This document shows positions 1 through 64,000 of a stretch of 64,000 nt of DNA, in pieces. Location of the stretch: positions 1,798,001 through 1,862,000 of the forward strand of contig NZ_CP017641.1 in the NCBI RefSeq assembly GCF_001983935.1. Reading direction: 5' to 3'. Numbering within the stretch: position 1 is the first letter of the stretch; each line of letters begins with the position of its first letter. A model generated the notes under the pieces. That model ran no database searches. It was not told the DNA's origin and was given only the letters and a program-made list of their open reading frames with translations. The translations under genes and the position numbers were made by a program. This DNA is from Fuerstiella marisgermanici. Lineage in GTDB: Bacteria > Planctomycetota > Planctomycetia > Planctomycetales > Planctomycetaceae.

Positions 1-216
1 GGCTTCCAAAAAGTAGTCGATGTCCACTTTTCCTGCGACAGCCAGCAGCTCGTCTTCGCACGACAGCAGAGACAACTGGCAGCCATCACATGATGCGAAT
101 TTAAACACTCCCAGCCGAGGCCGGCGTTCCGACATTCCGGCCGTTACCACGTTTGCGGCTGTCGCAGGACTTGGGGCAGACATCGGAATAGAGGTTGATG
201 CAGGCGTTTCGGGCAT
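1..216 (-). CDS. NiFe hydrogenase small (delta) subunit, 5' part only
   Basis: Only the first 72 codons lie in the window; the gene runs off the left edge. After a divergent N-terminal stretch of about 35 residues the frame reads [21 protein letters not shown], shown here only as its key elements: a CxGC pair followed by a further Cys, the proximal [4Fe-4S] cluster signature of NiFe hydrogenase small subunits. Its ATG overlaps the stop of the gamma-subunit gene in an ATGA junction at 216-218, so it is translationally coupled. The order beta-gamma-small matches the hydBGDA order of group 3b (sulfhydrogenase-type) enzymes, so the catalytic large subunit is expected just outside the window. The subunit would carry electrons between the NiFe site and the diaphorase part. 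Confidence 0.9.
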
Positions 217-1070
217 CACAGGTGCTCCACTTTCAGGATCGGTTCCACTCTGTCATACCGAAACACCGGGCCGTCCTTGCACACGAATTCGGGGCCAAGC
301 TGGCAATGCCCGCAGAACCCAACCGCACAATTCATGTTGCGTTCCAGTGAGACCCACGCGTTCGCTTTGCTCAACCCACGACTCAACGCCGTCCGGATGG
401 TATACCACATCATGACTTCGGGGCCGCAGGTCATTAGCACGGTGTCCTCGGGGCGTGGGATGGACAACCGTTCAAGCAATGCGGTGACAACGCCCACATG
501 CCCGTGCCAGTCTGCAGACGCTCGGTCGACCGTGCGTTTGACCGTGATCGAGTCTTCCCATGCTGCGGTCTGTTTGGGGTAGAGCAGGCCGTCGGACGAT
601 CGTGCTCCATAAAGCAGGGTAACGTTTCCGTAGCGTTCGCGATTGGCGAGAACTTCGTAGATCACGGGACGCAATGGCGGCAATCCAATGCCGCCCGCTA
701 CCAGGATCAGATCCTTGCCAACGCATTGTTCAACGGGCCACGACGATCCGAATGGGCCGCGTAGCCCCAGGGAATCTCCAGCCCTTAGGTTCGCAAGAGC
801 CTGAGTGACGTTGCCGGCAACTCGGATGGTATGCGGCAATTGGCGAGGACTGGCTGGGTCACCGCTGATTGAAATCGCCGCCTCGCCAACGCCCGGCATG
901 TACAGCATATTGAACTGTCCGGGGAGAAACCTGTAGCGCTGGGCGACCTCGGGATCGTCAATCGTCAGGTCGTATGTCGCGACATCGGGCCCTTCGCGGG
1001 TGATGCTGGCGATCGTTGCATTCCATGTCAGCCATGGATCGTGGCGAGCCACTGTCGTTGACGGAGTCAT
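216..1070 (-). CDS. Hydrogenase gamma subunit, FAD/NAD(P)-binding diaphorase
   Basis: A 284-residue ferredoxin-reductase-type protein that would pass electrons between NAD(P)H and the hydrogenase clusters in the cytoplasm. An FAD-binding barrel is seen near residues 25-105 ([12 protein letters not shown], then ISISGDP), a NAD(P)-binding Rossmann part begins with [15 protein letters not shown], and the C terminus has a Cys-rich [14 protein letters not shown] loop plus a fourth Cys (FVCKDG), as in HydG and PyrK-like subunits that bind an FeS cluster. The start at 1070 was chosen because its ATG overlaps the TGA of the beta-subunit gene (ATGA); the frame is open for 53 more codons upstream but these lie inside the beta gene. 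The product ends in an ATGA overlap with the small-subunit gene. Confidence 0.92.
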
Positions 1071-2248
1071 TCGGTGTTCTCCGCGACCGTGGTCTGTCCA
1101 GCAGCGGTTATGTCTGACGGTGAACTGCGAATCGCCGCCACTTCTTCCGTCAGGTCGATCCCTGGCGGACACCATGTGATACAGCGTCCGCAGCCAACGC
1201 AACCAGACTGGCCGAATTGATCGTGCCACGACGCCAGCTTATGCGTCAACCACTGCCGGTAGCGACTGGCGATGCCGTTGCGGACAACACCGCCGTTCAT
1301 GTAGCTGAAATCGATGTTGAAACAGGAATCCCATTGACGTTCGCGTTCGACATGTTCGCCGCTCATATCGGGCACTTCCTTCACTGTCGAACAAAAACAG
1401 GTGGGGCACACCATTGTGCAATTCGTGCAGGACAAGCAACGCTTTGCCACTTCGTCCCATTGATCGTGCTGCAGATTGCCCAGCAGCAGGTTGCGAATGT
1501 CGGTTGTGTCCAGCGACTTTGTGATTTGATCAACGGCGTTTTGACAGGCTGCATTAGCGGCTTTCGAATGGTGTTCGACAAGCGGTTGCGTTTCAAGCTG
1601 GTTCAGAATCTGCATTCCGGAATCACTACCTGCCGCCACTACGAATCCGTCTGTGATTTCAGTCAGGCAAAGGTCAAAACCGGTGCGGCACTTTGGCCCG
1701 GTGTTCATCGATGTGCAAAAACATGTGCTGGCAGCTTGAGTGCAATTCACCGCGACGATGAAAGCGGTCTCGCGGCGTTTTTGGTACATCGGATCGACAT
1801 AGGGACCATTCAGGAAGACTCCATCCTGAACGTCTATCGCTGCCAGTTCGCAGGCTCGCACACCTAAGAACGCATATCGAGGTGGTGATTCCTGCGGCGC
1901 GTCCATCTGCCAGCGTCCGTAAACTTTGTCGGCTGTGGCAACGGTTGCTGCGGGCGGAAAAAGAAATTGCTTCCACGAATGCGGTCCGACCACATAGCCA
2001 AAGTATGCGTCGTCGTCGCGACGCTGCAGTCGATACGTTCCTGGCCCCTGCACGTCTGTCCAACCGCGAGGCAAGTCATCAATAGACGTGACTTCGTCGT
2101 ACACAATCGCTTGCTGCTGAATCGTCGGCCCAATCACGGTACGACCATCTTCGGCCAATACATCCAGTAATGTTTGCAGAGCGGTCGTCGGCAGAAAGCG
2201 GCCGTTACTGAAGTCTTCGTGAACGCCTGCTGCCGTGGATTCAGTCAT
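1067..2248 (-). CDS. Hydrogenase beta subunit, 4Fe-4S protein
   Basis: A 393-residue HydB/HyhB-type iron-sulfur subunit of a cytoplasmic bidirectional NiFe hydrogenase. The middle contains the family block [16 protein letters not shown] followed by further Cys residues, and the C-terminal third carries two ferredoxin-like motifs, [12 protein letters not shown] and [12 protein letters not shown], which would ligate two [4Fe-4S] clusters wiring the small subunit to the flavin subunit. The start at 2248 (MTESTAAG) was preferred to longer options because it overlaps the preceding gene's stop by 8 bp and family homology begins soon after it. Second gene of the leftward hydrogenase operon. Confidence 0.92.
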
Positions 2249-2792
2249 GAGCAACCACCCCCGACAGCTTGCCCGGAGCCGGCCGGGGTTCCTTAAAAAG
2301 ATCCAGCATCTGTAGGCGCGTTCCCTGAAGTCGCTTAGCCAGAGCGCGGGCCACCAGGTCCATGACGGCATATCCCAAAGCCGGGTCGTCGTCGCACGCT
2401 TTCCGGAGCGTTGTTCCCGGGATGTTCAACAGTTGAGCGTCCTTAAGCACCGTGGCTGTGGCCGTCATGATGCCATCACCAACAATCGCCGACCATCCCA
2501 GAAGATCGCCGGATCCCAGTGTCAGCAACCGCACGTTGCCTCGCAGCGGCACATGCATATCCAGAGCCACGCTGCCGCTGCACACCACCGCAAGATGGTC
2601 GGCTGTGGACGCTTCTTTGAAGATCACTCTACCGGCTGGAAATCGTTCCGTTGTCGCCAGCTCGGCCAATCTCTTTAGATGATCGTCACTCAACCCGACA
2701 CCGAGCGAGGAAGTACTGAGCTGATGAAGTGTGTCTAACGCTGGCACAGCGACCTGCCTTTCGAGTACCGCTCCCTTGAGCGGGATCTGCAA
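2241..2792 (-). CDS. Cyclic-nucleotide-binding (Crp-like) protein heading the hydrogenase operon
   Basis: A 183-residue protein made of one cNMP-binding beta-barrel. Family features include the RFPAGRVIFKEASTADHLAVV strand-turn region, a glycine-rich SGDLLGWSAIV segment in the place of the phosphate-binding cassette, and the long C-helix (AVMDLVARALAKRLQ). There is no helix-turn-helix domain after the C-helix, so it is unlikely to be a classical DNA-binding Crp/FNR regulator; a sensor or assembly role for the hydrogenase is inference. The cassette lacks an obvious canonical Arg after the Gly-Glu, so ligand binding is uncertain. The only plausible start in frame is a TTG at 2792. It overlaps the beta gene by 8 bp, so all are probably cotranscribed. 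Confidence 0.85.
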   Translation of the reverse strand: MQIPLKGAVLERQVAVPALDTLHQLSTSSLGVGLSDDHLKRLAELATTERFPAGRVIFKEASTADHLAVVCSGSVALDMHVPLRGNVRLLTLGSGDLLGWSAIVGDGIMTATATVLKDAQLLNIPGTTLRKACDDDPALGYAVMDLVARALAKRLQGTRLQMLDLFKEPRPAPGKLSGVVAHD

Positions 2793-3080
2793 TGATTGTG
2801 CCGCAGCCCCGCGAATCTCGCCTCACCATTTTGATCACGCCTGGCTGGTTCCGCGAGCCCGCTAATGGACAGACTCCACCAATGGACCTGAGCGGATTCG
2901 CACGCAAAGCGCAATTCGTGACAATGTCGCACGCCTGCCACATGCCATCGCCACCGTGCAACTTTGTCAAGTCGTTGCGATATCACATCCGATCCGCGAC
3001 GGCACACGGCTTGCTCCGGTTCAGCTTCTACGAACGCCATCATACATGAAACGGGACAACTTCGTTTTGGAGGATCGCTC
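2793..3080. promoter_or_regulatory. Divergent promoter region between hydrogenase operon and usp operon
   Basis: A 288-bp gap between two divergently oriented operons must hold both promoters. A good ribosome binding site, TTGGAGG, lies at 3067-3073 in front of the rightward gene. I could not identify a convincing FNR/Crp dyad (TTGAT-N4-ATCAA) or a sigma-54 -24/-12 pair by eye, so the regulator is unknown. Confidence 0.5.
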
Positions 3081-3503
3081 ATGCTGCCTCGATTTCAACA
3101 CATTCTGGTGCCCGTCGATCTCACGCCAAAGAACCGCGTAGCGCTGGATATTGCGTTCGAACTGGCCACGGACAACAAAGCAAGAGTATCGCTGTTGCAC
3201 GTGACTCAAACTATTAACACCGCTGATGAGACACTGGCATTCTATGACCGGCTTCAGCAGCGCGTACGCGACGATCTGGAATCGTTGTCTCAGCGTTTTT
3301 CAGATGCTGGCCTCGCGGTAGAAGTCAAAGTGCCACTCGGTCAGCCGCTAAAGGAAATCGTGTCCTTCGCAGCGACACATCAGGTTGATCTTATTGTGAT
3401 GTCGTCTCACCCCGTCGATAAAGAGGACCTGCTGCAAAGTTGGGGCACGCTTAGTTATAAAGTTTCGGTCGCCTGTCCATGCCCGATACTGCTGATGAAG
3501 TAA
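3081..3503 (+). CDS. Universal stress protein family (UspA-like)
   Basis: A 140-residue single-domain Usp protein. It begins LPRFQHILVPVDLTPKN (the conserved first beta strand with Asp) and ends YKVSVACPCPILLMK, the typical last strand. The nucleotide-binding loop of ATP-binding Usps (G-2x-G-9x-G-S/T) is degenerate: the segment reads SSHPVDKEDLLQSWGTLSYK. The start at 3081 follows a TTGGAGG ribosome site at 7-nt spacing; the frame stays open further upstream without such a site. It leads the rightward operon into the ferredoxin reductase and PFOR genes. Usps commonly accompany anaerobic or starvation metabolism genes, so a link to redox stress is inference. Confidence 0.9.
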   Translation: MLPRFQHILVPVDLTPKNRVALDIAFELATDNKARVSLLHVTQTINTADETLAFYDRLQQRVRDDLESLSQRFSDAGLAVEVKVPLGQPLKEIVSFAATHQVDLIVMSSHPVDKEDLLQSWGTLSYKVSVACPCPILLMK

Positions 3504-3510
3504 CGTGCAA

Positions 3511-4425
3511 ATGTTTCATAATTCTGCGGAATACAACGCGACTGTGACGGACGTTCGGCGAGTTCAAGACGACCTGATGATCATGCAGGTTGAACCTGAT
3601 GACGGGCCGCTTAAATATCAACCGGGGCAGTATACAACGCTGGGATTACTGACCGACGAACGTCGAATCGGAGACGTCGCACATTCTGAAGCTCCGCACC
3701 AGCAGCTCATTCGCCGAGCGTATTCAATTAGTTGTCCGATTCTGGACGAGCATGGGAAGCTGCTGCCACGCGAAAGCAGGCGCTATCTGGAATTCTATAT
3801 CGCGCTGGTGCGAAAGGAGTCCGACGATCCGCCGTCACTAACACCGCGCATCTTTGCAATGGATGCTGGACATCGCATTTTTGTAGGAACAAAGGCCAAG
3901 GGGACTTACACGCTTAGCCCCGTGCAGTCCGACAGCGATGTGCTGTTCTTCGCGACGGGGACTGGAGAAGCACCGCACAACGCCATGATTCATCAATTGC
4001 TGAGTCGTCAGCACGCGGGACGAATTGCGTCTTTCGTTTGTGTGAGGCACCGCCGTGATCTTGCCTATCTGAACACTCATCGTGAGCTTGAGAAGCGATA
4101 TCCGAATTACCGCTACGTCACGCTGACGACTCGCGAGCCCGAGAACGTCGACGTTCAGCACCCCGACTATGTGGGCAAGCTGTATCTGCAGCAGATGTTT
4201 TTGAAGGATCGCCTGCAGCAGCTGATCGGCTGGGTCCCCGATCCAGCGAGGTCTCACGCCTTTTTGTGTGGCAGCCCGTCCATGATCGGAGCTCCCAAAC
4301 GCGAACCTGGTAGCGACTATTCGTTTCCCGATCCGAAAGGCATGGTTGAAACGCTAATCGAGCACGGCTACCGCCTCGACCGACCTCGTGACGCTGGGAA
4401 CATTCACTATGAACGTTATTGGTGA
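3511..4425 (+). CDS. Ferredoxin-NADP+ reductase-like flavoprotein
   Basis: About 304 residues, cytoplasmic. An FAD-binding barrel (YQPGQYTTLGLL; RAYSISCPI) is followed by a NADP-binding half with FFATGTGEAPHNAMIHQLL and a C-terminal FLCGSPSMIG...PDPKGMVETL segment, matching bacterial ferredoxin/flavodoxin-NADP reductases. ATG at 3511 is used; an in-frame GTG two codons earlier (3505) is equally possible and would lie just after the usp stop. It sits 55 bp before the pyruvate:ferredoxin oxidoreductase gene, so the likely job is to exchange electrons between reduced ferredoxin and NADP(H), connecting PFOR with the NAD(P)-dependent hydrogenase encoded divergently. Confidence 0.9.
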   Translation: MFHNSAEYNATVTDVRRVQDDLMIMQVEPDDGPLKYQPGQYTTLGLLTDERRIGDVAHSEAPHQQLIRRAYSISCPILDEHGKLLPRESRRYLEFYIALVRKESDDPPSLTPRIFAMDAGHRIFVGTKAKGTYTLSPVQSDSDVLFFATGTGEAPHNAMIHQLLSRQHAGRIASFVCVRHRRDLAYLNTHRELEKRYPNYRYVTLTTREPENVDVQHPDYVGKLYLQQMFLKDRLQQLIGWVPDPARSHAFLCGSPSMIGAPKREPGSDYSFPDPKGMVETLIEHGYRLDRPRDAGNIHYERYW

Positions 4426-4480
4426 CAAAACGGCATCAGGATTGCTGTAGCTTCCGGCATCCCTCAATCAGGAGCCCTCC

Positions 4481-8053
<3,573 letters not shown>

Positions 8054-8132
8054 ACCGTCCGACACCCAATCACATCCCCCGCCGGCCAAATCCATTCGAT
8101 GGCGTCCATTTACTAACGAATCGGGAAATCAC

Positions 8133-9143
8133 ATGAGCACTGTCAATCTTTCCACCGACTATCTCGGCATGCACCTCAAAAATCCACTGGTTGCATCGGC
8201 GAGTCCCGCGAACGCCAACGTGGACATGCTGAAGGATCTCGAACATGCCGGTATCGCTGCCGTGGTGATGCCGTCATTGTTTGAAGAGCAGGTTGAATTT
8301 GAAGAATTTCAATTTGGTTCCTTGCAGGAATACGGAGCTGAATCCTTCGCCGAAGCTGCCACGTATTTTCCCGAAATGGACGACTACAACACGGGAGCCG
8401 ACCAATACCTGCGCATGATCGAGAAGGCGTGTGATGCTGTCGACGTCCCGATCATTGGCAGCCTGAACGGAGTCACCAAAGGCGGGTGGACACGCTATGC
8501 AAAAAAAATCGAATCGGCCGGAGCGAGTGCTCTGGAATTTAACATGTACTACCTTCCCACAGACGCCAACGTCGCAGCGGCTCAGATCGAAAACAACTAT
8601 CTGGATCTCGTTTCGGAAGTGAAGTCTCAGATCAGCATTCCCCTGGCCGTGAAAGTTGGGCCGTACTTCAGTTCGCTGGCCAATTTCGCAAAGCGATTAA
8701 ACGAATGCGGGGCAGACGGGCTCGTGTTGTTCAATCGTTTTATGCAGCCGGACATCAATCTGGAAACCATGGAAATTGATGCTCGAATCGATCTCAGTCA
8801 CGCCAGCGAAATGCGACTTCCACTTCGCTGGATTGCCATCTTACGCGGCCAGATACAGGCGTCATTGGCGGCCACGTCCGGGATCCACGACCACAAGGGT
8901 ATGGTGAAACTGCTGATGGCCGGGGCTGACGTTACCATGATTGCCAGTTCGATTTTGCGACGTGGGCCGGACATTGTGAAGACCATGCTGGACGAATTGC
9001 AACTCTGGTTGAACGAGCACGGCTACAAGTCGGTGTCCCAATTTAAAGGCGGCATGAGCTACAAAAACTGCCCGGATGCCGCCGCCCTGGAACGGTCCAA
9101 CTATATGAAGGCGCTGACGTCATATACCGGCCCGTATGTTTAG
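8133..9143 (+). CDS. Dihydroorotate dehydrogenase-like flavoprotein
   Basis: A 336-residue TIM-barrel protein of the DHOD-like/FMN family: opening LSTDYLGMHLKNPLVASASP, a central PIIGSLNGVTKGGW and LAVKVGPYFSS, and a C-terminal KLLMAGADVTMIASSILRRG phosphate-binding stretch. Proteins of this type are often found next to PFOR genes and differ from genuine PyrD; the substrate is not established. Here its position 80 bp after nifJ suggests a role in the same pyruvate/redox pathway rather than pyrimidine synthesis. The start at 8133 is where family homology begins; an upstream in-frame extension would overlap the end of nifJ. Confidence 0.88.
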   Translation: MSTVNLSTDYLGMHLKNPLVASASPANANVDMLKDLEHAGIAAVVMPSLFEEQVEFEEFQFGSLQEYGAESFAEAATYFPEMDDYNTGADQYLRMIEKACDAVDVPIIGSLNGVTKGGWTRYAKKIESAGASALEFNMYYLPTDANVAAAQIENNYLDLVSEVKSQISIPLAVKVGPYFSSLANFAKRLNECGADGLVLFNRFMQPDINLETMEIDARIDLSHASEMRLPLRWIAILRGQIQASLAATSGIHDHKGMVKLLMAGADVTMIASSILRRGPDIVKTMLDELQLWLNEHGYKSVSQFKGGMSYKNCPDAAALERSNYMKALTSYTGPYV

Positions 9144-9263
9144 AACCCTCCACTGATGGTCATAAAAACCTGCCCGGCCGCGACAACAGAGTTCCTGTTG
9201 CATTCCGCTGGCGATTGCCTGCGAAATGCCTGGTCTACCTGGGCTAACCTGCTGGCAAACTGG

Positions 9264-9845
9264 TTATTGGGTCGCATTGAGTTTGGCTGTTGTCTCAACC
9301 AATTGAGCAACTACAGCTTCGATCCGTTCTGCGACCGCACTGTCACGTATCGAACCGTTCTCGTCGAAGGCTTCATGAGCTGCTGAAACGGCAACCTGGC
9401 CTGGTACGACAAACGTTCCGATGCTGCTGAGAATTGAGCGGACGTGGACCAACCCGCGCAAGCCGCCGAGTTGCCCCGGTGAGGCACTCAGCAATCCCGC
9501 CACTTTACCTGTGAATGCCGCCAACCGTTGCTCACCTTCACGTGGTCGAGATACCCAGTCGATCGCATTCTTCAATAGTGGTGTGATGGAGCTGTTGTAT
9601 TCCGGGCAGGCGAGCAGCAGCCCCTGATGTTCCTTCATCAGTTTGAACAGCTGCGTTGCCCCTTCCGGCGGGCCTTGTTCAGCTTCCAGGTCTCCGTCGT
9701 AAAGAGGCATGGCGAAGTCGCGAAGATCGATCAATGTGACGTCGCCACCAAGCTTGCGAGCCTGGTCGGCAGCGAACGTGACCAGCTTCTTGTTGAAGGA
9801 GTCACGCCGCGAACTGCCCGAGAATGCCAGAATCTTTGCGGTCAT
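9264..9845 (-). CDS. NAD(P)H-dependent FMN reductase family protein
   Basis: A 193-residue flavodoxin-fold protein. ILAFSGSSRRDSFNKKL is the FMN phosphate-binding loop and CPEYNSSITPLLKNAIDW is the second flavin-contact motif of the ArsH/ChrR/azoreductase-like group. It likely reduces flavin, quinones or chromate using NAD(P)H in the cytoplasm. A very strong ribosome site (GGAGGAG) lies before its ATG. It follows the HxlR-type regulator gene by about 25 bp on the same strand, so the two likely form an operon regulated by that protein. Confidence 0.92.
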   Translation of the reverse strand: MTAKILAFSGSSRRDSFNKKLVTFAADQARKLGGDVTLIDLRDFAMPLYDGDLEAEQGPPEGATQLFKLMKEHQGLLLACPEYNSSITPLLKNAIDWVSRPREGEQRLAAFTGKVAGLLSASPGQLGGLRGLVHVRSILSSIGTFVVPGQVAVSAAHEAFDENGSIRDSAVAERIEAVVAQLVETTAKLNATQ

Positions 9846-9870
9846 TAATCTTTCTCCTCCGTGAAATCGT

Positions 9871-10221
9871 TCATGAATTGCGTTTCCGCTTCTTTAATTG
9901 TTTTTCAACGGTCCTGCCCCACGCTTCCATCGCCAGTAGCACAGATTCGAGAGACCGGCCGAGCGGCGTCAGTGAGTATTCGACCTTCGGCGGAATTTCG
10001 CCAAAGTCCTTGCGATTCACGACGCCGTCGTCTTCCAGTTCTCGCAGTTGTTTTGACAGCGTTCGAGCAGAAATGCTGCCGAGGCACCGAGTCAGCTCGC
10101 CAAAACGCTTCGTGTCCTCAAGCAAAAAGTCAATGATCAACACTTTCCACCGTCCGCCGATGATTTTCAAAGTCGTTTCGACCGGGCAACTCGCCGCTTT
10201 TGCCTTGATTTTTCCGGCCAT
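9871..10221 (-). CDS. HxlR family transcriptional regulator
   Basis: About 116 residues with a winged helix-turn-helix of the HxlR type: CPVETTLKIIGGRWKVLIIDFLLEDTKRFGEL, then ISARTLSKQLRELEDDGVVNRK, and the wing PPKVEYSLTPLGRSL. The Cys near the N terminus (AASCPVE) is the conserved position used for thiol redox sensing in several HxlR members. ATG at 10221 is used; a TTG at 10233 would add four residues. It is transcribed divergently from the isochorismatase/pirin pair and codirectionally with the FMN reductase, so it probably controls both. Confidence 0.93.
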   Translation of the reverse strand: MAGKIKAKAASCPVETTLKIIGGRWKVLIIDFLLEDTKRFGELTRCLGSISARTLSKQLRELEDDGVVNRKDFGEIPPKVEYSLTPLGRSLESVLLAMEAWGRTVEKQLKKRKRNS

Positions 10222-10393
10222 CGTGCTGCCCAAAGTAACCTAAATGTAACTACTAACCATTTGGCCCGTACTTGCATTATGAATTCGTGCGGCGTAGAAA
10301 TCAAGGCGTCAAATGGTTCGCGGTTTTGTTCTTTTGAAACACGTCGCGTCGCTGTTTGCGTTTCTCGTTTCACCATCACGCAGGAGACCGAAA
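10222..10393. promoter_or_regulatory. Divergent promoter with GTAAC direct repeats, possible HxlR operator
   Basis: Between the HxlR gene and the hydrolase gene lie two GTAAC words at 10235-10239 and 10246-10250 (AGTAACCTAAATGTAACT, 11-bp phase), directly before the regulator start. One helical-turn spacing fits a dimeric winged-helix binding site. Assignment as the HxlR operator is inference. An AGGAGACC ribosome site for the rightward gene lies at 10382-10389. Confidence 0.4.
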
Positions 10394-11062
10394 ATGGCAT
10401 CAACAAATGGAATGATCGACCCGGACGATGTTGTCATGTTGCTTATCGATCACCAAAGTGGATTGTTCAACACGGTGCAGGACGTCCCTGTGCCGGATCT
10501 GCGAAACTACGCGATTGCTTTGGCCAAGACTGCGTCCCTGCTGAAGATCCCCGTGGTGACGACCGCGTCAGTTCCCGATGGCCCGAACGGGCCGCTGATT
10601 CCGGAAATTCACCAATACGCCCCGCACGCTCAGTTCATTCCGCGGACCGGGCAGATCAACGCGTGGGACAATCCGCCGTTTGTCGAAGCGATCGAAAAGA
10701 CGGGCCGCAAGACGGTCGTGATCGCTGGCACGCTGACAAGTGTCTGCATGGCGTTTCCGGCAATCAGCGCAATCGATGCGGGCTACAAAGCGTACTGTGT
10801 TGTCGACGCTTCCGGCAACTGGAGCAAGATGGCGACCGACATAACAATCGCACGCGTCGCACAGGCCGGCGCGATTCCGATGGACACGTTCGCTATGGTT
10901 GCTGAGCTGATGCGGACCTGGAACCGTGCTGAAGGATCACAGTTCGGAGCAATCATCGCAGAACACATAGTGCCCACCTACAAGTGCCTGATGGAAAGCT
11001 ACGACAAGGCTCAGGCGGTGGTCAAGGATGGACCTGAAACCATGATGGACAAGTTCCAATAA
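10394..11062 (+). CDS. Isochorismatase-like cysteine hydrolase
   Basis: A 222-residue cysteine hydrolase of the isochorismatase superfamily. The catalytic Asp lies in [13 protein letters not shown] near residue 19, and the nucleophile Cys in [18 protein letters not shown], followed by the typical [20 protein letters not shown] block. Homologues with this pattern (YcaC-like) are widespread stress-associated hydrolases of unknown substrate. The ATG at 10394 follows AGGAGACC; a longer frame exists but has no ribosome site. It is followed 47 bp later by the pirin gene and is divergent from the HxlR gene, suggesting common control. Confidence 0.9.
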
Positions 11063-11109
11063 CTGAATTCAAATTAATCCGTTGTCATCACCAAACGGGA
11101 GATCAAGTC

Positions 11110-11970
11110 ATGGAAAAGAAGCTTAAGAAGATCGTTCGCGACATTCCTCAACACTGGGTTGGTGACGGATTCCCTGTGCGCAGCCTGTTTTCTTATGGTG
11201 GTGGCAACGAGTTTGATCCGTTGCTGCTGCTGGACTATGCAGGACCACATGAATTCGAGCCCGACCAGGCCAAACGCGGTGTTGGTGAGCATCCGCACAA
11301 GGGATTTGAAACTGTCACGATCCTGTATCAGGGAGAGTTGGAACATGCAGATTCCAGTGGCGGTCACGGAACGATTGGACCTGGCGATGTGCAGTGGATG
11401 ACGGCGGCGTCCGGGATTGTTCATGAAGAATTCCATAGTCGTCGCTTTGCCAAAGAAGGCGGAGTGCTGGAAATGGTGCAGCTTTGGGTGAACCTACCCG
11501 CAAAGGACAAGGCTTCTCAACCAAAGTATCAGGACTTACGCGACAAACAGTTTCCTCGAGTCTCATTGCCAGGCGACGCAGGAACAGTTCGTGTGATCGC
11601 CGGTGAGTTCATGGGGCAAACCGGTCCGGCCAGCACGTTTACTGCAGTCAACGTTTGGGATATGCAGTTGGCAGCTGACGGCAAGACTGACGTACATGTA
11701 CCAGATGGTCATACCTGCGTGTTCATCGTTCAAAAAGGCAGCGTCAGAATCAATGGAGAAGCGGTCGAGGCTGTCGAATTGGCGCAGTTCGAACGTGAAG
11801 GAAGTATTGTTACGCTCGAATCCGACTCAGCCTCGCGAGTTCTCGTGTTGACCGGGCAGCCTATTGGTGAACCTGTCGCTGGTCAGGGACCATTCGTCAT
11901 GAACACTCGTGACGAAATCCAACAAGCGATGCGAGACTATCAAGCCGGAAAAATGGGCCACCTGGCGTAG
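11110..11970 (+). CDS. Pirin family protein (cupin)
   Basis: A 286-residue bicupin. The N-terminal metal site is visible as GEHPHKGFETVTIL and SGGHGTIGPGDVQWMTAASGIVHEE, giving the His/His/His/Glu ligands of pirins; the C-terminal cupin_C half has EPVAGQGPFVMNTRDEI. Bacterial pirins include quercetin 2,3-dioxygenase-like enzymes (YhhW) and redox-sensitive regulators; the substrate cannot be told from sequence. A GGGAG ribosome site precedes the ATG. It is the second gene of the pair divergent from hxlR. Confidence 0.95.
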   Translation: MEKKLKKIVRDIPQHWVGDGFPVRSLFSYGGGNEFDPLLLLDYAGPHEFEPDQAKRGVGEHPHKGFETVTILYQGELEHADSSGGHGTIGPGDVQWMTAASGIVHEEFHSRRFAKEGGVLEMVQLWVNLPAKDKASQPKYQDLRDKQFPRVSLPGDAGTVRVIAGEFMGQTGPASTFTAVNVWDMQLAADGKTDVHVPDGHTCVFIVQKGSVRINGEAVEAVELAQFEREGSIVTLESDSASRVLVLTGQPIGEPVAGQGPFVMNTRDEIQQAMRDYQAGKMGHLA

Positions 11971-12007
11971 CGAATCGTGAGGCAATTAGTGTCTCGCAGC
12001 AAAACAT

Positions 12008-12046
12008 AGGTCGAGCGGACAGAACGGGGCCGCTCGACCTTCTTTC
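12008..12046 (+). terminator. Rho-independent terminator after the pirin gene
   Basis: An 11-bp stem, AGGTCGAGCGG (12008-12018) pairing with CCGCTCGACCT (12030-12040), is followed by TCTTTC. The hairpin lies 38 bp past the pirin stop, ending the rightward pair. Confidence 0.75.
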
Positions 12047-12219
12047 ATTGAACGGCGATTGCATTCTCCAGCGCGTTGTTAACATTTGCCTCGAATGAAT
12101 CCCGGGCAACACAATTGTATAGTTGAAATGCGTCGAACAACTCCAGCAATTCTGGCTTAAGTTTGCCGCGCTAGCCAGGAAGTCGTCATCGACCAGTTTG
12201 AAGCAATAGGGAGCGAATC

Positions 12220-13368
12220 ATAGCAATCTCAAAAGAGCCCTCGGCTAAATTCAGCTTAAAGGACCATCTCTTCAATAAAGATCGCGTCGAGTATTTGGCC
12301 AGCCTGTTGAGTCCGGTGGTTGAAGGCTTCGACGCGAGCCATTTTGTGCGTCAGACGATCACGAAGTTTCCGCAACTCGAACTGAAACAGCGGATCGCAC
12401 ATATTGCGAGCACGCTCGAAGATCATCTTGATTCAGACTTCCGAGTCGCGGCCAGGCAAATCACGACCGCGCTGCCACCGCCGTTGGATCCAACCAGAAA
12501 TGACGATGATTTTGGAGACTACATCTTCGCCCCGCTCGGTGAATATGTGGTCCGGCACGGATTAACGAAGCCGCATTTGAAATTGTCGCTGCAAACGTTG
12601 AAGCAACTCACGATGCGGTTTTCGATGGAAGATGCCATTCGCTACTTCATCAATGAATTTCCTTATCCGACCTTTACTGAGCTGCACAAATGGTCAAAGG
12701 ATAAAAATTACCATGTCCGCCGTCTGGTGAGCGAGGGGACTCGCCCACGACTGCCCTGGTCGGGGCGATTAAAGACCGACACGCGCCGCCCGCTTGAGCT
12801 ACTTGGCACACTGCATGCCGACCCGACTCGTTACGTCACTCGGTCGATCGCGAATCACATGAACGACATCGCTAAGGCTGATCCGGCACTCGTCATCAAG
12901 ACACTCAAACAGTGGCACAGGCTGAAAGAACAACGTCCGACAGAACTTCAATGGATGACGGCGCATTCGCTGCGAACGCTGGTCAAGCAGGGCGACGCGG
13001 CAGCTCTAAGAATGCTTGGTTATCGAGCACATCCGAAGGTCGCAGTCTCGCCTGTTCTGCTGTCGGCCAAATCAGTCAAGCCCGGTGAAACGCTGCAGTT
13101 TCAGTTTAACGTGACAGCCGAGCGCGACGAACGCTTGATGATCGACTACGCAATTGATTTCGTGAAGGCGAACGGAACGATGGCTGAAAAGGTGTTCAAG
13201 ATTAAGCAGATCGAGCTCGCGAAAGGCGAATCGAAAACCATCACCAAGCGGCATCCGTTCCGAGCGAATGCGACGACCTTCACGCTTTATCCCGGTACTC
13301 ACCGCATCACGCTGCAAATCAACGGCAAACGCTATTCTGCTGCGACGTTCGAGATGCAAGTCGATTGA
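12220..13368 (+). CDS. AlkC-type DNA alkylation repair protein (HEAT-like) with no standard start codon
   Basis: About 382 residues of the COG4335/AlkC group, HEAT-like repeat proteins that excise alkylated bases. Family-like blocks: KFSLKDHLFNKDRVEYLA at the N terminus, LELKQRIAHIASTLEDHL, DFGDYIFAPLGEYV, TRPRLPWSGRL, then a C-terminal beta-rich part (FQFNVTAERDERLMIDYAIDFVKANG) usual for this subgroup. The conserved N-terminal block lies upstream of the first normal start (TTG at 12295, within it). The frame opens after a TGA at 12199-12201 and contains no ATG, GTG or TTG before 12295; AGGGAG at 12207-12212 sits 7 nt before an ATA at 12220, used here as provisional start. A start-codon mutation or sequencing error is also possible. 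Confidence 0.8.
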   Translation: MAISKEPSAKFSLKDHLFNKDRVEYLASLLSPVVEGFDASHFVRQTITKFPQLELKQRIAHIASTLEDHLDSDFRVAARQITTALPPPLDPTRNDDDFGDYIFAPLGEYVVRHGLTKPHLKLSLQTLKQLTMRFSMEDAIRYFINEFPYPTFTELHKWSKDKNYHVRRLVSEGTRPRLPWSGRLKTDTRRPLELLGTLHADPTRYVTRSIANHMNDIAKADPALVIKTLKQWHRLKEQRPTELQWMTAHSLRTLVKQGDAAALRMLGYRAHPKVAVSPVLLSAKSVKPGETLQFQFNVTAERDERLMIDYAIDFVKANGTMAEKVFKIKQIELAKGESKTITKRHPFRANATTFTLYPGTHRITLQINGKRYSAATFEMQVD

Positions 13369-13509
13369 CTGCATTCACTCAAAAACAGAACGCAACGCGA
13401 ATTTCACGCTGGTCGAAACGGAAGCGTGCCCAGCTTGTCGAAGCCGCTTGGAACACACCCTCTGGCTCAAAACCACGAGCAGCGTCCTGACCAGAGGCAG
13501 CCGCGGCGG

Positions 13510-15126
13510 TTATGTCACGTGCATTTCAGTCAGAACTTTCAGCGCTTGGGCCGTCACATCTTCCGCCGTTCCGTCCGTATCGACTGTTTTAGTAGCTGCC
13601 TGCGTCTGAGGACCTGGCTCTTCCCAGGTTGTTGCAGCCCGTTCGTAGGTAGACCAATCCGCGTCGGAGGCATCTCCGCGCCGCTGTTGCAGTCGCTTCC
13701 GGACAACTTCCGAGTTCGCTTCACAGAGCAGCATGCCGGAACGCACTCCCAACTGCGTTGCCGCGTTGAGAAAAGTATGACGGTCGGTTTCTGAGCGGAA
13801 GTTCGCATCCACGATGACTCGCCCTCCTTCGAACAGCAATTCCTCCGCGCGCCGGAGGCATTCCGCATACGTGCGACGATTCCACTCGTTGGTATAAATA
13901 CCTTCGCCGAATTCAGCGGCGTCGTGCTGCACTTCTGCGACGCCAGCGAGTTCCTTGCGGACGACATCGGACCGAATGACTTGTAAATTGGCCTGATCGG
14001 CGAGCGATTCGGCTAATCTGGATTTTCCGGTGCCTGGCAGGCCTGCGATTAACAGCAGACACGGACGGTCAATCGGTGTCTCCAGTTCGCCGAGTGCAAG
14101 CAACCAGGAGCCTCGTGATTTTGACATCGCACGTTCGCGATCGGCGTCCGTCATTTCGTCGCGACTCAGCTTCATGCCTTCCACCTTCCCGCGAACCGTT
14201 GCGCGGTAGGCTGTGTAGAACGAAACGAGCTCTGCTCCTTCTTCGTCTCCCGACGCTGCCAGGTAAGACTCAAGGAACTCACGTCCCAGTTCTTTGCGGC
14301 CACGCAGGTTTAGCCCCATCACCAGAAAGGCGACGTCCGCAATAGGATCGGCGAAACGAAACCGTTCGGAAAATTCAATGCAGTCTACAACAACGATTTC
14401 GCCCGGCGGCTCGCGGTCAGGCAACAGGTAGACGTGATCCAGACGAAGATCACCATGCGTATCGCGCGGAACGCCACATTCGGCACGTAAGGAAATCAGC
14501 TGCCGATGTTGAGCCAACGCCTCCTCGGTCAATTTCTCAAGTCGCTCAAAGACAGATTCACTGACCGTCTTCCAAATCTGATCTTTCGACTGGCGAAAGT
14601 TCTCACGCGCATTCCCGGCCACGACATCGAAGCGACCAAACTCAGCGACAGACGGTCCGGAATCTGCCTTCGCATGGAAATCTGCAATTCTGCGTCCGAG
14701 GTTTCTCATCACATCGACGTCGACATCGCCGTGACGTAGCCGGTATTGCAGAGTGGCCTCATCCGGCAAACGCCGCATCTTCACCGCCCATTCCACCGTG
14801 TCGCCGTCCCCTTCGAAGCTCAGTTGCTCGCCACTTCGCGTGATCGGCACAACACCCAAATAGACATCGGGAGCCAGACGCCGGTTCAATCGCACTTCTT
14901 CGTCGCAATAGTGCCGGCGTTTTTCGAGTGTCGCGAAGTCAAGGAAACCGTAGTCGACAGCCTTCTTGACTTTGTACACGCAGTCACCGGCCAAAAAAAC
15001 GACTGAGATATGCGTCTGACGGACCTCCACTTCCGAAACCGAATTCGGCCACGCAGCGGGATCCTTTAGTCCCGCGATTAGCTCAGTGAGCGTCAATTGG
15101 GCAGGTCCTGTGTGTCTCTCGTGCAT
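13510..15126 (-). CDS. Aminoglycoside-phosphotransferase-like domain fused to P-loop kinase
   Basis: A 538-residue two-domain protein. The N-terminal part resembles the aminoglycoside phosphotransferase/kinase fold, with VYKVKKAVDYGFLDF near residue 50 and the catalytic loop HGDLRLDHVYLL near 225, then VVDCIEFSERFRFADPIAD. The C-terminal part begins with a P-loop GLPGTGKSRLAESLA near 361 and continues with LEVIR-like substrate strand QVIRSDVVRKELAG, typical of small-molecule kinases (gluconate/shikimate type AAA_33). This fusion is common in proteobacteria and planctomycetes; the substrate is unknown. The start at 15126 (MHERHTGP) is where similarity begins. It stands alone, convergent with the alkylation repair gene. 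Confidence 0.88.
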   Translation of the reverse strand: MHERHTGPAQLTLTELIAGLKDPAAWPNSVSEVEVRQTHISVVFLAGDCVYKVKKAVDYGFLDFATLEKRRHYCDEEVRLNRRLAPDVYLGVVPITRSGEQLSFEGDGDTVEWAVKMRRLPDEATLQYRLRHGDVDVDVMRNLGRRIADFHAKADSGPSVAEFGRFDVVAGNARENFRQSKDQIWKTVSESVFERLEKLTEEALAQHRQLISLRAECGVPRDTHGDLRLDHVYLLPDREPPGEIVVVDCIEFSERFRFADPIADVAFLVMGLNLRGRKELGREFLESYLAASGDEEGAELVSFYTAYRATVRGKVEGMKLSRDEMTDADRERAMSKSRGSWLLALGELETPIDRPCLLLIAGLPGTGKSRLAESLADQANLQVIRSDVVRKELAGVAEVQHDAAEFGEGIYTNEWNRRTYAECLRRAEELLFEGGRVIVDANFRSETDRHTFLNAATQLGVRSGMLLCEANSEVVRKRLQQRRGDASDADWSTYERAATTWEEPGPQTQAATKTVDTDGTAEDVTAQALKVLTEMHVT

Positions 15127-15846
15127 AGCAGTGCGCAAACGAACTTCTGAAGTATTTAGGAAATGGACATGCCATTCCCGTCGATGCAGCCGCCCACTTG
15201 CGCATCTGCTTTGAATGAGACATAATAGAATAAAATCGTGTCTCAGTCGCACGTATCGCTGGCGACTCGGCCACAAGACTGGCGGACCGCGCGCCTTCGA
15301 CACGCACCTCCCTGTAGGCGACAGTGCCTAGAGCTTGACTTCACCGACAAGCTCCCAGCAAATGTGAATCGTCTCTGCAATTGATTTGAGGGCCGGACAA
15401 AATGGGCACGTTGCGGCGAAGCATGTGCGGGTTCTGACAAAACACCTTTGCAGCCCTGTGCACAACCAATTGCGGCGCCCGGCAATGGAGCAATCGCATT
15501 CGGAGAATGCGCCCGGTTGCGAGACCTAAACTGACCAGGCATTTCGCAAATGGTAGAGCGACGATTCAGCCTTGCACAGAGTCAACCAAAACGGCTTCGT
15601 AGCCGACAGTGGGATGGTTGTAGACATCCGCAGGAAATCACGGGATGGGGCTCGGGCACTGGAACGTTGAGCCATCAGTTCCCGTGCCGCGAGAAACCAA
15701 CATCGCTTCTTTGATGCTCAGATCGCTTACGCAAGCCTGTCTCGATTGGAAGTCAATTGGAAGTCAATCGCAAGATGGCAATTCGACACAAGGTCCCGAA
15801 TTGCCCTCCGACGATTTCGCGGTCGCTACATTGCTCAACAGTCTTT
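15127..15846. other. 720-bp gap without a convincing gene
   Basis: Short open frames occur on both strands but none has a family motif, a good ribosome site or consistent composition. An imperfect hairpin (GGCACTGGAAC with GTTCCCGTGCC) is near 15654-15693, and a short direct repeat TTGGAAGTCAA occurs twice near 15747-15770. Nothing else was recognised. Confidence 0.5.
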
Positions 15847-16242
15847 TCAGACAGCGGTGGCTTCGAGAGTTGGCTCCGCTGGGCGGGGGGTTGTTGGGGT
15901 ACGCATGCACTTCAGCAACGCCATGAAGCTGTATGGTTTACGGAAGCAGTGTGAAACCGGGACTCCGCTTAGTTCTGATAATCGCGGTGGAAGGTCATCG
16001 CCGGTCACGATGATCGTTGGCACTTCATTCAGCAACAAACTGAGCGACTGTATCGCTGCGGCGTCGCTTTCAAATAGTTCAAGATCGACGATAAGAAAAC
16101 GAGGGTTGAACTCTCGAATTTTCATCGCACATTCGGCGTCATCCCCCGCCGTTTCGATGGACCACCCTTTGCGAGTGAAGTAGTCGCGATAGAGTTCTCG
16201 CAGTGATTCGTCCGCGTCCGCTAACAGAATGTCAATCTCCAT
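15847..16242 (-). CDS. Single-domain response regulator (receiver only)
   Basis: A 131-residue CheY-like receiver. The acidic pocket is seen as ADADE near residues 8-12 and the phospho-acceptor Asp in FLIVDLELFESDA near 53; TIIVTGDD supplies the Thr switch and CFRKPYS the conserved Lys-Pro. There is no output domain; the C-terminal tail after the last helix is short and Pro/Thr-rich. No histidine kinase is adjacent, so the partner is unknown. Such stand-alone receivers act in phosphorelays or by protein-protein contact. Confidence 0.88.
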   Translation of the reverse strand: MEIDILLADADESLRELYRDYFTRKGWSIETAGDDAECAMKIREFNPRFLIVDLELFESDAAAIQSLSLLLNEVPTIIVTGDDLPPRLSELSGVPVSHCFRKPYSFMALLKCMRTPTTPRPAEPTLEATAV

Positions 16243-16680
16243 GACGTCAGTCCCCTGATCGATCCACAGTGAAGTTCTGCCGACGATGGTGCCCGCTGTC
16301 AGAGTCCAGTCGCGCGCTCGTGCGAAGTAACGACGCGTCCGTGCATCGCCTGAAGACAGTGGCTGCTTTCAGCGTTGCTTTATTGGCATACGATATCTGG
16401 TCTACAGAAATACGCAATCTAAGAGCACCGAAGTTGCATGCCGGAAGTTCGACTACGCGCCAACAGGCTGTGGCAGAATGGGCAATTTACAGGAAGCATT
16501 GCCCGCTTGAAAAAAGCATCGTGAAGTCGTGCGGGTTAGAGGTCCAGGTTCGCCGCAGCGTGCGGGAGAGCACGGTTCCATGGCGTGACGTCTGTGCGAC
16601 GCAGTTCGGTACTGCATTTGCATTGCTCATCGTTCGCGAAGGCTTTGGCCGAAACACGTACAACGCGAAAGGAGACAACC
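16243..16680. other. 438-bp intergenic region, divergent promoters
   Basis: Separates the leftward receiver gene from the rightward DUF4332 gene. A ribosome site (AAGGAGAC) lies at 16670-16677 before the latter. Open frames through this stretch show no recognisable protein. A TGGCAGAATGGGCAA word near 16471 vaguely resembles a sigma-54 site but the GC/TGC spacing is wrong. Confidence 0.4.
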
Positions 16681-17085
16681 ATGCCAGCACTTGTAAACAT
16701 TGAGGGAATTGGCGAGCAGTATGCTGAGAAACTTGCCCAAGCGAAGATCGGCACAACGCAGACATTGCTTCGACGATGCGCGACACGACAGGGACGCCGT
16801 CAGATTTCTCGAGAATCAGGCGTGAGTGGAAGTAAGCTGCTGGCGTTTGTGAATCGAGCCGACCTGTTTCGCATCCGTGGCGTTGGCGAAGAATACTCAG
16901 ACCTTCTGGAAGCCGCTGGCGTAGACACTGTGCCCGAGTTGGCTCAGCGCAAGGCGGAGCACCTCTACGCGAAAATGATTGAAGTCAATCAAAAGCGGAA
17001 CCTGGTGAGGCACGTGCCGGGTGAAGCACGCGTACGGGACTGGATTCAGCAGGCGAAAAAACTGGATCGCGTGATCGAGTATTAG
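16681..17085 (+). CDS. DUF4332 helix-hairpin-helix protein
   Basis: A 134-residue small protein with two helix-hairpin-helix-like units: VNIEGIGEQYAEKLAQAKI at the N terminus and LFRIRGVGEEYSDLLEAAGV in the middle, followed by LAQRKAEHLYAKM. This matches the DUF4332 pattern, related to the DNA-binding HhH of ribosomal S13/ polymerase-type proteins; a function is not established. It starts after AAGGAGAC at a good spacing. The stop codon shares two bases with the convergent HAD-ATPase stop, so there is no terminator space between them. Confidence 0.85.
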   Translation: MPALVNIEGIGEQYAEKLAQAKIGTTQTLLRRCATRQGRRQISRESGVSGSKLLAFVNRADLFRIRGVGEEYSDLLEAAGVDTVPELAQRKAEHLYAKMIEVNQKRNLVRHVPGEARVRDWIQQAKKLDRVIEY

Positions 17086-18812
17086 CGCCTTGTCGCGTGG
17101 TAACGTTCTCGAATGGCACCATCAAGTGCTTCGCTGAAGGCTGGTACGGTGTCTGACGCGAGATGTTGCGATTCCAAAATTCGCACTGAGCCCGCCAGGT
17201 CGTTGTCTCCGAAGACGTGGCCGATCCAACGTGAGAAGTCGTGACGTTGCAGGTGACCATAGATCACATGCGTGGCACAGTCGGCGATGCCGGTCACGAG
17301 ATCACAAAGTGTCGCGGAAGTGCGGCCTGTGGGCGTACCGTTTTCTGAGAAAACAAACGCTTTCTGCGCATCCACCGCCTTGTCCAGATATTTGGTGCAA
17401 TGCCGCACGTGTTGTGTCAGTCGAGGAGCAACTCGAAAACCGCGCAGTGCGCCCTTCGCTTCTGCTGTTGGTGGAAGAAGAGCGGCTTCGTCGACAGCAA
17501 GGTTTGCCAATGGTTCGTACCATCGTGCCGGATCTGTTGCGTCGCCGGAAAGAGCGGCAATGGCGTCGACTTCATTTTTTTCTGCCAACCGAGTCACCGC
17601 CACGATGTCCATCGCCTTCGATACTGAGGCGCTGAGTTCCGAAGGTCGCCACGTCACCAGCGTGTAAGCCGCCAGGTCAAGGTCCAGCAGCTTGTCGTCG
17701 TCGATGCCGTTAAGGAAGTAGTGACTTTCATCCAGCAGGATGCGGTGAGGATAGCCGCGTTCGCGACGAAACTTCGCGACCAGTGGCAAGTGAGTGTGGA
17801 TGTAGTCAGCCTTCGTTTGGTGGTCCAGATGCGACAGATTCAATACAACGTTTAACCCCTGCTGAAGCAACAGCAACAGGTTTTCAGTCTCGGGCAGGAA
17901 ATGGCCGCCGCCGAGTACGACCGTGTTCGGCAGAGCTCCCAGGCTTGCGTAATCGCCTTCCGGATCGAACACGTAGACGGTGTAGCCCTGGACGATCATT
18001 TGTTCCATCAGCAAGCCGGCCAGCCACGACTTGCCGCTTTGAGTATCGCCGGCAATCAGCACATTGCGACCTCGAATCACCATTTCAAAGGGAGGCTGCC
18101 CTTCGACGGCTTCCAGCACCACCTTGTGATGGCCCGAGTGTTCAAGCGGTAAACGCACCTGACTGGATACGTGTTTCAGGAACGCACCCACCGCTGCAGG
18201 TCCATTGCCAGCGACCACGTGATCGGCACACTGTTTTAGCTTTTCCGACCCCCATTGAACGGCAACCGCGTACTCACAACATCGCAACAGTTCATGGTCG
18301 TTCTCCGCGTCACCGATCCCCAACGCATTGTGACGCGATACCCCGAGTATTCCCAGCAGTTGCTGCAGGCCCGACGACTTGCTGATCGAAGCTGGCAACA
18401 GCATCATTCGCTGCCGGTTGAAGGAGATGGCGAGCGGCAATTCCTGCTCACGAATCAAAGACATCGCCACGGCCGAGAACCCGGCATCCATTTCGATCAC
18501 GCAGCGCCCCACTTTGAAGTCGATTCCGCGTTCCGTGAGCGCCGTCACCAGCGACATCGGCGGCGATTGGCCAAGTTGCACGGTGTGACCACCCGCCAAA
18601 GAAATTACCGCCCCGTTTTCTGCGACAACGCCATCCACAAAATTCAGATCACCGGCGACGTCTCGTAGCTCAGAGAGAATCCGCCCGGTCACGATCACCA
18701 CCAGCACGCCTTGCCGACGCGCCGTGTCGATCGCGTCGCGCACAACCGGATGTAACACGCCGTCCGTTGCGATGGTACCATCGTAATCAGTGGCAATAAC
18801 TCGCAGTCGCAT
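17082..18812 (-). CDS. HAD-family phosphatase fused to HerA/DUF87-like ATPase
   Basis: A 576-residue fusion. Residues 1-215 are a Cof-type HAD hydrolase: motif I DYDGTIATDG with nucleophile Asp9 and Asp11, motif II VTGR near 41, Lys145, and motif IV GIGDAENDHELL around 165-176. Residues about 245-480 are a P-loop ATPase of the HerA/FtsK-like DUF87 group: Walker A GDTQSGKS at 255-262, VFDPEGDY after it, Walker B RILLDESHYF near 357. The C-terminal 100 residues are uncharacterised. The HAD part probably dephosphorylates a small substrate; the ATPase may be a motor or a regulator. The fusion occurs in other bacteria but its role is unknown. No obvious operon partner. Confidence 0.87.
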   Translation of the reverse strand: MRLRVIATDYDGTIATDGVLHPVVRDAIDTARRQGVLVVIVTGRILSELRDVAGDLNFVDGVVAENGAVISLAGGHTVQLGQSPPMSLVTALTERGIDFKVGRCVIEMDAGFSAVAMSLIREQELPLAISFNRQRMMLLPASISKSSGLQQLLGILGVSRHNALGIGDAENDHELLRCCEYAVAVQWGSEKLKQCADHVVAGNGPAAVGAFLKHVSSQVRLPLEHSGHHKVVLEAVEGQPPFEMVIRGRNVLIAGDTQSGKSWLAGLLMEQMIVQGYTVYVFDPEGDYASLGALPNTVVLGGGHFLPETENLLLLLQQGLNVVLNLSHLDHQTKADYIHTHLPLVAKFRRERGYPHRILLDESHYFLNGIDDDKLLDLDLAAYTLVTWRPSELSASVSKAMDIVAVTRLAEKNEVDAIAALSGDATDPARWYEPLANLAVDEAALLPPTAEAKGALRGFRVAPRLTQHVRHCTKYLDKAVDAQKAFVFSENGTPTGRTSATLCDLVTGIADCATHVIYGHLQRHDFSRWIGHVFGDNDLAGSVRILESQHLASDTVPAFSEALDGAIRERYHATRR

Positions 18813-19089
18813 GGCGTGCTTTCCTGGTTATCAGATCACAAGGCGAAAACATGCGGTGCCAAACAAGCCGCGCCGCTTCCGCAAAGTTAGCGATCACTGT
18901 GTCCGCCGGGCACATTTCGAGCCACGGCGCGTGCGACTTAGCACAGTAGCGCAGCCCGGAAAATGTGTCACGATTCCATTCGCGACACAAACTTCATGCC
19001 GCATCGTCACGCGCCGTGTAGAAGGTTTGCGGCGCGAAACACTTTGACTCCCGGTATGCCGGCGCCATTGTGTCGCTAACAGCAACCCC

Positions 19090-19500
19090 TTATGGATACG
19101 GGTTTCGGCCGAAGCGAGCGTTCACCTGACGCAGCCGACTAATTGCCTGACTTTTTTCGTAAGGCGTCAGCTCCCGACCACCATACGACCGCACGGCTTT
19201 TGCCATCAATCGTGTGACTCGACGACATTCCCAGGGCCGCGATGAGTTGCGGCATGCCTGGCGCAGTTCAGAGGCGAACTGTCGGTCACACTGCCGTCGA
19301 TTCTGACAGCAGCCGCTCAGGCAGGCGTCGTGCCGCGCGCAAGCCGGTCGAAAATCGGCTCCGTGCCACGTTTGCGGTATGAGGGCTCTGTCTGAACCCA
19401 CAATCCAGTCAGGACCGCACGGGCACGCGGCGAGATCCGGTCGCTGAGCTTGTGCCGCAACGCAACACGAAAGCAATGCGGCGGTGAAAACACACTTCAT
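19090..19500 (-). CDS. Small secreted phospholipase-A2-like protein
   Basis: A 136-residue precursor with a signal peptide (MKCVFTAALLSCCVAAQAQ, cleavage near 19-20) and a Cys-rich mature part of about 117 residues. The stretch FRPACARHDACLSGCC followed by QCDRQFASELRQAC matches the catalytic helix of PLA2-fold enzymes: a His-Asp pair flanked by disulfide Cys and a second helix with Asp and Cys. A Gly-rich segment (CPCGPDWIVGSDR) before it could be the calcium loop, though it lacks the classic XCGXG form. It would act outside the cytoplasm on lipids. The start at 19500 was chosen for the signal peptide. Assignment rests on the motif, so hydrolytic activity is inference. Confidence 0.72.
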   Translation of the reverse strand: MKCVFTAALLSCCVAAQAQRPDLAACPCGPDWIVGSDRALIPQTWHGADFRPACARHDACLSGCCQNRRQCDRQFASELRQACRNSSRPWECRRVTRLMAKAVRSYGGRELTPYEKSQAISRLRQVNARFGRNPYP

Positions 19501-19719
19501 TGGTCTACTCCTTTGGTTAAGTTGAAGAGAATTATTAGCACGCTGTGGGATTTCGATTATCGCAATTTTGATGCCAGTGGCCATGTGAGTTGAGTTCAGA
19601 CGCCTTCAGAATCTTGCCAAAACTCTTTGGTGCTACCAGCCTTGGGAAGGCCCCCGGCGTTTCACTTGTTCCTCGTTCCACCCCCGGTCACACACACACA
19701 TTGCTCCCGTTCCCGCAAA

Positions 19720-21292
19720 GGTAGCTGTCCATTTCCGCGTGGTGCGCAGCGTGAGGTGTGGTGTTCAGTTGGCGGGGACGAGTTTGGACAGTCGCGACTG
19801 ACCGGGCGGCGCGGAGGTCAGGCCGACTTCAAGTTTCAGTCGATCAAACAGACTGAATCCATCCTGCTGCCACGTCATGACCTCGGCCACCACGGAACTG
19901 AGCGTTGGTGTTTTCAGATGGAGATTCAGCGATTCCAGGACGCTTGTAAGAATGCTGCGGCGACGGGCTCCCTTCGATGTTTTGCTCGTTCGACCTGTGC
20001 GACGGTCCATGGCCGCGCCGCGAAGACTGCGTTCCGCTTCGTTGTTCGTTGCTGGCGCGGCCGGGCTTGTCACAAAACAAAACAACTCCTCTTCCGTCAT
20101 CAGCCGAATCAGTTCTGAGACCAGGTTGTCAAAATCCTTGCCGAAGTCGGCCGCCCGAACATCGGAATCCTCGGCGCAGTAACGCACCAGCAGAGCCGCC
20201 AGCGTGTTATCAAGTTCATCGACCTTCGCCGCACGACCGGCATCGCCAAGACGACCATCGGCGGCGTGGCGTTTGGCCGCGTAGAAAATTTCCAGCAGGC
20301 CGTCGAGCAGTCGCTGGTACTCTTCGTTGTCCGGCTTCAGCAGCGTCAGACGGATGGCCTTCCGCAGCAGGTGAGCCCAGCATTTCTGTGCGTGACTGAA
20401 ACCTCGGTACACGGCCGCATCGTCCGAAACAAGCACGCCTCCAAACAATTCTTTCGACAGGATCTGAGCCAGTGTGTCGCCGTCTTTGCGGCATCCGAAG
20501 ATCAGCACGCGCGCCTTCTCCGACAAAAAAGCCCACACGCTGTTGATACTCCAACTGGTTTCGTCTGCATGCACAATCGCACTGAACGCCATCAGGTCAC
20601 ACAGAGATTCGAATTCCTGTTCCCAACGCCGTGCCAGTTGATTCAACAGAGCGTCCGCCTGGGATTTGCCGAGCGGCAGATTCCAGAAGAATTCAATCAA
20701 TGCACACGTCTTGTCGATCGACAGTCCCGTGATGGTCACAATGCGAGCCAGCGCGATATGAACTTCAATGCCGAATTCGGACCGCGGCCACACGCCCGGA
20801 ATTTCGGATTTCTCGCCGTTGGGGCCGTGATAGATTTCATAGACGACCTGCACGGCTTGGCCGTTGATCACTCTCCAGACGAAACGTTCCCGAACGAAAC
20901 GGCACTCTGCGACGTTGTAACCTTCCGGCAGAATGAGTTCGCGTCGTTCGGCGTTGTCCGCTTTCTGCTCGGTTGTGCGACGACCGCGACGCGCCGAGGA
21001 TTGTTTTTTGCGACCTTTTCGGCGGCCCGTTTCAGCGCGGCGTCTCTCTTCCGCCGTCACCGAAAACGCCTCGTCGAGTCGCTCTGTGGGGTTCTTACCT
21101 TCGAGCTCTTCAATCCGATCACGCAGCCGCCGGTTCTCGTCCCGCAGCTCCGCAACCTCACGCTGCAGGCTAAGCACAAGCTGCTTCACTTCCACAGCGA
21201 TGATCTGACTGACATCCGTGTCCATCCACCTGTCGTATCAAAATCTAACCGACAGAAAAAGACCAGTCTCCAAGCTGAAATGGACAGCTACC
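19720..21292 (-). mobile_element. IS66-family insertion sequence, single-gene type
   Basis: About 1.57 kb bounded by inverted ends: GGTAGCTGTCCATTTC at 19720-19735 and its complement GAAATGGACAGCTACC at 21277-21292, with similarity continuing a few bases inward (CGCGTGG against AGCTTGG). It contains only the TnpC-type transposase gene, as in the ISBst12-like subgroup lacking tnpA/tnpB. The 8-bp flanks (CCCGCAAA and GTCCGTGT) are not duplicates, so the original target duplication has been lost through rearrangement or decay. Confidence 0.85.
19765..21225 (-). CDS. IS66 family transposase (TnpC)
   Basis: A 486-residue intact-looking transposase. The N terminus is a leucine-zipper-like coiled coil (LQREVAELRDENRRLRDRIE), followed by a basic RRKGRKKQSSARRGRR segment, a zinc-finger-like region that has lost its usual Cys pattern, and the DDE catalytic domain: first acid in AIVHADETSW, second in LVSDDAAVYRGF with the trailing HAQKCWAHLLRKA, and Glu in ATNNEAERSLRG. 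It catalyses cut-and-paste type movement of the element. It fills nearly the whole IS. Confidence 0.95.
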   Translation of the reverse strand: MDTDVSQIIAVEVKQLVLSLQREVAELRDENRRLRDRIEELEGKNPTERLDEAFSVTAEERRRAETGRRKGRKKQSSARRGRRTTEQKADNAERRELILPEGYNVAECRFVRERFVWRVINGQAVQVVYEIYHGPNGEKSEIPGVWPRSEFGIEVHIALARIVTITGLSIDKTCALIEFFWNLPLGKSQADALLNQLARRWEQEFESLCDLMAFSAIVHADETSWSINSVWAFLSEKARVLIFGCRKDGDTLAQILSKELFGGVLVSDDAAVYRGFSHAQKCWAHLLRKAIRLTLLKPDNEEYQRLLDGLLEIFYAAKRHAADGRLGDAGRAAKVDELDNTLAALLVRYCAEDSDVRAADFGKDFDNLVSELIRLMTEEELFCFVTSPAAPATNNEAERSLRGAAMDRRTGRTSKTSKGARRRSILTSVLESLNLHLKTPTLSSVVAEVMTWQQDGFSLFDRLKLEVGLTSAPPGQSRLSKLVPAN

Positions 21293-21623
21293 GTCCGTGT
21301 TGGCTGGCGTCACCCGAGCCGCCGTGGCTGCGGCTGTTTCTCCCCCGGAAAATGTGGACGACGACAAACAGGCTGCGGAAGCTGCTCGCCGCCGTGAATT
21401 TGCACTTCGCTTGCTGCAGCAACAGCTGAGTGCAGTGTTGATTCAACATGCCGACAACCGCATCTCAGACGCAGACTTGCGCCAGATCCTGGCCGAATGG
21501 ATCCTCACACCAGACTTCGATGCCGTGCGAGCACCGGAATCTTTGGCCGACCTTCCTGAAGCCGAACGGGATCGTTGGCAGAAATTCTGGAACGGCGTTC
21601 AATCTTTGTTCGACGAGCAATAA
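21293..21623 (+). pseudogene. 3' remnant of a gene cut by the IS66 element
   Basis: The frame leaves the right end of the IS directly and reads about 110 residues: SVLAGVTRAAVAAA, AARRREFALRLLQQQL, ISDADLRQILAEW and LPEAERDRWQKFWNGVQSLF. It resembles the C-terminal tail found on planctomycete TPR/serine-threonine-kinase proteins (rows of Ala/Arg with a closing ERxxWxxxWxxVxxLL). There is no start codon context of its own and the 5' part is not found on the other side of the IS, so it is probably a truncated leftover. Confidence 0.55.
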
Positions 21624-21824
21624 TCGGCTGCCATCGAATTCACTAAAACAAACAGCGGCGACGCAAAGCGATTCGTGGCAGAATCCGATGGCGCAGCCCC
21701 ACGGCTGGAAAGCGGTTTTGGCACCACACGACGGCGGGTGAAAATTCGCAGGTTGAATTATGACCTGTTGGCAGTGCACAATACAGCTCTGCCCACCCGA
21801 CTCGCTCCTCATCTGATCAACCAA

Positions 21825-24800
21825 ATGCTCGCAATTGTCTTTCGAATTCTTACCGTCATCGCCCTGGCAAATTTCTTTCGTTGCGCTTCAGCCGATGAAT
21901 TAACGGCCGCTCAACACACTTTTGTGCAGACGAAAGTGTTACCGCTGCTGGAAGCTCGCTGCTTTGAGTGCCACAAAGCGGGCAAAGAACCCAAAGGTGG
22001 GCTGGTGCTTAGCGGCCGCAAGGCGATGCTGGCAGGCGGGGAAAGCGGTCCGGCAATCGTGCCCGGAAAACCGGACGAGAGTCTGCTGATGGAAGCGATC
22101 CGCTACGAGAGCTTCGAAATGCCGCCTCGGTCACGCATGCCGAAAGAAGAAGTGGCCATCCTGGAAAAGTGGATCGCAGACGGAGCCCCCTGGCCAGCGG
22201 AGCTTGATACCGATCCGGTCGCGACAGCCAGGGAGCAGTTCCCGCTGCAGGAACGTCGTGACAGTCATTGGGCATGGCAACCGATTCGAAATCCTTCCCC
22301 GCCGCCGGTTCAAACAAGCGGCTGGACGAAGGACTCGCTGGATGCCTTTATTCTGGCAAAGCTGGAAGCAGAAGGGCTTACCCCGGCGGCCGACGCGGAT
22401 CGCTACACACTCATTCGGCGACTGTACTTTGACCTTATCGGCCTGCCGCCAACAATCGAGCAGGTACAGACCTTCGTTAACAACCCGGCGGACGACGACA
22501 CCGCTCTGGCTGCTGTTGTCGACGAGCTTCTGCAGTCCCGGCACTTCGGCGAACGTTGGGGGCGGCACTGGCTGGACCTTGTTCGTTACGCCGAAACGCT
22601 GGGCCATGAATTCGATTACCCACTACACAATGCGTGGCGATATCGCGACTATGTGATTCGAGCGTTCAATGAGGACGTGCCGTATGACCAGTTTGTCCGT
22701 GAACACATTGCCGGAGACTTGCTGCCCGAACCGCGACTTCACCAAACGGAACTCTACAACGAATCGGTCATCGCGACCGGCTTTTGGTTTCTGGGCGAAG
22801 ACAAGCATGCACCAGTCGATGTGCGAGCCGAAGAAGCGGCAAAAATTGACAATCAGATCGACGTTTTTTCAAAAACGTTTCTGGGCATGACAGTGGCGTG
22901 CGCTCGCTGCCACGATCACAAATTTGATGCAATTTCGACCGTCGACTATTACGCTCTGGCCGGGTTTCTGCAAAGTTCCCGACGTCAGACGGCATGGCTC
23001 GATCCTGGCAAAAAGATCGAAGCGGCGGTAAATGAACTTTCCAAACTCCGGCGTGATGCCATCGACATCGTTCACAACGACATTGCCGGGGCGTTGTCGA
23101 CTGACCAGTTCAGCACTCTGGCCCAAACCGCGATTCAGGTTGCTCAGTCGCCGCAGAAAGACGGCGAAGACGCGTCGCCGGCTGACGCTCTGGCCGAAAG
23201 CAACAACTGCGATAAGCATCAGCTGAACAACTGGGTAGCTGCGCTGCAGCTCAAGTCTCAGGCAGGCATCGAGCAGCCGCTGTCACTGCCCGCGTTTCTT
23301 GCACAGGCCAAAGGTAATGCTAACGGAGCCGTGAAGGTTCGGAAGTGGTCGAAGAAAGTTCTTTCGAAGGCACCGGTTTCCGACACGACGCTGTTTCAGG
23401 ATCTGCGGGACGGCTTACCCGAGGGCTGGTTTGCACTCGGACCAGCCTTCAAAGGTGATCCGTCGCACAAGCATAGCGGACTGAGCTGGCAGAAGGACGG
23501 CGCCTACTTCCAACGCAACGGCGGGGTGAGTTCCTCGACGTTGTCCCCTGAGTTACGAGGGACGTTGGCCAGCCCCACCTTCGAATTGACTCATCCGGAA
23601 ATTCTGGTTCGTGTCGCCGGCGAAGGTACGCGACTGCGACTGGTGATTGATGGTTACGTCATGAACGAATTCAGTGAGCTGCTGTTCAAAGGCGCCAAAC
23701 AGGCGATCGATACGGACGGAGAATATCGCTGGATTCGATTGGCCGGGGACGTCCATCGGCATCAGGGGCATCGAGCTCATTTGGAGTTTCTGGACGAGGG
23801 CGACGGATGGTTTGCTGTACAGGAAATCCGGTTCGTCAATACGCCGGGTGCTGCACCGCCACGTGAGACCCCACTGCCGATGAATCAGATGCTGGCGAAA
23901 CATTTGGCATCGCTTGAGAAAGTCGATGTGAAGACGGCCATCAATGAATGGACCAAGCTGCTTAATGACGACCGAATGCTGCTGGCGGAAACAGCCGTCA
24001 ATCACAGGCTGTTGCCAAAAGAACAATATGCGGCATTGAACGAATCTCTTGCGGCGTGGTCAAAGCTCGCTTCGGGCCTGCCGAAGCCGATCCCCGCATT
24101 AGCAATGACCGATGGCACGGGCGAAGACGAACAAGTGTTCATTCGTGGCAACCCCCGCAACCTCGGTGAAGTGGCGCCTCGAATGCTGCTGACGGCGCTG
24201 CGTGACAACGACCGATCGTTGAACGCATCTGGCAGCGGTCGACTGCAGCTGGCCGAAGATCTGCTGGCAGAAGACAATCCGCTGCCTGCGCGAGTTGCCG
24301 TCAACCGAATCTGGCATCATCTGCTTGGTCGAGGCATCGTGGAGACCACCGATAACTTTGGTGTGCTGGGAAAAACGCCGTCGCACCCGGAGTTGCTCGA
24401 TCACCTCGCGACCCGTTTTCGTAACGAAGGCTGGTCCGTGAAAAAGATGATCCGATCGATTGCGTTGTCTCGCACCTATCGCCTGTCAACCGGTGCAAGT
24501 GCTGCGGCACGAGACAAGGATCCGACGAATCAGCTTTGGCATTCGGCGGCCATCAAACGGTTACAGGGCGAAGCCGTGCGAGACGCGATTCTGGCCGTTA
24601 CCGGGGGCCTGGACGAAACGATCTACGGACCATCAGTGCCCGTGCATCTCACAAAGTTTATGCAGGGGCGAGGCCGTCCCAAGACCGATGGGCCGGTGGA
24701 CGGCAACGGTCGTCGCAGCATTTACATTTTAGTGAACCGGAACTTCCTGTCCCCGTTTATGCAGGCGTTCGATGTCCCCGCACCAGTCACCACCATCGGT

Positions 24801-25100
24801 AAACGCACGGTGTCCAACGTCCCGGCTCAGGCGCTGATTATGCTGAACAATGAATTCGTAAATCAGCAGGCTGAATTATGGGCAAAGCAGTTATTGAAGA
24901 ACGAACCATCATCAGCCGAAGCCGCCATTTCAACAGCGTGGTTTCAACTGCTGAGCCGTCCGCCGAAAGCTGACGAACTGCGGCCACTGATGGAGTATTA
25001 TCAGGCGGCTGGGACAGAAGGCGATTCAATCGCGATCGGCCCGATGACCGAAATTTGCCATGTATTATTGAATACGAAGGAATTCATGTTCCTGCGGTGA
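21825..25100 (+). CDS. PSD1-type planctomycete cytochrome C / DUF1549 / DUF1553 protein
   Basis: A 1091-residue exported protein. A signal peptide (LAIVFRILTVIALANFFRCASA) is followed by a cytochrome-c-like domain with haem motif CFECH at 46-50 and MPPRSRMP as a likely axial Met region; then DUF1549 (DSLDAFILAKLEAEGL, YFDLIGLPPT, RYAETLGHEFDYP, ACARCHDHKFD), a carbohydrate-binding-like insertion around 520-690, and DUF1553 in the C-terminal third (NRIWHHLLGRGIVETTDNFG, TYRLSTGAS). Such proteins are typical of planctomycetes, usually followed by a DUF1501 gene; here the next gene is convergent. Function is unproven; a role in polysaccharide breakdown or electron transfer has been proposed for the family. 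Confidence 0.92.
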   Translation: MLAIVFRILTVIALANFFRCASADELTAAQHTFVQTKVLPLLEARCFECHKAGKEPKGGLVLSGRKAMLAGGESGPAIVPGKPDESLLMEAIRYESFEMPPRSRMPKEEVAILEKWIADGAPWPAELDTDPVATAREQFPLQERRDSHWAWQPIRNPSPPPVQTSGWTKDSLDAFILAKLEAEGLTPAADADRYTLIRRLYFDLIGLPPTIEQVQTFVNNPADDDTALAAVVDELLQSRHFGERWGRHWLDLVRYAETLGHEFDYPLHNAWRYRDYVIRAFNEDVPYDQFVREHIAGDLLPEPRLHQTELYNESVIATGFWFLGEDKHAPVDVRAEEAAKIDNQIDVFSKTFLGMTVACARCHDHKFDAISTVDYYALAGFLQSSRRQTAWLDPGKKIEAAVNELSKLRRDAIDIVHNDIAGALSTDQFSTLAQTAIQVAQSPQKDGEDASPADALAESNNCDKHQLNNWVAALQLKSQAGIEQPLSLPAFLAQAKGNANGAVKVRKWSKKVLSKAPVSDTTLFQDLRDGLPEGWFALGPAFKGDPSHKHSGLSWQKDGAYFQRNGGVSSSTLSPELRGTLASPTFELTHPEILVRVAGEGTRLRLVIDGYVMNEFSELLFKGAKQAIDTDGEYRWIRLAGDVHRHQGHRAHLEFLDEGDGWFAVQEIRFVNTPGAAPPRETPLPMNQMLAKHLASLEKVDVKTAINEWTKLLNDDRMLLAETAVNHRLLPKEQYAALNESLAAWSKLASGLPKPIPALAMTDGTGEDEQVFIRGNPRNLGEVAPRMLLTALRDNDRSLNASGSGRLQLAEDLLAEDNPLPARVAVNRIWHHLLGRGIVETTDNFGVLGKTPSHPELLDHLATRFRNEGWSVKKMIRSIALSRTYRLSTGASAAARDKDPTNQLWHSAAIKRLQGEAVRDAILAVTGGLDETIYGPSVPVHLTKFMQGRGRPKTDGPVDGNGRRSIYILVNRNFLSPFMQAFDVPAPVTTIGKRTVSNVPAQALIMLNNEFVNQQAELWAKQLLKNEPSSAEAAISTAWFQLLSRPPKADELRPLMEYYQAAGTEGDSIAIGPMTEICHVLLNTKEFMFLR

Positions 25101-25103
25101 CAA

Positions 25104-26138
25104 TTAAAACTGATCTGCCGACAGCAAGCTTCCGTCATTGCGGCTGCCCAGTTTTTGCAGGATGTCGAATGAAATCTGGTTGCCGATCGCTTTGACCGAT
25201 CCATCCGCCAACAGGAAGTTGCAGACCTGTGGATGAAAAGAAACAAAGCCGCGAGCTGGGTTCTCGGTGTCGACGCTTCCGGGCGGAACAACCGTGCCGC
25301 CTCGTGGATTTGGGTACACGTGGCTTGTTTGTGTGCCCGTGTTTCGCAACGTGCTGTAGTCACCCGTCAGGAATCCTGTTTCGTCAGGCAGAGCCGTTTT
25401 TTCCCCAACAAGAATCGTAGTGGCCGCCCCGTCAGGAATGTCGTACAGAGATTCGCTACTGTTAAGGTACAGTAGTCCGTCGTTGTTGCTGTCGATGGGA
25501 ACCGACTGGCTGGCGTGGCATCCCGCGTAATTCGAATACCCGGAAACAGCTCCCCACCAGGATGGACACACTAAAGTGCTGACAACCGCAAAATCACGCT
25601 GAAGCGGTTCCACCTCGGCCGCGCCGCCGCCCGATTCGTAGGACTCAGTACTGCCGCCTTCGTAGCCACCGACGTCACCATCGCCGTCAGACACCACAAA
25701 GCTGAGTTCCGGTCGCTGAAAATCGATGCGGCGATACATGTTGCCATGCCCTAGTTGCGGCAGTATCTGAGCAATCCAGCTCATGCGATAGCCGTAGTCC
25801 ACCGGCGGTGGCACAATCGGGTTGCCTTCGTCATCGTATTCGACCGGAGGCTGCGGAATGTTTTCCTCACTGATGTAGCCGGTCAGTGATGGACCGCCTT
25901 CCATAACAGGACCGAACGGATTGACACAACCGGGCGGCAGTACGCTATGAGCATCGTGATAGTTGTGCAGTGCCACGCCGATCTGCAGAAGATTGTTCGT
26001 GCATTGAGTGCGCCGCGCCTGTTCGCGGGCGTTTTGAATCGCAGGCAGCAGCAGCGCAATCAGGGTCGAAATAACGGCAATAACGACCAGCATTTCCAGC
26101 AGGGTGAAGCCGCAGTGCTTTTGGGGGCTGGGCCTCAT
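25104..26138 (-). CDS. DUF1559 prepilin-like protein (H-X9-DG), copy 1
   Basis: A 344-residue prepilin-type protein. The N terminus has a short leader and type IV prepilin cleavage/methylation site ([20 protein letters not shown]: Gly before Phe, Glu at +5), then the DUF1559 body ([32 protein letters not shown]) and the C-terminal H-X9-DG motif ([12 protein letters not shown]). An internal acidic/serine-rich insert ([15 protein letters not shown]) distinguishes it from its neighbours. It is the last gene of the leftward pseudopilin operon; its ATG overlaps the stop of copy 2 (ATGA at 26138). Expected to be processed by a prepilin peptidase and assembled at the inner membrane. Confidence 0.93.
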
Positions 26139-27031
26139 CAGAACTCTCCCATCATGTGTCCATCTTCGCGGTTGCCCAGGTTGCTAAGCGTGCCAGGATC
26201 AATATTCTCACTGATAAATCGCACAGAGCCATCCGCTAGACAAGACTGAGCTCCCCCGGTGTGAAGACTACTGAAACCGCCCGTGGCCAGCTGTGGCGGA
26301 AGTCGTACAGTTTCGTCGCCCTCGTCAATCGAAGCACTGTTCGCGAACGTTTGCCGTGTGAAAGTATTGCCTGGTGTGCCCGCATATCCATTGATGGCAT
26401 TGCCCGAGTTGCGTAACGTCGAAGACGTACCGGACATCCAGCCCAGATCGACCGACGGCACATCGATTGACGAACGTTCTCCAACCATGATCGTGTTGCT
26501 CAACCCGTCGCGGATTTGCTTGTCGCGAATGCTGCTGTTCAAAAACAGTAGACCGCCATTGTCGACATCAATTGGGACATCATCGCCTCCCGTGCAGCCC
26601 ATATAGTTGGCCACGAACGCGCTGGGCAGCACCGTCGGTGTATCACTCGGACAAATCAACGCTGAAATCCTGGTATTGCGGGCGACGGCGTTATTGGGAT
26701 GGTAAGCACCGACGGAGAAATCCATCGTTTGAAACAACGACTGCTGCTCAATCGCCCCCAGCAGCTGCACGATCCAGCTCATCTTGTAACCGATTTCATT
26801 AACACTATTGACCGGGCCTGCCACATCCACACAGCCAGGCGGCAGCATTCCGTGCGACATCTGGTAATTGTGCATCGCGATCCCGAACTGCATCAAATTG
26901 TTCTTGCACTGAGTCCGCCGAGCCGCCTCGCGCGCCTGCTGAATGGCGGGCAAGAGTAATGCGATCAGGATTGAGATGATGGTAATCACCACCAGAAGCT
27001 CAATCAGAGTGAAGCCACGTTTCATGCTCAA
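26138..27031 (-). CDS. DUF1559 prepilin-like protein (H-X9-DG), copy 2
   Basis: A 297-residue paralogue of its neighbours: leader MSMKRG, then [20 protein letters not shown] with Glu at +5, DUF1559 signature [20 protein letters not shown] and [14 protein letters not shown], and the H-X9-DG tail ([12 protein letters not shown]). It is flanked by overlapping stop/start codons on the 3' side and by a 4-bp overlap (27028-27031) on the 5' side, indicating coupled translation. Role as a filament or pseudopilus subunit is inferred from the N-terminal signal and gene context. Confidence 0.94.
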
Positions 27032-28164
27032 AATTCCTTCAACAATTGCATGTCTTCACGATTTCCGAGATTGCTGAACAGCTCTGGATCGACGCTCTGA
27101 CTGATAAACCGAGTCGCGCCGTCGGCCATGATAAACTGAGCTCCGCCTGCATGTTGGCTGCTAAAACCGCCGGTGGCCGTGTCACTGGGCGGACTGGCGG
27201 GTTCCGGCTTTTCTGAACTCACGCCCGCGAAATAGTTGGCGACGTCCCAGCCCGCGTTAATGCCGACTCCCGTGTTCCGCAGCGTCGCTGATGTTCCCGA
27301 GACCCAGCCGAGATCCTTGGTTTCGCGAGGGTTCACTTTTTCGCCAATCATAATTGTGTTGCTCGCCCCGTCACGAATGGATCGAAAACTGACACTGCTG
27401 TTGCGAAACATTAAGCCGTTATTGGCATCGTCGATCGCTACGTTGTCGCCGCCGAAGCTGCCGGCATAGCTACTGGCGACGACTGCACCAACGCCGTCAA
27501 CGTTGTAGCGGAAGTCGTAGTCGGAAGGACACGCAAATGCGCCAAGGGTGAGGTCCCGAATCTGCTGGTTCACATCGCTGTAGGCCCCGCCGTCGAAGTC
27601 GACCATTCGAAACACGTTCGAGTGATCCATCATCGGCAACTGCTGCACAATCCAGCTCATGTGATAGCCCTGAGGAATGTTGCGAATCGGACCAGTTAGC
27701 TCCACCGTTCCCGGCGGCAGCATTTCGAACGACATGTCGTAGTTGTGAATTGCCAGTCCCAGTTGGCAGAGATTGTTCTTGCACTGAGTCCGCCGAGCCG
27801 CCTCGCGGGCGTTCTGCACGGCAGGCAGCATTAACGAAATCAGGATCGCGATGATGGCAATGACGACAAGAAGTTCAATCAGCGTAAAGCCGCGCGACAC
27901 TTTGTTCGGGCTGCGATTCACCACGGAGTGGCTCAAGCACTTCGCAGTTGGTGCAAACCGTCGACTGGCGCAATCACTTAGGTCAGCCTCTCCGAGACTG
28001 ACACCGCCACGAAGTCGTTGCTGTTCGACTCTCGGAGAGACTCGTCGACGTGGAAATGGCGATTCCGCCGCGTCAGCTTCTCCGGGGCCAATCGCTGTGT
28101 CACACACCGGGTTCTGTTGGTGACGGCTGTTTCTGACTTGATGGCTACGTTTCTGAACTGTCAT
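27028..28164 (-). CDS. DUF1559 prepilin-like protein (H-X9-DG), copy 3, with odd N-terminal extension
   Basis: The recognisable protein begins [19 protein letters not shown] with Glu at +5 and ends with the H-X9-DG motif ([12 protein letters not shown]); the DUF1559 core has [19 protein letters not shown]. The ATG at 28164 overlaps the upstream stop (ATGA) as elsewhere in the operon, giving 378 residues, but then about 90 residues rich in Arg, Ser and Pro precede the prepilin signal, far too long for a normal leader. Part of that stretch is a palindromic repeat (27988-28039). GTG codons at 27924, 27921 and 27900 would give a normal 290-298-residue prepilin. Either the repeat inserted in the leader or the true start is one of the GTGs. 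Confidence 0.88.
27988..28039. repeat. Palindromic element inside the 5' end of DUF1559 copy 3
   Basis: CTCTCCGAGA at 27988-27997 and its exact complement TCTCGGAGAG at 28030-28039 enclose a 32-bp spacer. The surrounding sequence translates into an Arg/Ser-rich stretch unlike the rest of the protein. It looks like a dispersed intergenic palindrome; other copies were not found in this window. Confidence 0.55.
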
Positions 28165-28559
28165 TTCACTAGCCTTGCGGTGCGAGTCACCTTGAATGGA
28201 ATTTCCTGATCAGTCGGATATTGGGCGGTGGCAGTCGTCATGCCATCACTAATTGAGATCTTCACAACGGCCGATTTTGTTTGGTTGAATACGCCGTCCG
28301 CGATCTGCCACGTTTCGCCGGTGTACTCGGTGTCGGCGGCAACCATGCGTTGAGCTCTTTCCAGCCCGGCGACGGCGAGGAGCCTGGTTTGGCGGTGTTC
28401 CAGTTCGCGCTGCATCTGCCTGCGGTCGGTAACGGCTCGGCGCACAAATTCTGCCACCAGTCCGGACATCAGTATCAGCACGACCAACACCATCACTGTC
28501 ACGATCGCGCGCCGAGGGTGTGCAGCATCGCGTGCTTGGAGGGCTCGAAGGATTTTCAT
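28161..28559 (-). CDS. Small PilX/GspK-like pseudopilin protein
   Basis: A 132-residue protein with a basic N terminus ([30 protein letters not shown]): a single hydrophobic helix after a short cytoplasmic segment, then a C-terminal domain with the stretch [21 protein letters not shown], as in PilX/GspK-like minor pseudopilins (RQQAxxxAxAGxExA pattern). The start at 28559 overlaps the upstream stop (ATGA). The frame stays open upstream for 111 codons inside the preceding gene, which is not used. Likely a minor subunit initiating pseudopilus assembly. Confidence 0.78.
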
Positions 28560-29113
28560 GATGCGCCTCCTTCCGACTGGCGGCACAGCACGTGGATCTC
28601 CACGCGCCTTCGCGAAGTTTCGGTCGGCGGCGAAGTTTCGTCCGGTTTTTCGGCGTCCGACTTCCGCACGCGCGGGGCTTCCGACAATAAAAGTACAACT
28701 CGGCCGGTTGCAACATCTGGTTGAAAGTTTAACTGTGTTCCCGCGCGGAACACGAAGCGGTCGGATGCCGAACGGTCTGGCCCGTCGAAGGTTTCTCGGG
28801 TGATGATATTCCTTTCGATCACCCAGCGAATGTCCTCGCCGAATTCGCTGGCCAGCGCGAGTGAAGCTTGCTCCGTTTCGCGAATCTGACATTCATCAGC
28901 GTCTTGCCGCAACGTGGCATCCAGTCGCAGTAATGTCTTCAGATGACGCGATTCCAAAGCGTCGACGCGATCAGCCTTCAAAATTGCGTGAATGCACAGT
29001 CCGGCGGTGGTCAGCAACACGCTCGAAAGCGCGAGGTACATCATGTAGTAGTGGAACAGTGTCCCGCGTCGTCTGCTCTGCACGGACACGACAAGTAACG
29101 GTCGATGTTTCAT
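28556..29113 (-). CDS. Membrane-anchored pseudopilin-like protein
   Basis: A 185-residue protein with one N-terminal hydrophobic helix (YYMMYLALSSVLLTTAGLCIHAIL) after about 20 basic residues (KHRPLLVVSVQSRRRGTLFH) and a periplasmic domain of about 140 residues. It lacks a clear Gly-Phe-Thr-Leu-x-Glu site, but size, topology and position match GspJ/PilW-like minor pseudopilins. The C terminus is charged and proline-rich (KSDAEKPDETSPPTETSRR). The ATG at 29113 overlaps the upstream stop (ATGA). Confidence 0.72.
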   Translation of the reverse strand: MKHRPLLVVSVQSRRRGTLFHYYMMYLALSSVLLTTAGLCIHAILKADRVDALESRHLKTLLRLDATLRQDADECQIRETEQASLALASEFGEDIRWVIERNIITRETFDGPDRSASDRFVFRAGTQLNFQPDVATGRVVLLLSEAPRVRKSDAEKPDETSPPTETSRRRVEIHVLCRQSEGGAS

Positions 29114-29520
29114 TCGGCAGTCTCCTGCCGGTCGACCCACACGACGAGAGACCGAACCACGTCAGGCTTCGCTTCGGCCGAAGGTCGAGTGATCGTCAAG
29201 CGGACGGGAGTTTGTGTTGTGTCCGACGTCGCATCTGCTGCAACGTCTTCGGCTGTGAACTGCGTTTCGATGTAGCGGTCGGTGAACCACGACGAAAGCT
29301 GAAGATCGGCCGGTGTTTTTGTCTGCTTCAACATCGCCGCCTGGTTTTCCAGTTCGATCAGAGTGTACGTTTCAAATCGTGTGGCCTTGCGTTGTCCATG
29401 AACAGCATGAATTCCGGGCACCAACACGGCCGCCACAACCGACAGCAACACCGTGCAGACGACCATCTCAACCATCAACGAACCGGCACGGCGTTTAGTG
29501 ATAAGACTACGACAGATCAT
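29110..29520 (-). CDS. GspI/PilV-like minor pseudopilin
   Basis: A 136-residue protein with a prepilin-like start: basic leader RSLITKRRAG, then SLMVEMVVCTVLLSVVAAVLV with Glu at +5 of the predicted mature chain. A short globular part follows. It sits between a GspF-type gene (14-bp overlap) and another pseudopilin gene (ATGA overlap), consistent with a minor pseudopilin of the same machine. Sequence is too divergent to name the exact GspH/I/J type. Confidence 0.8.
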   Translation of the reverse strand: MICRSLITKRRAGSLMVEMVVCTVLLSVVAAVLVPGIHAVHGQRKATRFETYTLIELENQAAMLKQTKTPADLQLSSWFTDRYIETQFTAEDVAADATSDTTQTPVRLTITRPSAEAKPDVVRSLVVWVDRQETAE

Positions 29521-30580
29521 TAATCAGCTTTATCAAGGGGACAAACAAAGCGACAACGACGTAACCCACCACCAATCCGATGGCCAACACGATGCCAGGT
29601 TGAACCAGCCCAACAATGCGCTGTAGCCAGGTTCCGCGACGTCGCTCAAGACTCCGAGCCAAATGCTGCAGGCCCCATTCCAAATGCTTTGACTTAGCCG
29701 CTGAGGCAAGAAACGCGGCTTCACGCGGCTTCAGGAACCCGTTGTTCTGCATGGAATCCCAGCAATCATAACCAGCACTCATGCGTAGCCGCACGGCGCT
29801 CAGTTTTTCCGCCGCTCGGCCCGGCGTGAGTTCCTTCAGAATCGCGTGGATGCCGTCGTTCAACGTGGTCCCGGCAGTGACGGAAATGCTTAGCATCCGC
29901 AAAATCAATGGCGTCCAGTACCGGGGAAAATGTTCCGAATACAGCACACGGCCTCGCGACACCCAGGCGGTGTTGGTTTTCCACAACTGCCAGACAGGTA
30001 ATGCCAGAAACGTGACCAGCGGCAGCATCAGCAGAAACCAATACGTTTCCAGATAGTCAGACATCCCAATCAAGTTCATAGTCTCCGCGGGCAGTTCGAT
30101 GCCGAAGTCGTCAAAGATCCTTTCTAACTTCGGAACGATCTTGATCATCAGGTATGACAGAATTGCCGATGCAATTATGCAGATCCCCAAAACCCAAGCC
30201 GCCGTGGCCGACAACGAAGAATGCACCGGGCTTGTGTTGGCAGGACTGTTCATCAACCGGTGAGCTTCCTCGGCCAACACCTGTTTGAGTGTTCCGGTTT
30301 CTTCGCCCACGCGAATGGCGACAACTGTTGGATCCGGCAACAGCCCGTCCATGGTCGACAACGCTTCGGAAAGGGTCCGGCCTTGTTCCAGCAATAAACG
30401 AAGTTGCAGGATCCGGTTACTCCACGGCGCCCTGGATTCCATGGCCAGCGCCTGCAGGTTGTGGATCAACGACGTTGCATCATCCAACCCCGTCGCCAAT
30501 ACCATCAGCAGCCCCGACTGCCGGATCGGTTCCGGCCGGTTCATCAGGTACAGCACGCCTTGTAAGTATCCGCCGGTCAC
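29507..30580 (-). CDS. GspF/PilC-type inner-membrane platform protein, copy 1
   Basis: A 357-residue type II secretion F-domain protein. Helical segments ATAAWVLGICIIASAILSYLMIKIVP, YWFLLMLPLVTFLALPVW and the C-terminal VLAIGLVVGYVVVALFVPLIKLINDLS give the family topology; F-domain pieces include LEQGRTLSEALST and VAIRVGEETGTL. The last 15 residues (LFVPLIKLINDLS) are nearly identical to those of copy 2, showing paralogy. A GTG at 30580 with AAAGGA upstream is used; an internal ATG (NRPEPIRQ) is an alternative. It would anchor the ATPase and pseudopilins in the inner membrane. Confidence 0.9.
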   Translation of the reverse strand: MTGGYLQGVLYLMNRPEPIRQSGLLMVLATGLDDATSLIHNLQALAMESRAPWSNRILQLRLLLEQGRTLSEALSTMDGLLPDPTVVAIRVGEETGTLKQVLAEEAHRLMNSPANTSPVHSSLSATAAWVLGICIIASAILSYLMIKIVPKLERIFDDFGIELPAETMNLIGMSDYLETYWFLLMLPLVTFLALPVWQLWKTNTAWVSRGRVLYSEHFPRYWTPLILRMLSISVTAGTTLNDGIHAILKELTPGRAAEKLSAVRLRMSAGYDCWDSMQNNGFLKPREAAFLASAAKSKHLEWGLQHLARSLERRRGTWLQRIVGLVQPGIVLAIGLVVGYVVVALFVPLIKLINDLS

Positions 30581-30630
30581 AGTGATGGAGTTTTCCTTTG
30601 CTTAGTTATTCAATCAAGACAAGTTTTTTA

Positions 30631-30690
30631 CCTCTCCCACGCGAAGCGTAGGGGAGGTCGGACAAGCGCAGCGATGTCCGGGAGGGGTGG
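30631..30690 (+). repeat. REP-like repeat, copy a
   Basis: A 60-bp element: CCTCTCCC-loop-GGGGAGG hairpin followed by a GGAC...GTCC stem and a closing GGGAGGGG. It fills the gap between platform genes 1 and 2 and reaches the stop codon of gene 2. It matches, directly or in inverse orientation, elements at 32117, 33320, 33429, 37257 and 37355. Confidence 0.75.
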
Positions 30691-30691
30691 T

Positions 30692-32071
30692 TTATGACAA
30701 ATCATTCAACAACTTAATCAACGGAAGAAACATGGCCACGACGGCGAACACAACGAAAGTGCCGGCCATGAGGACCGTGAAGAACTGTAGAAACACGGCT
30801 AGCAGACGACCGTGACCAACTGAGGCCGCGTCCATCATCTCAGACAAACTTTGGAATGTATCCGCGATCGCTGCTTTCCGTTCGGGCGTGTGCGATTCGC
30901 CGCTCGTTGTGGACAGCATCGCGATGGGCAGGCCGGATAACTGATGCATTGGCAGGACCTGGCCACTGTTTGATTCCAGTTGCTCTGCCTGCATGAAGCC
31001 CTGTTCCTGAACTCCTTCAAAGCCACTGCCTGCGGTGGCCGTCTTTAAGGCATCTGAATAGGGGCAGTCGTTGCGAATCATCGAAGACAGAATTCGAGCC
31101 ACTCGCGCTTGCATGCGCCAACGAAACGTCAGGCCAAGACAAGGAATTTTCGAAAGCGGTTCCGCCGCCCATTCGGAAGAAAGTGTGACCGCGATCAATA
31201 CGAGTACGCCGACCACAGTGACACAGGCAAGAACCAGCCCCGTCGTTCCGAAGATGTTGACCATGTCTGACAATCGAACAAGAGCTTGCGTCATCAACGG
31301 CAGATCCATCCCGAAGTCGTCGAAGATCTTTTTCAACGGTTTGAACACATACAGCAACATGGTCTGCGAAAGCAGCAGCACGCCGCTAAGCAAAATCAGC
31401 GGACCGAGCATACTGAAAACAAACTGATACGAATTCAGCCGACTGCCCTGCAATGTCGGGACAAGATCGGCCGCCACTCGTCCTTTGTTGTCATCGTTCA
31501 GACCGGACTTCATCACCGACTGAAGTTCCGACGGCATCGCCCTGCGCAAGCCGTAGGGAATGCTTTCCCCCGCCTCCAGCCGGTCCGCCAGCTTGTGCAA
31601 CAACTGTCTCGGTCGAGTGCGGTACAACCGGATCATCCCGCACCAAATTAGCGGCACGATCGCGAAGGCAAATACGGCAGTGGCGAGCGCAAGCTGTGAA
31701 AACCAACCGGCAAAAAACCAACCGCCACCAGTGAACACGAAAAGCATCAGTGCGACAACCTGCAGCCACGGAGCGACTCCTAACATCGGATGCGTCAGCG
31801 GTTCTGCCGCGATGGCTCGCACAGCCGCATGAGGCGGCAGTCCCGTCAGAATCGCTTCTCGCAACTGTTCACCGATTCGCAACTGATACAGTCGTGGCAG
31901 CGTATCTTTGTTCGCCGCAACCAACGCATTCAATGTCAGTTCGGAAGCACTCACCAGCGTCTGTCCGCGCGCGGCCAGGAACTGTACCAAAGCGGATTCA
32001 CTTTCCGCTTCTGTGGTCCCGTGGATTGGGATTCCCAATCGGTCTACGGCTTCGTATCGAAAACGCGGCAT
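30692..32071 (-). CDS. GspF/PilC-type inner-membrane platform protein, copy 2 (long form)
   Basis: A 459-residue F-domain protein. It begins MPRFRYEAVDRLGIPIHGTTEAES, exactly the family opening (x-FxYxAxDxxGxxxxGxxxA), with the GspF cap domain retained. Two F domains follow with hydrophobic helices around VVALMLFVFTGGGWFFAGWF, LGPLILLSGVLLLSQTMLLYVF and a C-terminal TVLMAGTFVVFAVVAMFLPLIKLLNDLS. The start at 32071 was chosen for this N-terminal match; upstream sequence is a repeat. Both its flanking gaps are occupied by REP-like elements. Confidence 0.92.
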   Translation of the reverse strand: MPRFRYEAVDRLGIPIHGTTEAESESALVQFLAARGQTLVSASELTLNALVAANKDTLPRLYQLRIGEQLREAILTGLPPHAAVRAIAAEPLTHPMLGVAPWLQVVALMLFVFTGGGWFFAGWFSQLALATAVFAFAIVPLIWCGMIRLYRTRPRQLLHKLADRLEAGESIPYGLRRAMPSELQSVMKSGLNDDNKGRVAADLVPTLQGSRLNSYQFVFSMLGPLILLSGVLLLSQTMLLYVFKPLKKIFDDFGMDLPLMTQALVRLSDMVNIFGTTGLVLACVTVVGVLVLIAVTLSSEWAAEPLSKIPCLGLTFRWRMQARVARILSSMIRNDCPYSDALKTATAGSGFEGVQEQGFMQAEQLESNSGQVLPMHQLSGLPIAMLSTTSGESHTPERKAAIADTFQSLSEMMDAASVGHGRLLAVFLQFFTVLMAGTFVVFAVVAMFLPLIKLLNDLS

Positions 32072-32116
32072 GGTTGTTGTGAAAGCTTTTCTTCGTGTTG
32101 AAAGACGCAACGCAAG

Positions 32117-32180
32117 CCCCCTCCCGGACATTGCTTCGTTCGTCCGACCTCCCCCTTGCGCTACGCTTGGGGGGAGGTGC
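32117..32180 (-). repeat. REP-like repeat, copy b
   Basis: A 64-bp inverse-orientation copy (CCCCCTCCCGGACATTGCTTC...GTCCGACCTCCCCC-loop-GGGGGGAGGTGC) filling the gap between platform genes 2 and 3. Its reverse complement aligns with the copy at 30631 across both hairpins. Confidence 0.75.
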
Positions 32181-32195
32181 AAATTGTTTTTCAGT

Positions 32196-33257
32196 TCAGG
32201 AGTTAAAAGGTAATTCGTAATAGAGTTCCACCACTGGCCAGAAAACAGTGATGGCGTACAGCACCACGCTTCCTCCACCCAGAATGATAAACATGGCGAT
32301 CGGCACCACGTTCCTCAACCACAGCACGCTGATGTGCAAACGTCGGCGGTAATAGCCGAACACGCTGCGCAACCGCAGCTTCAATTGTTCTTCGTTGTTT
32401 GCGGCGTGCTGGAGGCAAACCTGCAGCAGTGGTGGCAGTGTGCCGGAGGTCCATGATCCGCGTTTAGGCATCGTGGGCAGATTGCCGTTCTCAACCTGAA
32501 CGGCTGCCGACTGACACGCGGCATCGAGTCTCGCATCTCCAGAACTTGCTCCGGCCAGTCGCAGAGATTGCGTCAACGGAATCTGACGATCAATCAACAG
32601 CGACAGCATTCGCGACAGATGATAGAACCGCAGGTCGCGAATCATGCCGTTCACGCCCGGTAGCAAAAACAACAACCGTTCCGGCCCGCGAAACGCCATC
32701 GAAGCGGCTCGCCCGGAAATCACCCAGACCGCTGCGAACGCAAGTCCAAGCACTGGAACAATCAGCGGCCACCACCAGTATTGATGATCAATGTCCAGAC
32801 ACCACCGCAACCACACGGCACCATGCATGTCGTGATCCTGAAACAGGTCTCGCACAGTTACCAGAAAATGGCGAACGTAAACGAAGAACAACAGTAGCGC
32901 GACAGCGATCACTGTCAGCGGGTACGACAGTGATTGCAATATTCGACGGCGAAGGTCCACCAGGTCGTCGGCCATGTCGCCCAACATTTCGATTGTCTGC
33001 CCAAGTTCCCCGCTTTGGACGCCTGCCGCCACCGCCGCCGCCAGCATACGAGGTGCTCCGGACTTGTTTTCGCGAATCGCGTCGTCCAGTGGCTTACCTT
33101 CGGCCAGACTTTGAGAAATCGATTGTGTCAGTTGTTCGAGCTGCCGACCATGACCGCTGGCAGCGTCTGCCAGGTGCGACTCCAGCGGCAGACCCGCGTT
33201 CACTAATGCTCGAACCTCATGGCTAAGGTTGCTGATGTCTTCGAGCGTTGCGGGCAT
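32196..33257 (-). CDS. GspF/PilC-type inner-membrane platform protein, copy 3
   Basis: A 353-residue F-domain protein with the family pattern LSHEVRALVNAGLPLESHL, LAEGKPLDDAI, VAAGVQSGELGQTIEML and helix SLSYPLTVIAVALLLFFVYV, then a second F repeat (LSRMLSLLIDRQIPLTQSLRLAG) and a C-terminal helix VVPIAMFIILGGGSVVLYAITVF. The final motif (FWPVVELYYELPF) differs from copies 1 and 2, so it has diverged most. It follows the ATPase gene and precedes copy 2, so three platform proteins accompany one ATPase. Confidence 0.92.
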   Translation of the reverse strand: MPATLEDISNLSHEVRALVNAGLPLESHLADAASGHGRQLEQLTQSISQSLAEGKPLDDAIRENKSGAPRMLAAAVAAGVQSGELGQTIEMLGDMADDLVDLRRRILQSLSYPLTVIAVALLLFFVYVRHFLVTVRDLFQDHDMHGAVWLRWCLDIDHQYWWWPLIVPVLGLAFAAVWVISGRAASMAFRGPERLLFLLPGVNGMIRDLRFYHLSRMLSLLIDRQIPLTQSLRLAGASSGDARLDAACQSAAVQVENGNLPTMPKRGSWTSGTLPPLLQVCLQHAANNEEQLKLRLRSVFGYYRRRLHISVLWLRNVVPIAMFIILGGGSVVLYAITVFWPVVELYYELPFNS

Positions 33258-33319
33258 GGGCGGGTTGGAATGACTTATTGGGACGACGACAGGAAACTGT
33301 TTAGTGGGGCGGGATATTT

Positions 33320-33378
33320 CACCTCTTCCGCCGTGGCGCTGACGAGGTCGGAGACGCGAAGCGATGTGTGGGAGGTGG
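33320..33378 (+). repeat. REP-like repeat, copy c
   Basis: A degenerate 59-bp direct-orientation copy: CACCTCTTCCGCC...ACGAGGTCGGAGACGCGAAGCGATGT...GGGAGGTGG. It is followed 50 bp later by an inverse copy, giving a composite inverted pair between the ATPase gene and platform gene 3. Confidence 0.65.
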
Positions 33379-33428
33379 CCGCACGCATGATTCGTTTTCT
33401 GAGTGCAAGTTACCTTCCGCGTACTCGG

Positions 33429-33487
33429 TCCTCCCCCGAACTTGCTTCGCTCGTTCGACCCCTCCCGCGAATAGTCGCGGGAGGGGT
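33429..33487 (-). repeat. REP-like repeat, copy d
   Basis: Inverse-orientation copy with CTCCCCCGAACTTGCTTCGC and a perfect CCCCTCCCGCGA-loop-TCGCGGGAGGGG stem (33459-33486). Together with copy c it fills most of the 278-bp gap 33258-33535. Confidence 0.75.
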
Positions 33488-33535
33488 ATCTGTTGTGGCG
33501 AACTGTATTCGGAGATGTGTTTCATCACTCTTGGC

Positions 33536-34786
33536 TTAACCACGTCCGAGGACGCGGAACATTTCTTCAGGATGAGTCAGACCGGACTGAACGGCATCTT
33601 CGATCCGCTGACGCAATGTCACTGTCCCACTATCGTTGGCGATCGATTGCATCTGTCGCGAATCGACTCGCTGCATGATCGCCGCTGCAATTGCGGGTTC
33701 ATTAGGGTCAAGCAACTCAGCCGTTACAAACCGGCCTCGGTACCGCAGCCCTCCGCATTCGCTGCAATCGTTGGTTTGATCCGCCAAAGGCCCCGCTTTG
33801 TCTAACGATTCCCGCAGATTTTTAGGCGTTGAATTTTCGACCGCCCCCGTGCAGCCAGTACACGCCTGCCGCAACAGTCTTTGGCAAACCACCGCGTGCA
33901 GCGTGCTGCGAATGAGGTACGGTTCGATGCCCATGTCCAGCAGGCGAGTCACCGCTTCAACGCTGCTGCCTGCATGAAACGTGGTCAGCACCAGGTGCCC
34001 GGTCAACGCCGCCTGAAACGCGCATTCTGCAGTTTCGGGGTCTCGAATTTCGCCAACCATAATCACGTCCGGGTCCTGTCTCATCATGGACTTCAATCCG
34101 GTGGCGAGGTCAAAACCGACTTGCGGCCGCACCTGAGATTGGGTGACTCCCGGGACGACCACTTCCACCGGATCTTCCAGTGTCATCAGGCCTCGATTCT
34201 GCCCGAACAAGGCGACCAACTCACGCAGACAGGCGTAAACGGTTGTTGTCTTCCCGCTACCAGAAGGACCGGTTAGCAGCACAACGCCCGACGTCGCATG
34301 CAGCAAATTTCGTAGCGTCTGTTCAATATCGGCGGGCAGGCCAAGGTCGTTAAGTTGCTGATAGTGTTGCGTGTCGGCGAACAGTCGAATGGCGGCTTTC
34401 TCGCCAAACAACGACGGGAACGTGGTGACTCGAACTTCACCTTCACCGCTGCCGCTAGCGGTGGCTGTTCGAGCGATCCGGCCTTCCTGCGGGATGTCTG
34501 TCCGATAGGTCAACAACCCGGCTAGCACTTTCAGCCGCGCAACCAGGCGCGGGCTGAGTTCAGGATCGAAGCCGGCCACGCTGTGGAGCACGCCATCAAT
34601 CCGCCACTGCATTGTCATGCAATCCTGAGCGGGCACCAAATGCACGTCGCTGGCTCGCTGCTGCCGAGCCAGCTTCAGAATCAGTTCGATCAGTTGCGGC
34701 ACATAATCGTCGGCCGCCGCATCTAGCTCACGAAGCGCAGCCATGAAGGATTGCGAAAGAGACGGCGGGACAGTGAGCTGTGACAT
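33536..34786 (-). CDS. GspE/PilB-type secretion ATPase
   Basis: A 416-residue type II secretion/type IV pilus assembly ATPase lacking the long N-terminal domain of full-size GspE. Walker A GPSGSGKT at 173-180, Asp box (MTLEDPVEVV) near 201, Walker B VIMVGEIRDPET at 241-251, and His box LTTFHAGSS near 270 are all present. A four-Cys zinc element, CTGCTG and CSECGG, follows in the C-terminal part. It should power pseudopilus extension from the cytoplasmic face, working with the three F-type platform proteins encoded downstream. It starts 6 bp after the stop of the membrane partner gene. Confidence 0.95.
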   Translation of the reverse strand: MSQLTVPPSLSQSFMAALRELDAAADDYVPQLIELILKLARQQRASDVHLVPAQDCMTMQWRIDGVLHSVAGFDPELSPRLVARLKVLAGLLTYRTDIPQEGRIARTATASGSGEGEVRVTTFPSLFGEKAAIRLFADTQHYQQLNDLGLPADIEQTLRNLLHATSGVVLLTGPSGSGKTTTVYACLRELVALFGQNRGLMTLEDPVEVVVPGVTQSQVRPQVGFDLATGLKSMMRQDPDVIMVGEIRDPETAECAFQAALTGHLVLTTFHAGSSVEAVTRLLDMGIEPYLIRSTLHAVVCQRLLRQACTGCTGAVENSTPKNLRESLDKAGPLADQTNDCSECGGLRYRGRFVTAELLDPNEPAIAAAIMQRVDSRQMQSIANDSGTVTLRQRIEDAVQSGLTHPEEMFRVLGRG

Positions 34787-34792
34787 AGGCTG

Positions 34793-35239
34793 CTAAAACT
34801 TTGGCAACATGTTGGCATCGAATATCTGTTGCCGCTGTTCCAGCTTTTCCATCAACTGATGCATCTGCGGTTTCGCGTCTCGCTTGCGCGGCGGCTTCAC
34901 TTTGTCGACCACAATCGGCGATGACTGCGTCGGATAGCCCAAAGAATCCGTCGGATACCCAGCTTCCACGGGTTGAGGCTCATGGCTGGCCGAACCGTTC
35001 TGCGTATTGTCACCTGTCGGCAACACGACACTCATTACCAACACACAACAGCAAACAGCGGCAACGGATCCGGCCACCTTCCAGCGACGCACGCGTGCTG
35101 TGCGAGCGATCTCGACCTTGCAGTCCGCAATAACTTTTTGCTTAAACCCGGCCGACAATTCCGGCACAGGAGCCGCATCGCGAATTAACGCGTGCTCCGG
35201 CAGAATTGGTTCGGGAATTTGAAGACGGCGATTTGACAT
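34793..35239 (-). CDS. Single-pass membrane protein, possible sigma-factor partner
   Basis: About 148 residues with a cytoplasmic N terminus of some 60 residues (LSAGFKQKVIADCKVEIARTARVRRW), one hydrophobic helix (VAGSVAAVCCCVLVMSVVLP) and a short periplasmic tail rich in Gln, Pro and Lys. It has no named domain. Its place directly after an ECF sigma gene and its topology resemble the anti-sigma-like partners common in planctomycetes; this is inference. ATG at 35239 is used, an ATG four codons upstream is also possible. It is 6 bp from the ATPase gene, so it may also be a structural part of the machine. Confidence 0.65.
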   Translation of the reverse strand: MSNRRLQIPEPILPEHALIRDAAPVPELSAGFKQKVIADCKVEIARTARVRRWKVAGSVAAVCCCVLVMSVVLPTGDNTQNGSASHEPQPVEAGYPTDSLGYPTQSSPIVVDKVKPPRKRDAKPQMHQLMEKLEQRQQIFDANMLPKF

Positions 35240-35307
35240 GATGCTCTGCAAAATAATTTCGAAGGGAGGCTTGGACGGGCGGGTGAATCGCTAAAAAGCA
35301 ACAAGTC

Positions 35308-35988
35308 TCACCGCGTCACCGCGCGTTGTGTACTGTGGCACCCAGTGGCGTCGGTTTTGCTTTGGGCGGAATGTATGTCGACCTGGACGAGGGGTTCCAG
35401 ACTGCGTTGAAGTTTCTCCATGGCATAGCGGTAACGACTGGCGACCGTGTTTTGAGACTTTCCCAGAACCTCGGCAATTTCAGCAAACGTCAATTCTTCC
35501 CAGTGCTTTAAAATCACGACTTCGTATTGAGCCTTCGGCAGCGTCTTCAAAATTCGCTGTACGGCGTGTGCCGTTTCTTCACGCTGCACTTCGAATTCGG
35601 CGGTGTCCTGCCCGCACTCCGTGTCCATTTCGCCAAGCCGGCTGGTTCGGCGCTTTTGGATAATCCGCAGACATTCGTTTCTTACCGTCCGAATCAAATA
35701 CGGCCAGGGAGAATCAGCTTTGGCCAGCAGCTTCGGCTTGCCGGCAATTCGAGAAAATGCCCCCTGCACCGCGTCTTCAGCGTCCATCTGGTTCCCCGCC
35801 ACGCTCATCGCCAGACGCACGAGACGTACGGCGGTAAGATCAAAAAGATCACCCAAAGCCTTCTGAGGGTCCCTTGTCAGCAGCGTGACGCTGGACCGAA
35901 AGGCTCGGTGAAAATCTGTCGAGGTTTGTTGAGACACGGCAATTATCCCGAGCCGGAACGCGGACGTCTTTGTCTGAGAGAAACGCAA
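35308..35988 (-). CDS. ECF-type RNA polymerase sigma factor
   Basis: A 226-residue sigma-70 family protein. Region 2 is visible as LFDLTAVRLVRLAMSVAGNQMDAEDAVQGAFSRI, followed by WPYLIRTVRNECLR (2.4 region) and region 4 as LPKAQYEVVILKHWEELTFAEIAEVLGKSQNTVASRYRYAMEKL. The N terminus is uncertain: a GTG at 35937 would remove 17 residues that have no family match. It heads the leftward operon of the pseudopilin machine and is followed by a membrane protein gene, so it likely controls the operon. Confidence 0.9.
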   Translation of the reverse strand: MRFSQTKTSAFRLGIIAVSQQTSTDFHRAFRSSVTLLTRDPQKALGDLFDLTAVRLVRLAMSVAGNQMDAEDAVQGAFSRIAGKPKLLAKADSPWPYLIRTVRNECLRIIQKRRTSRLGEMDTECGQDTAEFEVQREETAHAVQRILKTLPKAQYEVVILKHWEELTFAEIAEVLGKSQNTVASRYRYAMEKLQRSLEPLVQVDIHSAQSKTDATGCHSTQRAVTR

Positions 35989-36168
35989 AAAAGTGCGAGA
36001 TATTGGTATTCTTTCCTGAAGCGGGCATCAGAATGCCGGAAATGCGTTACCGGGCGACGTTAAGGATACACTCGCCGCCGGAGGAAACGCTACTCAGCCG
36101 AAGGTCGACGCGACGTTCGCTGCGTTTGGTTGAAAACCACTCACCACTTTATCAAACAGGATCGATTC

Positions 36169-37173
36169 GTGTTCGACACAGTTGCAGTTGTCGGTGCCAC
36201 CGGCGCCGTGGGAACGATAATTCTGGATTTGCTGGAGAAGAGAAACTTCCCGGCCAAAAATTTCCGTCTGCTGGCGTCAGCGCGCAGCGCGGGAAAACAG
36301 CTTCAACTGGCGGGCAAAACCATCACCATTGAAGAACTGACTCACGACTGTTTCGAAGGCGTCGACCTGGTCATCGCCAGCACGCCAGACGACACAGCCG
36401 CCGAATATTTGCCGTCTGCCGTCAAAGCAGGCGCCAAGGTGATTGATGAATCCGGCTACTGGCGGATGAACCCAGACGTGGCGTTGGTGGTGCCGGAAAT
36501 TAACCCCGAAGCCGCGCTGAATGCGCAAGGCATCATCGCCAGCCCCAACTGTTCGACCACGCAAATGGTGCTGGCCATGAAGCCGCTGCACGACGCCGGA
36601 AAAATCCGTCGCGTGATCGTGAGCACCTACCAGGCCACCAGCGGAGCCGGGCTGCAGGGCAACATCGACCTGCAGGAAGGAACTCGCGCAGCCTTGGACG
36701 GCGCCGACTACGAGTACAAAGCGTTCGCTCACCCGATCGCCTTCAACGCGATTCCTCAAATCGGCAGCCACAAAGAACAGGGTTACACCAGCGAAGAAAT
36801 GAAGATGGTGTACGAAACTCGCAAAATCCTGGGCGACGAAACGATCATGGTGTGCCCAACCTGTGTCCGGATTCCGGTGTCCAACTGCCACAGCGAAAGC
36901 ATTCTGGTGGAAACGGAAAAGCCGATCAGCGTCGACGAAGCGAAAGCCTTGTTCGCCGCGACACCGGGCATCACCGTTGTGGACGACCTCGACGCCAGCA
37001 GCTACCCCATGCCATCTAACAGCACCAGCAGCGATGAAGTCTACATCGGTCGCATCCGAAAAGACCTCTCCAATCCGAACGGTCTGGCGTTCTGGTGTGT
37101 GTCGGACAACCTCAGAAAAGGGGCCGCCACAAACGCCGTTCAGATTGCGGAACTTCTGGCACGCGGCGTTTAA
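36169..37173 (+). CDS. asd: Aspartate-semialdehyde dehydrogenase
   Basis: A 334-residue enzyme of the aspartate pathway (lysine, threonine, methionine, diaminopimelate): aspartyl phosphate + NADPH to aspartate semialdehyde. The NADP fold opens VAVVGATGAVG, the nucleophile Cys is in ASPNCSTTQM, and the substrate-binding region has CVRIPVSNCHSES. Full length for the family. Start chosen at GTG 36169 because it is the usual distance before the nucleotide-binding motif, with ACAGGA upstream; a TTG at 36130 would add 13 residues. It is divergent from the sigma-factor operon. Confidence 0.97.
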   Translation: MFDTVAVVGATGAVGTIILDLLEKRNFPAKNFRLLASARSAGKQLQLAGKTITIEELTHDCFEGVDLVIASTPDDTAAEYLPSAVKAGAKVIDESGYWRMNPDVALVVPEINPEAALNAQGIIASPNCSTTQMVLAMKPLHDAGKIRRVIVSTYQATSGAGLQGNIDLQEGTRAALDGADYEYKAFAHPIAFNAIPQIGSHKEQGYTSEEMKMVYETRKILGDETIMVCPTCVRIPVSNCHSESILVETEKPISVDEAKALFAATPGITVVDDLDASSYPMPSNSTSSDEVYIGRIRKDLSNPNGLAFWCVSDNLRKGAATNAVQIAELLARGV

Positions 37174-37256
37174 GGCCCTGGAAAAGGCCAGTCCGCCGTG
37201 CCACATCGAGCGGATTTGCTCGCAACAGGAACAAGTCGGGCTCACTGTCGCTTCAA

Positions 37257-37315
37257 CCCCTCCCGCAATTTATTGCGGGAGGGGTCGATCGAGCGAAGCA
37301 AGATCGGGGGAGGGC
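37257..37315 (+). repeat. REP-like repeat, copy e
   Basis: Contains a near-perfect stem ACCCCTCCCGCAAT-TTA-ATTGCGGGAGGGGT (37257-37284) followed by GAGCGAAGCAAGATCGGGGGAGG, the same two-part design as the other copies. Confidence 0.75.
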
Positions 37316-37354
37316 ACGGCGCGGAACGTGAATGGCTTTCGCACCCGCGCGTGG

Positions 37355-37419
37355 CCCCCTCCCGGACATTGCTTCGCTCTGTCCGACCTCCCCCAACGGC
37401 TGCGCCTGGGAGAGGTGCA
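37355..37419 (-). repeat. REP-like repeat, copy f
   Basis: Inverse copy: CCCCTCCCGGACATTGCTTC...GTCCGACCTCCCCC-loop-GGGAGAGGTGC. It shares the CTCCCGGACATTGCTTCG core with copy b, 5 kb away. Confidence 0.75.
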
Positions 37420-37601
37420 ACTGGGCAGCCCGTTCTTGAAATCCACAGCCGCACCTCCAAGTCTGCCGATTGCGAAGACCTGAGGCCCGGACCGGCAGCC
37501 GGTTTGTTGTGTTTTCGCGGCTCAAACGCATTTGTTTTGGCGTTTCGAATTTGCGTCCCTAAACTGGAACGTGCTACGTTTTCGAAAAAGGGATGTGAGT
37601 T

Positions 37602-38834
37602 ATGCGACAAGTCTTGTGCTGCTGGGTTGCCGTTTTATTGCTGGCTCCTTCGCTTTCGGTGGCTCAGACAAACGACGGGAACACGTACCCGTGGTGCCCG
37701 CCACAGGTGAACCGGCTGTACGCGATGTACAAAGAGGGGCACCCGTTGGCGACCGACGTGAAGACGCAGACTGTTGGCAACAACAAACAGCAGTTTGCGG
37801 TCGTCGACTGGCCGATCCCCCCTTTTCCGCAATCCCCGCAACCGAAAACATTGCTGCGCTATCGGGTTCTTGACGGTTCGTACTACTGGTGGTTCGACGA
37901 CCGATGGACTCGCGTAGCCGCTGAGCCTGCCGTGCTGGAACGGTCGGGAATCATTTACGGCATTGGCACGGTCGAAGAAGTTTCCAGGGGAGTTGCCCTG
38001 ATTGACGTCGGCGATGTTCATACGTTGAAGCCCGTCGCTCCGTTTAGCCAAGTGGCCGTCTTTCGGTTGACGCAATCTCGGTATTCGCCGATTGGCGTTC
38101 TATCGATCGCAGAGACGTACGCGACATACAGCCGGACAAAGCGTTCTGCGACTGTTACGCCAGAGCCCGGCGATGTGGTGATGTTCGTCCGCGAACTGTC
38201 TCAAATGAAAAGCGTCAACGAGCACCGCGACGCATTTTTACGCCGACAGTTGCTAAAGACGTCTACGAGCAGTTCGTATTCGAACTTTCGCCGCTACGAA
38301 ATCGCCAAAGCGTTGCGCGACTACCAGCAGCATTATCGCCGCTGGGAGACTTCGAAGGCACGGGTGGTCGGTTTTCTTAACGGTGAATCGTTTGAAGAAG
38401 GCGGTGAACGAGAGATTCAGGACCTGTTGAATTGGGTTGATGTGATTCGCGAAGATTTTCGTGAAGGGCGGAACAGCCTTCCAGCCGCAGGCCCCGCGTG
38501 GAACGACACGATGCAGGTTTTGATGGGACCGACGGCTCACTCGCAACATCAGGCAGCTCAGGTCGTCGCCGACGACAACAACCTTGGCTTGGAATCGGCA
38601 GGACGAACTCCTGGCGACATACGACGAGCCGTCCGATTGCGATTCTTTGACAACACGCCAGAACAGCAAAATGTGTTGTCGTATTTGATTGCTACGATTA
38701 TTGAGGCGTCTCCGGCCAGCCCGGAAGTGTGGCTGCGGCAACGCCTTCTGGAATCGCAGTTCCCTCAAATGGCGGACGAGGAAGCTGTTCAGGATAAAGT
38801 ACGTTTGGTAGTACAGGAGTTGACAGAATTTTAG
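37602..38834 (+). CDS. Secreted protein of unknown function, 410 aa
   Basis: A signal peptide (RQVLCCWVAVLLLAPSLSVAQ) precedes about 390 residues with no domain I recognise. The start is supported by AAAGGGATGTGAG just upstream. Notable features are an early WCPPQVNRLYAMYKEGHPLA segment, a beta-rich middle containing GTVEEVSRGVALIDVGDVHTLKPVAPFSQVAVFRL, which resembles a small barrel describing binding to envelope structures, and an alpha-helical C-terminal half. It is 24 bp before the EF-hand gene, so both may form a secreted pair. Confidence 0.75.
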   Translation: MRQVLCCWVAVLLLAPSLSVAQTNDGNTYPWCPPQVNRLYAMYKEGHPLATDVKTQTVGNNKQQFAVVDWPIPPFPQSPQPKTLLRYRVLDGSYYWWFDDRWTRVAAEPAVLERSGIIYGIGTVEEVSRGVALIDVGDVHTLKPVAPFSQVAVFRLTQSRYSPIGVLSIAETYATYSRTKRSATVTPEPGDVVMFVRELSQMKSVNEHRDAFLRRQLLKTSTSSSYSNFRRYEIAKALRDYQQHYRRWETSKARVVGFLNGESFEEGGEREIQDLLNWVDVIREDFREGRNSLPAAGPAWNDTMQVLMGPTAHSQHQAAQVVADDNNLGLESAGRTPGDIRRAVRLRFFDNTPEQQNVLSYLIATIIEASPASPEVWLRQRLLESQFPQMADEEAVQDKVRLVVQELTEF

Positions 38835-38858
38835 ACGGCTCTTTTTCGGCGACACATC

Positions 38859-39557
38859 ATGCGACTTACCATTCCGTGCGTACTCATCCTGGTTCTTGCG
38901 ACGTCGTCACTGCCTGCATTTCAGCCGCCCGTCAACCGCGGTCCCGCGACCAACGAGCCACCCGCGTCTCCGTACGTTCAACGCATGATGTCGCTGGATC
39001 GAAACAACGACGGCCAGCTATCGGCCGAAGAGCTACCCGGGAAGTTGGCGGACCTAATCAGCAAACACGACCGCAACAACGACAAGGTCCTGACGGCTGC
39101 AGAACTATCGCAAATGGAATCTGAAGCCAAAGCCGCACGCGACACTCGGCCCGCAGCAGAAATGTTAGCCAGAGGCAGTGGACCAGCAGGACGACGCGGT
39201 CGGGCCGGACGTGGACGTCGAGGTGCCGCGAATGCTCAGCACGGCAGCCCGCTGGACGCCGCACAGATTTTGAAATTTGCACTGACGTTCGATCATGACG
39301 GAGATGGCGGTCTGAATGCGACAGAACTGCAGGCATATGCGGACGCACTCGCCATACGCCGCGCGGCGGCTCGCAATCGGCATGGGACGAATGCGAATGA
39401 CCAGCCTGCAGAACAGCGCCCACCTGGCAGCCGGACACCTTCGGCCGATGTCGACAATAACCAGCCGGTTAAGCCTCGCGGGCTGAAAGCTGACGGCAGC
39501 GGCGATGGCGGATTTGGCGACGCGCCGCTTAACGGCTCGTTATCAAAAGGGCTGTAG
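38859..39557 (+). CDS. Secreted EF-hand protein
   Basis: A 232-residue protein with signal peptide (RLTIPCVLILVLATSSLPAFQ) and three EF-hand loops: LDRNNDGQLSAEEL near 47-60, HDRNNDKVLTAAEL near 72-85 and FDHDGDGGLNATEL near 147-160. Between them is an Arg/Gly-rich linker (GRRGRAGRGRRGAAN), and the tail is Pro/Asp-rich and probably disordered. It would bind calcium outside the cytoplasm. Short EF-hand proteins are abundant in planctomycetes; partner unknown. Confidence 0.88.
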   Translation: MRLTIPCVLILVLATSSLPAFQPPVNRGPATNEPPASPYVQRMMSLDRNNDGQLSAEELPGKLADLISKHDRNNDKVLTAAELSQMESEAKAARDTRPAAEMLARGSGPAGRRGRAGRGRRGAANAQHGSPLDAAQILKFALTFDHDGDGGLNATELQAYADALAIRRAAARNRHGTNANDQPAEQRPPGSRTPSADVDNNQPVKPRGLKADGSGDGGFGDAPLNGSLSKGL

Positions 39558-39566
39558 CCAGCAACA

Positions 39567-41651
39567 TCAATGGACCAGCACAAACTCGCTGCTGTTCAGA
39601 TACGCCCACATCATGTCTTCAACAGCCACTGGCACGGCCTTTTTGGGCGACGACTGATTGGTGAGCTGACGAATACGATTGCGAAACGCCTGGCGTTCAC
39701 TGTCGGTAGGTTCGCGCGTCAGCATCGCCAATGCGACTCGATCCAGAGCGTCCGATTCCGTTGTACGCGGATTCAGATCCTGCACGATCGCCTGAGTGGC
39801 CTGCCGCAACGCGATGTCGATATCGGATCCGTTCATCATCAGAAGTGCCTGAACGATCGTGCCATCGAATTGCAGCGCTTCGTCATTCTCGTCGGTACCG
39901 TAGGCATGAGCGAACTGTTGCACCCATGTCCGCCGATGTTCCAGCGAGTTTTCGTCGCGAGCTAAAGGCTGACCTGAAGCAGATCGGATTGCCACTCGAA
40001 TCGATTCGTAAACCTGTTCCGGCGTCATCCGGCGAGCATACACGCGACTGAACAGTGGCGTTGCCCCATGTTCCGGCATATCCATTTCATTGGAAGCCAC
40101 GCTGGACAGCTGCCACGCCTGCGACAAAGAAACCCACTTCATCAGACGTTGCAAGTCATAGTCCGACTTCACGAAAGCTTCAGTTAACAGGCCTAACACA
40201 TCCGGATGACTGACCGGCACATGCGGTCCCATGTCGTCAACCGGATTGGTAAAACCAAACCCAAAAAAGTGAGCCCACGTGCGGTTGACCATCGCTCGCG
40301 CGATTTTTCGGTCGCCGTCACTTGCCAGTAATTTTGCCAGCCGTTGGCGACGGTTTTCCTGACTGGCCTCCGCAATCACGTGACCGTCATACTTCGGCAA
40401 CACGGCTTTCTGATTGCCTGAGCGATCCTCAAAATGCGTCATCCGTTCCTTCTTCGGCCGGTCGATCAGCCGAGCCGTCAACCCCGACGCGTTCGCGCCT
40501 TCAGCTTCCGGCAATGCCTCTTTGACGGTGTCTTTGAAAAACGCATTCAGCGCCCAGTAGTCTTCCTGGCTAACACCATTAGAAAACGGATGGTCGTGAC
40601 ACTGCACGCAACTGATCTGCTCGCCCATAAACAAACGAGCCGTCACTGCCGTGGCTGGGGTGGCCTGATTATTCAGGTGTGCCAGCAGGAAATTGGTCGC
40701 TCCGTTTTCGTCGTTTCGACCAGACGCCGTAATTAGTTCGCCGACGGTATCAATCCATGGAGAATTTTCCGTGAAGGATTCGGTGAGGAACTCAAACAAC
40801 TTATCACGATTCACGCCCGGGCGTTCTGTCCGTCCCACCAGCAGATTCGTCCATGTCGTCGCAAGGTGCTCATTCCGTTCAGGCGCGGTCAGCAATCTGT
40901 CGACCAGGATTCTTCGCTTGCGAGGACTGTCGCCGGTCAGGAACTGATGAGACTCCTCCAGCGAAGGAATTCGTCCGGCCAGGGTCAGGTAAGCTCGACG
41001 CATCCATTCCGCGTCATTCGCTTCGACGGTTGGCGTGATTTCGTTGTTGGCCCAGCTTTGTTGAATCAAACCGTCGATTCCGGCGATCACGTCGTCATCA
41101 GAAAAGTTGTCTGCCAAAGCAGGACGGCCTGGGGATTCGACAGCGGGCTGAGGAGCCTGCGCGACAACAGTCGGCTGCGATGCCCCCTTTGGATGCGACA
41201 AATCAAGCGGCGTCAGGTCGATGTCTTCGGACGCGTTAGGATTCTGTTCTGCTACCAGCACACCATTGTCTGACGCGTCTTCTTCCGGCACGACAACGAC
41301 GTTGTTCGCATCCTTCCACGGCGACTTCACAAAAAGGTAGCCCCCGACAACCGCCACAAGTAGTGCGGCAATTGTTGCAGTGGGTGCGAAACGCCATGGT
41401 TTGCGAGGAGCCACAGTTTCAGAAGTGATTGGTGCAGGACCGACTTCCGGCAATCCCTCAGCCTTCAAACCGACGCTTTGGCCGGCATCCCAAGTTAGCT
41501 GGCCATGCAGGCAGAGAATCTCAGTATACAAGTCCACCAGCTGCGCATCGGCGTTCAGTAACTGAACCAGTCGCTGCTGGTCCACTTCTGATAATTCCGC
41601 ATCCAGCTGACGGTTCGTCAGGCGAATGAGTTCTTCGCGTTGTTCGTTCAC
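39567..41651 (-). CDS. Anti-sigma-like N terminus fused to DUF1549/DUF1553 domains
   Basis: A 694-residue fusion. The first 100 residues (EQREELIRLTNRQLDAELSEVDQQRLVQLLNADAQ) resemble the cytoplasmic part of FecR/anti-sigma proteins of planctomycetes; a transmembrane helix follows at about 110-127 (FAPTATIAALLVAVVGGYLFV). The outside part has DUF1549 (DAEWMRRAYLTLAGRIPSL, MGEQISCVQCHDHPFSN) and DUF1553 (NRTWAHFFGFGFTNPVDDMG, AWQLSS). Start GTG at 41651 overlaps the sigma gene stop (GTGA at 41648-41651). The fusion suggests that an extracytoplasmic PSD-type domain directly controls the sigma factor encoded upstream. Confidence 0.9.
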   Translation of the reverse strand: MNEQREELIRLTNRQLDAELSEVDQQRLVQLLNADAQLVDLYTEILCLHGQLTWDAGQSVGLKAEGLPEVGPAPITSETVAPRKPWRFAPTATIAALLVAVVGGYLFVKSPWKDANNVVVVPEEDASDNGVLVAEQNPNASEDIDLTPLDLSHPKGASQPTVVAQAPQPAVESPGRPALADNFSDDDVIAGIDGLIQQSWANNEITPTVEANDAEWMRRAYLTLAGRIPSLEESHQFLTGDSPRKRRILVDRLLTAPERNEHLATTWTNLLVGRTERPGVNRDKLFEFLTESFTENSPWIDTVGELITASGRNDENGATNFLLAHLNNQATPATAVTARLFMGEQISCVQCHDHPFSNGVSQEDYWALNAFFKDTVKEALPEAEGANASGLTARLIDRPKKERMTHFEDRSGNQKAVLPKYDGHVIAEASQENRRQRLAKLLASDGDRKIARAMVNRTWAHFFGFGFTNPVDDMGPHVPVSHPDVLGLLTEAFVKSDYDLQRLMKWVSLSQAWQLSSVASNEMDMPEHGATPLFSRVYARRMTPEQVYESIRVAIRSASGQPLARDENSLEHRRTWVQQFAHAYGTDENDEALQFDGTIVQALLMMNGSDIDIALRQATQAIVQDLNPRTTESDALDRVALAMLTREPTDSERQAFRNRIRQLTNQSSPKKAVPVAVEDMMWAYLNSSEFVLVH

Positions 41652-42226
41652 GATGCTCCTCCCGCTTCCGCGAGACGGTGTTGTACACATTCTACTAACA
41701 CACGGCGAATGCGACTTAGTGACTGGTATACAGAATTGGCCGGTCGTCCGAGCTTTTCCGCCACTTTGTCACCATTCGCGCCGGGTTGATAGCGCATTTC
41801 AATTAATTGCCGGTCTTTCTCACGTAACTGCGACACGCAGTCGGAAAGAGCTTCCTGCCGCATTTCTGTCATTTCGCTGATCGCTTCGGCTCGTTTCGCC
41901 ACAAGGTCCAGCATGCTGTCGTCAAGGAAGGTGACTTTGTTATTGTAGGTCCGGCGAAACCGAAACACTTCCAGCCGCGCGATGGCTCGGCCCCACGCCA
42001 GAAAGTTGGTGCCTTCCTCAAACTGGTCCCACTTGTTCCAGATGACCAGATTCGTTTCCTGCAGCACTTCATCCGCATCGCTGGGATTGCCCACCAGGGG
42101 CAGCACGTACAAGTACAATGCTCGCTGCGCCTGAGTGAACGAACGAATGAAGTTTTGGTTCGGCACACCGCCAGCGGCAGTCGCTTCTTCCATGTCTGGT
42201 GCTGTGGTGTTCTTCGAGGCCATCAC
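41648..42226 (-). CDS. ECF-type sigma factor of the DUF1549/DUF1501 operon
   Basis: A 192-residue sigma factor: region 2 (YLYVLPLVGNPSDADEVLQETNLVIWNKWDQF; FLAWGRAIARLEVFRFRR) and region 4 (LREKDRQLIEMRYQPGANGDKVAEKLGRPANSVYQSLSRIRR). The pattern of an ECF sigma with the AEKLGRPANSVYQSLSRIR helix is typical of planctomycete-specific groups. It lies between the DUF1501 gene and the anti-sigma-like fusion, with a GTGA overlap to the latter. Confidence 0.93.
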   Translation of the reverse strand: MMASKNTTAPDMEEATAAGGVPNQNFIRSFTQAQRALYLYVLPLVGNPSDADEVLQETNLVIWNKWDQFEEGTNFLAWGRAIARLEVFRFRRTYNNKVTFLDDSMLDLVAKRAEAISEMTEMRQEALSDCVSQLREKDRQLIEMRYQPGANGDKVAEKLGRPANSVYQSLSRIRRVLVECVQHRLAEAGGAS

Positions 42227-42239
42227 ACGGCAACCGTTT

Positions 42240-43577
42240 CTATCCGATCAGTTCCGAAATCGCCGTGCCGCCGTTGGCCAGCTTCATTGGTCGGCCTCGT
42301 TTTGACGTGTGAACTGTGTTCAACGGAATTCCCATCGCATAAGCAACCGTCGCCCAAATGTCGCCAGGCAAGTATGCCTTGCTACCATCCGCCACGCGAG
42401 TTCCGTCTTCGTTGGTGGCACCGATGACCTGTCCGTTTTTCAAACCGCCGCCGCCGATAACATTCGACCAGCTAGCCGCCCAGTGATCTCGACCGACGTT
42501 CTGGTTAATGCGAGGTGTGCGGCCAAATTCGCCCATCCACACAACAACCGTGTCGTCCAGCATGCCACGCTGCTTCAGGTCTTTCATAAGAGCCGCCATG
42601 CCTCGGTCCAGCGTCGGTAGCCGCTGATTCTTTAATGAGTTGAAGACATCGTTGTGAAGGTCCCAACCGCCGAGGTTCACTTCCACAAACGGCACGCCAA
42701 CTTCCACCAATCGGCGAGCCATCAGGAGACTCTGGCCGAACCCGTTGGCTCCGCCCATGCCCATGCCGCCTCCGGCACCATCGCCCATGTACATTTTTCT
42801 GGCTTCTGCCGATTCCGCTTCCAACCCAAGCTGCGGGTTGGCTTTGTCGATATCAAAAGCGGCCATCTGCGGCGACTGCATCAGATTCACAGCGTTGTAA
42901 TAGACGTCTTTATGAGCTTCCGGCAACTCGCCCCGCTTCGACTGAATGAAGTTCTTCTCAACGACCGCCAGCATTTCCAGACGGCCCTTCAGTCGACTGC
43001 GACCTTCGTCTGTCGGAGCGTTGTTGATCTGACCATCGGTGCCAACAACGAACGGAGCATGCGACATCCCGAGGAAGCCCGCCTGACCAGATCCGCCACC
43101 AACAGACACAAACGATGGAATCTGCAACGCGGTCCGTTTACGGCCCAGTTCGTAGCTGACAACAGAACCGAAGGTCGGGTGAACGACCGTTGGATTAGGA
43201 ACATAGCCAGTGTGCATATAGTAGCGACCGCGGCCGTGATCGGCTTCGCGAGTACTCATGGAACGCACGATCGACAGGTCCTGGAAAACCTTGGCCGTTT
43301 CCGGCATGTGTTCACTGATCTGAATCCCAGGTACAGCCGTGTCGATCGGATTGAATTCACCACCGGTTTTAGCGCCGGGTTTTAGGTCCCACATGTCGAT
43401 CGTAGGAGGCCCGCCGCCCATCCACATCAGGATGCAGGATTTCTTGTTAGCCTTCAGCGTGGCCGCGTTAGCCTGCACATGAGACAGAAAGTTAATCGCA
43501 GGAATTGTCGCGGCAGCCGTCGCCATGTGCTGCATAAAGTGGCGGCGGTTCATGCCGTAGTTGTTCCAAAGTGACAT
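42240..43577 (-). CDS. DUF1501 family secreted protein
   Basis: A 445-residue DUF1501 protein (sulfatase/alkaline-phosphatase-fold relatives). A Tat-type signal is visible ([23 protein letters not shown]), then family blocks [62 protein letters not shown] and [22 protein letters not shown]. It sits between the two DUF1549 proteins of this operon, the usual PSD/DUF1501 pairing. Catalytic activity is unproven. Confidence 0.94.
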
Positions 43578-43636
43578 GCGATTGCTCCAGGTGAAAGGTC
43601 GTGTTTACTGCGAAAAATTAAGGCTGGCGATGGTTA

Positions 43637-43663
43637 CCCCTCCCGCAATGAATTGTGGGAGGA
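43637..43663 (+). repeat. Partial REP-like repeat
   Basis: A short copy of the family's first hairpin, ACCCCTCCCGCAAT followed by GAATTGTGGGAGG, in the 109-bp gap between the DUF1549 and DUF1501 genes. Confidence 0.55.
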
Positions 43664-43686
43664 CGACCAGTTCGTTTCGTTAAGTC

Positions 43687-45351
43687 CTAATGGTTCAGAA
43701 TGAACTCATTCGAATTCAGTAGTGCCCAGAACAGATCCTGATACGCGGCTGCCGTGTTGCCTCGATATCCGCGAATCAGTTTCGTGGCATTGTTAACTTC
43801 AATCGGCGACGGTTTACGACTGAGAGCCGCCAGGTACAGATCGTTCATCTTCTCTTTGTCGGTGCCAGGACGCGTAAATGTTTCGAACAGAAAACTGCCT
43901 CGTTCTGCACTGACCGCAGTTTCGATCAATGGGCTGTTCATCATCATCAGCGCCTGAGGGATTGTGCCGTTAAACGTGGTCGCTTCGTCGTTTTCGTCGT
44001 TGTCAAACGCGACCACAAACTGCTGCATCCAGCGGCGCCGTTGTTCCTCCTGGCCATCCCAACCGCCGCTTCCGGCCTGGTGAGCGTTCGTCGCGGCAAT
44101 CAGTGAATCGAACAACTGTTCTGCCTGCATCGACTTGATATACATGTGGCTGAACAGTGGCATCTCACCAGCAGAAGGCTTGTCGATGCTGTTTTTCTCG
44201 CCGAACTGGCTGGTAAGGTGATAGGCTTCCGACGTCGTAATCCACCGCACAAGCTTCTTCACATCGTAGTCGACGTCCACAAACTCAGAGGCCAGGCGAT
44301 CCAGCACAGCGGGATGCGATGCCGGATTGTGAGGCCCCATGTCGTCAATCGGTCGAGTGAATCCGTAACCGAAAAACTGACTCCATGTCCGGTTTACGAA
44401 CGCTTTCGAGATCAACGGCGTTTGACCGTTTTCGTTCTCCAGCAGTAGTCGAGCGAATTCCTTGCGACGATCGAAGGCGTCAGGTTCGATTGTCTTGTCA
44501 AAATATTTTGGCAACGCTGCCTGCATCAGGCCGCTGCGTTTTTCGTAGTGAACGGGACCATTGAAGTCTTGCAGCACGACTTCGCGGTATTGCTGCTCAC
44601 GTCGACCAGTGGTCGGGTTAGCTCGCTGGTGATTGATGTTTCGTACCTGACGGAAGAAGCTGTTGAACTCCCAGAACTGAGCCTGCTGCCAATTATTAAA
44701 CGGATGGTTGTGGCACTGAGTGCACTGAACCTGCATCCCAAGAAACAGCTTGGTTGTCTTAGCCGTTAGCTGGACGGCTTCGTCAGGCAGTTGCGTCTGA
44801 GCCAACGTGTAGTTGACGGCTCCATTTTCTTCCCAATGACCTTCGCTGGTCACAAGATCGACAACCACTTCGTCCCACGGTCGATTCTTCGCAAAGACTT
44901 CGCGAAAAAACTTCGTCATCCCAGCGCGACTGAATGGCTTATTGTTGCCTTGCGGGATTCCCCGACCGACGCAGTTGTTCGTCCAGATCGCCGTGAAGTG
45001 CCGTACGTAGTCCGGGCTTTCCAACAACTCGTCGACCAACACACCTCGCTTGCGAGGACTTTCATCGGCCAGAAACTTCTTCACTTCCGACAGCGTCGGG
45101 ATGCGTCCGACGACGTCCAGATAAACGCGGCGCACCCATTCTTCATCCGTCGCTCGAGGAGACGGTTCGATCTCATTGTCTTCGTAACCCTGGCGGATTT
45201 GAGCGTCAACGAACTCAATCACCGATAGAGTCGACGCACCACCTTCGTCACTGGCTGAACTGTCTGACGCGTAACTAGCCGACGTGATGAAGCTCAGCAG
45301 GGTGCCGGTTGCGGCAACGGCAATGGCAATCCATTTGGACATCAATTTCAT
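43687..45351 (-). CDS. DUF1549/DUF1553 domain secreted protein
   Basis: A 554-residue exported protein with signal peptide (SKWIAIAVAATGTLLSFITSASYA). DUF1549 is seen in DEEWVRRVYLDVVGRIPTLSE, SPRKRGVLVDELL, and GMQVQCTQCHNHPFNNW; DUF1553 in AFVNRTWSQFFGYGFTRPIDDMG and SEAYHLTSQF, with a C-terminal DLFWALLNSNEFILNH. It is a close paralogue of the second DUF1549 protein of the operon but lacks its anti-sigma part. First gene of the leftward operon, 109 bp before the DUF1501 gene. Confidence 0.94.
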   Translation of the reverse strand: MKLMSKWIAIAVAATGTLLSFITSASYASDSSASDEGGASTLSVIEFVDAQIRQGYEDNEIEPSPRATDEEWVRRVYLDVVGRIPTLSEVKKFLADESPRKRGVLVDELLESPDYVRHFTAIWTNNCVGRGIPQGNNKPFSRAGMTKFFREVFAKNRPWDEVVVDLVTSEGHWEENGAVNYTLAQTQLPDEAVQLTAKTTKLFLGMQVQCTQCHNHPFNNWQQAQFWEFNSFFRQVRNINHQRANPTTGRREQQYREVVLQDFNGPVHYEKRSGLMQAALPKYFDKTIEPDAFDRRKEFARLLLENENGQTPLISKAFVNRTWSQFFGYGFTRPIDDMGPHNPASHPAVLDRLASEFVDVDYDVKKLVRWITTSEAYHLTSQFGEKNSIDKPSAGEMPLFSHMYIKSMQAEQLFDSLIAATNAHQAGSGGWDGQEEQRRRWMQQFVVAFDNDENDEATTFNGTIPQALMMMNSPLIETAVSAERGSFLFETFTRPGTDKEKMNDLYLAALSRKPSPIEVNNATKLIRGYRGNTAAAYQDLFWALLNSNEFILNH

Positions 45352-45617
45352 TTCTATTGTCTCCTGCTCCTGCGACCTTCTGCGTCAAACATGGTGTGAC
45401 ATAAACTTACACCATATAAGCGGCCTTGTGTTCGTCGTATTTTCTTACGCAATCAAGTAAAAGCCAGAAATCCGAGCTCTTCCCGCCTTCTATTCACTAC
45501 CTGTCATGGTCGTCGAAGGCCGACTATGCTGCAGTGTGGGCTTTTCAGGACAAAGTCTTGCCCACTGTCCCATTATTGCCTCATCTACCAATAAAACACT
45601 GTTCAGGCGTACAGTCA
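45352..45617. promoter_or_regulatory. Divergent promoter region
   Basis: 266 bp between the leftward DUF1549 operon and the rightward metallo-hydrolase gene. AGGAGACAA-type ribosome sequence (complement of TTGTCTCCTGCTCC) precedes the leftward gene. No operator could be assigned. Confidence 0.4.
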
Positions 45618-47012
45618 ATGAAAATCACGTTTTTCGGGGCCGCTGGTGAAGTTACTGGCAGTCAGCATTTGATCGAGACTGATAGTCGCCGAATTTTGCT
45701 CGACTGCGGGCTCTTTCAGGGAAGAGACGAAGAAACCGGCCCCAAGAACCGTGTTTTTCACTGCAAACCCAGATCGCTCGACGCTGTAATTCTGTCTCAC
45801 GCCCACATTGATCACTGCGGGAATCTCCCCGGTCTGGTCAAGGCGGGCTTCGAAGGCTCGATCTACTGCACGCGAGCCACCGCCGACATCGCCACGATGA
45901 TGCTCCGCGACAGCGCCAAGATTCAGCGCGAAGACGCCATCTACAAAGCCAAGAAGGCAAAGCCCGGCGAACCGATCCTTGAGCCGCTGTATACAGAAGA
46001 GAACGCTCGTGAAGTGGCGAAGATGTTCGAATACATCGCCTTTAACGAATGGGAAGAGCTTGCCGACGATGTGCGCATTCGGTTTCTGCACGCCGGCCAC
46101 ATTCTGGGATCGGCCATCACCGAACTGGAAATCAAAGACAAGGGCGAATGGCGTCGCATCGTGTTTACCGGCGATTTGGGCCGACGCGGCAAGCCGCTGC
46201 TGCACGACCCGGAATGCGTCGAACGCTGTGATGTCGTCATCAGCGAATCGACCTACGGCAATCGCGTTCATCCGGAAACCGGCGACGTCAAAGGCGCGCT
46301 GCAGCGAATCATATGTGACGCGTCTCGCAAGCAGGGCAAGGTCATTATTCCCGCCTTCAGTCTGGGACGAACTCAGCTACTGGTCTACCTGCTGAACGAA
46401 CTTCGTAACGAAGACGCGATGTGTCGAGTGCCCGTGTACATCGACAGCCCATTGGCGACGCGGCTGACAGAAATCTACCGCGACCATCAGGAAGGCCTGG
46501 ACGAGGAAGTTCAGGAAACGCTAAAGATCGACGACGACATCTTTAGTTTCGACGGCCTAACGTACGTGCGATCTCGCGATGAGAGCATTGCATTGAATCG
46601 GCAGAAAGGTCCGTTCGTCGTCATTTCGGCCAGCGGCATGTGTGAAAACGGGCGAGTCGTGCATCACCTGAAGAACGCTGTCTCTGATCCAAACAACACA
46701 ATCATGATCATCGGGTTCCAGGCGCGAGGAACTCTGGGCCGGCAACTGGTGCAGCAACGCGACCATGTGTACATTTTCGGACGCCGCCGCGAACTGAACG
46801 CGAACGTCGAAACCGTCAACGGTCTGTCAGCTCATGCGGACGCCGAAGACTTCAAGTGGTGGTTTAATGAGTTACAAAAAAAGGGGGGCTGCGGTCATGC
46901 ATTCCTCGTTCACGGCGAAGAAAAGCCTGCGGCAGCAATGGCCGAATTGATCAACGACTGCTGCGATCACCCGCCAGTGATTCCACAGTTTGGTGAAAGT
47001 TTTGAGGTATAA
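45618..47012 (+). CDS. Beta-CASP metallo-beta-lactamase fold hydrolase (RNase-like)
   Basis: A 464-residue protein of the CPSF73/Ysh1-like bacterial group. It opens KITFFGAAGEVTGSQHLI, the metal motif HAHIDHCGNLPGL is near residue 60, and beta-CASP motifs follow: FTGDLGRRGKPLL with the Asp ligand, SESTYGNRVHP, the A motif IPAFSLGRTQ, B motif SASGMCENGRVVHHLKN, and the C-terminal VNGLSAHADAEDFKWW His. Known members are endo/exonucleases acting on RNA. The ATG at 45618 is where family homology starts; the open frame upstream has no match. It is followed 3 bp later by an ABC ATPase. Confidence 0.95.
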   Translation: MKITFFGAAGEVTGSQHLIETDSRRILLDCGLFQGRDEETGPKNRVFHCKPRSLDAVILSHAHIDHCGNLPGLVKAGFEGSIYCTRATADIATMMLRDSAKIQREDAIYKAKKAKPGEPILEPLYTEENAREVAKMFEYIAFNEWEELADDVRIRFLHAGHILGSAITELEIKDKGEWRRIVFTGDLGRRGKPLLHDPECVERCDVVISESTYGNRVHPETGDVKGALQRIICDASRKQGKVIIPAFSLGRTQLLVYLLNELRNEDAMCRVPVYIDSPLATRLTEIYRDHQEGLDEEVQETLKIDDDIFSFDGLTYVRSRDESIALNRQKGPFVVISASGMCENGRVVHHLKNAVSDPNNTIMIIGFQARGTLGRQLVQQRDHVYIFGRRRELNANVETVNGLSAHADAEDFKWWFNELQKKGGCGHAFLVHGEEKPAAAMAELINDCCDHPPVIPQFGESFEV

Positions 47013-47015
47013 AAG

Positions 47016-47708
47016 ATGCCCATCGTCCTGCAAATGAACAACGTTGGCCGCACGTTTTCCACAGCCGCTGGCGAACTGACCATTCTGGATAACGTCAACC
47101 TGCAGCTTTCGTCCGGCGATGCGGTGGCGCTGCAGGGCCCGTCCGGATGTGGTAAGAGCACACTACTGCATATCGCAGGGACTCTGGACAAACCCACGTC
47201 CGGTGAAGTCGCCATTTTGAATGAGAACCCGTGGCACTTGTCGGCCGAAAAACTAGCCGGCTTTCGCAACCAGCATATCGGTTTCGTGTTTCAGGAACAC
47301 CAGCTTCTGCCGCAGTGCAGCGTGCTGGAAAACGTGCTGCTGCCAACGCTGGCGGGTTTCGATCGCGACGTGAAGCCACTGAAGAAACGGGCCGTAGAGC
47401 TGCTTGAACAAGTCGGCCTGCAGGACCGGAGTGCTCACCGACCAGCGGCATTATCGGGCGGTGAACGCCAGCGAGTTGCCGTTTGCCGCGCGTTGATCCA
47501 CCAGCCGTCTTTGCTGCTGGCCGACGAGCCCACAGGCAATCTGGATCCGGCGACGGCCGACACAGTGGGCTCGCTACTGCTGAAAATGGCGGCCGAACAC
47601 GATGCGGCGTTGTTGTGCGTGACTCACAGCAACGACCTGGCCAGCCACTTTCCGCACGTGGTGCAGGTCGAGAACCGCACCGTGGCATTTTCCGCCGTGA
47701 CCAACTGA
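47016..47708 (+). CDS. LolD/MacB-like ABC transporter ATP-binding protein, no permease nearby
   Basis: A 230-residue ABC ATPase: Walker A GPSGCGKSTL near residue 43, Q-loop VFQEHQLLPQCSVLENVLLP, signature LSGGERQRVAVCRAL, Walker [13 protein letters not shown], and the H-loop VTHSND. The Q-loop and EPTGNLD stretch place it in the LolD/FtsE/MacB group. The matching FtsX/LolC-type permease is not adjacent; the efflux operon 800 bp downstream has its own ATPase. Start 3 bp after the metallo-hydrolase stop suggests co-transcription. Confidence 0.93.
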   Translation: MPIVLQMNNVGRTFSTAAGELTILDNVNLQLSSGDAVALQGPSGCGKSTLLHIAGTLDKPTSGEVAILNENPWHLSAEKLAGFRNQHIGFVFQEHQLLPQCSVLENVLLPTLAGFDRDVKPLKKRAVELLEQVGLQDRSAHRPAALSGGERQRVAVCRALIHQPSLLLADEPTGNLDPATADTVGSLLLKMAAEHDAALLCVTHSNDLASHFPHVVQVENRTVAFSAVTN

Positions 47709-47783
47709 GTTTACTCACGCTATCCAATGGTGCGTGAGATGTGTCTTGGCTTTGCGATTCGCCCGGCGGGCGGCAGCACTTCG

Positions 47784-47952
47784 CCTTGGGCGTGAGCCCA
47801 AGGTCGCGTTCAAATGAAATTGAGAAAGCCCCGAAGGGGTGACAGCAGTTTTCGTTTTATCCTCCCACTGTCGCCCCCTCGGGGCTTTTGTGGGCGGCAG
47901 GCGCAAACCTCGGGCTTACGCCCGAGGCTACGTGCTACGGCCCTGCCGGGCC
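47784..47952. repeat. Cluster of GC-rich palindromes
   Basis: In order: CCTTGGG-N6-CCCAAGG (47784-47803); long inverted arms AAAGCCCCGAAGGGG and CCCCCTCGGGGCTTT (47825-47839 and 47873-47887) with flanking TGACAG/CTGTC; CCTCGGGC-TTAC-GCCCGAGG (47908-47927); GGCCCTGCCGGGCC (47939-47952). This differs from the REP-like family elsewhere in the window. Confidence 0.7.
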
Positions 47953-48128
47953 AGGACCACACTCAAATGTCCGCACTTTGGTGGAATAGAACCCGCGCAA
48001 ACGCTTGACCATGGCACATCAGGCTTACAACAGCCTGGCACAAGTCCTGATTGTTCGCTTGTCGACTGTGAATTGCGCCTGCGGCAAATCTTAAGATCGT
48101 GACCGTTCTACACGCGGCGTCGTTCCGA

Positions 48129-48407
48129 TTAGGCAACCTGTAACGCTTCTGTGTGCGCGCACGCCTTTGCCGCCTGTCGCGGTACGGTGGATTGCTCCAA
48201 CGGAGCATGGTCCGGTTGTTCCAAAGCTGCTGTTGGAAGCGTTTCTGCGTTGAGCATCACCGGCGTACGTGTCGAATCCGTAACTGTCGGTTCTTTCGTG
48301 ACGACTGCAACGTTCCGTGCTACCGATGAAATGCCGAGCCGCGGCAGGATCCGCTGCTCAGCAACAACGTCTCGCTGGCGAAACATGTTTACGTCGGATC
48401 TCACCAT
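48129..48407 (-). CDS. Possible small hypothetical protein
   Basis: A 92-codon leftward frame (alternative ATG giving 85 residues, beginning MFRQRDVVAEQRILPRLG) with protein-like composition but no domain, signal sequence or partner. It is opposed by an equally long rightward frame that ends on the TolC start (ATGA), so only one can be real, possibly neither. Confidence 0.25.
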   Translation of the reverse strand: MVRSDVNMFRQRDVVAEQRILPRLGISSVARNVAVVTKEPTVTDSTRTPVMLNAETLPTAALEQPDHAPLEQSTVPRQAAKACAHTEALQVA

Positions 48408-48500
48408 GGAGGTGACCGGCAGGAACGTTTTGGGCGCACGCCCAAACAGCCTGAGGCGTTGTCCCTGCAGACTCTCACTCAGAAATACGGAAGTGCTTGA

Positions 48501-51308
48501 ATGAGAATTTCAGTCACACAATCGGCATGGAATCGCCGCATTGCAGGTTTGCTGCTGGCGATGATGGTGTTGCCCGCATTCAGCGGCTGCTCCCGCAAAT
48601 TCTGGCGAGAACAGGCCGAGGGCGACACCTACCGCGCCATTTCAGAAAAGCTCACCGACGAACGCTGGCAAAATCCGCGGATGAGCCTGACTCCCGATAA
48701 GCGGAGCCGGTTTTACGATCCGTATGATCCAGACAAGCCGCCGCTGCCGCCCGACGATCCGGCCGCTCATCAGTTCATGCACTGCGTGGATGGCAAAGAA
48801 CATTTCAAATACTGGCACGCCACGGGCGACACCGTGACAGTGGAAAATCCGGCGTGGCTGGAACCCTACGAAGTTTTGCTGAACAGCGGCAATCCAGTGG
48901 AAGGCCATGAGTTGGTCGAGATTCCAAAGGTCGATCTCGCCGCGGCTGTCGATCTGACCTACATCCACAGCCGCGAATATCAGTTTCAGGTAGAAGAGGT
49001 CTATCTGCGTGCTTTGGCGCTGACTCAGCAGCGATTTCAACTTAACACACAATTCAACCTCGTTCCTGCCGGTTTTGGCGGAGCGAATCTTTCGGCTGGC
49101 TTTCCACACAACGGCGGTAGGAATGCAACCCTGTTGAACGGCTTGGGCGTGCAACAGCGGCTGCCAGCCGGTGGACAATTTGCTGTCGGCGTGCTGAACT
49201 CCATCACATGGAGAGCAGGACAAGGCATGGGCTCGGCTCCATCACTCGGCTGGAGTATCACTCAGCCGTTACTGAATCTGGCGGGGCGAAAGGTGACTCT
49301 CGAAAATTTGACGCAGTCTGAACGTAATCTGCTCTACGAAGTTCGTGACATGGCGCGATTTCGGCAGGTTCTGTTTACGAACGTTGCCAACGATTACCTG
49401 CGCCTGCAGCAGTCAGCGCAGAACATTATCAACGCGGAAAACAACATCCGGCAGATCGAACAACAGATTGAAGTCGGAAGAGCGGATGATGATCGTGAAT
49501 ACCGAAAACTCTCGGTGCCCTTGGTCGACTTCCCGGAAGATGCCGAGATTCCCGAATCCCTCAAAGACAAAGTGATCTATGGGGACGACTTCCTGACGTG
49601 GCTCGGAGTGGAAATCACGGACGAGCAGAAAGCCGATCTCCTGGCGATTTCCGACGGAAGTGCGTTTCAGGCCGCCGCGCAGGAACTGATTCAGTTGCGA
49701 GAAACTGAGACCATTAACCTGACCGTTCTTCAGCTTGTGACACGACTGAATCAGCAGCAGAACGCTTTGAAGAACTCCAGACGGCAACTCAGGGACCAAC
49801 TGGATGCGTTCAAAATTCGCCTCGGCCTGCCACCGAATGTCGAATTGACAATCGATGACACGTTTATCACACCGTTCGAACTGATCGACGCAGATCTACT
49901 GGCATTCGTTGACAAACTGAATGATTTCGCCAAAGAACAGGGGCCGGCGATGCTGCCGGGCAGTGACGTGCCTGGTGACGTCGAAAGATCCGCACCGGAT
50001 TTTGAGCAGCTCAAAAAATACGTTGCCACGCTTGTCGAAATCAAAGATCGAATTACCACAGAACTGGACCAGGTGAAGCAAGACTTTGTACCTGTTCGTG
50101 ATGTGCTCGATGCAACAAGTCCGGAGAATCTGCAACCGGAAAAACGGTTGCGAGCATTTGGAACTGTGGAAGAGCGTGAACGGGTGATCCACGATGTGGC
50201 CAACGACCTGCGACTGTACCGCCTGATCGCTCAAAAGTTTGAACAGATCTCCGCTTCATTGGATATCTTCAATCAAACACTGCAAATGGAGAGCGTCGAT
50301 GAGGTCGTGAAGGCCCTCGACAAGGACGGCGACAACCTGATTGCGCCGAGCGAATTACCATTGGACTGGAACAACCTGCCCAGCATGAGCTTTCAGAAAA
50401 TCACGGAGAAAAAAACGGGCGAAGAATTTCTGGGGATGGTCCGCGACGCCTCGATGGATATGCGGGAGCGACTGGTGAAGATCGTCGCTGGCCTGCAGGT
50501 TGTACAGGCTGGTTTAAGGGTGGAAGTGATTGCCTTGAACCCGTTCACGCTTCCTGGCAGCGACGAAACCCCCGATCTTGAAGAAGTCGTCGTGATTGCT
50601 ATCAACAACCGACATGACCTCATGAACGCACGAGCCGCCGTCATGGACAGTCGACGGAAAGTAGAAATCGCGGCAAACGCCCTGATGGCGAAACTGGATG
50701 TCACAGTCGGCGGACAAGTCGACCCGGACAGCGGCAACAATGATTCGACGAATGTCACCATTGACTTCAAGACGCCACTTAACCAGGTTGTTGCCCGCAA
50801 TGTCTACAACGCGGCACTAATCGACTATCAACGAGATCGCCGATCGTACATGTCGCTGGAAGACAGCGTGAAACAGAGCGTCCGCAGTAGTTGGCGGCAG
50901 CTCATGGTGAACAAAGAACAGTTGGAAATTGACCGGCAAACGGTCAGGATTTCGGCTTTGCAATACGACAATGTGGCCTCGGGCGGAGGAGGAGGGGGCG
51001 GCGGCAACGCCTTGAACCTGTTGAACGCCTTGAGTTCGGTCCTGACGGCTCAAAACTCACTTGTGAGCGATTGGGTAAGTTATGAGTCAAATCGTCTTAA
51101 CATCTTCCGGGACATGGGTATCATGGAGCTAGATCCTAACGGCGTCTGGGAGGACGAATTCTACCAACTGGACGACCAACCTACCTCAGAAGACATGCCT
51201 GCGTCGTCTGAATTGTTCCCAGAATTGCAGTCGGATACTGGATTGCAATCTGATGCGACTGTGACGGATCCGGAACCTGCCATCCCTGTTTTGCCGGAGA
51301 TCCCTTAG
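48501..51308 (+). CDS. TolC-family outer-membrane efflux lipoprotein, oversized, with EF-hand loop
   Basis: A 935-residue outer-membrane factor, about twice the usual TolC length. The N terminus is a lipoprotein-like signal ending PAFSGC (Cys30). TolC-like helical repeats occur around residues 230-330 (SLGWSITQPLLNLAGRKVTLENL; FTNVANDYLRLQQSAQNI) and 700-880 (VVIAINNRHDLMNARAAVMDSRRKVEIA; SVKQSVRSSWRQLMVNKEQLEIDRQTV). The long middle part contains a canonical EF-hand loop DKDGDNLIAPSE near 606-618. A run of nine glycines lies near 830. Stop is directly followed by the adaptor gene start. It would form the outer exit duct of the pump. Confidence 0.88.
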   Translation: MRISVTQSAWNRRIAGLLLAMMVLPAFSGCSRKFWREQAEGDTYRAISEKLTDERWQNPRMSLTPDKRSRFYDPYDPDKPPLPPDDPAAHQFMHCVDGKEHFKYWHATGDTVTVENPAWLEPYEVLLNSGNPVEGHELVEIPKVDLAAAVDLTYIHSREYQFQVEEVYLRALALTQQRFQLNTQFNLVPAGFGGANLSAGFPHNGGRNATLLNGLGVQQRLPAGGQFAVGVLNSITWRAGQGMGSAPSLGWSITQPLLNLAGRKVTLENLTQSERNLLYEVRDMARFRQVLFTNVANDYLRLQQSAQNIINAENNIRQIEQQIEVGRADDDREYRKLSVPLVDFPEDAEIPESLKDKVIYGDDFLTWLGVEITDEQKADLLAISDGSAFQAAAQELIQLRETETINLTVLQLVTRLNQQQNALKNSRRQLRDQLDAFKIRLGLPPNVELTIDDTFITPFELIDADLLAFVDKLNDFAKEQGPAMLPGSDVPGDVERSAPDFEQLKKYVATLVEIKDRITTELDQVKQDFVPVRDVLDATSPENLQPEKRLRAFGTVEERERVIHDVANDLRLYRLIAQKFEQISASLDIFNQTLQMESVDEVVKALDKDGDNLIAPSELPLDWNNLPSMSFQKITEKKTGEEFLGMVRDASMDMRERLVKIVAGLQVVQAGLRVEVIALNPFTLPGSDETPDLEEVVVIAINNRHDLMNARAAVMDSRRKVEIAANALMAKLDVTVGGQVDPDSGNNDSTNVTIDFKTPLNQVVARNVYNAALIDYQRDRRSYMSLEDSVKQSVRSSWRQLMVNKEQLEIDRQTVRISALQYDNVASGGGGGGGGNALNLLNALSSVLTAQNSLVSDWVSYESNRLNIFRDMGIMELDPNGVWEDEFYQLDDQPTSEDMPASSELFPELQSDTGLQSDATVTDPEPAIPVLPEIP

Positions 51309-53423
51309 ATGAACAAGACTATTCCACGTTCGCTGCGACAACAGACTGTGTCACGGCGAGGCGGTGCGAAGGGCGTTGCGATTGCCGTTGTTGTACTGGT
51401 ACTGGGCGTTGTGGCCTGGCGACTACCAGCCACGCAGGCACTGATCGGCGACTACCTTGGCAAAAAAGAAGGCGAGCCCAACAGTAAGTATATTCTGCAT
51501 AAGGCCGAAGTCGGATCCTTCCGAATTACGATCACCGAAAACGGTACGGTCGACAGTTCCAGCAACTCCACGCTGACCAACAGTGTGGAAGGCTCGACCA
51601 CCATTATTTCTTTGGTGCCTGAAGGCAGCAAAGTGAACGCACCGGTCGTCGCCGAAGTCGATGGCGTGGTCGAATTCGTCGACGTGGAATCAGAATCCGA
51701 AAAGACAGTTCTGGTTCGCCCGGAAGAAGGTGAACCGAAAACCTACACCTTCCCAATGGGCGAATTCACCGAGCTGTTGGTTAAGGACCGTCAGCAGATT
51801 AAGAAGGGCGAGTACATCGCCGGCGACATGGTCTGCGAACTCGATTCGTCGACGCTGGTGGAAAAAGAAAAGCAGCAGCAGATCGATGTCACGACAGCTC
51901 GAGCCGACCTGGAGAAAGCTGAAACGAACCTGCAGATCCGGGAGACTACCAACGAAAGCGTCGAAGCTCAGGCACGCTTGGCAGAAAAGCTCGCGGAGCT
52001 GGATTTCACAAAATACACGGCTGAGGGCGGCGAATTTAGGAATCAAGTAGAGCAGCTGAACGGTGACATCAAAGCGTTGGAAGAAACGCTGGCGATCAAC
52101 CAGGAGAACTACGAAAAAGTACGCGACCAGGCTCGCCGCGGTTACACGAACCTGAACGCTCTGGAAGCGGCTCGTATCGAAGTCACCAAGCAACAGATTC
52201 TGGTGAGCGTTAAAGAGAGCGAACTGAAGCTTCTGCAAAACTTCACATGGGAACGCACCAAAAGCGAACTCGAGCAGATGAAGGAAGATACCGTTCGCGA
52301 AACCACGCGAGCGATCCTTGAAGGCAAGGCTGCGATGGCTGGGCTAAAGGCAGACGTCCAGGCTCGCAAGCTGACGCTGTCCGTCGAAGAGGAAAAGCTG
52401 GAGCGGACGTTGCGGCAAATCAAAGCCTGCCGGCTGATTGCACCTCAGCAGGGTGAAGTCGTTTATGCGTCGCAGGAAAGTCGCCGCAGCGAACCCGTGG
52501 TCATCGAAGAAGGTGCGACCGTTCGAGAACGCCAGGCGATTATTAATCTGCCGGACCTCGAGAAAATGAAAATCGACGCCCGAATTCACGAATCTCGCAT
52601 TAGCCGCGTCATGCTTGGTCAGCCGGTCGAAATTTCGATTGACGCACTGCCCAGTACGACGTTCCACGGCGTGCTTGAAACGATTTCGTCTGTGCCGGTG
52701 CCGGGCAGCTGGCCCAACACGGACCTAAAAGAATACGAAGCCGGAATCAAGATCACAGACCGAGCTGATACCGTGCGGCAACTGAAGCCGGGCATGACGG
52801 CCGAGATTCGCATCATTGTGGACGACCGACAGGAAGACGTTCTGCAAATTCCGGTGCAGTCTGTGCTATCAATTGCGAATAAGTTCTTCACCTACGTAGC
52901 GAAGGGCAGCGAGATCGAACGCCGCGAATTGAAGGTCGGCGACGCCAACGACGAATACATGGAGATCATTGACGGCGTGGCAGAAGGCGAACGAGTCGTC
53001 ATGAATCCTCGCACCCATTTCTCGCGTGAGATCAATGAACTGGAAGTCAAGCTGCTAGGCGAACAGGAAGACAACCGCGAACGCACCGTCATTCCGAATC
53101 GTAGCGAACTCGGACCAGGCGGTGGTCCCGGCGGACGGGGTGCCGGACGCCCGGGCGGCGGGCAAGGCAACCGTGGTGAAGGCAAGGACGGGGCAGACAA
53201 GGGCAACGGCCAGCAGGCCGAACGTCCCGCAGGTGGCGGACCGCCCGGTGGTGCTGGTGGAGCACCAGATCCTTCTGCGATCTTTGCTCGCCTGGACAAG
53301 AACGGTGACGGTTCCATCACGAAGGATGAAAGTGATATGCGGGGCAATTTTGATAAAACCGATGCCGATGGTGACGGAAAAATCACAATGGAAGAACTGA
53401 AGACTGCCTTCAGTCAGCGATAG
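51309..53423 (+). CDS. HlyD/MacA-like periplasmic adaptor with C-terminal EF-hand pair
   Basis: A 704-residue membrane-fusion protein. Inner-membrane helix at about 20-38 (GVAIAVVVLVLGVVAWRLP), a lipoyl-like half, a long coiled-coil hairpin (about 180-370), the second lipoyl half (CRLIAPQQGEVVYASQE), a beta-barrel (MKIDARIHESRISRVMLGQPVEI) and a membrane-proximal domain. After a Gly/Pro/Arg-rich linker at about 600-655 two EF-hand loops end the chain: DKNGDGSITKDE and DADGDGKITMEE. It begins one base after the TolC stop, so the genes are tightly coupled. The calcium-binding tail is unusual for an adaptor. Confidence 0.92.
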   Translation: MNKTIPRSLRQQTVSRRGGAKGVAIAVVVLVLGVVAWRLPATQALIGDYLGKKEGEPNSKYILHKAEVGSFRITITENGTVDSSSNSTLTNSVEGSTTIISLVPEGSKVNAPVVAEVDGVVEFVDVESESEKTVLVRPEEGEPKTYTFPMGEFTELLVKDRQQIKKGEYIAGDMVCELDSSTLVEKEKQQQIDVTTARADLEKAETNLQIRETTNESVEAQARLAEKLAELDFTKYTAEGGEFRNQVEQLNGDIKALEETLAINQENYEKVRDQARRGYTNLNALEAARIEVTKQQILVSVKESELKLLQNFTWERTKSELEQMKEDTVRETTRAILEGKAAMAGLKADVQARKLTLSVEEEKLERTLRQIKACRLIAPQQGEVVYASQESRRSEPVVIEEGATVRERQAIINLPDLEKMKIDARIHESRISRVMLGQPVEISIDALPSTTFHGVLETISSVPVPGSWPNTDLKEYEAGIKITDRADTVRQLKPGMTAEIRIIVDDRQEDVLQIPVQSVLSIANKFFTYVAKGSEIERRELKVGDANDEYMEIIDGVAEGERVVMNPRTHFSREINELEVKLLGEQEDNRERTVIPNRSELGPGGGPGGRGAGRPGGGQGNRGEGKDGADKGNGQQAERPAGGGPPGGAGGAPDPSAIFARLDKNGDGSITKDESDMRGNFDKTDADGDGKITMEELKTAFSQR

Positions 53424-53552
53424 TTCAGCAAAGTGTTGAATGCAGTCGTCCGGCATGGACAATATTGGCCTGCCGGATCTGCGTTCACCGATTGCCGACA
53501 TCAACCCCCTCCTCCGATTCCTCACACTGCGCATTACTTCCCGGGTCTCATT

Positions 53553-54284
53553 ATGGACTTTGCCGCTCAGGTCATCGACATTCAAAAGCACTTTGACCTT
53601 GGTTCGGTCGTTGTGAAGGCGTTGCGTGGGGTGTCAATTGATTTCCCGCACGGCGACTTTGTCGCGATCATGGGGTCGTCGGGAAGCGGCAAGAGTACGC
53701 TGCTGAACTTGCTGGGCGCATTGGACCGACCAACTCATGGTGAGTACGTCATTGGGGGGCGACCGGTGTCGTCGATTTCTGACGACGACCTGTCTGCCAT
53801 TCGCAACGAAATGATTGGGTTCATTTTCCAGTCGTACAACCTGATCCCTCAGTATACGGTCGTGGAAAACATCGAAGTGCCTCTGCACTACCGCACGGGC
53901 TACCCGACGATTTCGGCAAAAGACACGAAGCACATCGAAGAACTGGCCTCAATGGTCGGACTGGCCGACCGCCTGGACCATCGGCCGTTTCAGTTGTCAG
54001 GTGGACAGCAGCAGCGCGTGGCGATTGCACGAGCCCTCGTTAACGACCCGCAGATCATTCTGGCGGACGAACCGACCGGAAACCTCGACTCCGCCACAGA
54101 AGCGGAGATCATGGATATCCTCTTGAAACTGAACGCCGAGGGGCGCACCATCATTATGGTGACCCACGAACCTGAAGTTGCCAAACTCGCCAAGCGACAG
54201 ATTTATATGAAGGACGGATTGGTCGCGGGCGAAGGCGTATTCCCGGGACGGGAAGCCGAAGCTCCAGTAGAAGCAGCGAAGTAG
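53553..54284 (+). CDS. MacB-type ABC transporter ATP-binding subunit
   Basis: A 243-residue ABC ATPase: Walker [10 protein letters not shown] near residue 45, Q-loop [21 protein letters not shown], signature [15 protein letters not shown], Walker [15 protein letters not shown] and H-loop VTHEPE. The LIPQYTVxENxxxPL and EPTGNLD signatures place it with MacB/LolD ATPases. It is a separate chain from the permease, unlike E. coli MacB. The start at 53553 is set by homology; upstream codons in the same frame show none. Together with genes before and after it forms a MacAB-TolC-like efflux system. Confidence 0.95.
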
Positions 54285-54331
54285 CTGAGTTGATAAAAGC
54301 CTGGGGCGATCGTAGCGATTGAGAACTAAAT

Positions 54332-55672
54332 ATGCCGAACCTGCTTCGAACCATTCAACTGGCGATGAAAAGCCTGATGCTGCATAAGCTGCGCTCAGGA
54401 CTTACCATGCTGGGCATCGTCTTCGGCGTCTACTCGGTGATCGCGATGTTGGCGATCGGCCAGGGAGCCAGCGAACAGGCTCAGGCTCAGGTCCTGCAAC
54501 TGGGGGCCACCAATATCATCGTTCGCAGCCTGAAGCCGCCACCGGAAAGTGCCACCAACAGCGGAGGCGGTTCCGTTTTACGGTACGGTCTGTTGCGGTC
54601 TGACTTCGACCTGCTGGACAGGACCATCCCCACCATCAATCAGGCAATTCCGATTCGGGAATTGACCAAAACCGCGCGGCATCGCGACCGCGAACTGAAC
54701 GCTCGCATCGTTGGCGGTACGCCTGAGTACCTCGACATCAACCATCTGTCGATGGCTCAGGGGCGGTTCCTGTCCGACGACGATCGAGAGCAAAAAAAGA
54801 ACGTCGCGGTACTCGCCTCCGGCACGGCAGACACGCTGTTTCAATACGAAAACCCGGTGGGGCAGTCGGTTCGCATCGCGGATCGGTTCTACACCATCGT
54901 GGGCGTCACCATGCCTCGCCAGGCCAGCGCCGCAGTGGGCGGCAGCATGTCCGGACAGGACTTCAACCTGGACATCTACATTCCACTGGAAACTATGCGC
55001 GTGCGCATGGGGGACCTGAACATCGACCGCAAACCCGGATCGTTTAGTTCAGAATACTGGGAGTTAAGCCAGATCACGTTGCGAGTTAATTCGCAGGACA
55101 AAGTTGTCGAAACAGCCAACGTTGTCCGCGAGAGCATGAAGCGAAACCATAAATCAGACAGCGACTACGCCATCACTGTGCCGCTGGAATTGCTAAAGCA
55201 GGCCGAACAGATTCAGGGCATTTTCAACGTCGTACTGGGAGCCATCGCGCTGATTAGTCTGGTGGTCGGCGGCATCGGCATCATGAACATCATGCTGGCC
55301 ACAGTCACAGAACGAACGCGGGAAATCGGAATTCGGCGAGCCCTCGGGGCCAAGCGTCGCGACATCACGGTGCAGTTTTTGACGGAAACCATCGTGCTTT
55401 CCGGGACCGGCGGTTTGATCGGTATGGCGCTCGGATTTTTGACGCCTCAGGCCTTTGCCGGGCTGCGATACTTTGTGGAACGATTCATCTTCGAAGGCGG
55501 CAAAGCGGGCAACGAATTCTCGGAAATGTTCTCTCAAATGAACCCTCAGGTCGTTCCTGCCAGTCTACCGCTGGCCTTCGGCATTTCGGTGTTTATTGGA
55601 GTCATGTTCGGGCTGTACCCGGCGTGGTCGGCTGCGAAACTGGACCCGATCGAAGCTCTACGGCACGAATAG
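54332..55672 (+). CDS. MacB/FtsX-type ABC transporter permease
   Basis: A 446-residue permease: N-terminal helix in [21 protein letters not shown], a large periplasmic MacB_PCD domain (about 45-270: [38 protein letters not shown]), then three helices in the FtsX domain, [61 protein letters not shown] and a final [35 protein letters not shown]. These are the signature blocks of MacB permeases. It works with the ATPase 47 bp upstream, the adaptor and the TolC-type protein. Confidence 0.96.
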
Positions 55673-55871
55673 TGCCTCAAACGGCCGTATTTTGCATGAT
55701 TTCTGGAAATCCGTGGCCCGGATTGTGGAATCCGGTCGACGTAAGCCGAAATCACAATTGAAGTTCCGCTACTCAACCATTATCCTTCCCGCCCGCGACG
55801 CGGACTCAGGAAGCCGATCGCGCAAAATTTCCACAATGATGACCCATGGTCGGGCGACGAGAATCGAAATC

Positions 55872-56168
55872 ATGAGCACACTCAAAAAAAACAAACGCAT
55901 CAAACAGGCCAAGCGCGAAGCTCTGTACGGAGACCTGAAGCCATCCGTCGGCAACAACGTGACTCAACGCGGTAAGTACAAGTACCTCGGCGGTAACGGT
56001 CGTCAGACAACCGGCGTCAGCAAGCGACTGTTTAAACGCAATCTGCAAAAGATCCGAGTGATCGAAGACGGTCGCGTTGTTCGTCGCCGCGTGCCAGTCA
56101 GCATGATCCGCGCGGGCCTGATCGAAAAGCCACAGGTTGTCGATCCGTTTGCCATTCCTGAAGGTTAG
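55872..56168 (+). CDS. rpmB: 50S ribosomal protein bL28
   Basis: A 98-residue basic protein. The core ([19 protein letters not shown] then [19 protein letters not shown]) aligns with bL28 of Thermus type (NSIQRRGK...TTGISKR..YPNLQKVRV), followed by [15 protein letters not shown], equivalent to the C-terminal strand. The first 25 residues ([21 protein letters not shown]) replace the usual Cys-containing N terminus, so it is a zinc-free form. The start at 55872 is the Met nearest to homology; earlier in-frame ATGs at 55836/55839 are possible. It is a single gene followed by a strong terminator. Confidence 0.82.
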
Positions 56169-56206
56169 GCAACGGAGTTCGATCACATTAGTGGAACGGA
56201 ATTAGA

Positions 56207-56236
56207 AAAAGCGTCTGTGAGCTCACAGACGCTTTT
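56207..56236. terminator. Perfect 30-bp palindromic terminator after rpmB
   Basis: AAAAGCGTCTGTGAG (56207-56221) pairs exactly with CTCACAGACGCTTTT (56222-56236). A-tract and T-tract at the two ends make it functional in principle on either strand. It lies 39 bp past the bL28 stop. Confidence 0.9.
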
Positions 56237-56357
56237 CTGTTGCGCCGATTTGTCGATCTGAAGGTGACTCCGGGCCGCGGCAAAAAGATGGCGGCGCCAC
56301 CGAAAGCCCCAGTCGCAATGACGGCAACGATGTATGCATCCCGCGGAGCACCTTTCG

Positions 56358-57947
56358 ATGCGTCACCTCTCGATATCCCTGATCCTGCTGTTCTGCGTGA
56401 CCGGCCAAACGCGAGGCCAGGTTTTTGATGAACGTTACACCGACTGGCCAGAACGAACGTTCATTTCGGGCACGATCGTTGTCGCTCCGTCGCTGGACGA
56501 TCCGTCACTACTGCAGCCCGTGTTGCCGGATCCAACAGCCGACACCTCAGCTGCGCTTGTAACACAGGGTGACGTGTCTCCGAAATGGCTCGCCGAAGTT
56601 CAAAGTCTATTCAAAGAAGATCAGCTTAGCCTTCATCCGCTGGTTCCCGACACTCTTCAACACGTTGACATTCTCATTCTTTGCACGCGAGCGCCGGCAG
56701 CGGACGTGACCGCTCAAGACGTCACAAAGCTTCATGCGAAGCTTCAGGAATTTCTCGACCACAACGGAACACTTGTACTGGTGGGACCTGACTGCGTGTC
56801 GGCCGGAAGTCAGGCATCCGGAATGAAACTGATCCCGGATGCAATCCTCCAATTGGCAACTGATGATCCAGAATCTGATTTGCAACAATTGCGTACGGCA
56901 CTCAGTGGCCAGCCGCGACAGTTCGGCATCAGCCTGTCACGGCAAGCCGTACTGATCTTAAAAGGACGTAAGTTCCGAGTCGTCGGCGATGGTTCCGCAA
57001 CATTCATGGTCCCAGGCAACGGAGACTGGTTGCCGGAACGAATTCAGATCCTGAAACAGCAGACGTCCCGCCGGCAGGATCCCAATGAATATCTGGTGGA
57101 CCTGACGGAATGGCGGCGAGAAGCAATCGAACGGACGCTGGAACAATTCCCGCCCGCCACGCCGCCTACGCCACATGTTGAAAACGGGACTCTGGTAATT
57201 GTCGGCGGTGGCGGCATGCCGGAAGGGCTGATGGAACGCTTTGTCGAACTGGCAGGTGGCTACGACAACGCGAAGCTGGTGTACATCCCGTGTGCGGAGG
57301 AACCCCGAGTCTCACCTCGGCAGCGCACTGTGGAAGAGTGGAAGAAGATGGGTGTGCAGCATGCCACATTTTTACACACGAAGGACCGTCACAAAGCCAA
57401 CACGGATGAAGAATTTCTAAAGCCGTTGACCGACGCCACAGGCATTTGGTTTGGCGGCGGGCGGCAATGGAACATGGCGGATTCGTACTACGGCACGAAG
57501 GCACATCGATTGATGAAGCAGGTGCTGCAGCGTGGCGGCGTGATTGGAGGTTCGTCAGCAGGAGCATCCATTCAGGCTCGCTACCTGGCTCGAGCGACGC
57601 CGATTTTGAACTTTCGCATCATGGCCCCCGGCTACGAACGCGGCGGGCTGGGCTTTATCGGGGGAGTCGCCATTGACCAGCACTTCAGCCAGCGAAACCG
57701 ACAAGCTGATATGAGCGTCTTGGTGCAGAGGTATCCGCAGCTACTGGGAATTGGAATTGACGAATCCACAGCGCTGATCGTCAACAAATCAGTTGGCGAC
57801 ATCGTCGGTGATGGCCAGGTCTACTTTTACGACCACCAGAAGCCGACCAACGGCGACAACACTGACTACGAAGCGTTCCCCGTTGGTTCTTCGTACGACC
57901 TCGCGACCAGAACGGTGATTGTGGACGCAACGAATAAATCGGAGTAA
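56358..57947 (+). CDS. Secreted cyanophycinase-like peptidase (S51)
   Basis: A 529-residue protein with signal peptide (RHLSISLILLFCVTGQTRGQ). The C-terminal 260 residues are a peptidase S51 domain: LVIVGGGGMPEG, the Asp/Glu-rich KLVYIPCAEEP, IWFGGGRQWNMADSYYGT, and the nucleophile-elbow VIGGSSAGASIQARYL (catalytic Ser), then GLGFIGGVAIDQHFSQRNRQADM and ALIVNKSVGDI. The first half (residues 25-280) has a glutamine-amidotransferase/ThuA-like feel (LILCTRAPAADV, LVLVGPDCVSAG) but no assigned domain. It could degrade cyanophycin or other isoaspartyl peptides; export suggests external substrate use. Confidence 0.88.
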   Translation: MRHLSISLILLFCVTGQTRGQVFDERYTDWPERTFISGTIVVAPSLDDPSLLQPVLPDPTADTSAALVTQGDVSPKWLAEVQSLFKEDQLSLHPLVPDTLQHVDILILCTRAPAADVTAQDVTKLHAKLQEFLDHNGTLVLVGPDCVSAGSQASGMKLIPDAILQLATDDPESDLQQLRTALSGQPRQFGISLSRQAVLILKGRKFRVVGDGSATFMVPGNGDWLPERIQILKQQTSRRQDPNEYLVDLTEWRREAIERTLEQFPPATPPTPHVENGTLVIVGGGGMPEGLMERFVELAGGYDNAKLVYIPCAEEPRVSPRQRTVEEWKKMGVQHATFLHTKDRHKANTDEEFLKPLTDATGIWFGGGRQWNMADSYYGTKAHRLMKQVLQRGGVIGGSSAGASIQARYLARATPILNFRIMAPGYERGGLGFIGGVAIDQHFSQRNRQADMSVLVQRYPQLLGIGIDESTALIVNKSVGDIVGDGQVYFYDHQKPTNGDNTDYEAFPVGSSYDLATRTVIVDATNKSE

Positions 57948-58028
57948 CCTGCGGGCTCAGGTGCCGCGAACACAGATTCGACACGATCAGTAGCGGCCGA
58001 ACGCCGTGTCCATTTAACGCACCCAAAA

Positions 58029-59663
58029 ATGACAGCACCAGCGACAACGACAGGAATCGTCCTGCGGCAGGTCGCCGCACTCGCCGCCTTGACGCTGCCT
58101 GCGGCGTCCATCGCCGACGCTGTTGAACCGCCGTATGTAACCGTGGTTGCGAACGCTCTGCCAAGTTGCGTGCGAATTGTTTCGCGATCCGATCATTCTT
58201 CCGGCGTCCTTGTGTCGCCAGCCGGGCATATCCTGACGGTCGCTCACGGACTTCACAGCAACGACGACCAGGCCGAAGTCGTCACGCCAAGAGGCGGGCG
58301 ATTGGTCGCACATATCCTTCATCGTGATGCAGCCGCAGACGTAGCATTGCTGAAGTTGCAGATGCCAACATCCGGCCTGCCAGACGGGCTTCATGCACTA
58401 ACTGAATTCGCGTCACAAGATCGATCTGAACTAAGTCCGCACACCGTTGTGCTGTCGCTCGGTTTTCCGGCTCGAGACACCAGCACAGCAGAAGCTGTCG
58501 TTCGGCTGGGCCGCATCGAAGCCGCCACCGATAGCGCTCTACGAACTTCCTGCACGCTCACGGTCGGTGATTCCGGCGGTCCACTACTGACGACCGACGG
58601 CGTGCTCATCGGCGTCCACCAGAAAATTGGGCTGGGAAGAAGTTCGAATCTGCACATACCGTTGCAACGCTGCCGCGAGGTTTTAGCCGCCGCGTTGAAG
58701 TCGGAAGACGTCTCGCTTTCAGACCTAGACAACACGCGGCCTGTATCGGTCATTCAACCCGTAGCATCCGCCGCCGCAAAGAAGCAGCTGCAGCAAAGGA
58801 GCGTTCGAATTTGCGGCGCAGCGGACGATCGCGTGATTGCCTTCGGAACGCGATTGTCTGACACGCTTGTCGCGACCAAGTTGAGTCTGCTGCCACCAGG
58901 CGAAGCAATCCGCGTACAGTTTATGAACGACGAATTTGCCGACGCTTCTCTACTAACGTCCGGCCAACCACGCGACCTGGCGATCCTTCAACTGCTCCCT
59001 GGAAACACCGCTCCACCAATCATCGAGCCCGACGCCAATTCCGCAAAGCCATCACATCCAAACCCAAGCCAACTCGACATCGGCACTGTGCTATTTGCCG
59101 GAAACGCAGCACAAACGACCGGCATCGTGGCTCGCGTGAAACGCGACGAACCACGCGGTGCGCCGTCACTCGGCTGCACGCTGTCGCAGGATGGCCAGCT
59201 CGTGAAAGTAGACCGTGTCACCGCCAACAGCGCGGCATCGGAGGCTGGCGTTAAGCCTCAGGACAGGCTGCAAGCGATCAACGCCGCACCGGTAAGAGAC
59301 CTCGGCTCCGTTGCAAAAGCCCTGCAGACGCTTGAACCCGGCGATCGACTGTCTGTGACGGTTGTGCGAGTGGACCAGACCACGGTTGGCTTCGGACAGC
59401 TCAGGCACCGGCCAAACAAACTGCTGGACCGCACAGAGTTCCTCGACGGCCGGGCCGGACGGCTAAGCCTGCGGCGCACGGGTTTCCAGAATGTCATTCA
59501 GCACGATGCCGCGCTGGAGCCAGCCGAAATGGGCGGTCCACTCGTACTGGCAGACGGAACGATTGTTGGAATCAACATCGCTCGCCGCAGCCGAGAAGCA
59601 GTGCTGGCCATCCCAATTGCCGACGTATTGGAACTGGCGAAATTGAAGCGGTTGCAGCCATAA
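58029..59663 (+). CDS. Trypsin-like serine protease with PDZ domain
   Basis: A 544-residue exported protein with signal peptide (VLRQVAALAALTLPAASIADA). Trypsin triad: His in ILTVAHGLHSN, Asp in DAAADVALLKLQ, Ser in VGDSGGPLLTTDG, the S1C/HtrA order. A PDZ domain is at about 395-460 (RVTANSAASEAGVKPQDRLQAINAAP, LQTLEPGDRLSVTVVR). The C-terminal 90 residues repeat a degenerate protease-like segment (MGGPLVLADGTIVGINIARR) where Gly-Asp-Ser has become Glu-Met-Gly, so this second copy is probably inactive. It would handle protein quality or degrade external protein in the periplasm. Confidence 0.92.
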   Translation: MTAPATTTGIVLRQVAALAALTLPAASIADAVEPPYVTVVANALPSCVRIVSRSDHSSGVLVSPAGHILTVAHGLHSNDDQAEVVTPRGGRLVAHILHRDAAADVALLKLQMPTSGLPDGLHALTEFASQDRSELSPHTVVLSLGFPARDTSTAEAVVRLGRIEAATDSALRTSCTLTVGDSGGPLLTTDGVLIGVHQKIGLGRSSNLHIPLQRCREVLAAALKSEDVSLSDLDNTRPVSVIQPVASAAAKKQLQQRSVRICGAADDRVIAFGTRLSDTLVATKLSLLPPGEAIRVQFMNDEFADASLLTSGQPRDLAILQLLPGNTAPPIIEPDANSAKPSHPNPSQLDIGTVLFAGNAAQTTGIVARVKRDEPRGAPSLGCTLSQDGQLVKVDRVTANSAASEAGVKPQDRLQAINAAPVRDLGSVAKALQTLEPGDRLSVTVVRVDQTTVGFGQLRHRPNKLLDRTEFLDGRAGRLSLRRTGFQNVIQHDAALEPAEMGGPLVLADGTIVGINIARRSREAVLAIPIADVLELAKLKRLQP

Positions 59664-59765
59664 CTAAAGAGCATCCAGCTTTCGAGGTCGCCAACGATTC
59701 CTGCCCGCAAATCGATTTGTATTCACGTCAGATAATGAGCCGTCGGCCTGACATTTCTACATTCG

Positions 59766-61829
59766 CTAATTGCCAGGTAGCAGTTGCAGAGCGTCAACGA
59801 TGACAAAGCCGGTGGTTCCCTGATTGCTGACGGTGATCGTCGTTTCAACTCCACCTTTCAGCTGCACGTTACCGAGGTGCCTGAAGTGTTGGCCGGAAGG
59901 TAACGCGGCCGTTTGATCGACGGTGAACTGCTGCTCACGCGCCCCGCTGGAAACGATCACCGGGACGTTTGTGGCTCGAGTCTCATGAGCCGAATAGGCC
60001 ATCAACAATTGGTAGTCGCCAGATTTTGGCACCTGGAATCGGAATGTTGCTGTCGACTTCCCGTCACCTTCTGACGTGGGATCATTTTCGCCCGTAAACA
60101 CATAACCGTTTGCGACGTATGGCTTAAAGTTTGTTGACCGAGACCAATCGCCAGTTAGTTTTGCCGCGGCATCGTCGAGCACGATTCCGGGCAGATCGTT
60201 TGCGGCGATAGAATCCTTTGACGCTGGCAAGTCGGAAACTTCCGGCAGGACAAGCACCTGCCCCTGCGCGAGCAGACGCTTTCTGAGTTGCAGATAAGGT
60301 AACTCCTGCACTGCAACATCGGAGTCAGCAGCCACTGCTGCAGCGATGCCGGCACTCTGGCCAATAATCATCCACGTCCCCTCGATGCGCAGCGACGAAA
60401 TCCCGACATGAGTACACGACAGCGCGACAGGGACAACAAGGTTGTCGCACTGCTCAGGCTGAGGCAGGATCGAGCGGTACGGCACGTGATAAGCGTAGCC
60501 CTGCCCGGAAGCTCGCCTGACCGGAAAGATCGTCCCTTCGTTGATCACGCCCCCGTCCAACGCCACACGCTGGCAGTCGTGCGAATCGATCGGAAACGAT
60601 GAGATTGCAATCGGGTCATCTTTCCGAGGCGATTCGAGGATGTCTTTCTGGCGAATGACGTACATGCCTTCCATTCGGCGCGACTCGCGAACGTACAGCG
60701 CCGGCGAAAAGTGGTCGTAGCTGGCAAATTCGTCTTTGCATAAACCAAGCTTCGCATACTTGGCACGTATGGCGTCGGGCACTGCTGGGTCAGTGGTTAG
60801 AAAGTGAAACAATTCGAGCGTGTACTGCTTATGAGCTTCCCAAATCTGCTTCCGCCCCGCTTCGTCCGCAGAATGCCAGTCAACGCCTCCGCCAACCAAG
60901 CCCAACGAAAACTGCCCCCCAATCGAGTTGTTGCCATCGAACTTGTCGCCGGGAAGGGGGTAGAGGTCAAAGCCGATCCCCTTGACTCCTGCCCTTAGAG
61001 CGCGGCGGACAACTTCGAAGCGGGCTGAGTCATAGTCGGCCGGTTTGGGCATCGGTACGCGGTTGTCAGAGGCCGCAGTCAAACACAGCCGGAAACTGTA
61101 TGTCATAACATTCTTATCACCCGCCGCTTCGTCGCCAGCGTCATCGCTTGTGACCAGCGGAAGTAGATCGCCGTCTTCGTTGCGCCCGCTGATCATCATC
61201 TCCTTTTTCGGGAACCGTTTGCCAGCCAGCGATTCACCGTACGCCTCTCGCCCTTCGCGTCCGATCGTCCAGGCGACACCCGCGGCCGCCATCAGGTCGC
61301 CCTCATACGTTCCGTCGACAAAGCACCTCGCCGTAAATGTGCCGTTGCTTGTTTCCAGCGACGTGATCCGTGGCCCGACTTTCGTGACACCCTCAAGATA
61401 GCGCTCGGTCAGCACGGTGACGCCAGCCTCATCCAGCATCTGCCTGGTTACCCGTTGAGCAACATGCGGCTCAAAAGTCCATCGGGTCTGGTCCTTCAAC
61501 GCCGGGTTGTAAGGCGCCTCAAGTCCTCGATCGGTGTAGTCTTTCACCACTCGCATATGCCACTCGTCGAACAGCCCCATCACCGTGCTGCGAACCATCT
61601 GGTTTGAATCGCAATGACTCAATCCTCCCGTGCTCATCGCACCGACATGATCCTTTGGCTCAAGCAAAATGACCGACGCGCCTTCGCGAGCGGCAGCAAT
61701 CGCGGCGCAAAAACCGCCTGGCGTTGAACCATAAACGATCACGCTGGCTCGGTCCTCAGCCATCCCTTTCTGGCAGGCGGTCGCCATCAAAGCCATCGAA
61801 ATCAAGAAGTGTCGGATTGAAAGTGTCAC
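59766..61829 (-). CDS. Secreted FAD-dependent oxidoreductase with golvesin-like C terminus
   Basis: A 687-residue protein. Residues 1-22 form a signal peptide (TLSIRHFLISMALMATACQKGMA); the FAD-binding motif is seen as VIVYGSTPGGFCAAIAAAREG, followed by VILLEPKDHVGAMSTGG, and the body of the FAD-dependent oxidoreductase family (PF12831-like): DGTYEGDLMAAAGV, RIEGTWMIIGQSAGIAAAVA. The last 130 residues form a golvesin-type beta-sandwich (GDYQLLMAYSAHETRATNVPVIV; GFVIVDALQLLPGN), a probable carbohydrate-binding module. The GTG at 61829 was chosen because it places a signal peptide directly before the flavin motif; the frame is open 83 codons further upstream without homology. Confidence 0.9.
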   Translation of the reverse strand: MTLSIRHFLISMALMATACQKGMAEDRASVIVYGSTPGGFCAAIAAAREGASVILLEPKDHVGAMSTGGLSHCDSNQMVRSTVMGLFDEWHMRVVKDYTDRGLEAPYNPALKDQTRWTFEPHVAQRVTRQMLDEAGVTVLTERYLEGVTKVGPRITSLETSNGTFTARCFVDGTYEGDLMAAAGVAWTIGREGREAYGESLAGKRFPKKEMMISGRNEDGDLLPLVTSDDAGDEAAGDKNVMTYSFRLCLTAASDNRVPMPKPADYDSARFEVVRRALRAGVKGIGFDLYPLPGDKFDGNNSIGGQFSLGLVGGGVDWHSADEAGRKQIWEAHKQYTLELFHFLTTDPAVPDAIRAKYAKLGLCKDEFASYDHFSPALYVRESRRMEGMYVIRQKDILESPRKDDPIAISSFPIDSHDCQRVALDGGVINEGTIFPVRRASGQGYAYHVPYRSILPQPEQCDNLVVPVALSCTHVGISSLRIEGTWMIIGQSAGIAAAVAADSDVAVQELPYLQLRKRLLAQGQVLVLPEVSDLPASKDSIAANDLPGIVLDDAAAKLTGDWSRSTNFKPYVANGYVFTGENDPTSEGDGKSTATFRFQVPKSGDYQLLMAYSAHETRATNVPVIVSSGAREQQFTVDQTAALPSGQHFRHLGNVQLKGGVETTITVSNQGTTGFVIVDALQLLPGN

Positions 61830-62099
61830 AGAGAGTCCATCGATTTGAGTAATATGCGGGCCGGAAGTCTGTGGCGAATGTCTTTCATTCGCCGATGCGG
61901 GACAAGCAACTGTGAATTTAAATCCTGTGCACGCCCGCGTCCCGGTCGATTCTATTGTCATCCCAGCCTTCCAGCCACTGCTGGAACCACGGCACAAACG
62001 ACAGTCAGTTTCGGACAAGCACTGCGTGAATGAACACGACCAACCAAAGCTGCTGGCTACGGGGAGGAATTCAGACAAGAAGGGCGCCCATCAGCGTTG
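61830..62099. other. 270-bp gap before the mobile region
   Basis: Upstream region of the FAD oxidoreductase gene. No gene, RNA or repeat was recognised. Confidence 0.4.
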
Positions 62100-62464
62100 T
62101 CATAACAACGCCGCCCCGGCTCTGGCAAAATTGAACTGCCAGAACACATTCAGTTGCTCGGGAACCGTGAAGATGATGTGAACGTGCTCACAGGGAAGAA
62201 GCTGCTGAGTTAATCGAGCCAACCATTCCGCTCGCTTGCCACCCTGGTACGGGGACAGGAGCGGTGTCGGCAGGAGTTGTATTTGATGTGGCAGATGTGC
62301 CCACACTGACAGCGTTCGAGGCGAGCCCCAAGTCGACTCGTGCGGCAGTCGACAATCCGTGACGCGGCACGCTTCACGTCCGCTCGCAAACGACGGTAAC
62401 GACTCCAGCCAGGATAAAACCGGCGGATGGTTGAGCAAACAGAATCGGTCTCCACGCTCTTCAC
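62100..62464 (-). pseudogene. IS91-type transposase fragment, frameshifted
   Basis: Read leftward, one frame gives the IS91-family zinc-binding segment (IVDCRTSRLGARLERCQCG followed by HICHIKYNSCRHRSCP) and a second frame continues with AEWLARLTQQLLPCEHVHIIFTVPEQLN, the next block of the same family. The two pieces are joined only by a frameshift near 62270, and the rest of the transposase, including the catalytic Tyr region, is missing after about 62100. It is a decayed remnant. Confidence 0.7.
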
Positions 62465-62591
62465 GCCTGGAACACCTCTACGGCAAAGCCGTCCTGTTCA
62501 ACGCCGACCATCAGCCGGTTGTGGCGGTTGATGATCCACCTGATTGCGGGCCGACCACAACTCGGCTGCATGGTGGTACGCCTGGCATGGC

Positions 62592-64000
62592 GTGTGTTTT
62601 ATGGGGTGCAAGTCCCCTGTACGAGAATGGAGGTCTTGTGGATTAATGGTACATCCATTGAGCTGCTTGAATCAAGTACGAGACGAGGGCAACTGCGGGG
62701 AGGTAACGAACCGTGGGGAGGAAGCCTGCGAATGCGCCGTTAAGCTGACACTCAACAGTCGTCGTCAGTCGCATCTTCGTCAAAGCTGCGAGGTTACGAA
62801 CAGAAATCGGATACAAGGCCGGTGCGGACAGGTGAGTGAGCCAATCATCACGAAACCGTCTCCGTTCATCCGCATTGGTAAATCCGGAGCTTGTGCAGCG
62901 AAAGTCACACGCCTTATCCAGGGAGATCCGTCGTTCGTATCTGTTAGAAGAGCTTGCTCAAAGGCAGAGCGATTCGTGGTCAACACGTTTCGTGATCGAC
63001 GGAAGTCAGCAGAGGTCGTAGTACTGTTTCGTCACACACCACTGACGACAGGAAGGACCGAACGATGAATTCCAGGGAGGAGTCTTCGACCAACTCGACA
63101 CGAGGTGGGTGGTCTGCTCGGCAGACAAATCCAGTTCCCCGAACGGGGATGACCGCGTCGGCGTCGGACAAGCAGCCAGCCCTGAACGACCGTGGTTCCA
63201 CGGTCGAACGTTTGTTTCCAGAGATGATGATGGAAGCCGTCGTTGATGAATCCAACATGGAACGCGCCTGGCAGAAAGTCCGGTCGAACCGCGGAGCCCC
63301 TGGCCCCGACGGCATCACGCTGGATGAATTTCTGACATGGTTCCGACCACGCTGGGAACTCATCCGACGACAGCTTCTCGACGGCACGTATCGACCTTCA
63401 CCGGTGCGACGCGTGACCATCGACAAGCCGGATGGCGGCACACGGCAGCTCGGTATTCCGAACGTGCTGGACCGCGTGATTCAACAGGCCATCCTGCAGA
63501 TTCTGACGCCCGTGTTCGATCCGCACTTCAGCGATTCGAGCCACGGGTTTCGCCCCAACCGATCCGCTCACGGAGCCATGCAACAGGTTCAGCGGACGAT
63601 CAAGGCAGGCGGCAAGTTCGTGGTGGATATGGACCTTTCAAAATTCTTTGATCGAGTCAACCACGACGTGCTGATGAACCGAATCGCTCTTCGCGTTTCG
63701 GATTCACTGCTGCTGAAACTGATCGGCCGTTACCTGCGAGCGGGCGTGATCGTGGACGGCGAACTGCAACCGAGTACCGAAGGAACGCCACAAGGTGGCC
63801 CGCTGTCTCCGCTACTTGCCAACATCCTGCTGGATGATCTGGACAAGGAACTGGAACAACGCGGTCTGCCGTTCGTGCGTTACGCTGACGACTTCGTGAT
63901 CTTCACGAAGTCTGAACGTGCCGCGCGTCGAGTGTTCCGATCGGTGCAGCGTTTTCTGACCGAACGTCTTCGTCTTGTTGTTAACGAAACGAAGAGCAAA
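62592..64000 (+). mobile_element. Group II intron, 5' part to window end
   Basis: GTGTG at 62592-62596 fits the group II 5' consensus GUGYG, followed by a structured leader (TTTTATGGGGTGCAAGTCCCC; further G/A-rich stretch GGGGAGGTAACGAACCGTGG near 62697) typical of domain I. About 470 nt of non-coding ribozyme precede the reverse transcriptase gene. The 3' half (end of the ORF, domains V and VI, 3' splice site) is outside the window. The boundary is approximate. Confidence 0.75.
63065..64000 (+). CDS. ltrA: Group II intron reverse transcriptase/maturase, 5' part
   Basis: 312 codons from ATG 63065 with GGAAGGA upstream; no stop before the window end. Family blocks in order: ERAWQKVRSNRGAPGPDGIT (RT0/1), RRQLLDGTYRPSPVRRVTI, GGTRQLGIPNVLDRVIQQAI, HGFRPNRSAHGAM (RT2a), FVVDMDLSKFFDRVNHD (RT3 with first Asp pair), GTPQGGPLSPLLANILL (RT4), and FVRYADDFVIF, the catalytic YADD box (RT5). 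All catalytic residues visible are intact. The thumb and maturase X domain lie beyond the edge. It would help intron splicing and retrohoming. Confidence 0.95.
   Translation, partial: MNSREESSTNSTRGGWSARQTNPVPRTGMTASASDKQPALNDRGSTVERLFPEMMMEAVVDESNMERAWQKVRSNRGAPGPDGITLDEFLTWFRPRWELIRRQLLDGTYRPSPVRRVTIDKPDGGTRQLGIPNVLDRVIQQAILQILTPVFDPHFSDSSHGFRPNRSAHGAMQQVQRTIKAGGKFVVDMDLSKFFDRVNHDVLMNRIALRVSDSLLLKLIGRYLRAGVIVDGELQPSTEGTPQGGPLSPLLANILLDDLDKELEQRGLPFVRYADDFVIFTKSERAARRVFRSVQRFLTERLRLVVNETKSK

Follow-up and report, generated by a model that had tools for sequence, protein, structure and literature searches.

A planctomycete tripartite pump with an EF-hand pair in its adaptor and an EF-hand-like loop in its channel

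Why should two components of one efflux pump carry loops of the EF-hand type, and what would calcium do there? This question is raised by a four-gene operon of the planctomycete Fuerstiella marisgermanici, located on the plus strand at positions 48501-55672 of the window, by which we mean the whole stretch of 64,000 nucleotides that was analysed. An initial annotation had reported EF-hands in both the outer-membrane factor and the adaptor encoded here and had suggested calcium-dependent assembly or gating of the pump. The four genes are as follows:

48501..51308, plus strand: outer-membrane factor, TolC/OprM-like channel, 935 aa (PF02321 OEP, 2.1e-12; TolC-like model)
51309..53423, plus strand: periplasmic adaptor, membrane fusion protein (MFP) of MacA-type fold, 704 aa (PF16576, 7.8e-9; Foldseek)
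53553..54284, plus strand: ABC ATPase of the MacB/LolD type (PF00005, 3.6e-34)
54332..55672, plus strand: MacB-type permease (PF12704, 3e-38; PF02687, 1.5e-19)

The first base of the adaptor gene directly follows the last base of the channel gene (51308 to 51309). The channel protein belongs to the TolC/OEP family by its PF02321 score (47.7 bits; cut-off 22) and by the TolC fold of its model (mean pLDDT 73.9; match to 1ek9 with Z 25.7, rmsd 7.4 and 362 residues aligned); it remained under the cut-off of TIGR01844, and a candidate lipobox, FSGC, read in the sequence, suggests a possible lipoprotein. The adaptor falls into the HlyD/MFP superfamily by its PF16576 score (35.6 bits; cut-off 30) and its MFP fold, and was below the cut-off of TIGR01730 (76.9 versus 94.9). 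The predicted structure (mean pLDDT 83.9) is that of a membrane fusion protein: it has a long helical hairpin and, at residues 655-703, an EF pair modelled with confidence. The adaptor's top PDB matches in Foldseek were MacA of MacAB-TolC (9qgy_G and 5nik_D), with EmrA also among the closest.

With the MacAB-TolC pump of E. coli, this operon shares the adaptor fold, the TolC-fold channel and the MacB-type permease domains. It differs in that the ATPase and the permease are encoded by separate genes, the adaptor has an EF-hand tail and an extra barrel-sandwich-like insert, and the channel has a helical-bundle insert with an EF loop. The best NCBIfam model for the ATPase was MacB (3.3e-70), under that model's cut-off; the MacB equivalog NF007826 asks for 966 bits in one ATPase-permease protein, whereas the split genes gave 237.1 bits for the ATPase and 175.6 bits for the permease, and the adaptor reached 46.4 bits against the 342 of the MacA equivalog NF008606. 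Because these equivalog scores were not reached, we did not file the pump as MacA or MacB, although by analogy it would work like MacAB-TolC. The adaptor insert is the following:

51642..51818, plus strand: extra barrel-sandwich-like insert in the adaptor, residues about 112-170 (weak structural-family match)

It bears a weak likeness to the hybrid region of the RNA polymerase beta' subunit (PDB E 1.2e-4), and is found in the clade of the window and some of its neighbours and missing from others.

Named relatives of the operon locus were found in Fuerstiella and in other Planctomycetaceae. Among the five window neighbours that were queried, the ABC ATPase was the sole query with relatives at the loci (61), which may simply reflect the ATPase of the operon itself. 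Neighbour clusters extended to 13 loci at best, and no substrate was inferred from the flanking genes. A LolD-like ABC ATPase gene lies upstream of the operon (window 47016-47708, plus strand); the approximately 800 bases after it contain no convincing gene, and no permease gene follows it directly.

At the adaptor C-terminus, the sequence and the model agree on two canonical EF-hands behind a linker:

53094..53258, plus strand: Gly/Pro-rich linker of the adaptor, residues 596-650 (predicted disordered, pLDDT < 50)
53295..53330, plus strand: adaptor EF loop 1, DKNGDGSITKDE, residues 663-674 (in-frame sequence, Pfam, conservation, model)
53361..53396, plus strand: adaptor EF loop 2, DADGDGKITMEE, residues 685-696 (in-frame sequence, Pfam, conservation, model)

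PF13202 matched two stretches of the tail at 1.7e-10 and 40.3 bits, above its curated cut-off of 25.9, and the tail carries the 12-residue loop D-x-[DN]-x-D-G-x-[ILV]-x-x-x-E that marks the EF-hand superfamily. Helices were predicted at residues 655-662, 681-684 and 694-703 and strands at 669-671 and 691-693, giving a helix-loop-helix pair with short connecting strands; in the model, these strands occupy positions 7-9 of both loops, as in paired EF-hands, with a pLDDT of 81-93. As its N-terminus should be anchored in the inner membrane, by inference from the family, the adaptor tail should be periplasmic, and the MFP fold suggests that the linker exits the core at the membrane-proximal end. 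Judged from their residues, the canonical loops very likely bind Ca2+. All three loops of the initial annotation, two here and one in the channel, proved exact and in frame, and the Gly-rich linker that it placed before the adaptor pair is present.

We gathered 60 orthologous loci from relatives and 79 loci from named genomes. With identical tails removed, 102 of 110 distinct adaptors were assessable, and the EF pair was present in 88 and absent in 14, so the loops are not a feature of one genome that orthologues fail to conserve. The loop starts of the 88 pairs were 22 residues apart in 24 cases, 23 in 3, 24 in 55, 25 in 4 and 26 in 2, with gaps between the loops of 10-14 residues, mostly 10 or 12. 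In a 60-row alignment (A3), consisting of the adaptor of the window and 59 of 66 listed adaptors, loop 1 kept D1 in 58 rows and D5, G6 and E12 in 57 each, and loop 2 kept D1, G6 and E12 in 58 each and D5 in 57, and the linker was poorly alignable Gly/Pro-rich sequence. Five of the seven adaptors dropped from this alignment (L096, L133, L139, L143, L147, L149 and L151) lack the EF pair. The alignment of adaptor cores (A1) comprised 27 of 34 listed cores and that of the window, and the alignment of tails (A4) 40 of 58 listed tails; all 40 tails tested matched both PF13202 and PF00036 at E ≤ 0.001.

The loops resemble those of lanmodulin in their 12 residues and their short spacing (mostly 10 or 12 residues here; 12-13 in lanmodulin, according to the part of PMC11845868 available to us), and differ in that they lack Pro at position 2, number two rather than four and form a domain of a pump adaptor. 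Position 2 was K, A or T in all 58 copies of loop 1 present, no P occurred there in the 58 rows of loop 2, and position 9 was mostly T or S and rarely D or E, a pattern more in keeping with Ca2+ binding than with lanmodulin-type lanthanide sites. Assignment to lanmodulin was rejected at 15.7 bits against the 135 of NF053806, with no Pro at position 2 of either adaptor loop, and assignment to dockerin type I at 15.7 bits against the 22.9 of PF00404.

In a tree of 101 adaptor cores (L057, which is short, and L222, a copy of L002, were left out), the window fell within a 60-row clade with a support of 100, containing 49 EF-positive, 9 EF-negative and 2 unknown rows, and the whole tree required at least nine changes of EF state. 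Read from this tree, the EF pair appears to be ancestral to the clade, with approximately seven separate losses within it. The lineages that lost the tail retained the adaptor gene, mostly with the operon. The EF pair also occurs in other families of the class (L184-L190 and L202), whereas two adaptor paralogues of the same genome and other planctomycete lineages have different tails. Because of the approximately seven losses and these different tails, the role of the tail appears to be dispensable, and small modules seem to be exchanged at the adaptor C-terminus. Beyond the low-complexity linker, the adaptors of L191-L194, L201, L203, L204, L208, L209, L213, L214, L218 and L223 end in different tails that are often helical-looking (for example, TPEERRK or LSEEDRAK), and the EF-negative orthologues L082 and L083 have very acidic tails that are probably disordered.

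The channel loop lies in what had been described as a long middle region, which proved to be an insert between the two OEP repeats:

49872..50531, plus strand: inter-repeat channel insert, predicted helical bundle, residues about 458-677 (predicted helices)
50295..50426, plus strand: EF module at the insert tip, residues 599-642 (AF2 secondary structure, hhalign)
50319..50354, plus strand: channel EF loop, DKDGDNLIAPSE, residues 607-618 (in-frame sequence, conservation)

The model places helices of the insert at residues 464-484, 501-527, 529-538, 556-593 and 640-676, and the segment 458-674 gave generic four-helix-bundle matches, such as the FAT domain 1k05 (Z 8.9, rmsd 4.0, 131 residues aligned). 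The EF loop is predicted at the tip of the last hairpin of this insert, and the module consists of an E helix (599-606), the loop (607-618) and a possible degenerate second loop (631-642). In the single-protein models, the loops of both proteins thus lie outside the core, those of the adaptor in a flexible tail and that of the channel at a hairpin tip, rather than being buried. The position of the insert probably corresponds to the H4-H5 equatorial loop of channels, which a review (PMC8277102, seen in part) places within a variable domain important for function and adaptor recruitment.

By itself, the channel loop of the window had no significant Pfam match (its 100-aa stretch gave E 0.099 and 12.7 bits; cut-off 25.4), and the insert matched no family at E ≤ 0.01. 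Among the orthologous channel segments, 9 of 23 matched PF00036 at E ≤ 0.01, and the family profile of the insert matched PDB EF-hand chains at 1.3e-11. Because the single-protein Pfam score fails, we call the insert EF-hand-like on this family evidence, that is, on the profile and the conserved ligands. Of 96 channel rows, 28 had the loop, and these all belong to a single Fuerstiella-like clade, the one nearest the window. In an alignment of the window channel and 41 of 61 listed channels (A2), D1 and E12 were kept in 23 of 23 loop-bearing channels, positions 3 and 5 held [DNS], G6 was found in 18 of 23, and the EF rule at positions 3, 5, 6 and 8 was kept almost throughout; the remaining 19 aligned channels lack the 35-residue insert. 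The EF-hands claimed for both components of one pump are therefore upheld, for the adaptor by Pfam and for the channel by family evidence.

The two modules also appear to be related to each other, as hhalign of the 23 channel segments against the 40 adaptor tails gave 96.9% over 51 columns. Of 13 non-overlapping slices of the channel, the loop-bearing one was the sole match to the adaptor tails, and the 19 insert-less channels did not match the adaptor-tail profile. After the channel loop come a conserved ELPxxWxxLP and a stretch resembling a decayed second loop. A complete two-hand module in the channel was only partly supported, since the second loop is degenerate or absent and the second half of the module alone gave 1.3% against the adaptor tails. 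The extended alignment and the predicted bridge residues 614 and 638 suggest a second hand that may have decayed.

A loose EF-loop pattern matched six times when the ORFs of all six frames of the window (34,123 aa) were scanned, always within one of three ORFs: the channel, the adaptor and a protein at 38859-39557. In the 8.9-Mb genome, PF13202 gave at least eight matches in at least six ORFs at E ≤ 0.001, of which the adaptor was the best among the matches listed; this list is not exhaustive, because the EF-hand protein at 38859-39557 is missing from it. The genome yielded 28 distinct adaptor ORFs for comparison, taken from the 30 loci retained out of 77 matches, and the EF pair was present in one of them, the window adaptor; a second pattern match was an irregular single loop in L253. 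Among 20 OEP ORFs, from 30 loci kept of 35 matches, three matched the pattern: the window channel and two related ORFs with DRNTDQH[IV]AFVE, which lacks Gly at position 6. The window channel is the sole one of these 20 whose loop lies in an otherwise EF-like segment. Conservation and these genome controls rule out a single chance motif.

We then compared the two modules across loci. Of the 28 loop-bearing channels, 23 were accompanied by an adaptor pair, one (lineage L045) keeps its channel loop with no adaptor tail, and four were not judgeable; of the 68 loop-less channels, 57 had an adaptor pair (one with a third pattern match), seven had none, and four were not judgeable. An EF-hand adaptor was thus present beside 57 of the 64 loop-less channels with a judgeable adaptor, indicating that neither EF module requires the other. 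An obligatory handshake between the EF-hands of adaptor and channel is not supported by these 57 pairs without a channel loop and the one loop without a pair.

Building on the sequence, conservation and predicted structure of the EF modules established above, we proposed a MacAB-TolC-like pump with acquired EF modules that serve as Ca2+-folded accessory docking arms, a reading to which we give about even weight. At its C-terminus, the adaptor would have gained a flexibly tethered domain of two EF-hands; in one clade, a related EF module would have been added to the channel, on the tip of the inter-repeat helical bundle. The cytoplasm is low in calcium relative to the periplasm, and the modules would be unfolded in the former, fold on Ca2+ once periplasmic, and then, as accessory arms, dock onto a partner within the pump or another envelope component. 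At the calcium levels of the periplasm, in marine or hard water, canonical EF sites are expected to be saturated; because they should stay loaded, a structural or stabilising role is more likely than that of an on/off gate, and the gating suggested initially is not supported as stated. The tail losses and the absence of strict coupling between adaptor and channel argue for accessory modules. As the tail was repeatedly lost while the adaptor persisted, and L045 keeps the loop without the tail, these are probably accessory docking modules and not an obligatory assembly switch, which speaks against calcium-dependent assembly as an obligatory role.

It is possible, though on balance doubtful, that calcium-dependent contacts hold together or tune the planctomycete tripartite ABC pump and determine its docking across the envelope. 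With the copy numbers of MacAB-TolC, the six adaptor tails would contribute as many as twelve Ca2+ sites and the channel equator another three. Through a conserved calcium-binding module on adaptor and channel, an ion would act directly on the periplasmic part of an ABC pump, an idea that can be probed with small, soluble domains, and a calcium-tuned adaptor mode, if true, would be undescribed for MacA-type pumps in the literature searched. In that search, which covered some sources in part, EF-hands were not reported for any tripartite pump; EfhP (Pseudomonas) and CaBP (Caulobacter) are also bacterial EF-hand proteins that bind or respond to calcium, but the openings of their abstracts do not describe parts of tripartite pumps. 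A 2026 review of adaptors (PMC13328181), in the portion available, describes MacA-type adaptors as mainly passive scaffolds that appear to be without direct structural tuning, and calcium and EF-hand are absent from that main text.

We consider it unlikely that the EF pairs are a passive, mobile module, a common planctomycete tail domain with no pump-specific role. The repeated loss or swapping of the tail and the other secreted EF-hand ORFs of the genome, with pairs 23-24 residues apart, would be expected of such a module, but the listed PF13202 matches at E ≤ 0.001 fall in only six ORFs of the 8.9-Mb genome, the ligand residues are almost invariant over divergent adaptors, and the pair occurs in only one of the 28 adaptor ORFs examined. 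A dynamic switch, in which the EF-hands gain and lose calcium as its envelope level changes and thereby gate assembly or export, is more doubtful still: the presence of canonical, conserved sites in both adaptor and channel, and the response of adaptors such as AcrA and CusB to physicochemical cues or substrate (PMC13328181, seen in part), speak for it, but in marine or hard water, saturation of such sites is to be expected, the adaptor tail has been lost repeatedly, and the two modules are mutually independent. Equally improbable is the capture of cargo (for example, via bound calcium) or the scavenging of metal for the pump by the tethered pair, for which the flexible tether, its likely membrane-proximal exit and the lanmodulin-like spacing (10-14 residues versus 12-13, PMC11845868) could be cited, but against which stand the missing Pro at position 2, the rarity of D or E at position 9 and the low score of the lanmodulin model.

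Two further EF-hand proteins were observed in the genome. The protein at window 38859-39557 (plus strand), 9 kb upstream of the pump operon, is a secreted protein of 232 aa with loops at 47, 71 and 145, the first two of which start 24 residues apart. The other, L226 (G000:C1:7066748), is a four-loop EF-hand ORF approximately 18 kb from the paralogous adaptor at 7047813.
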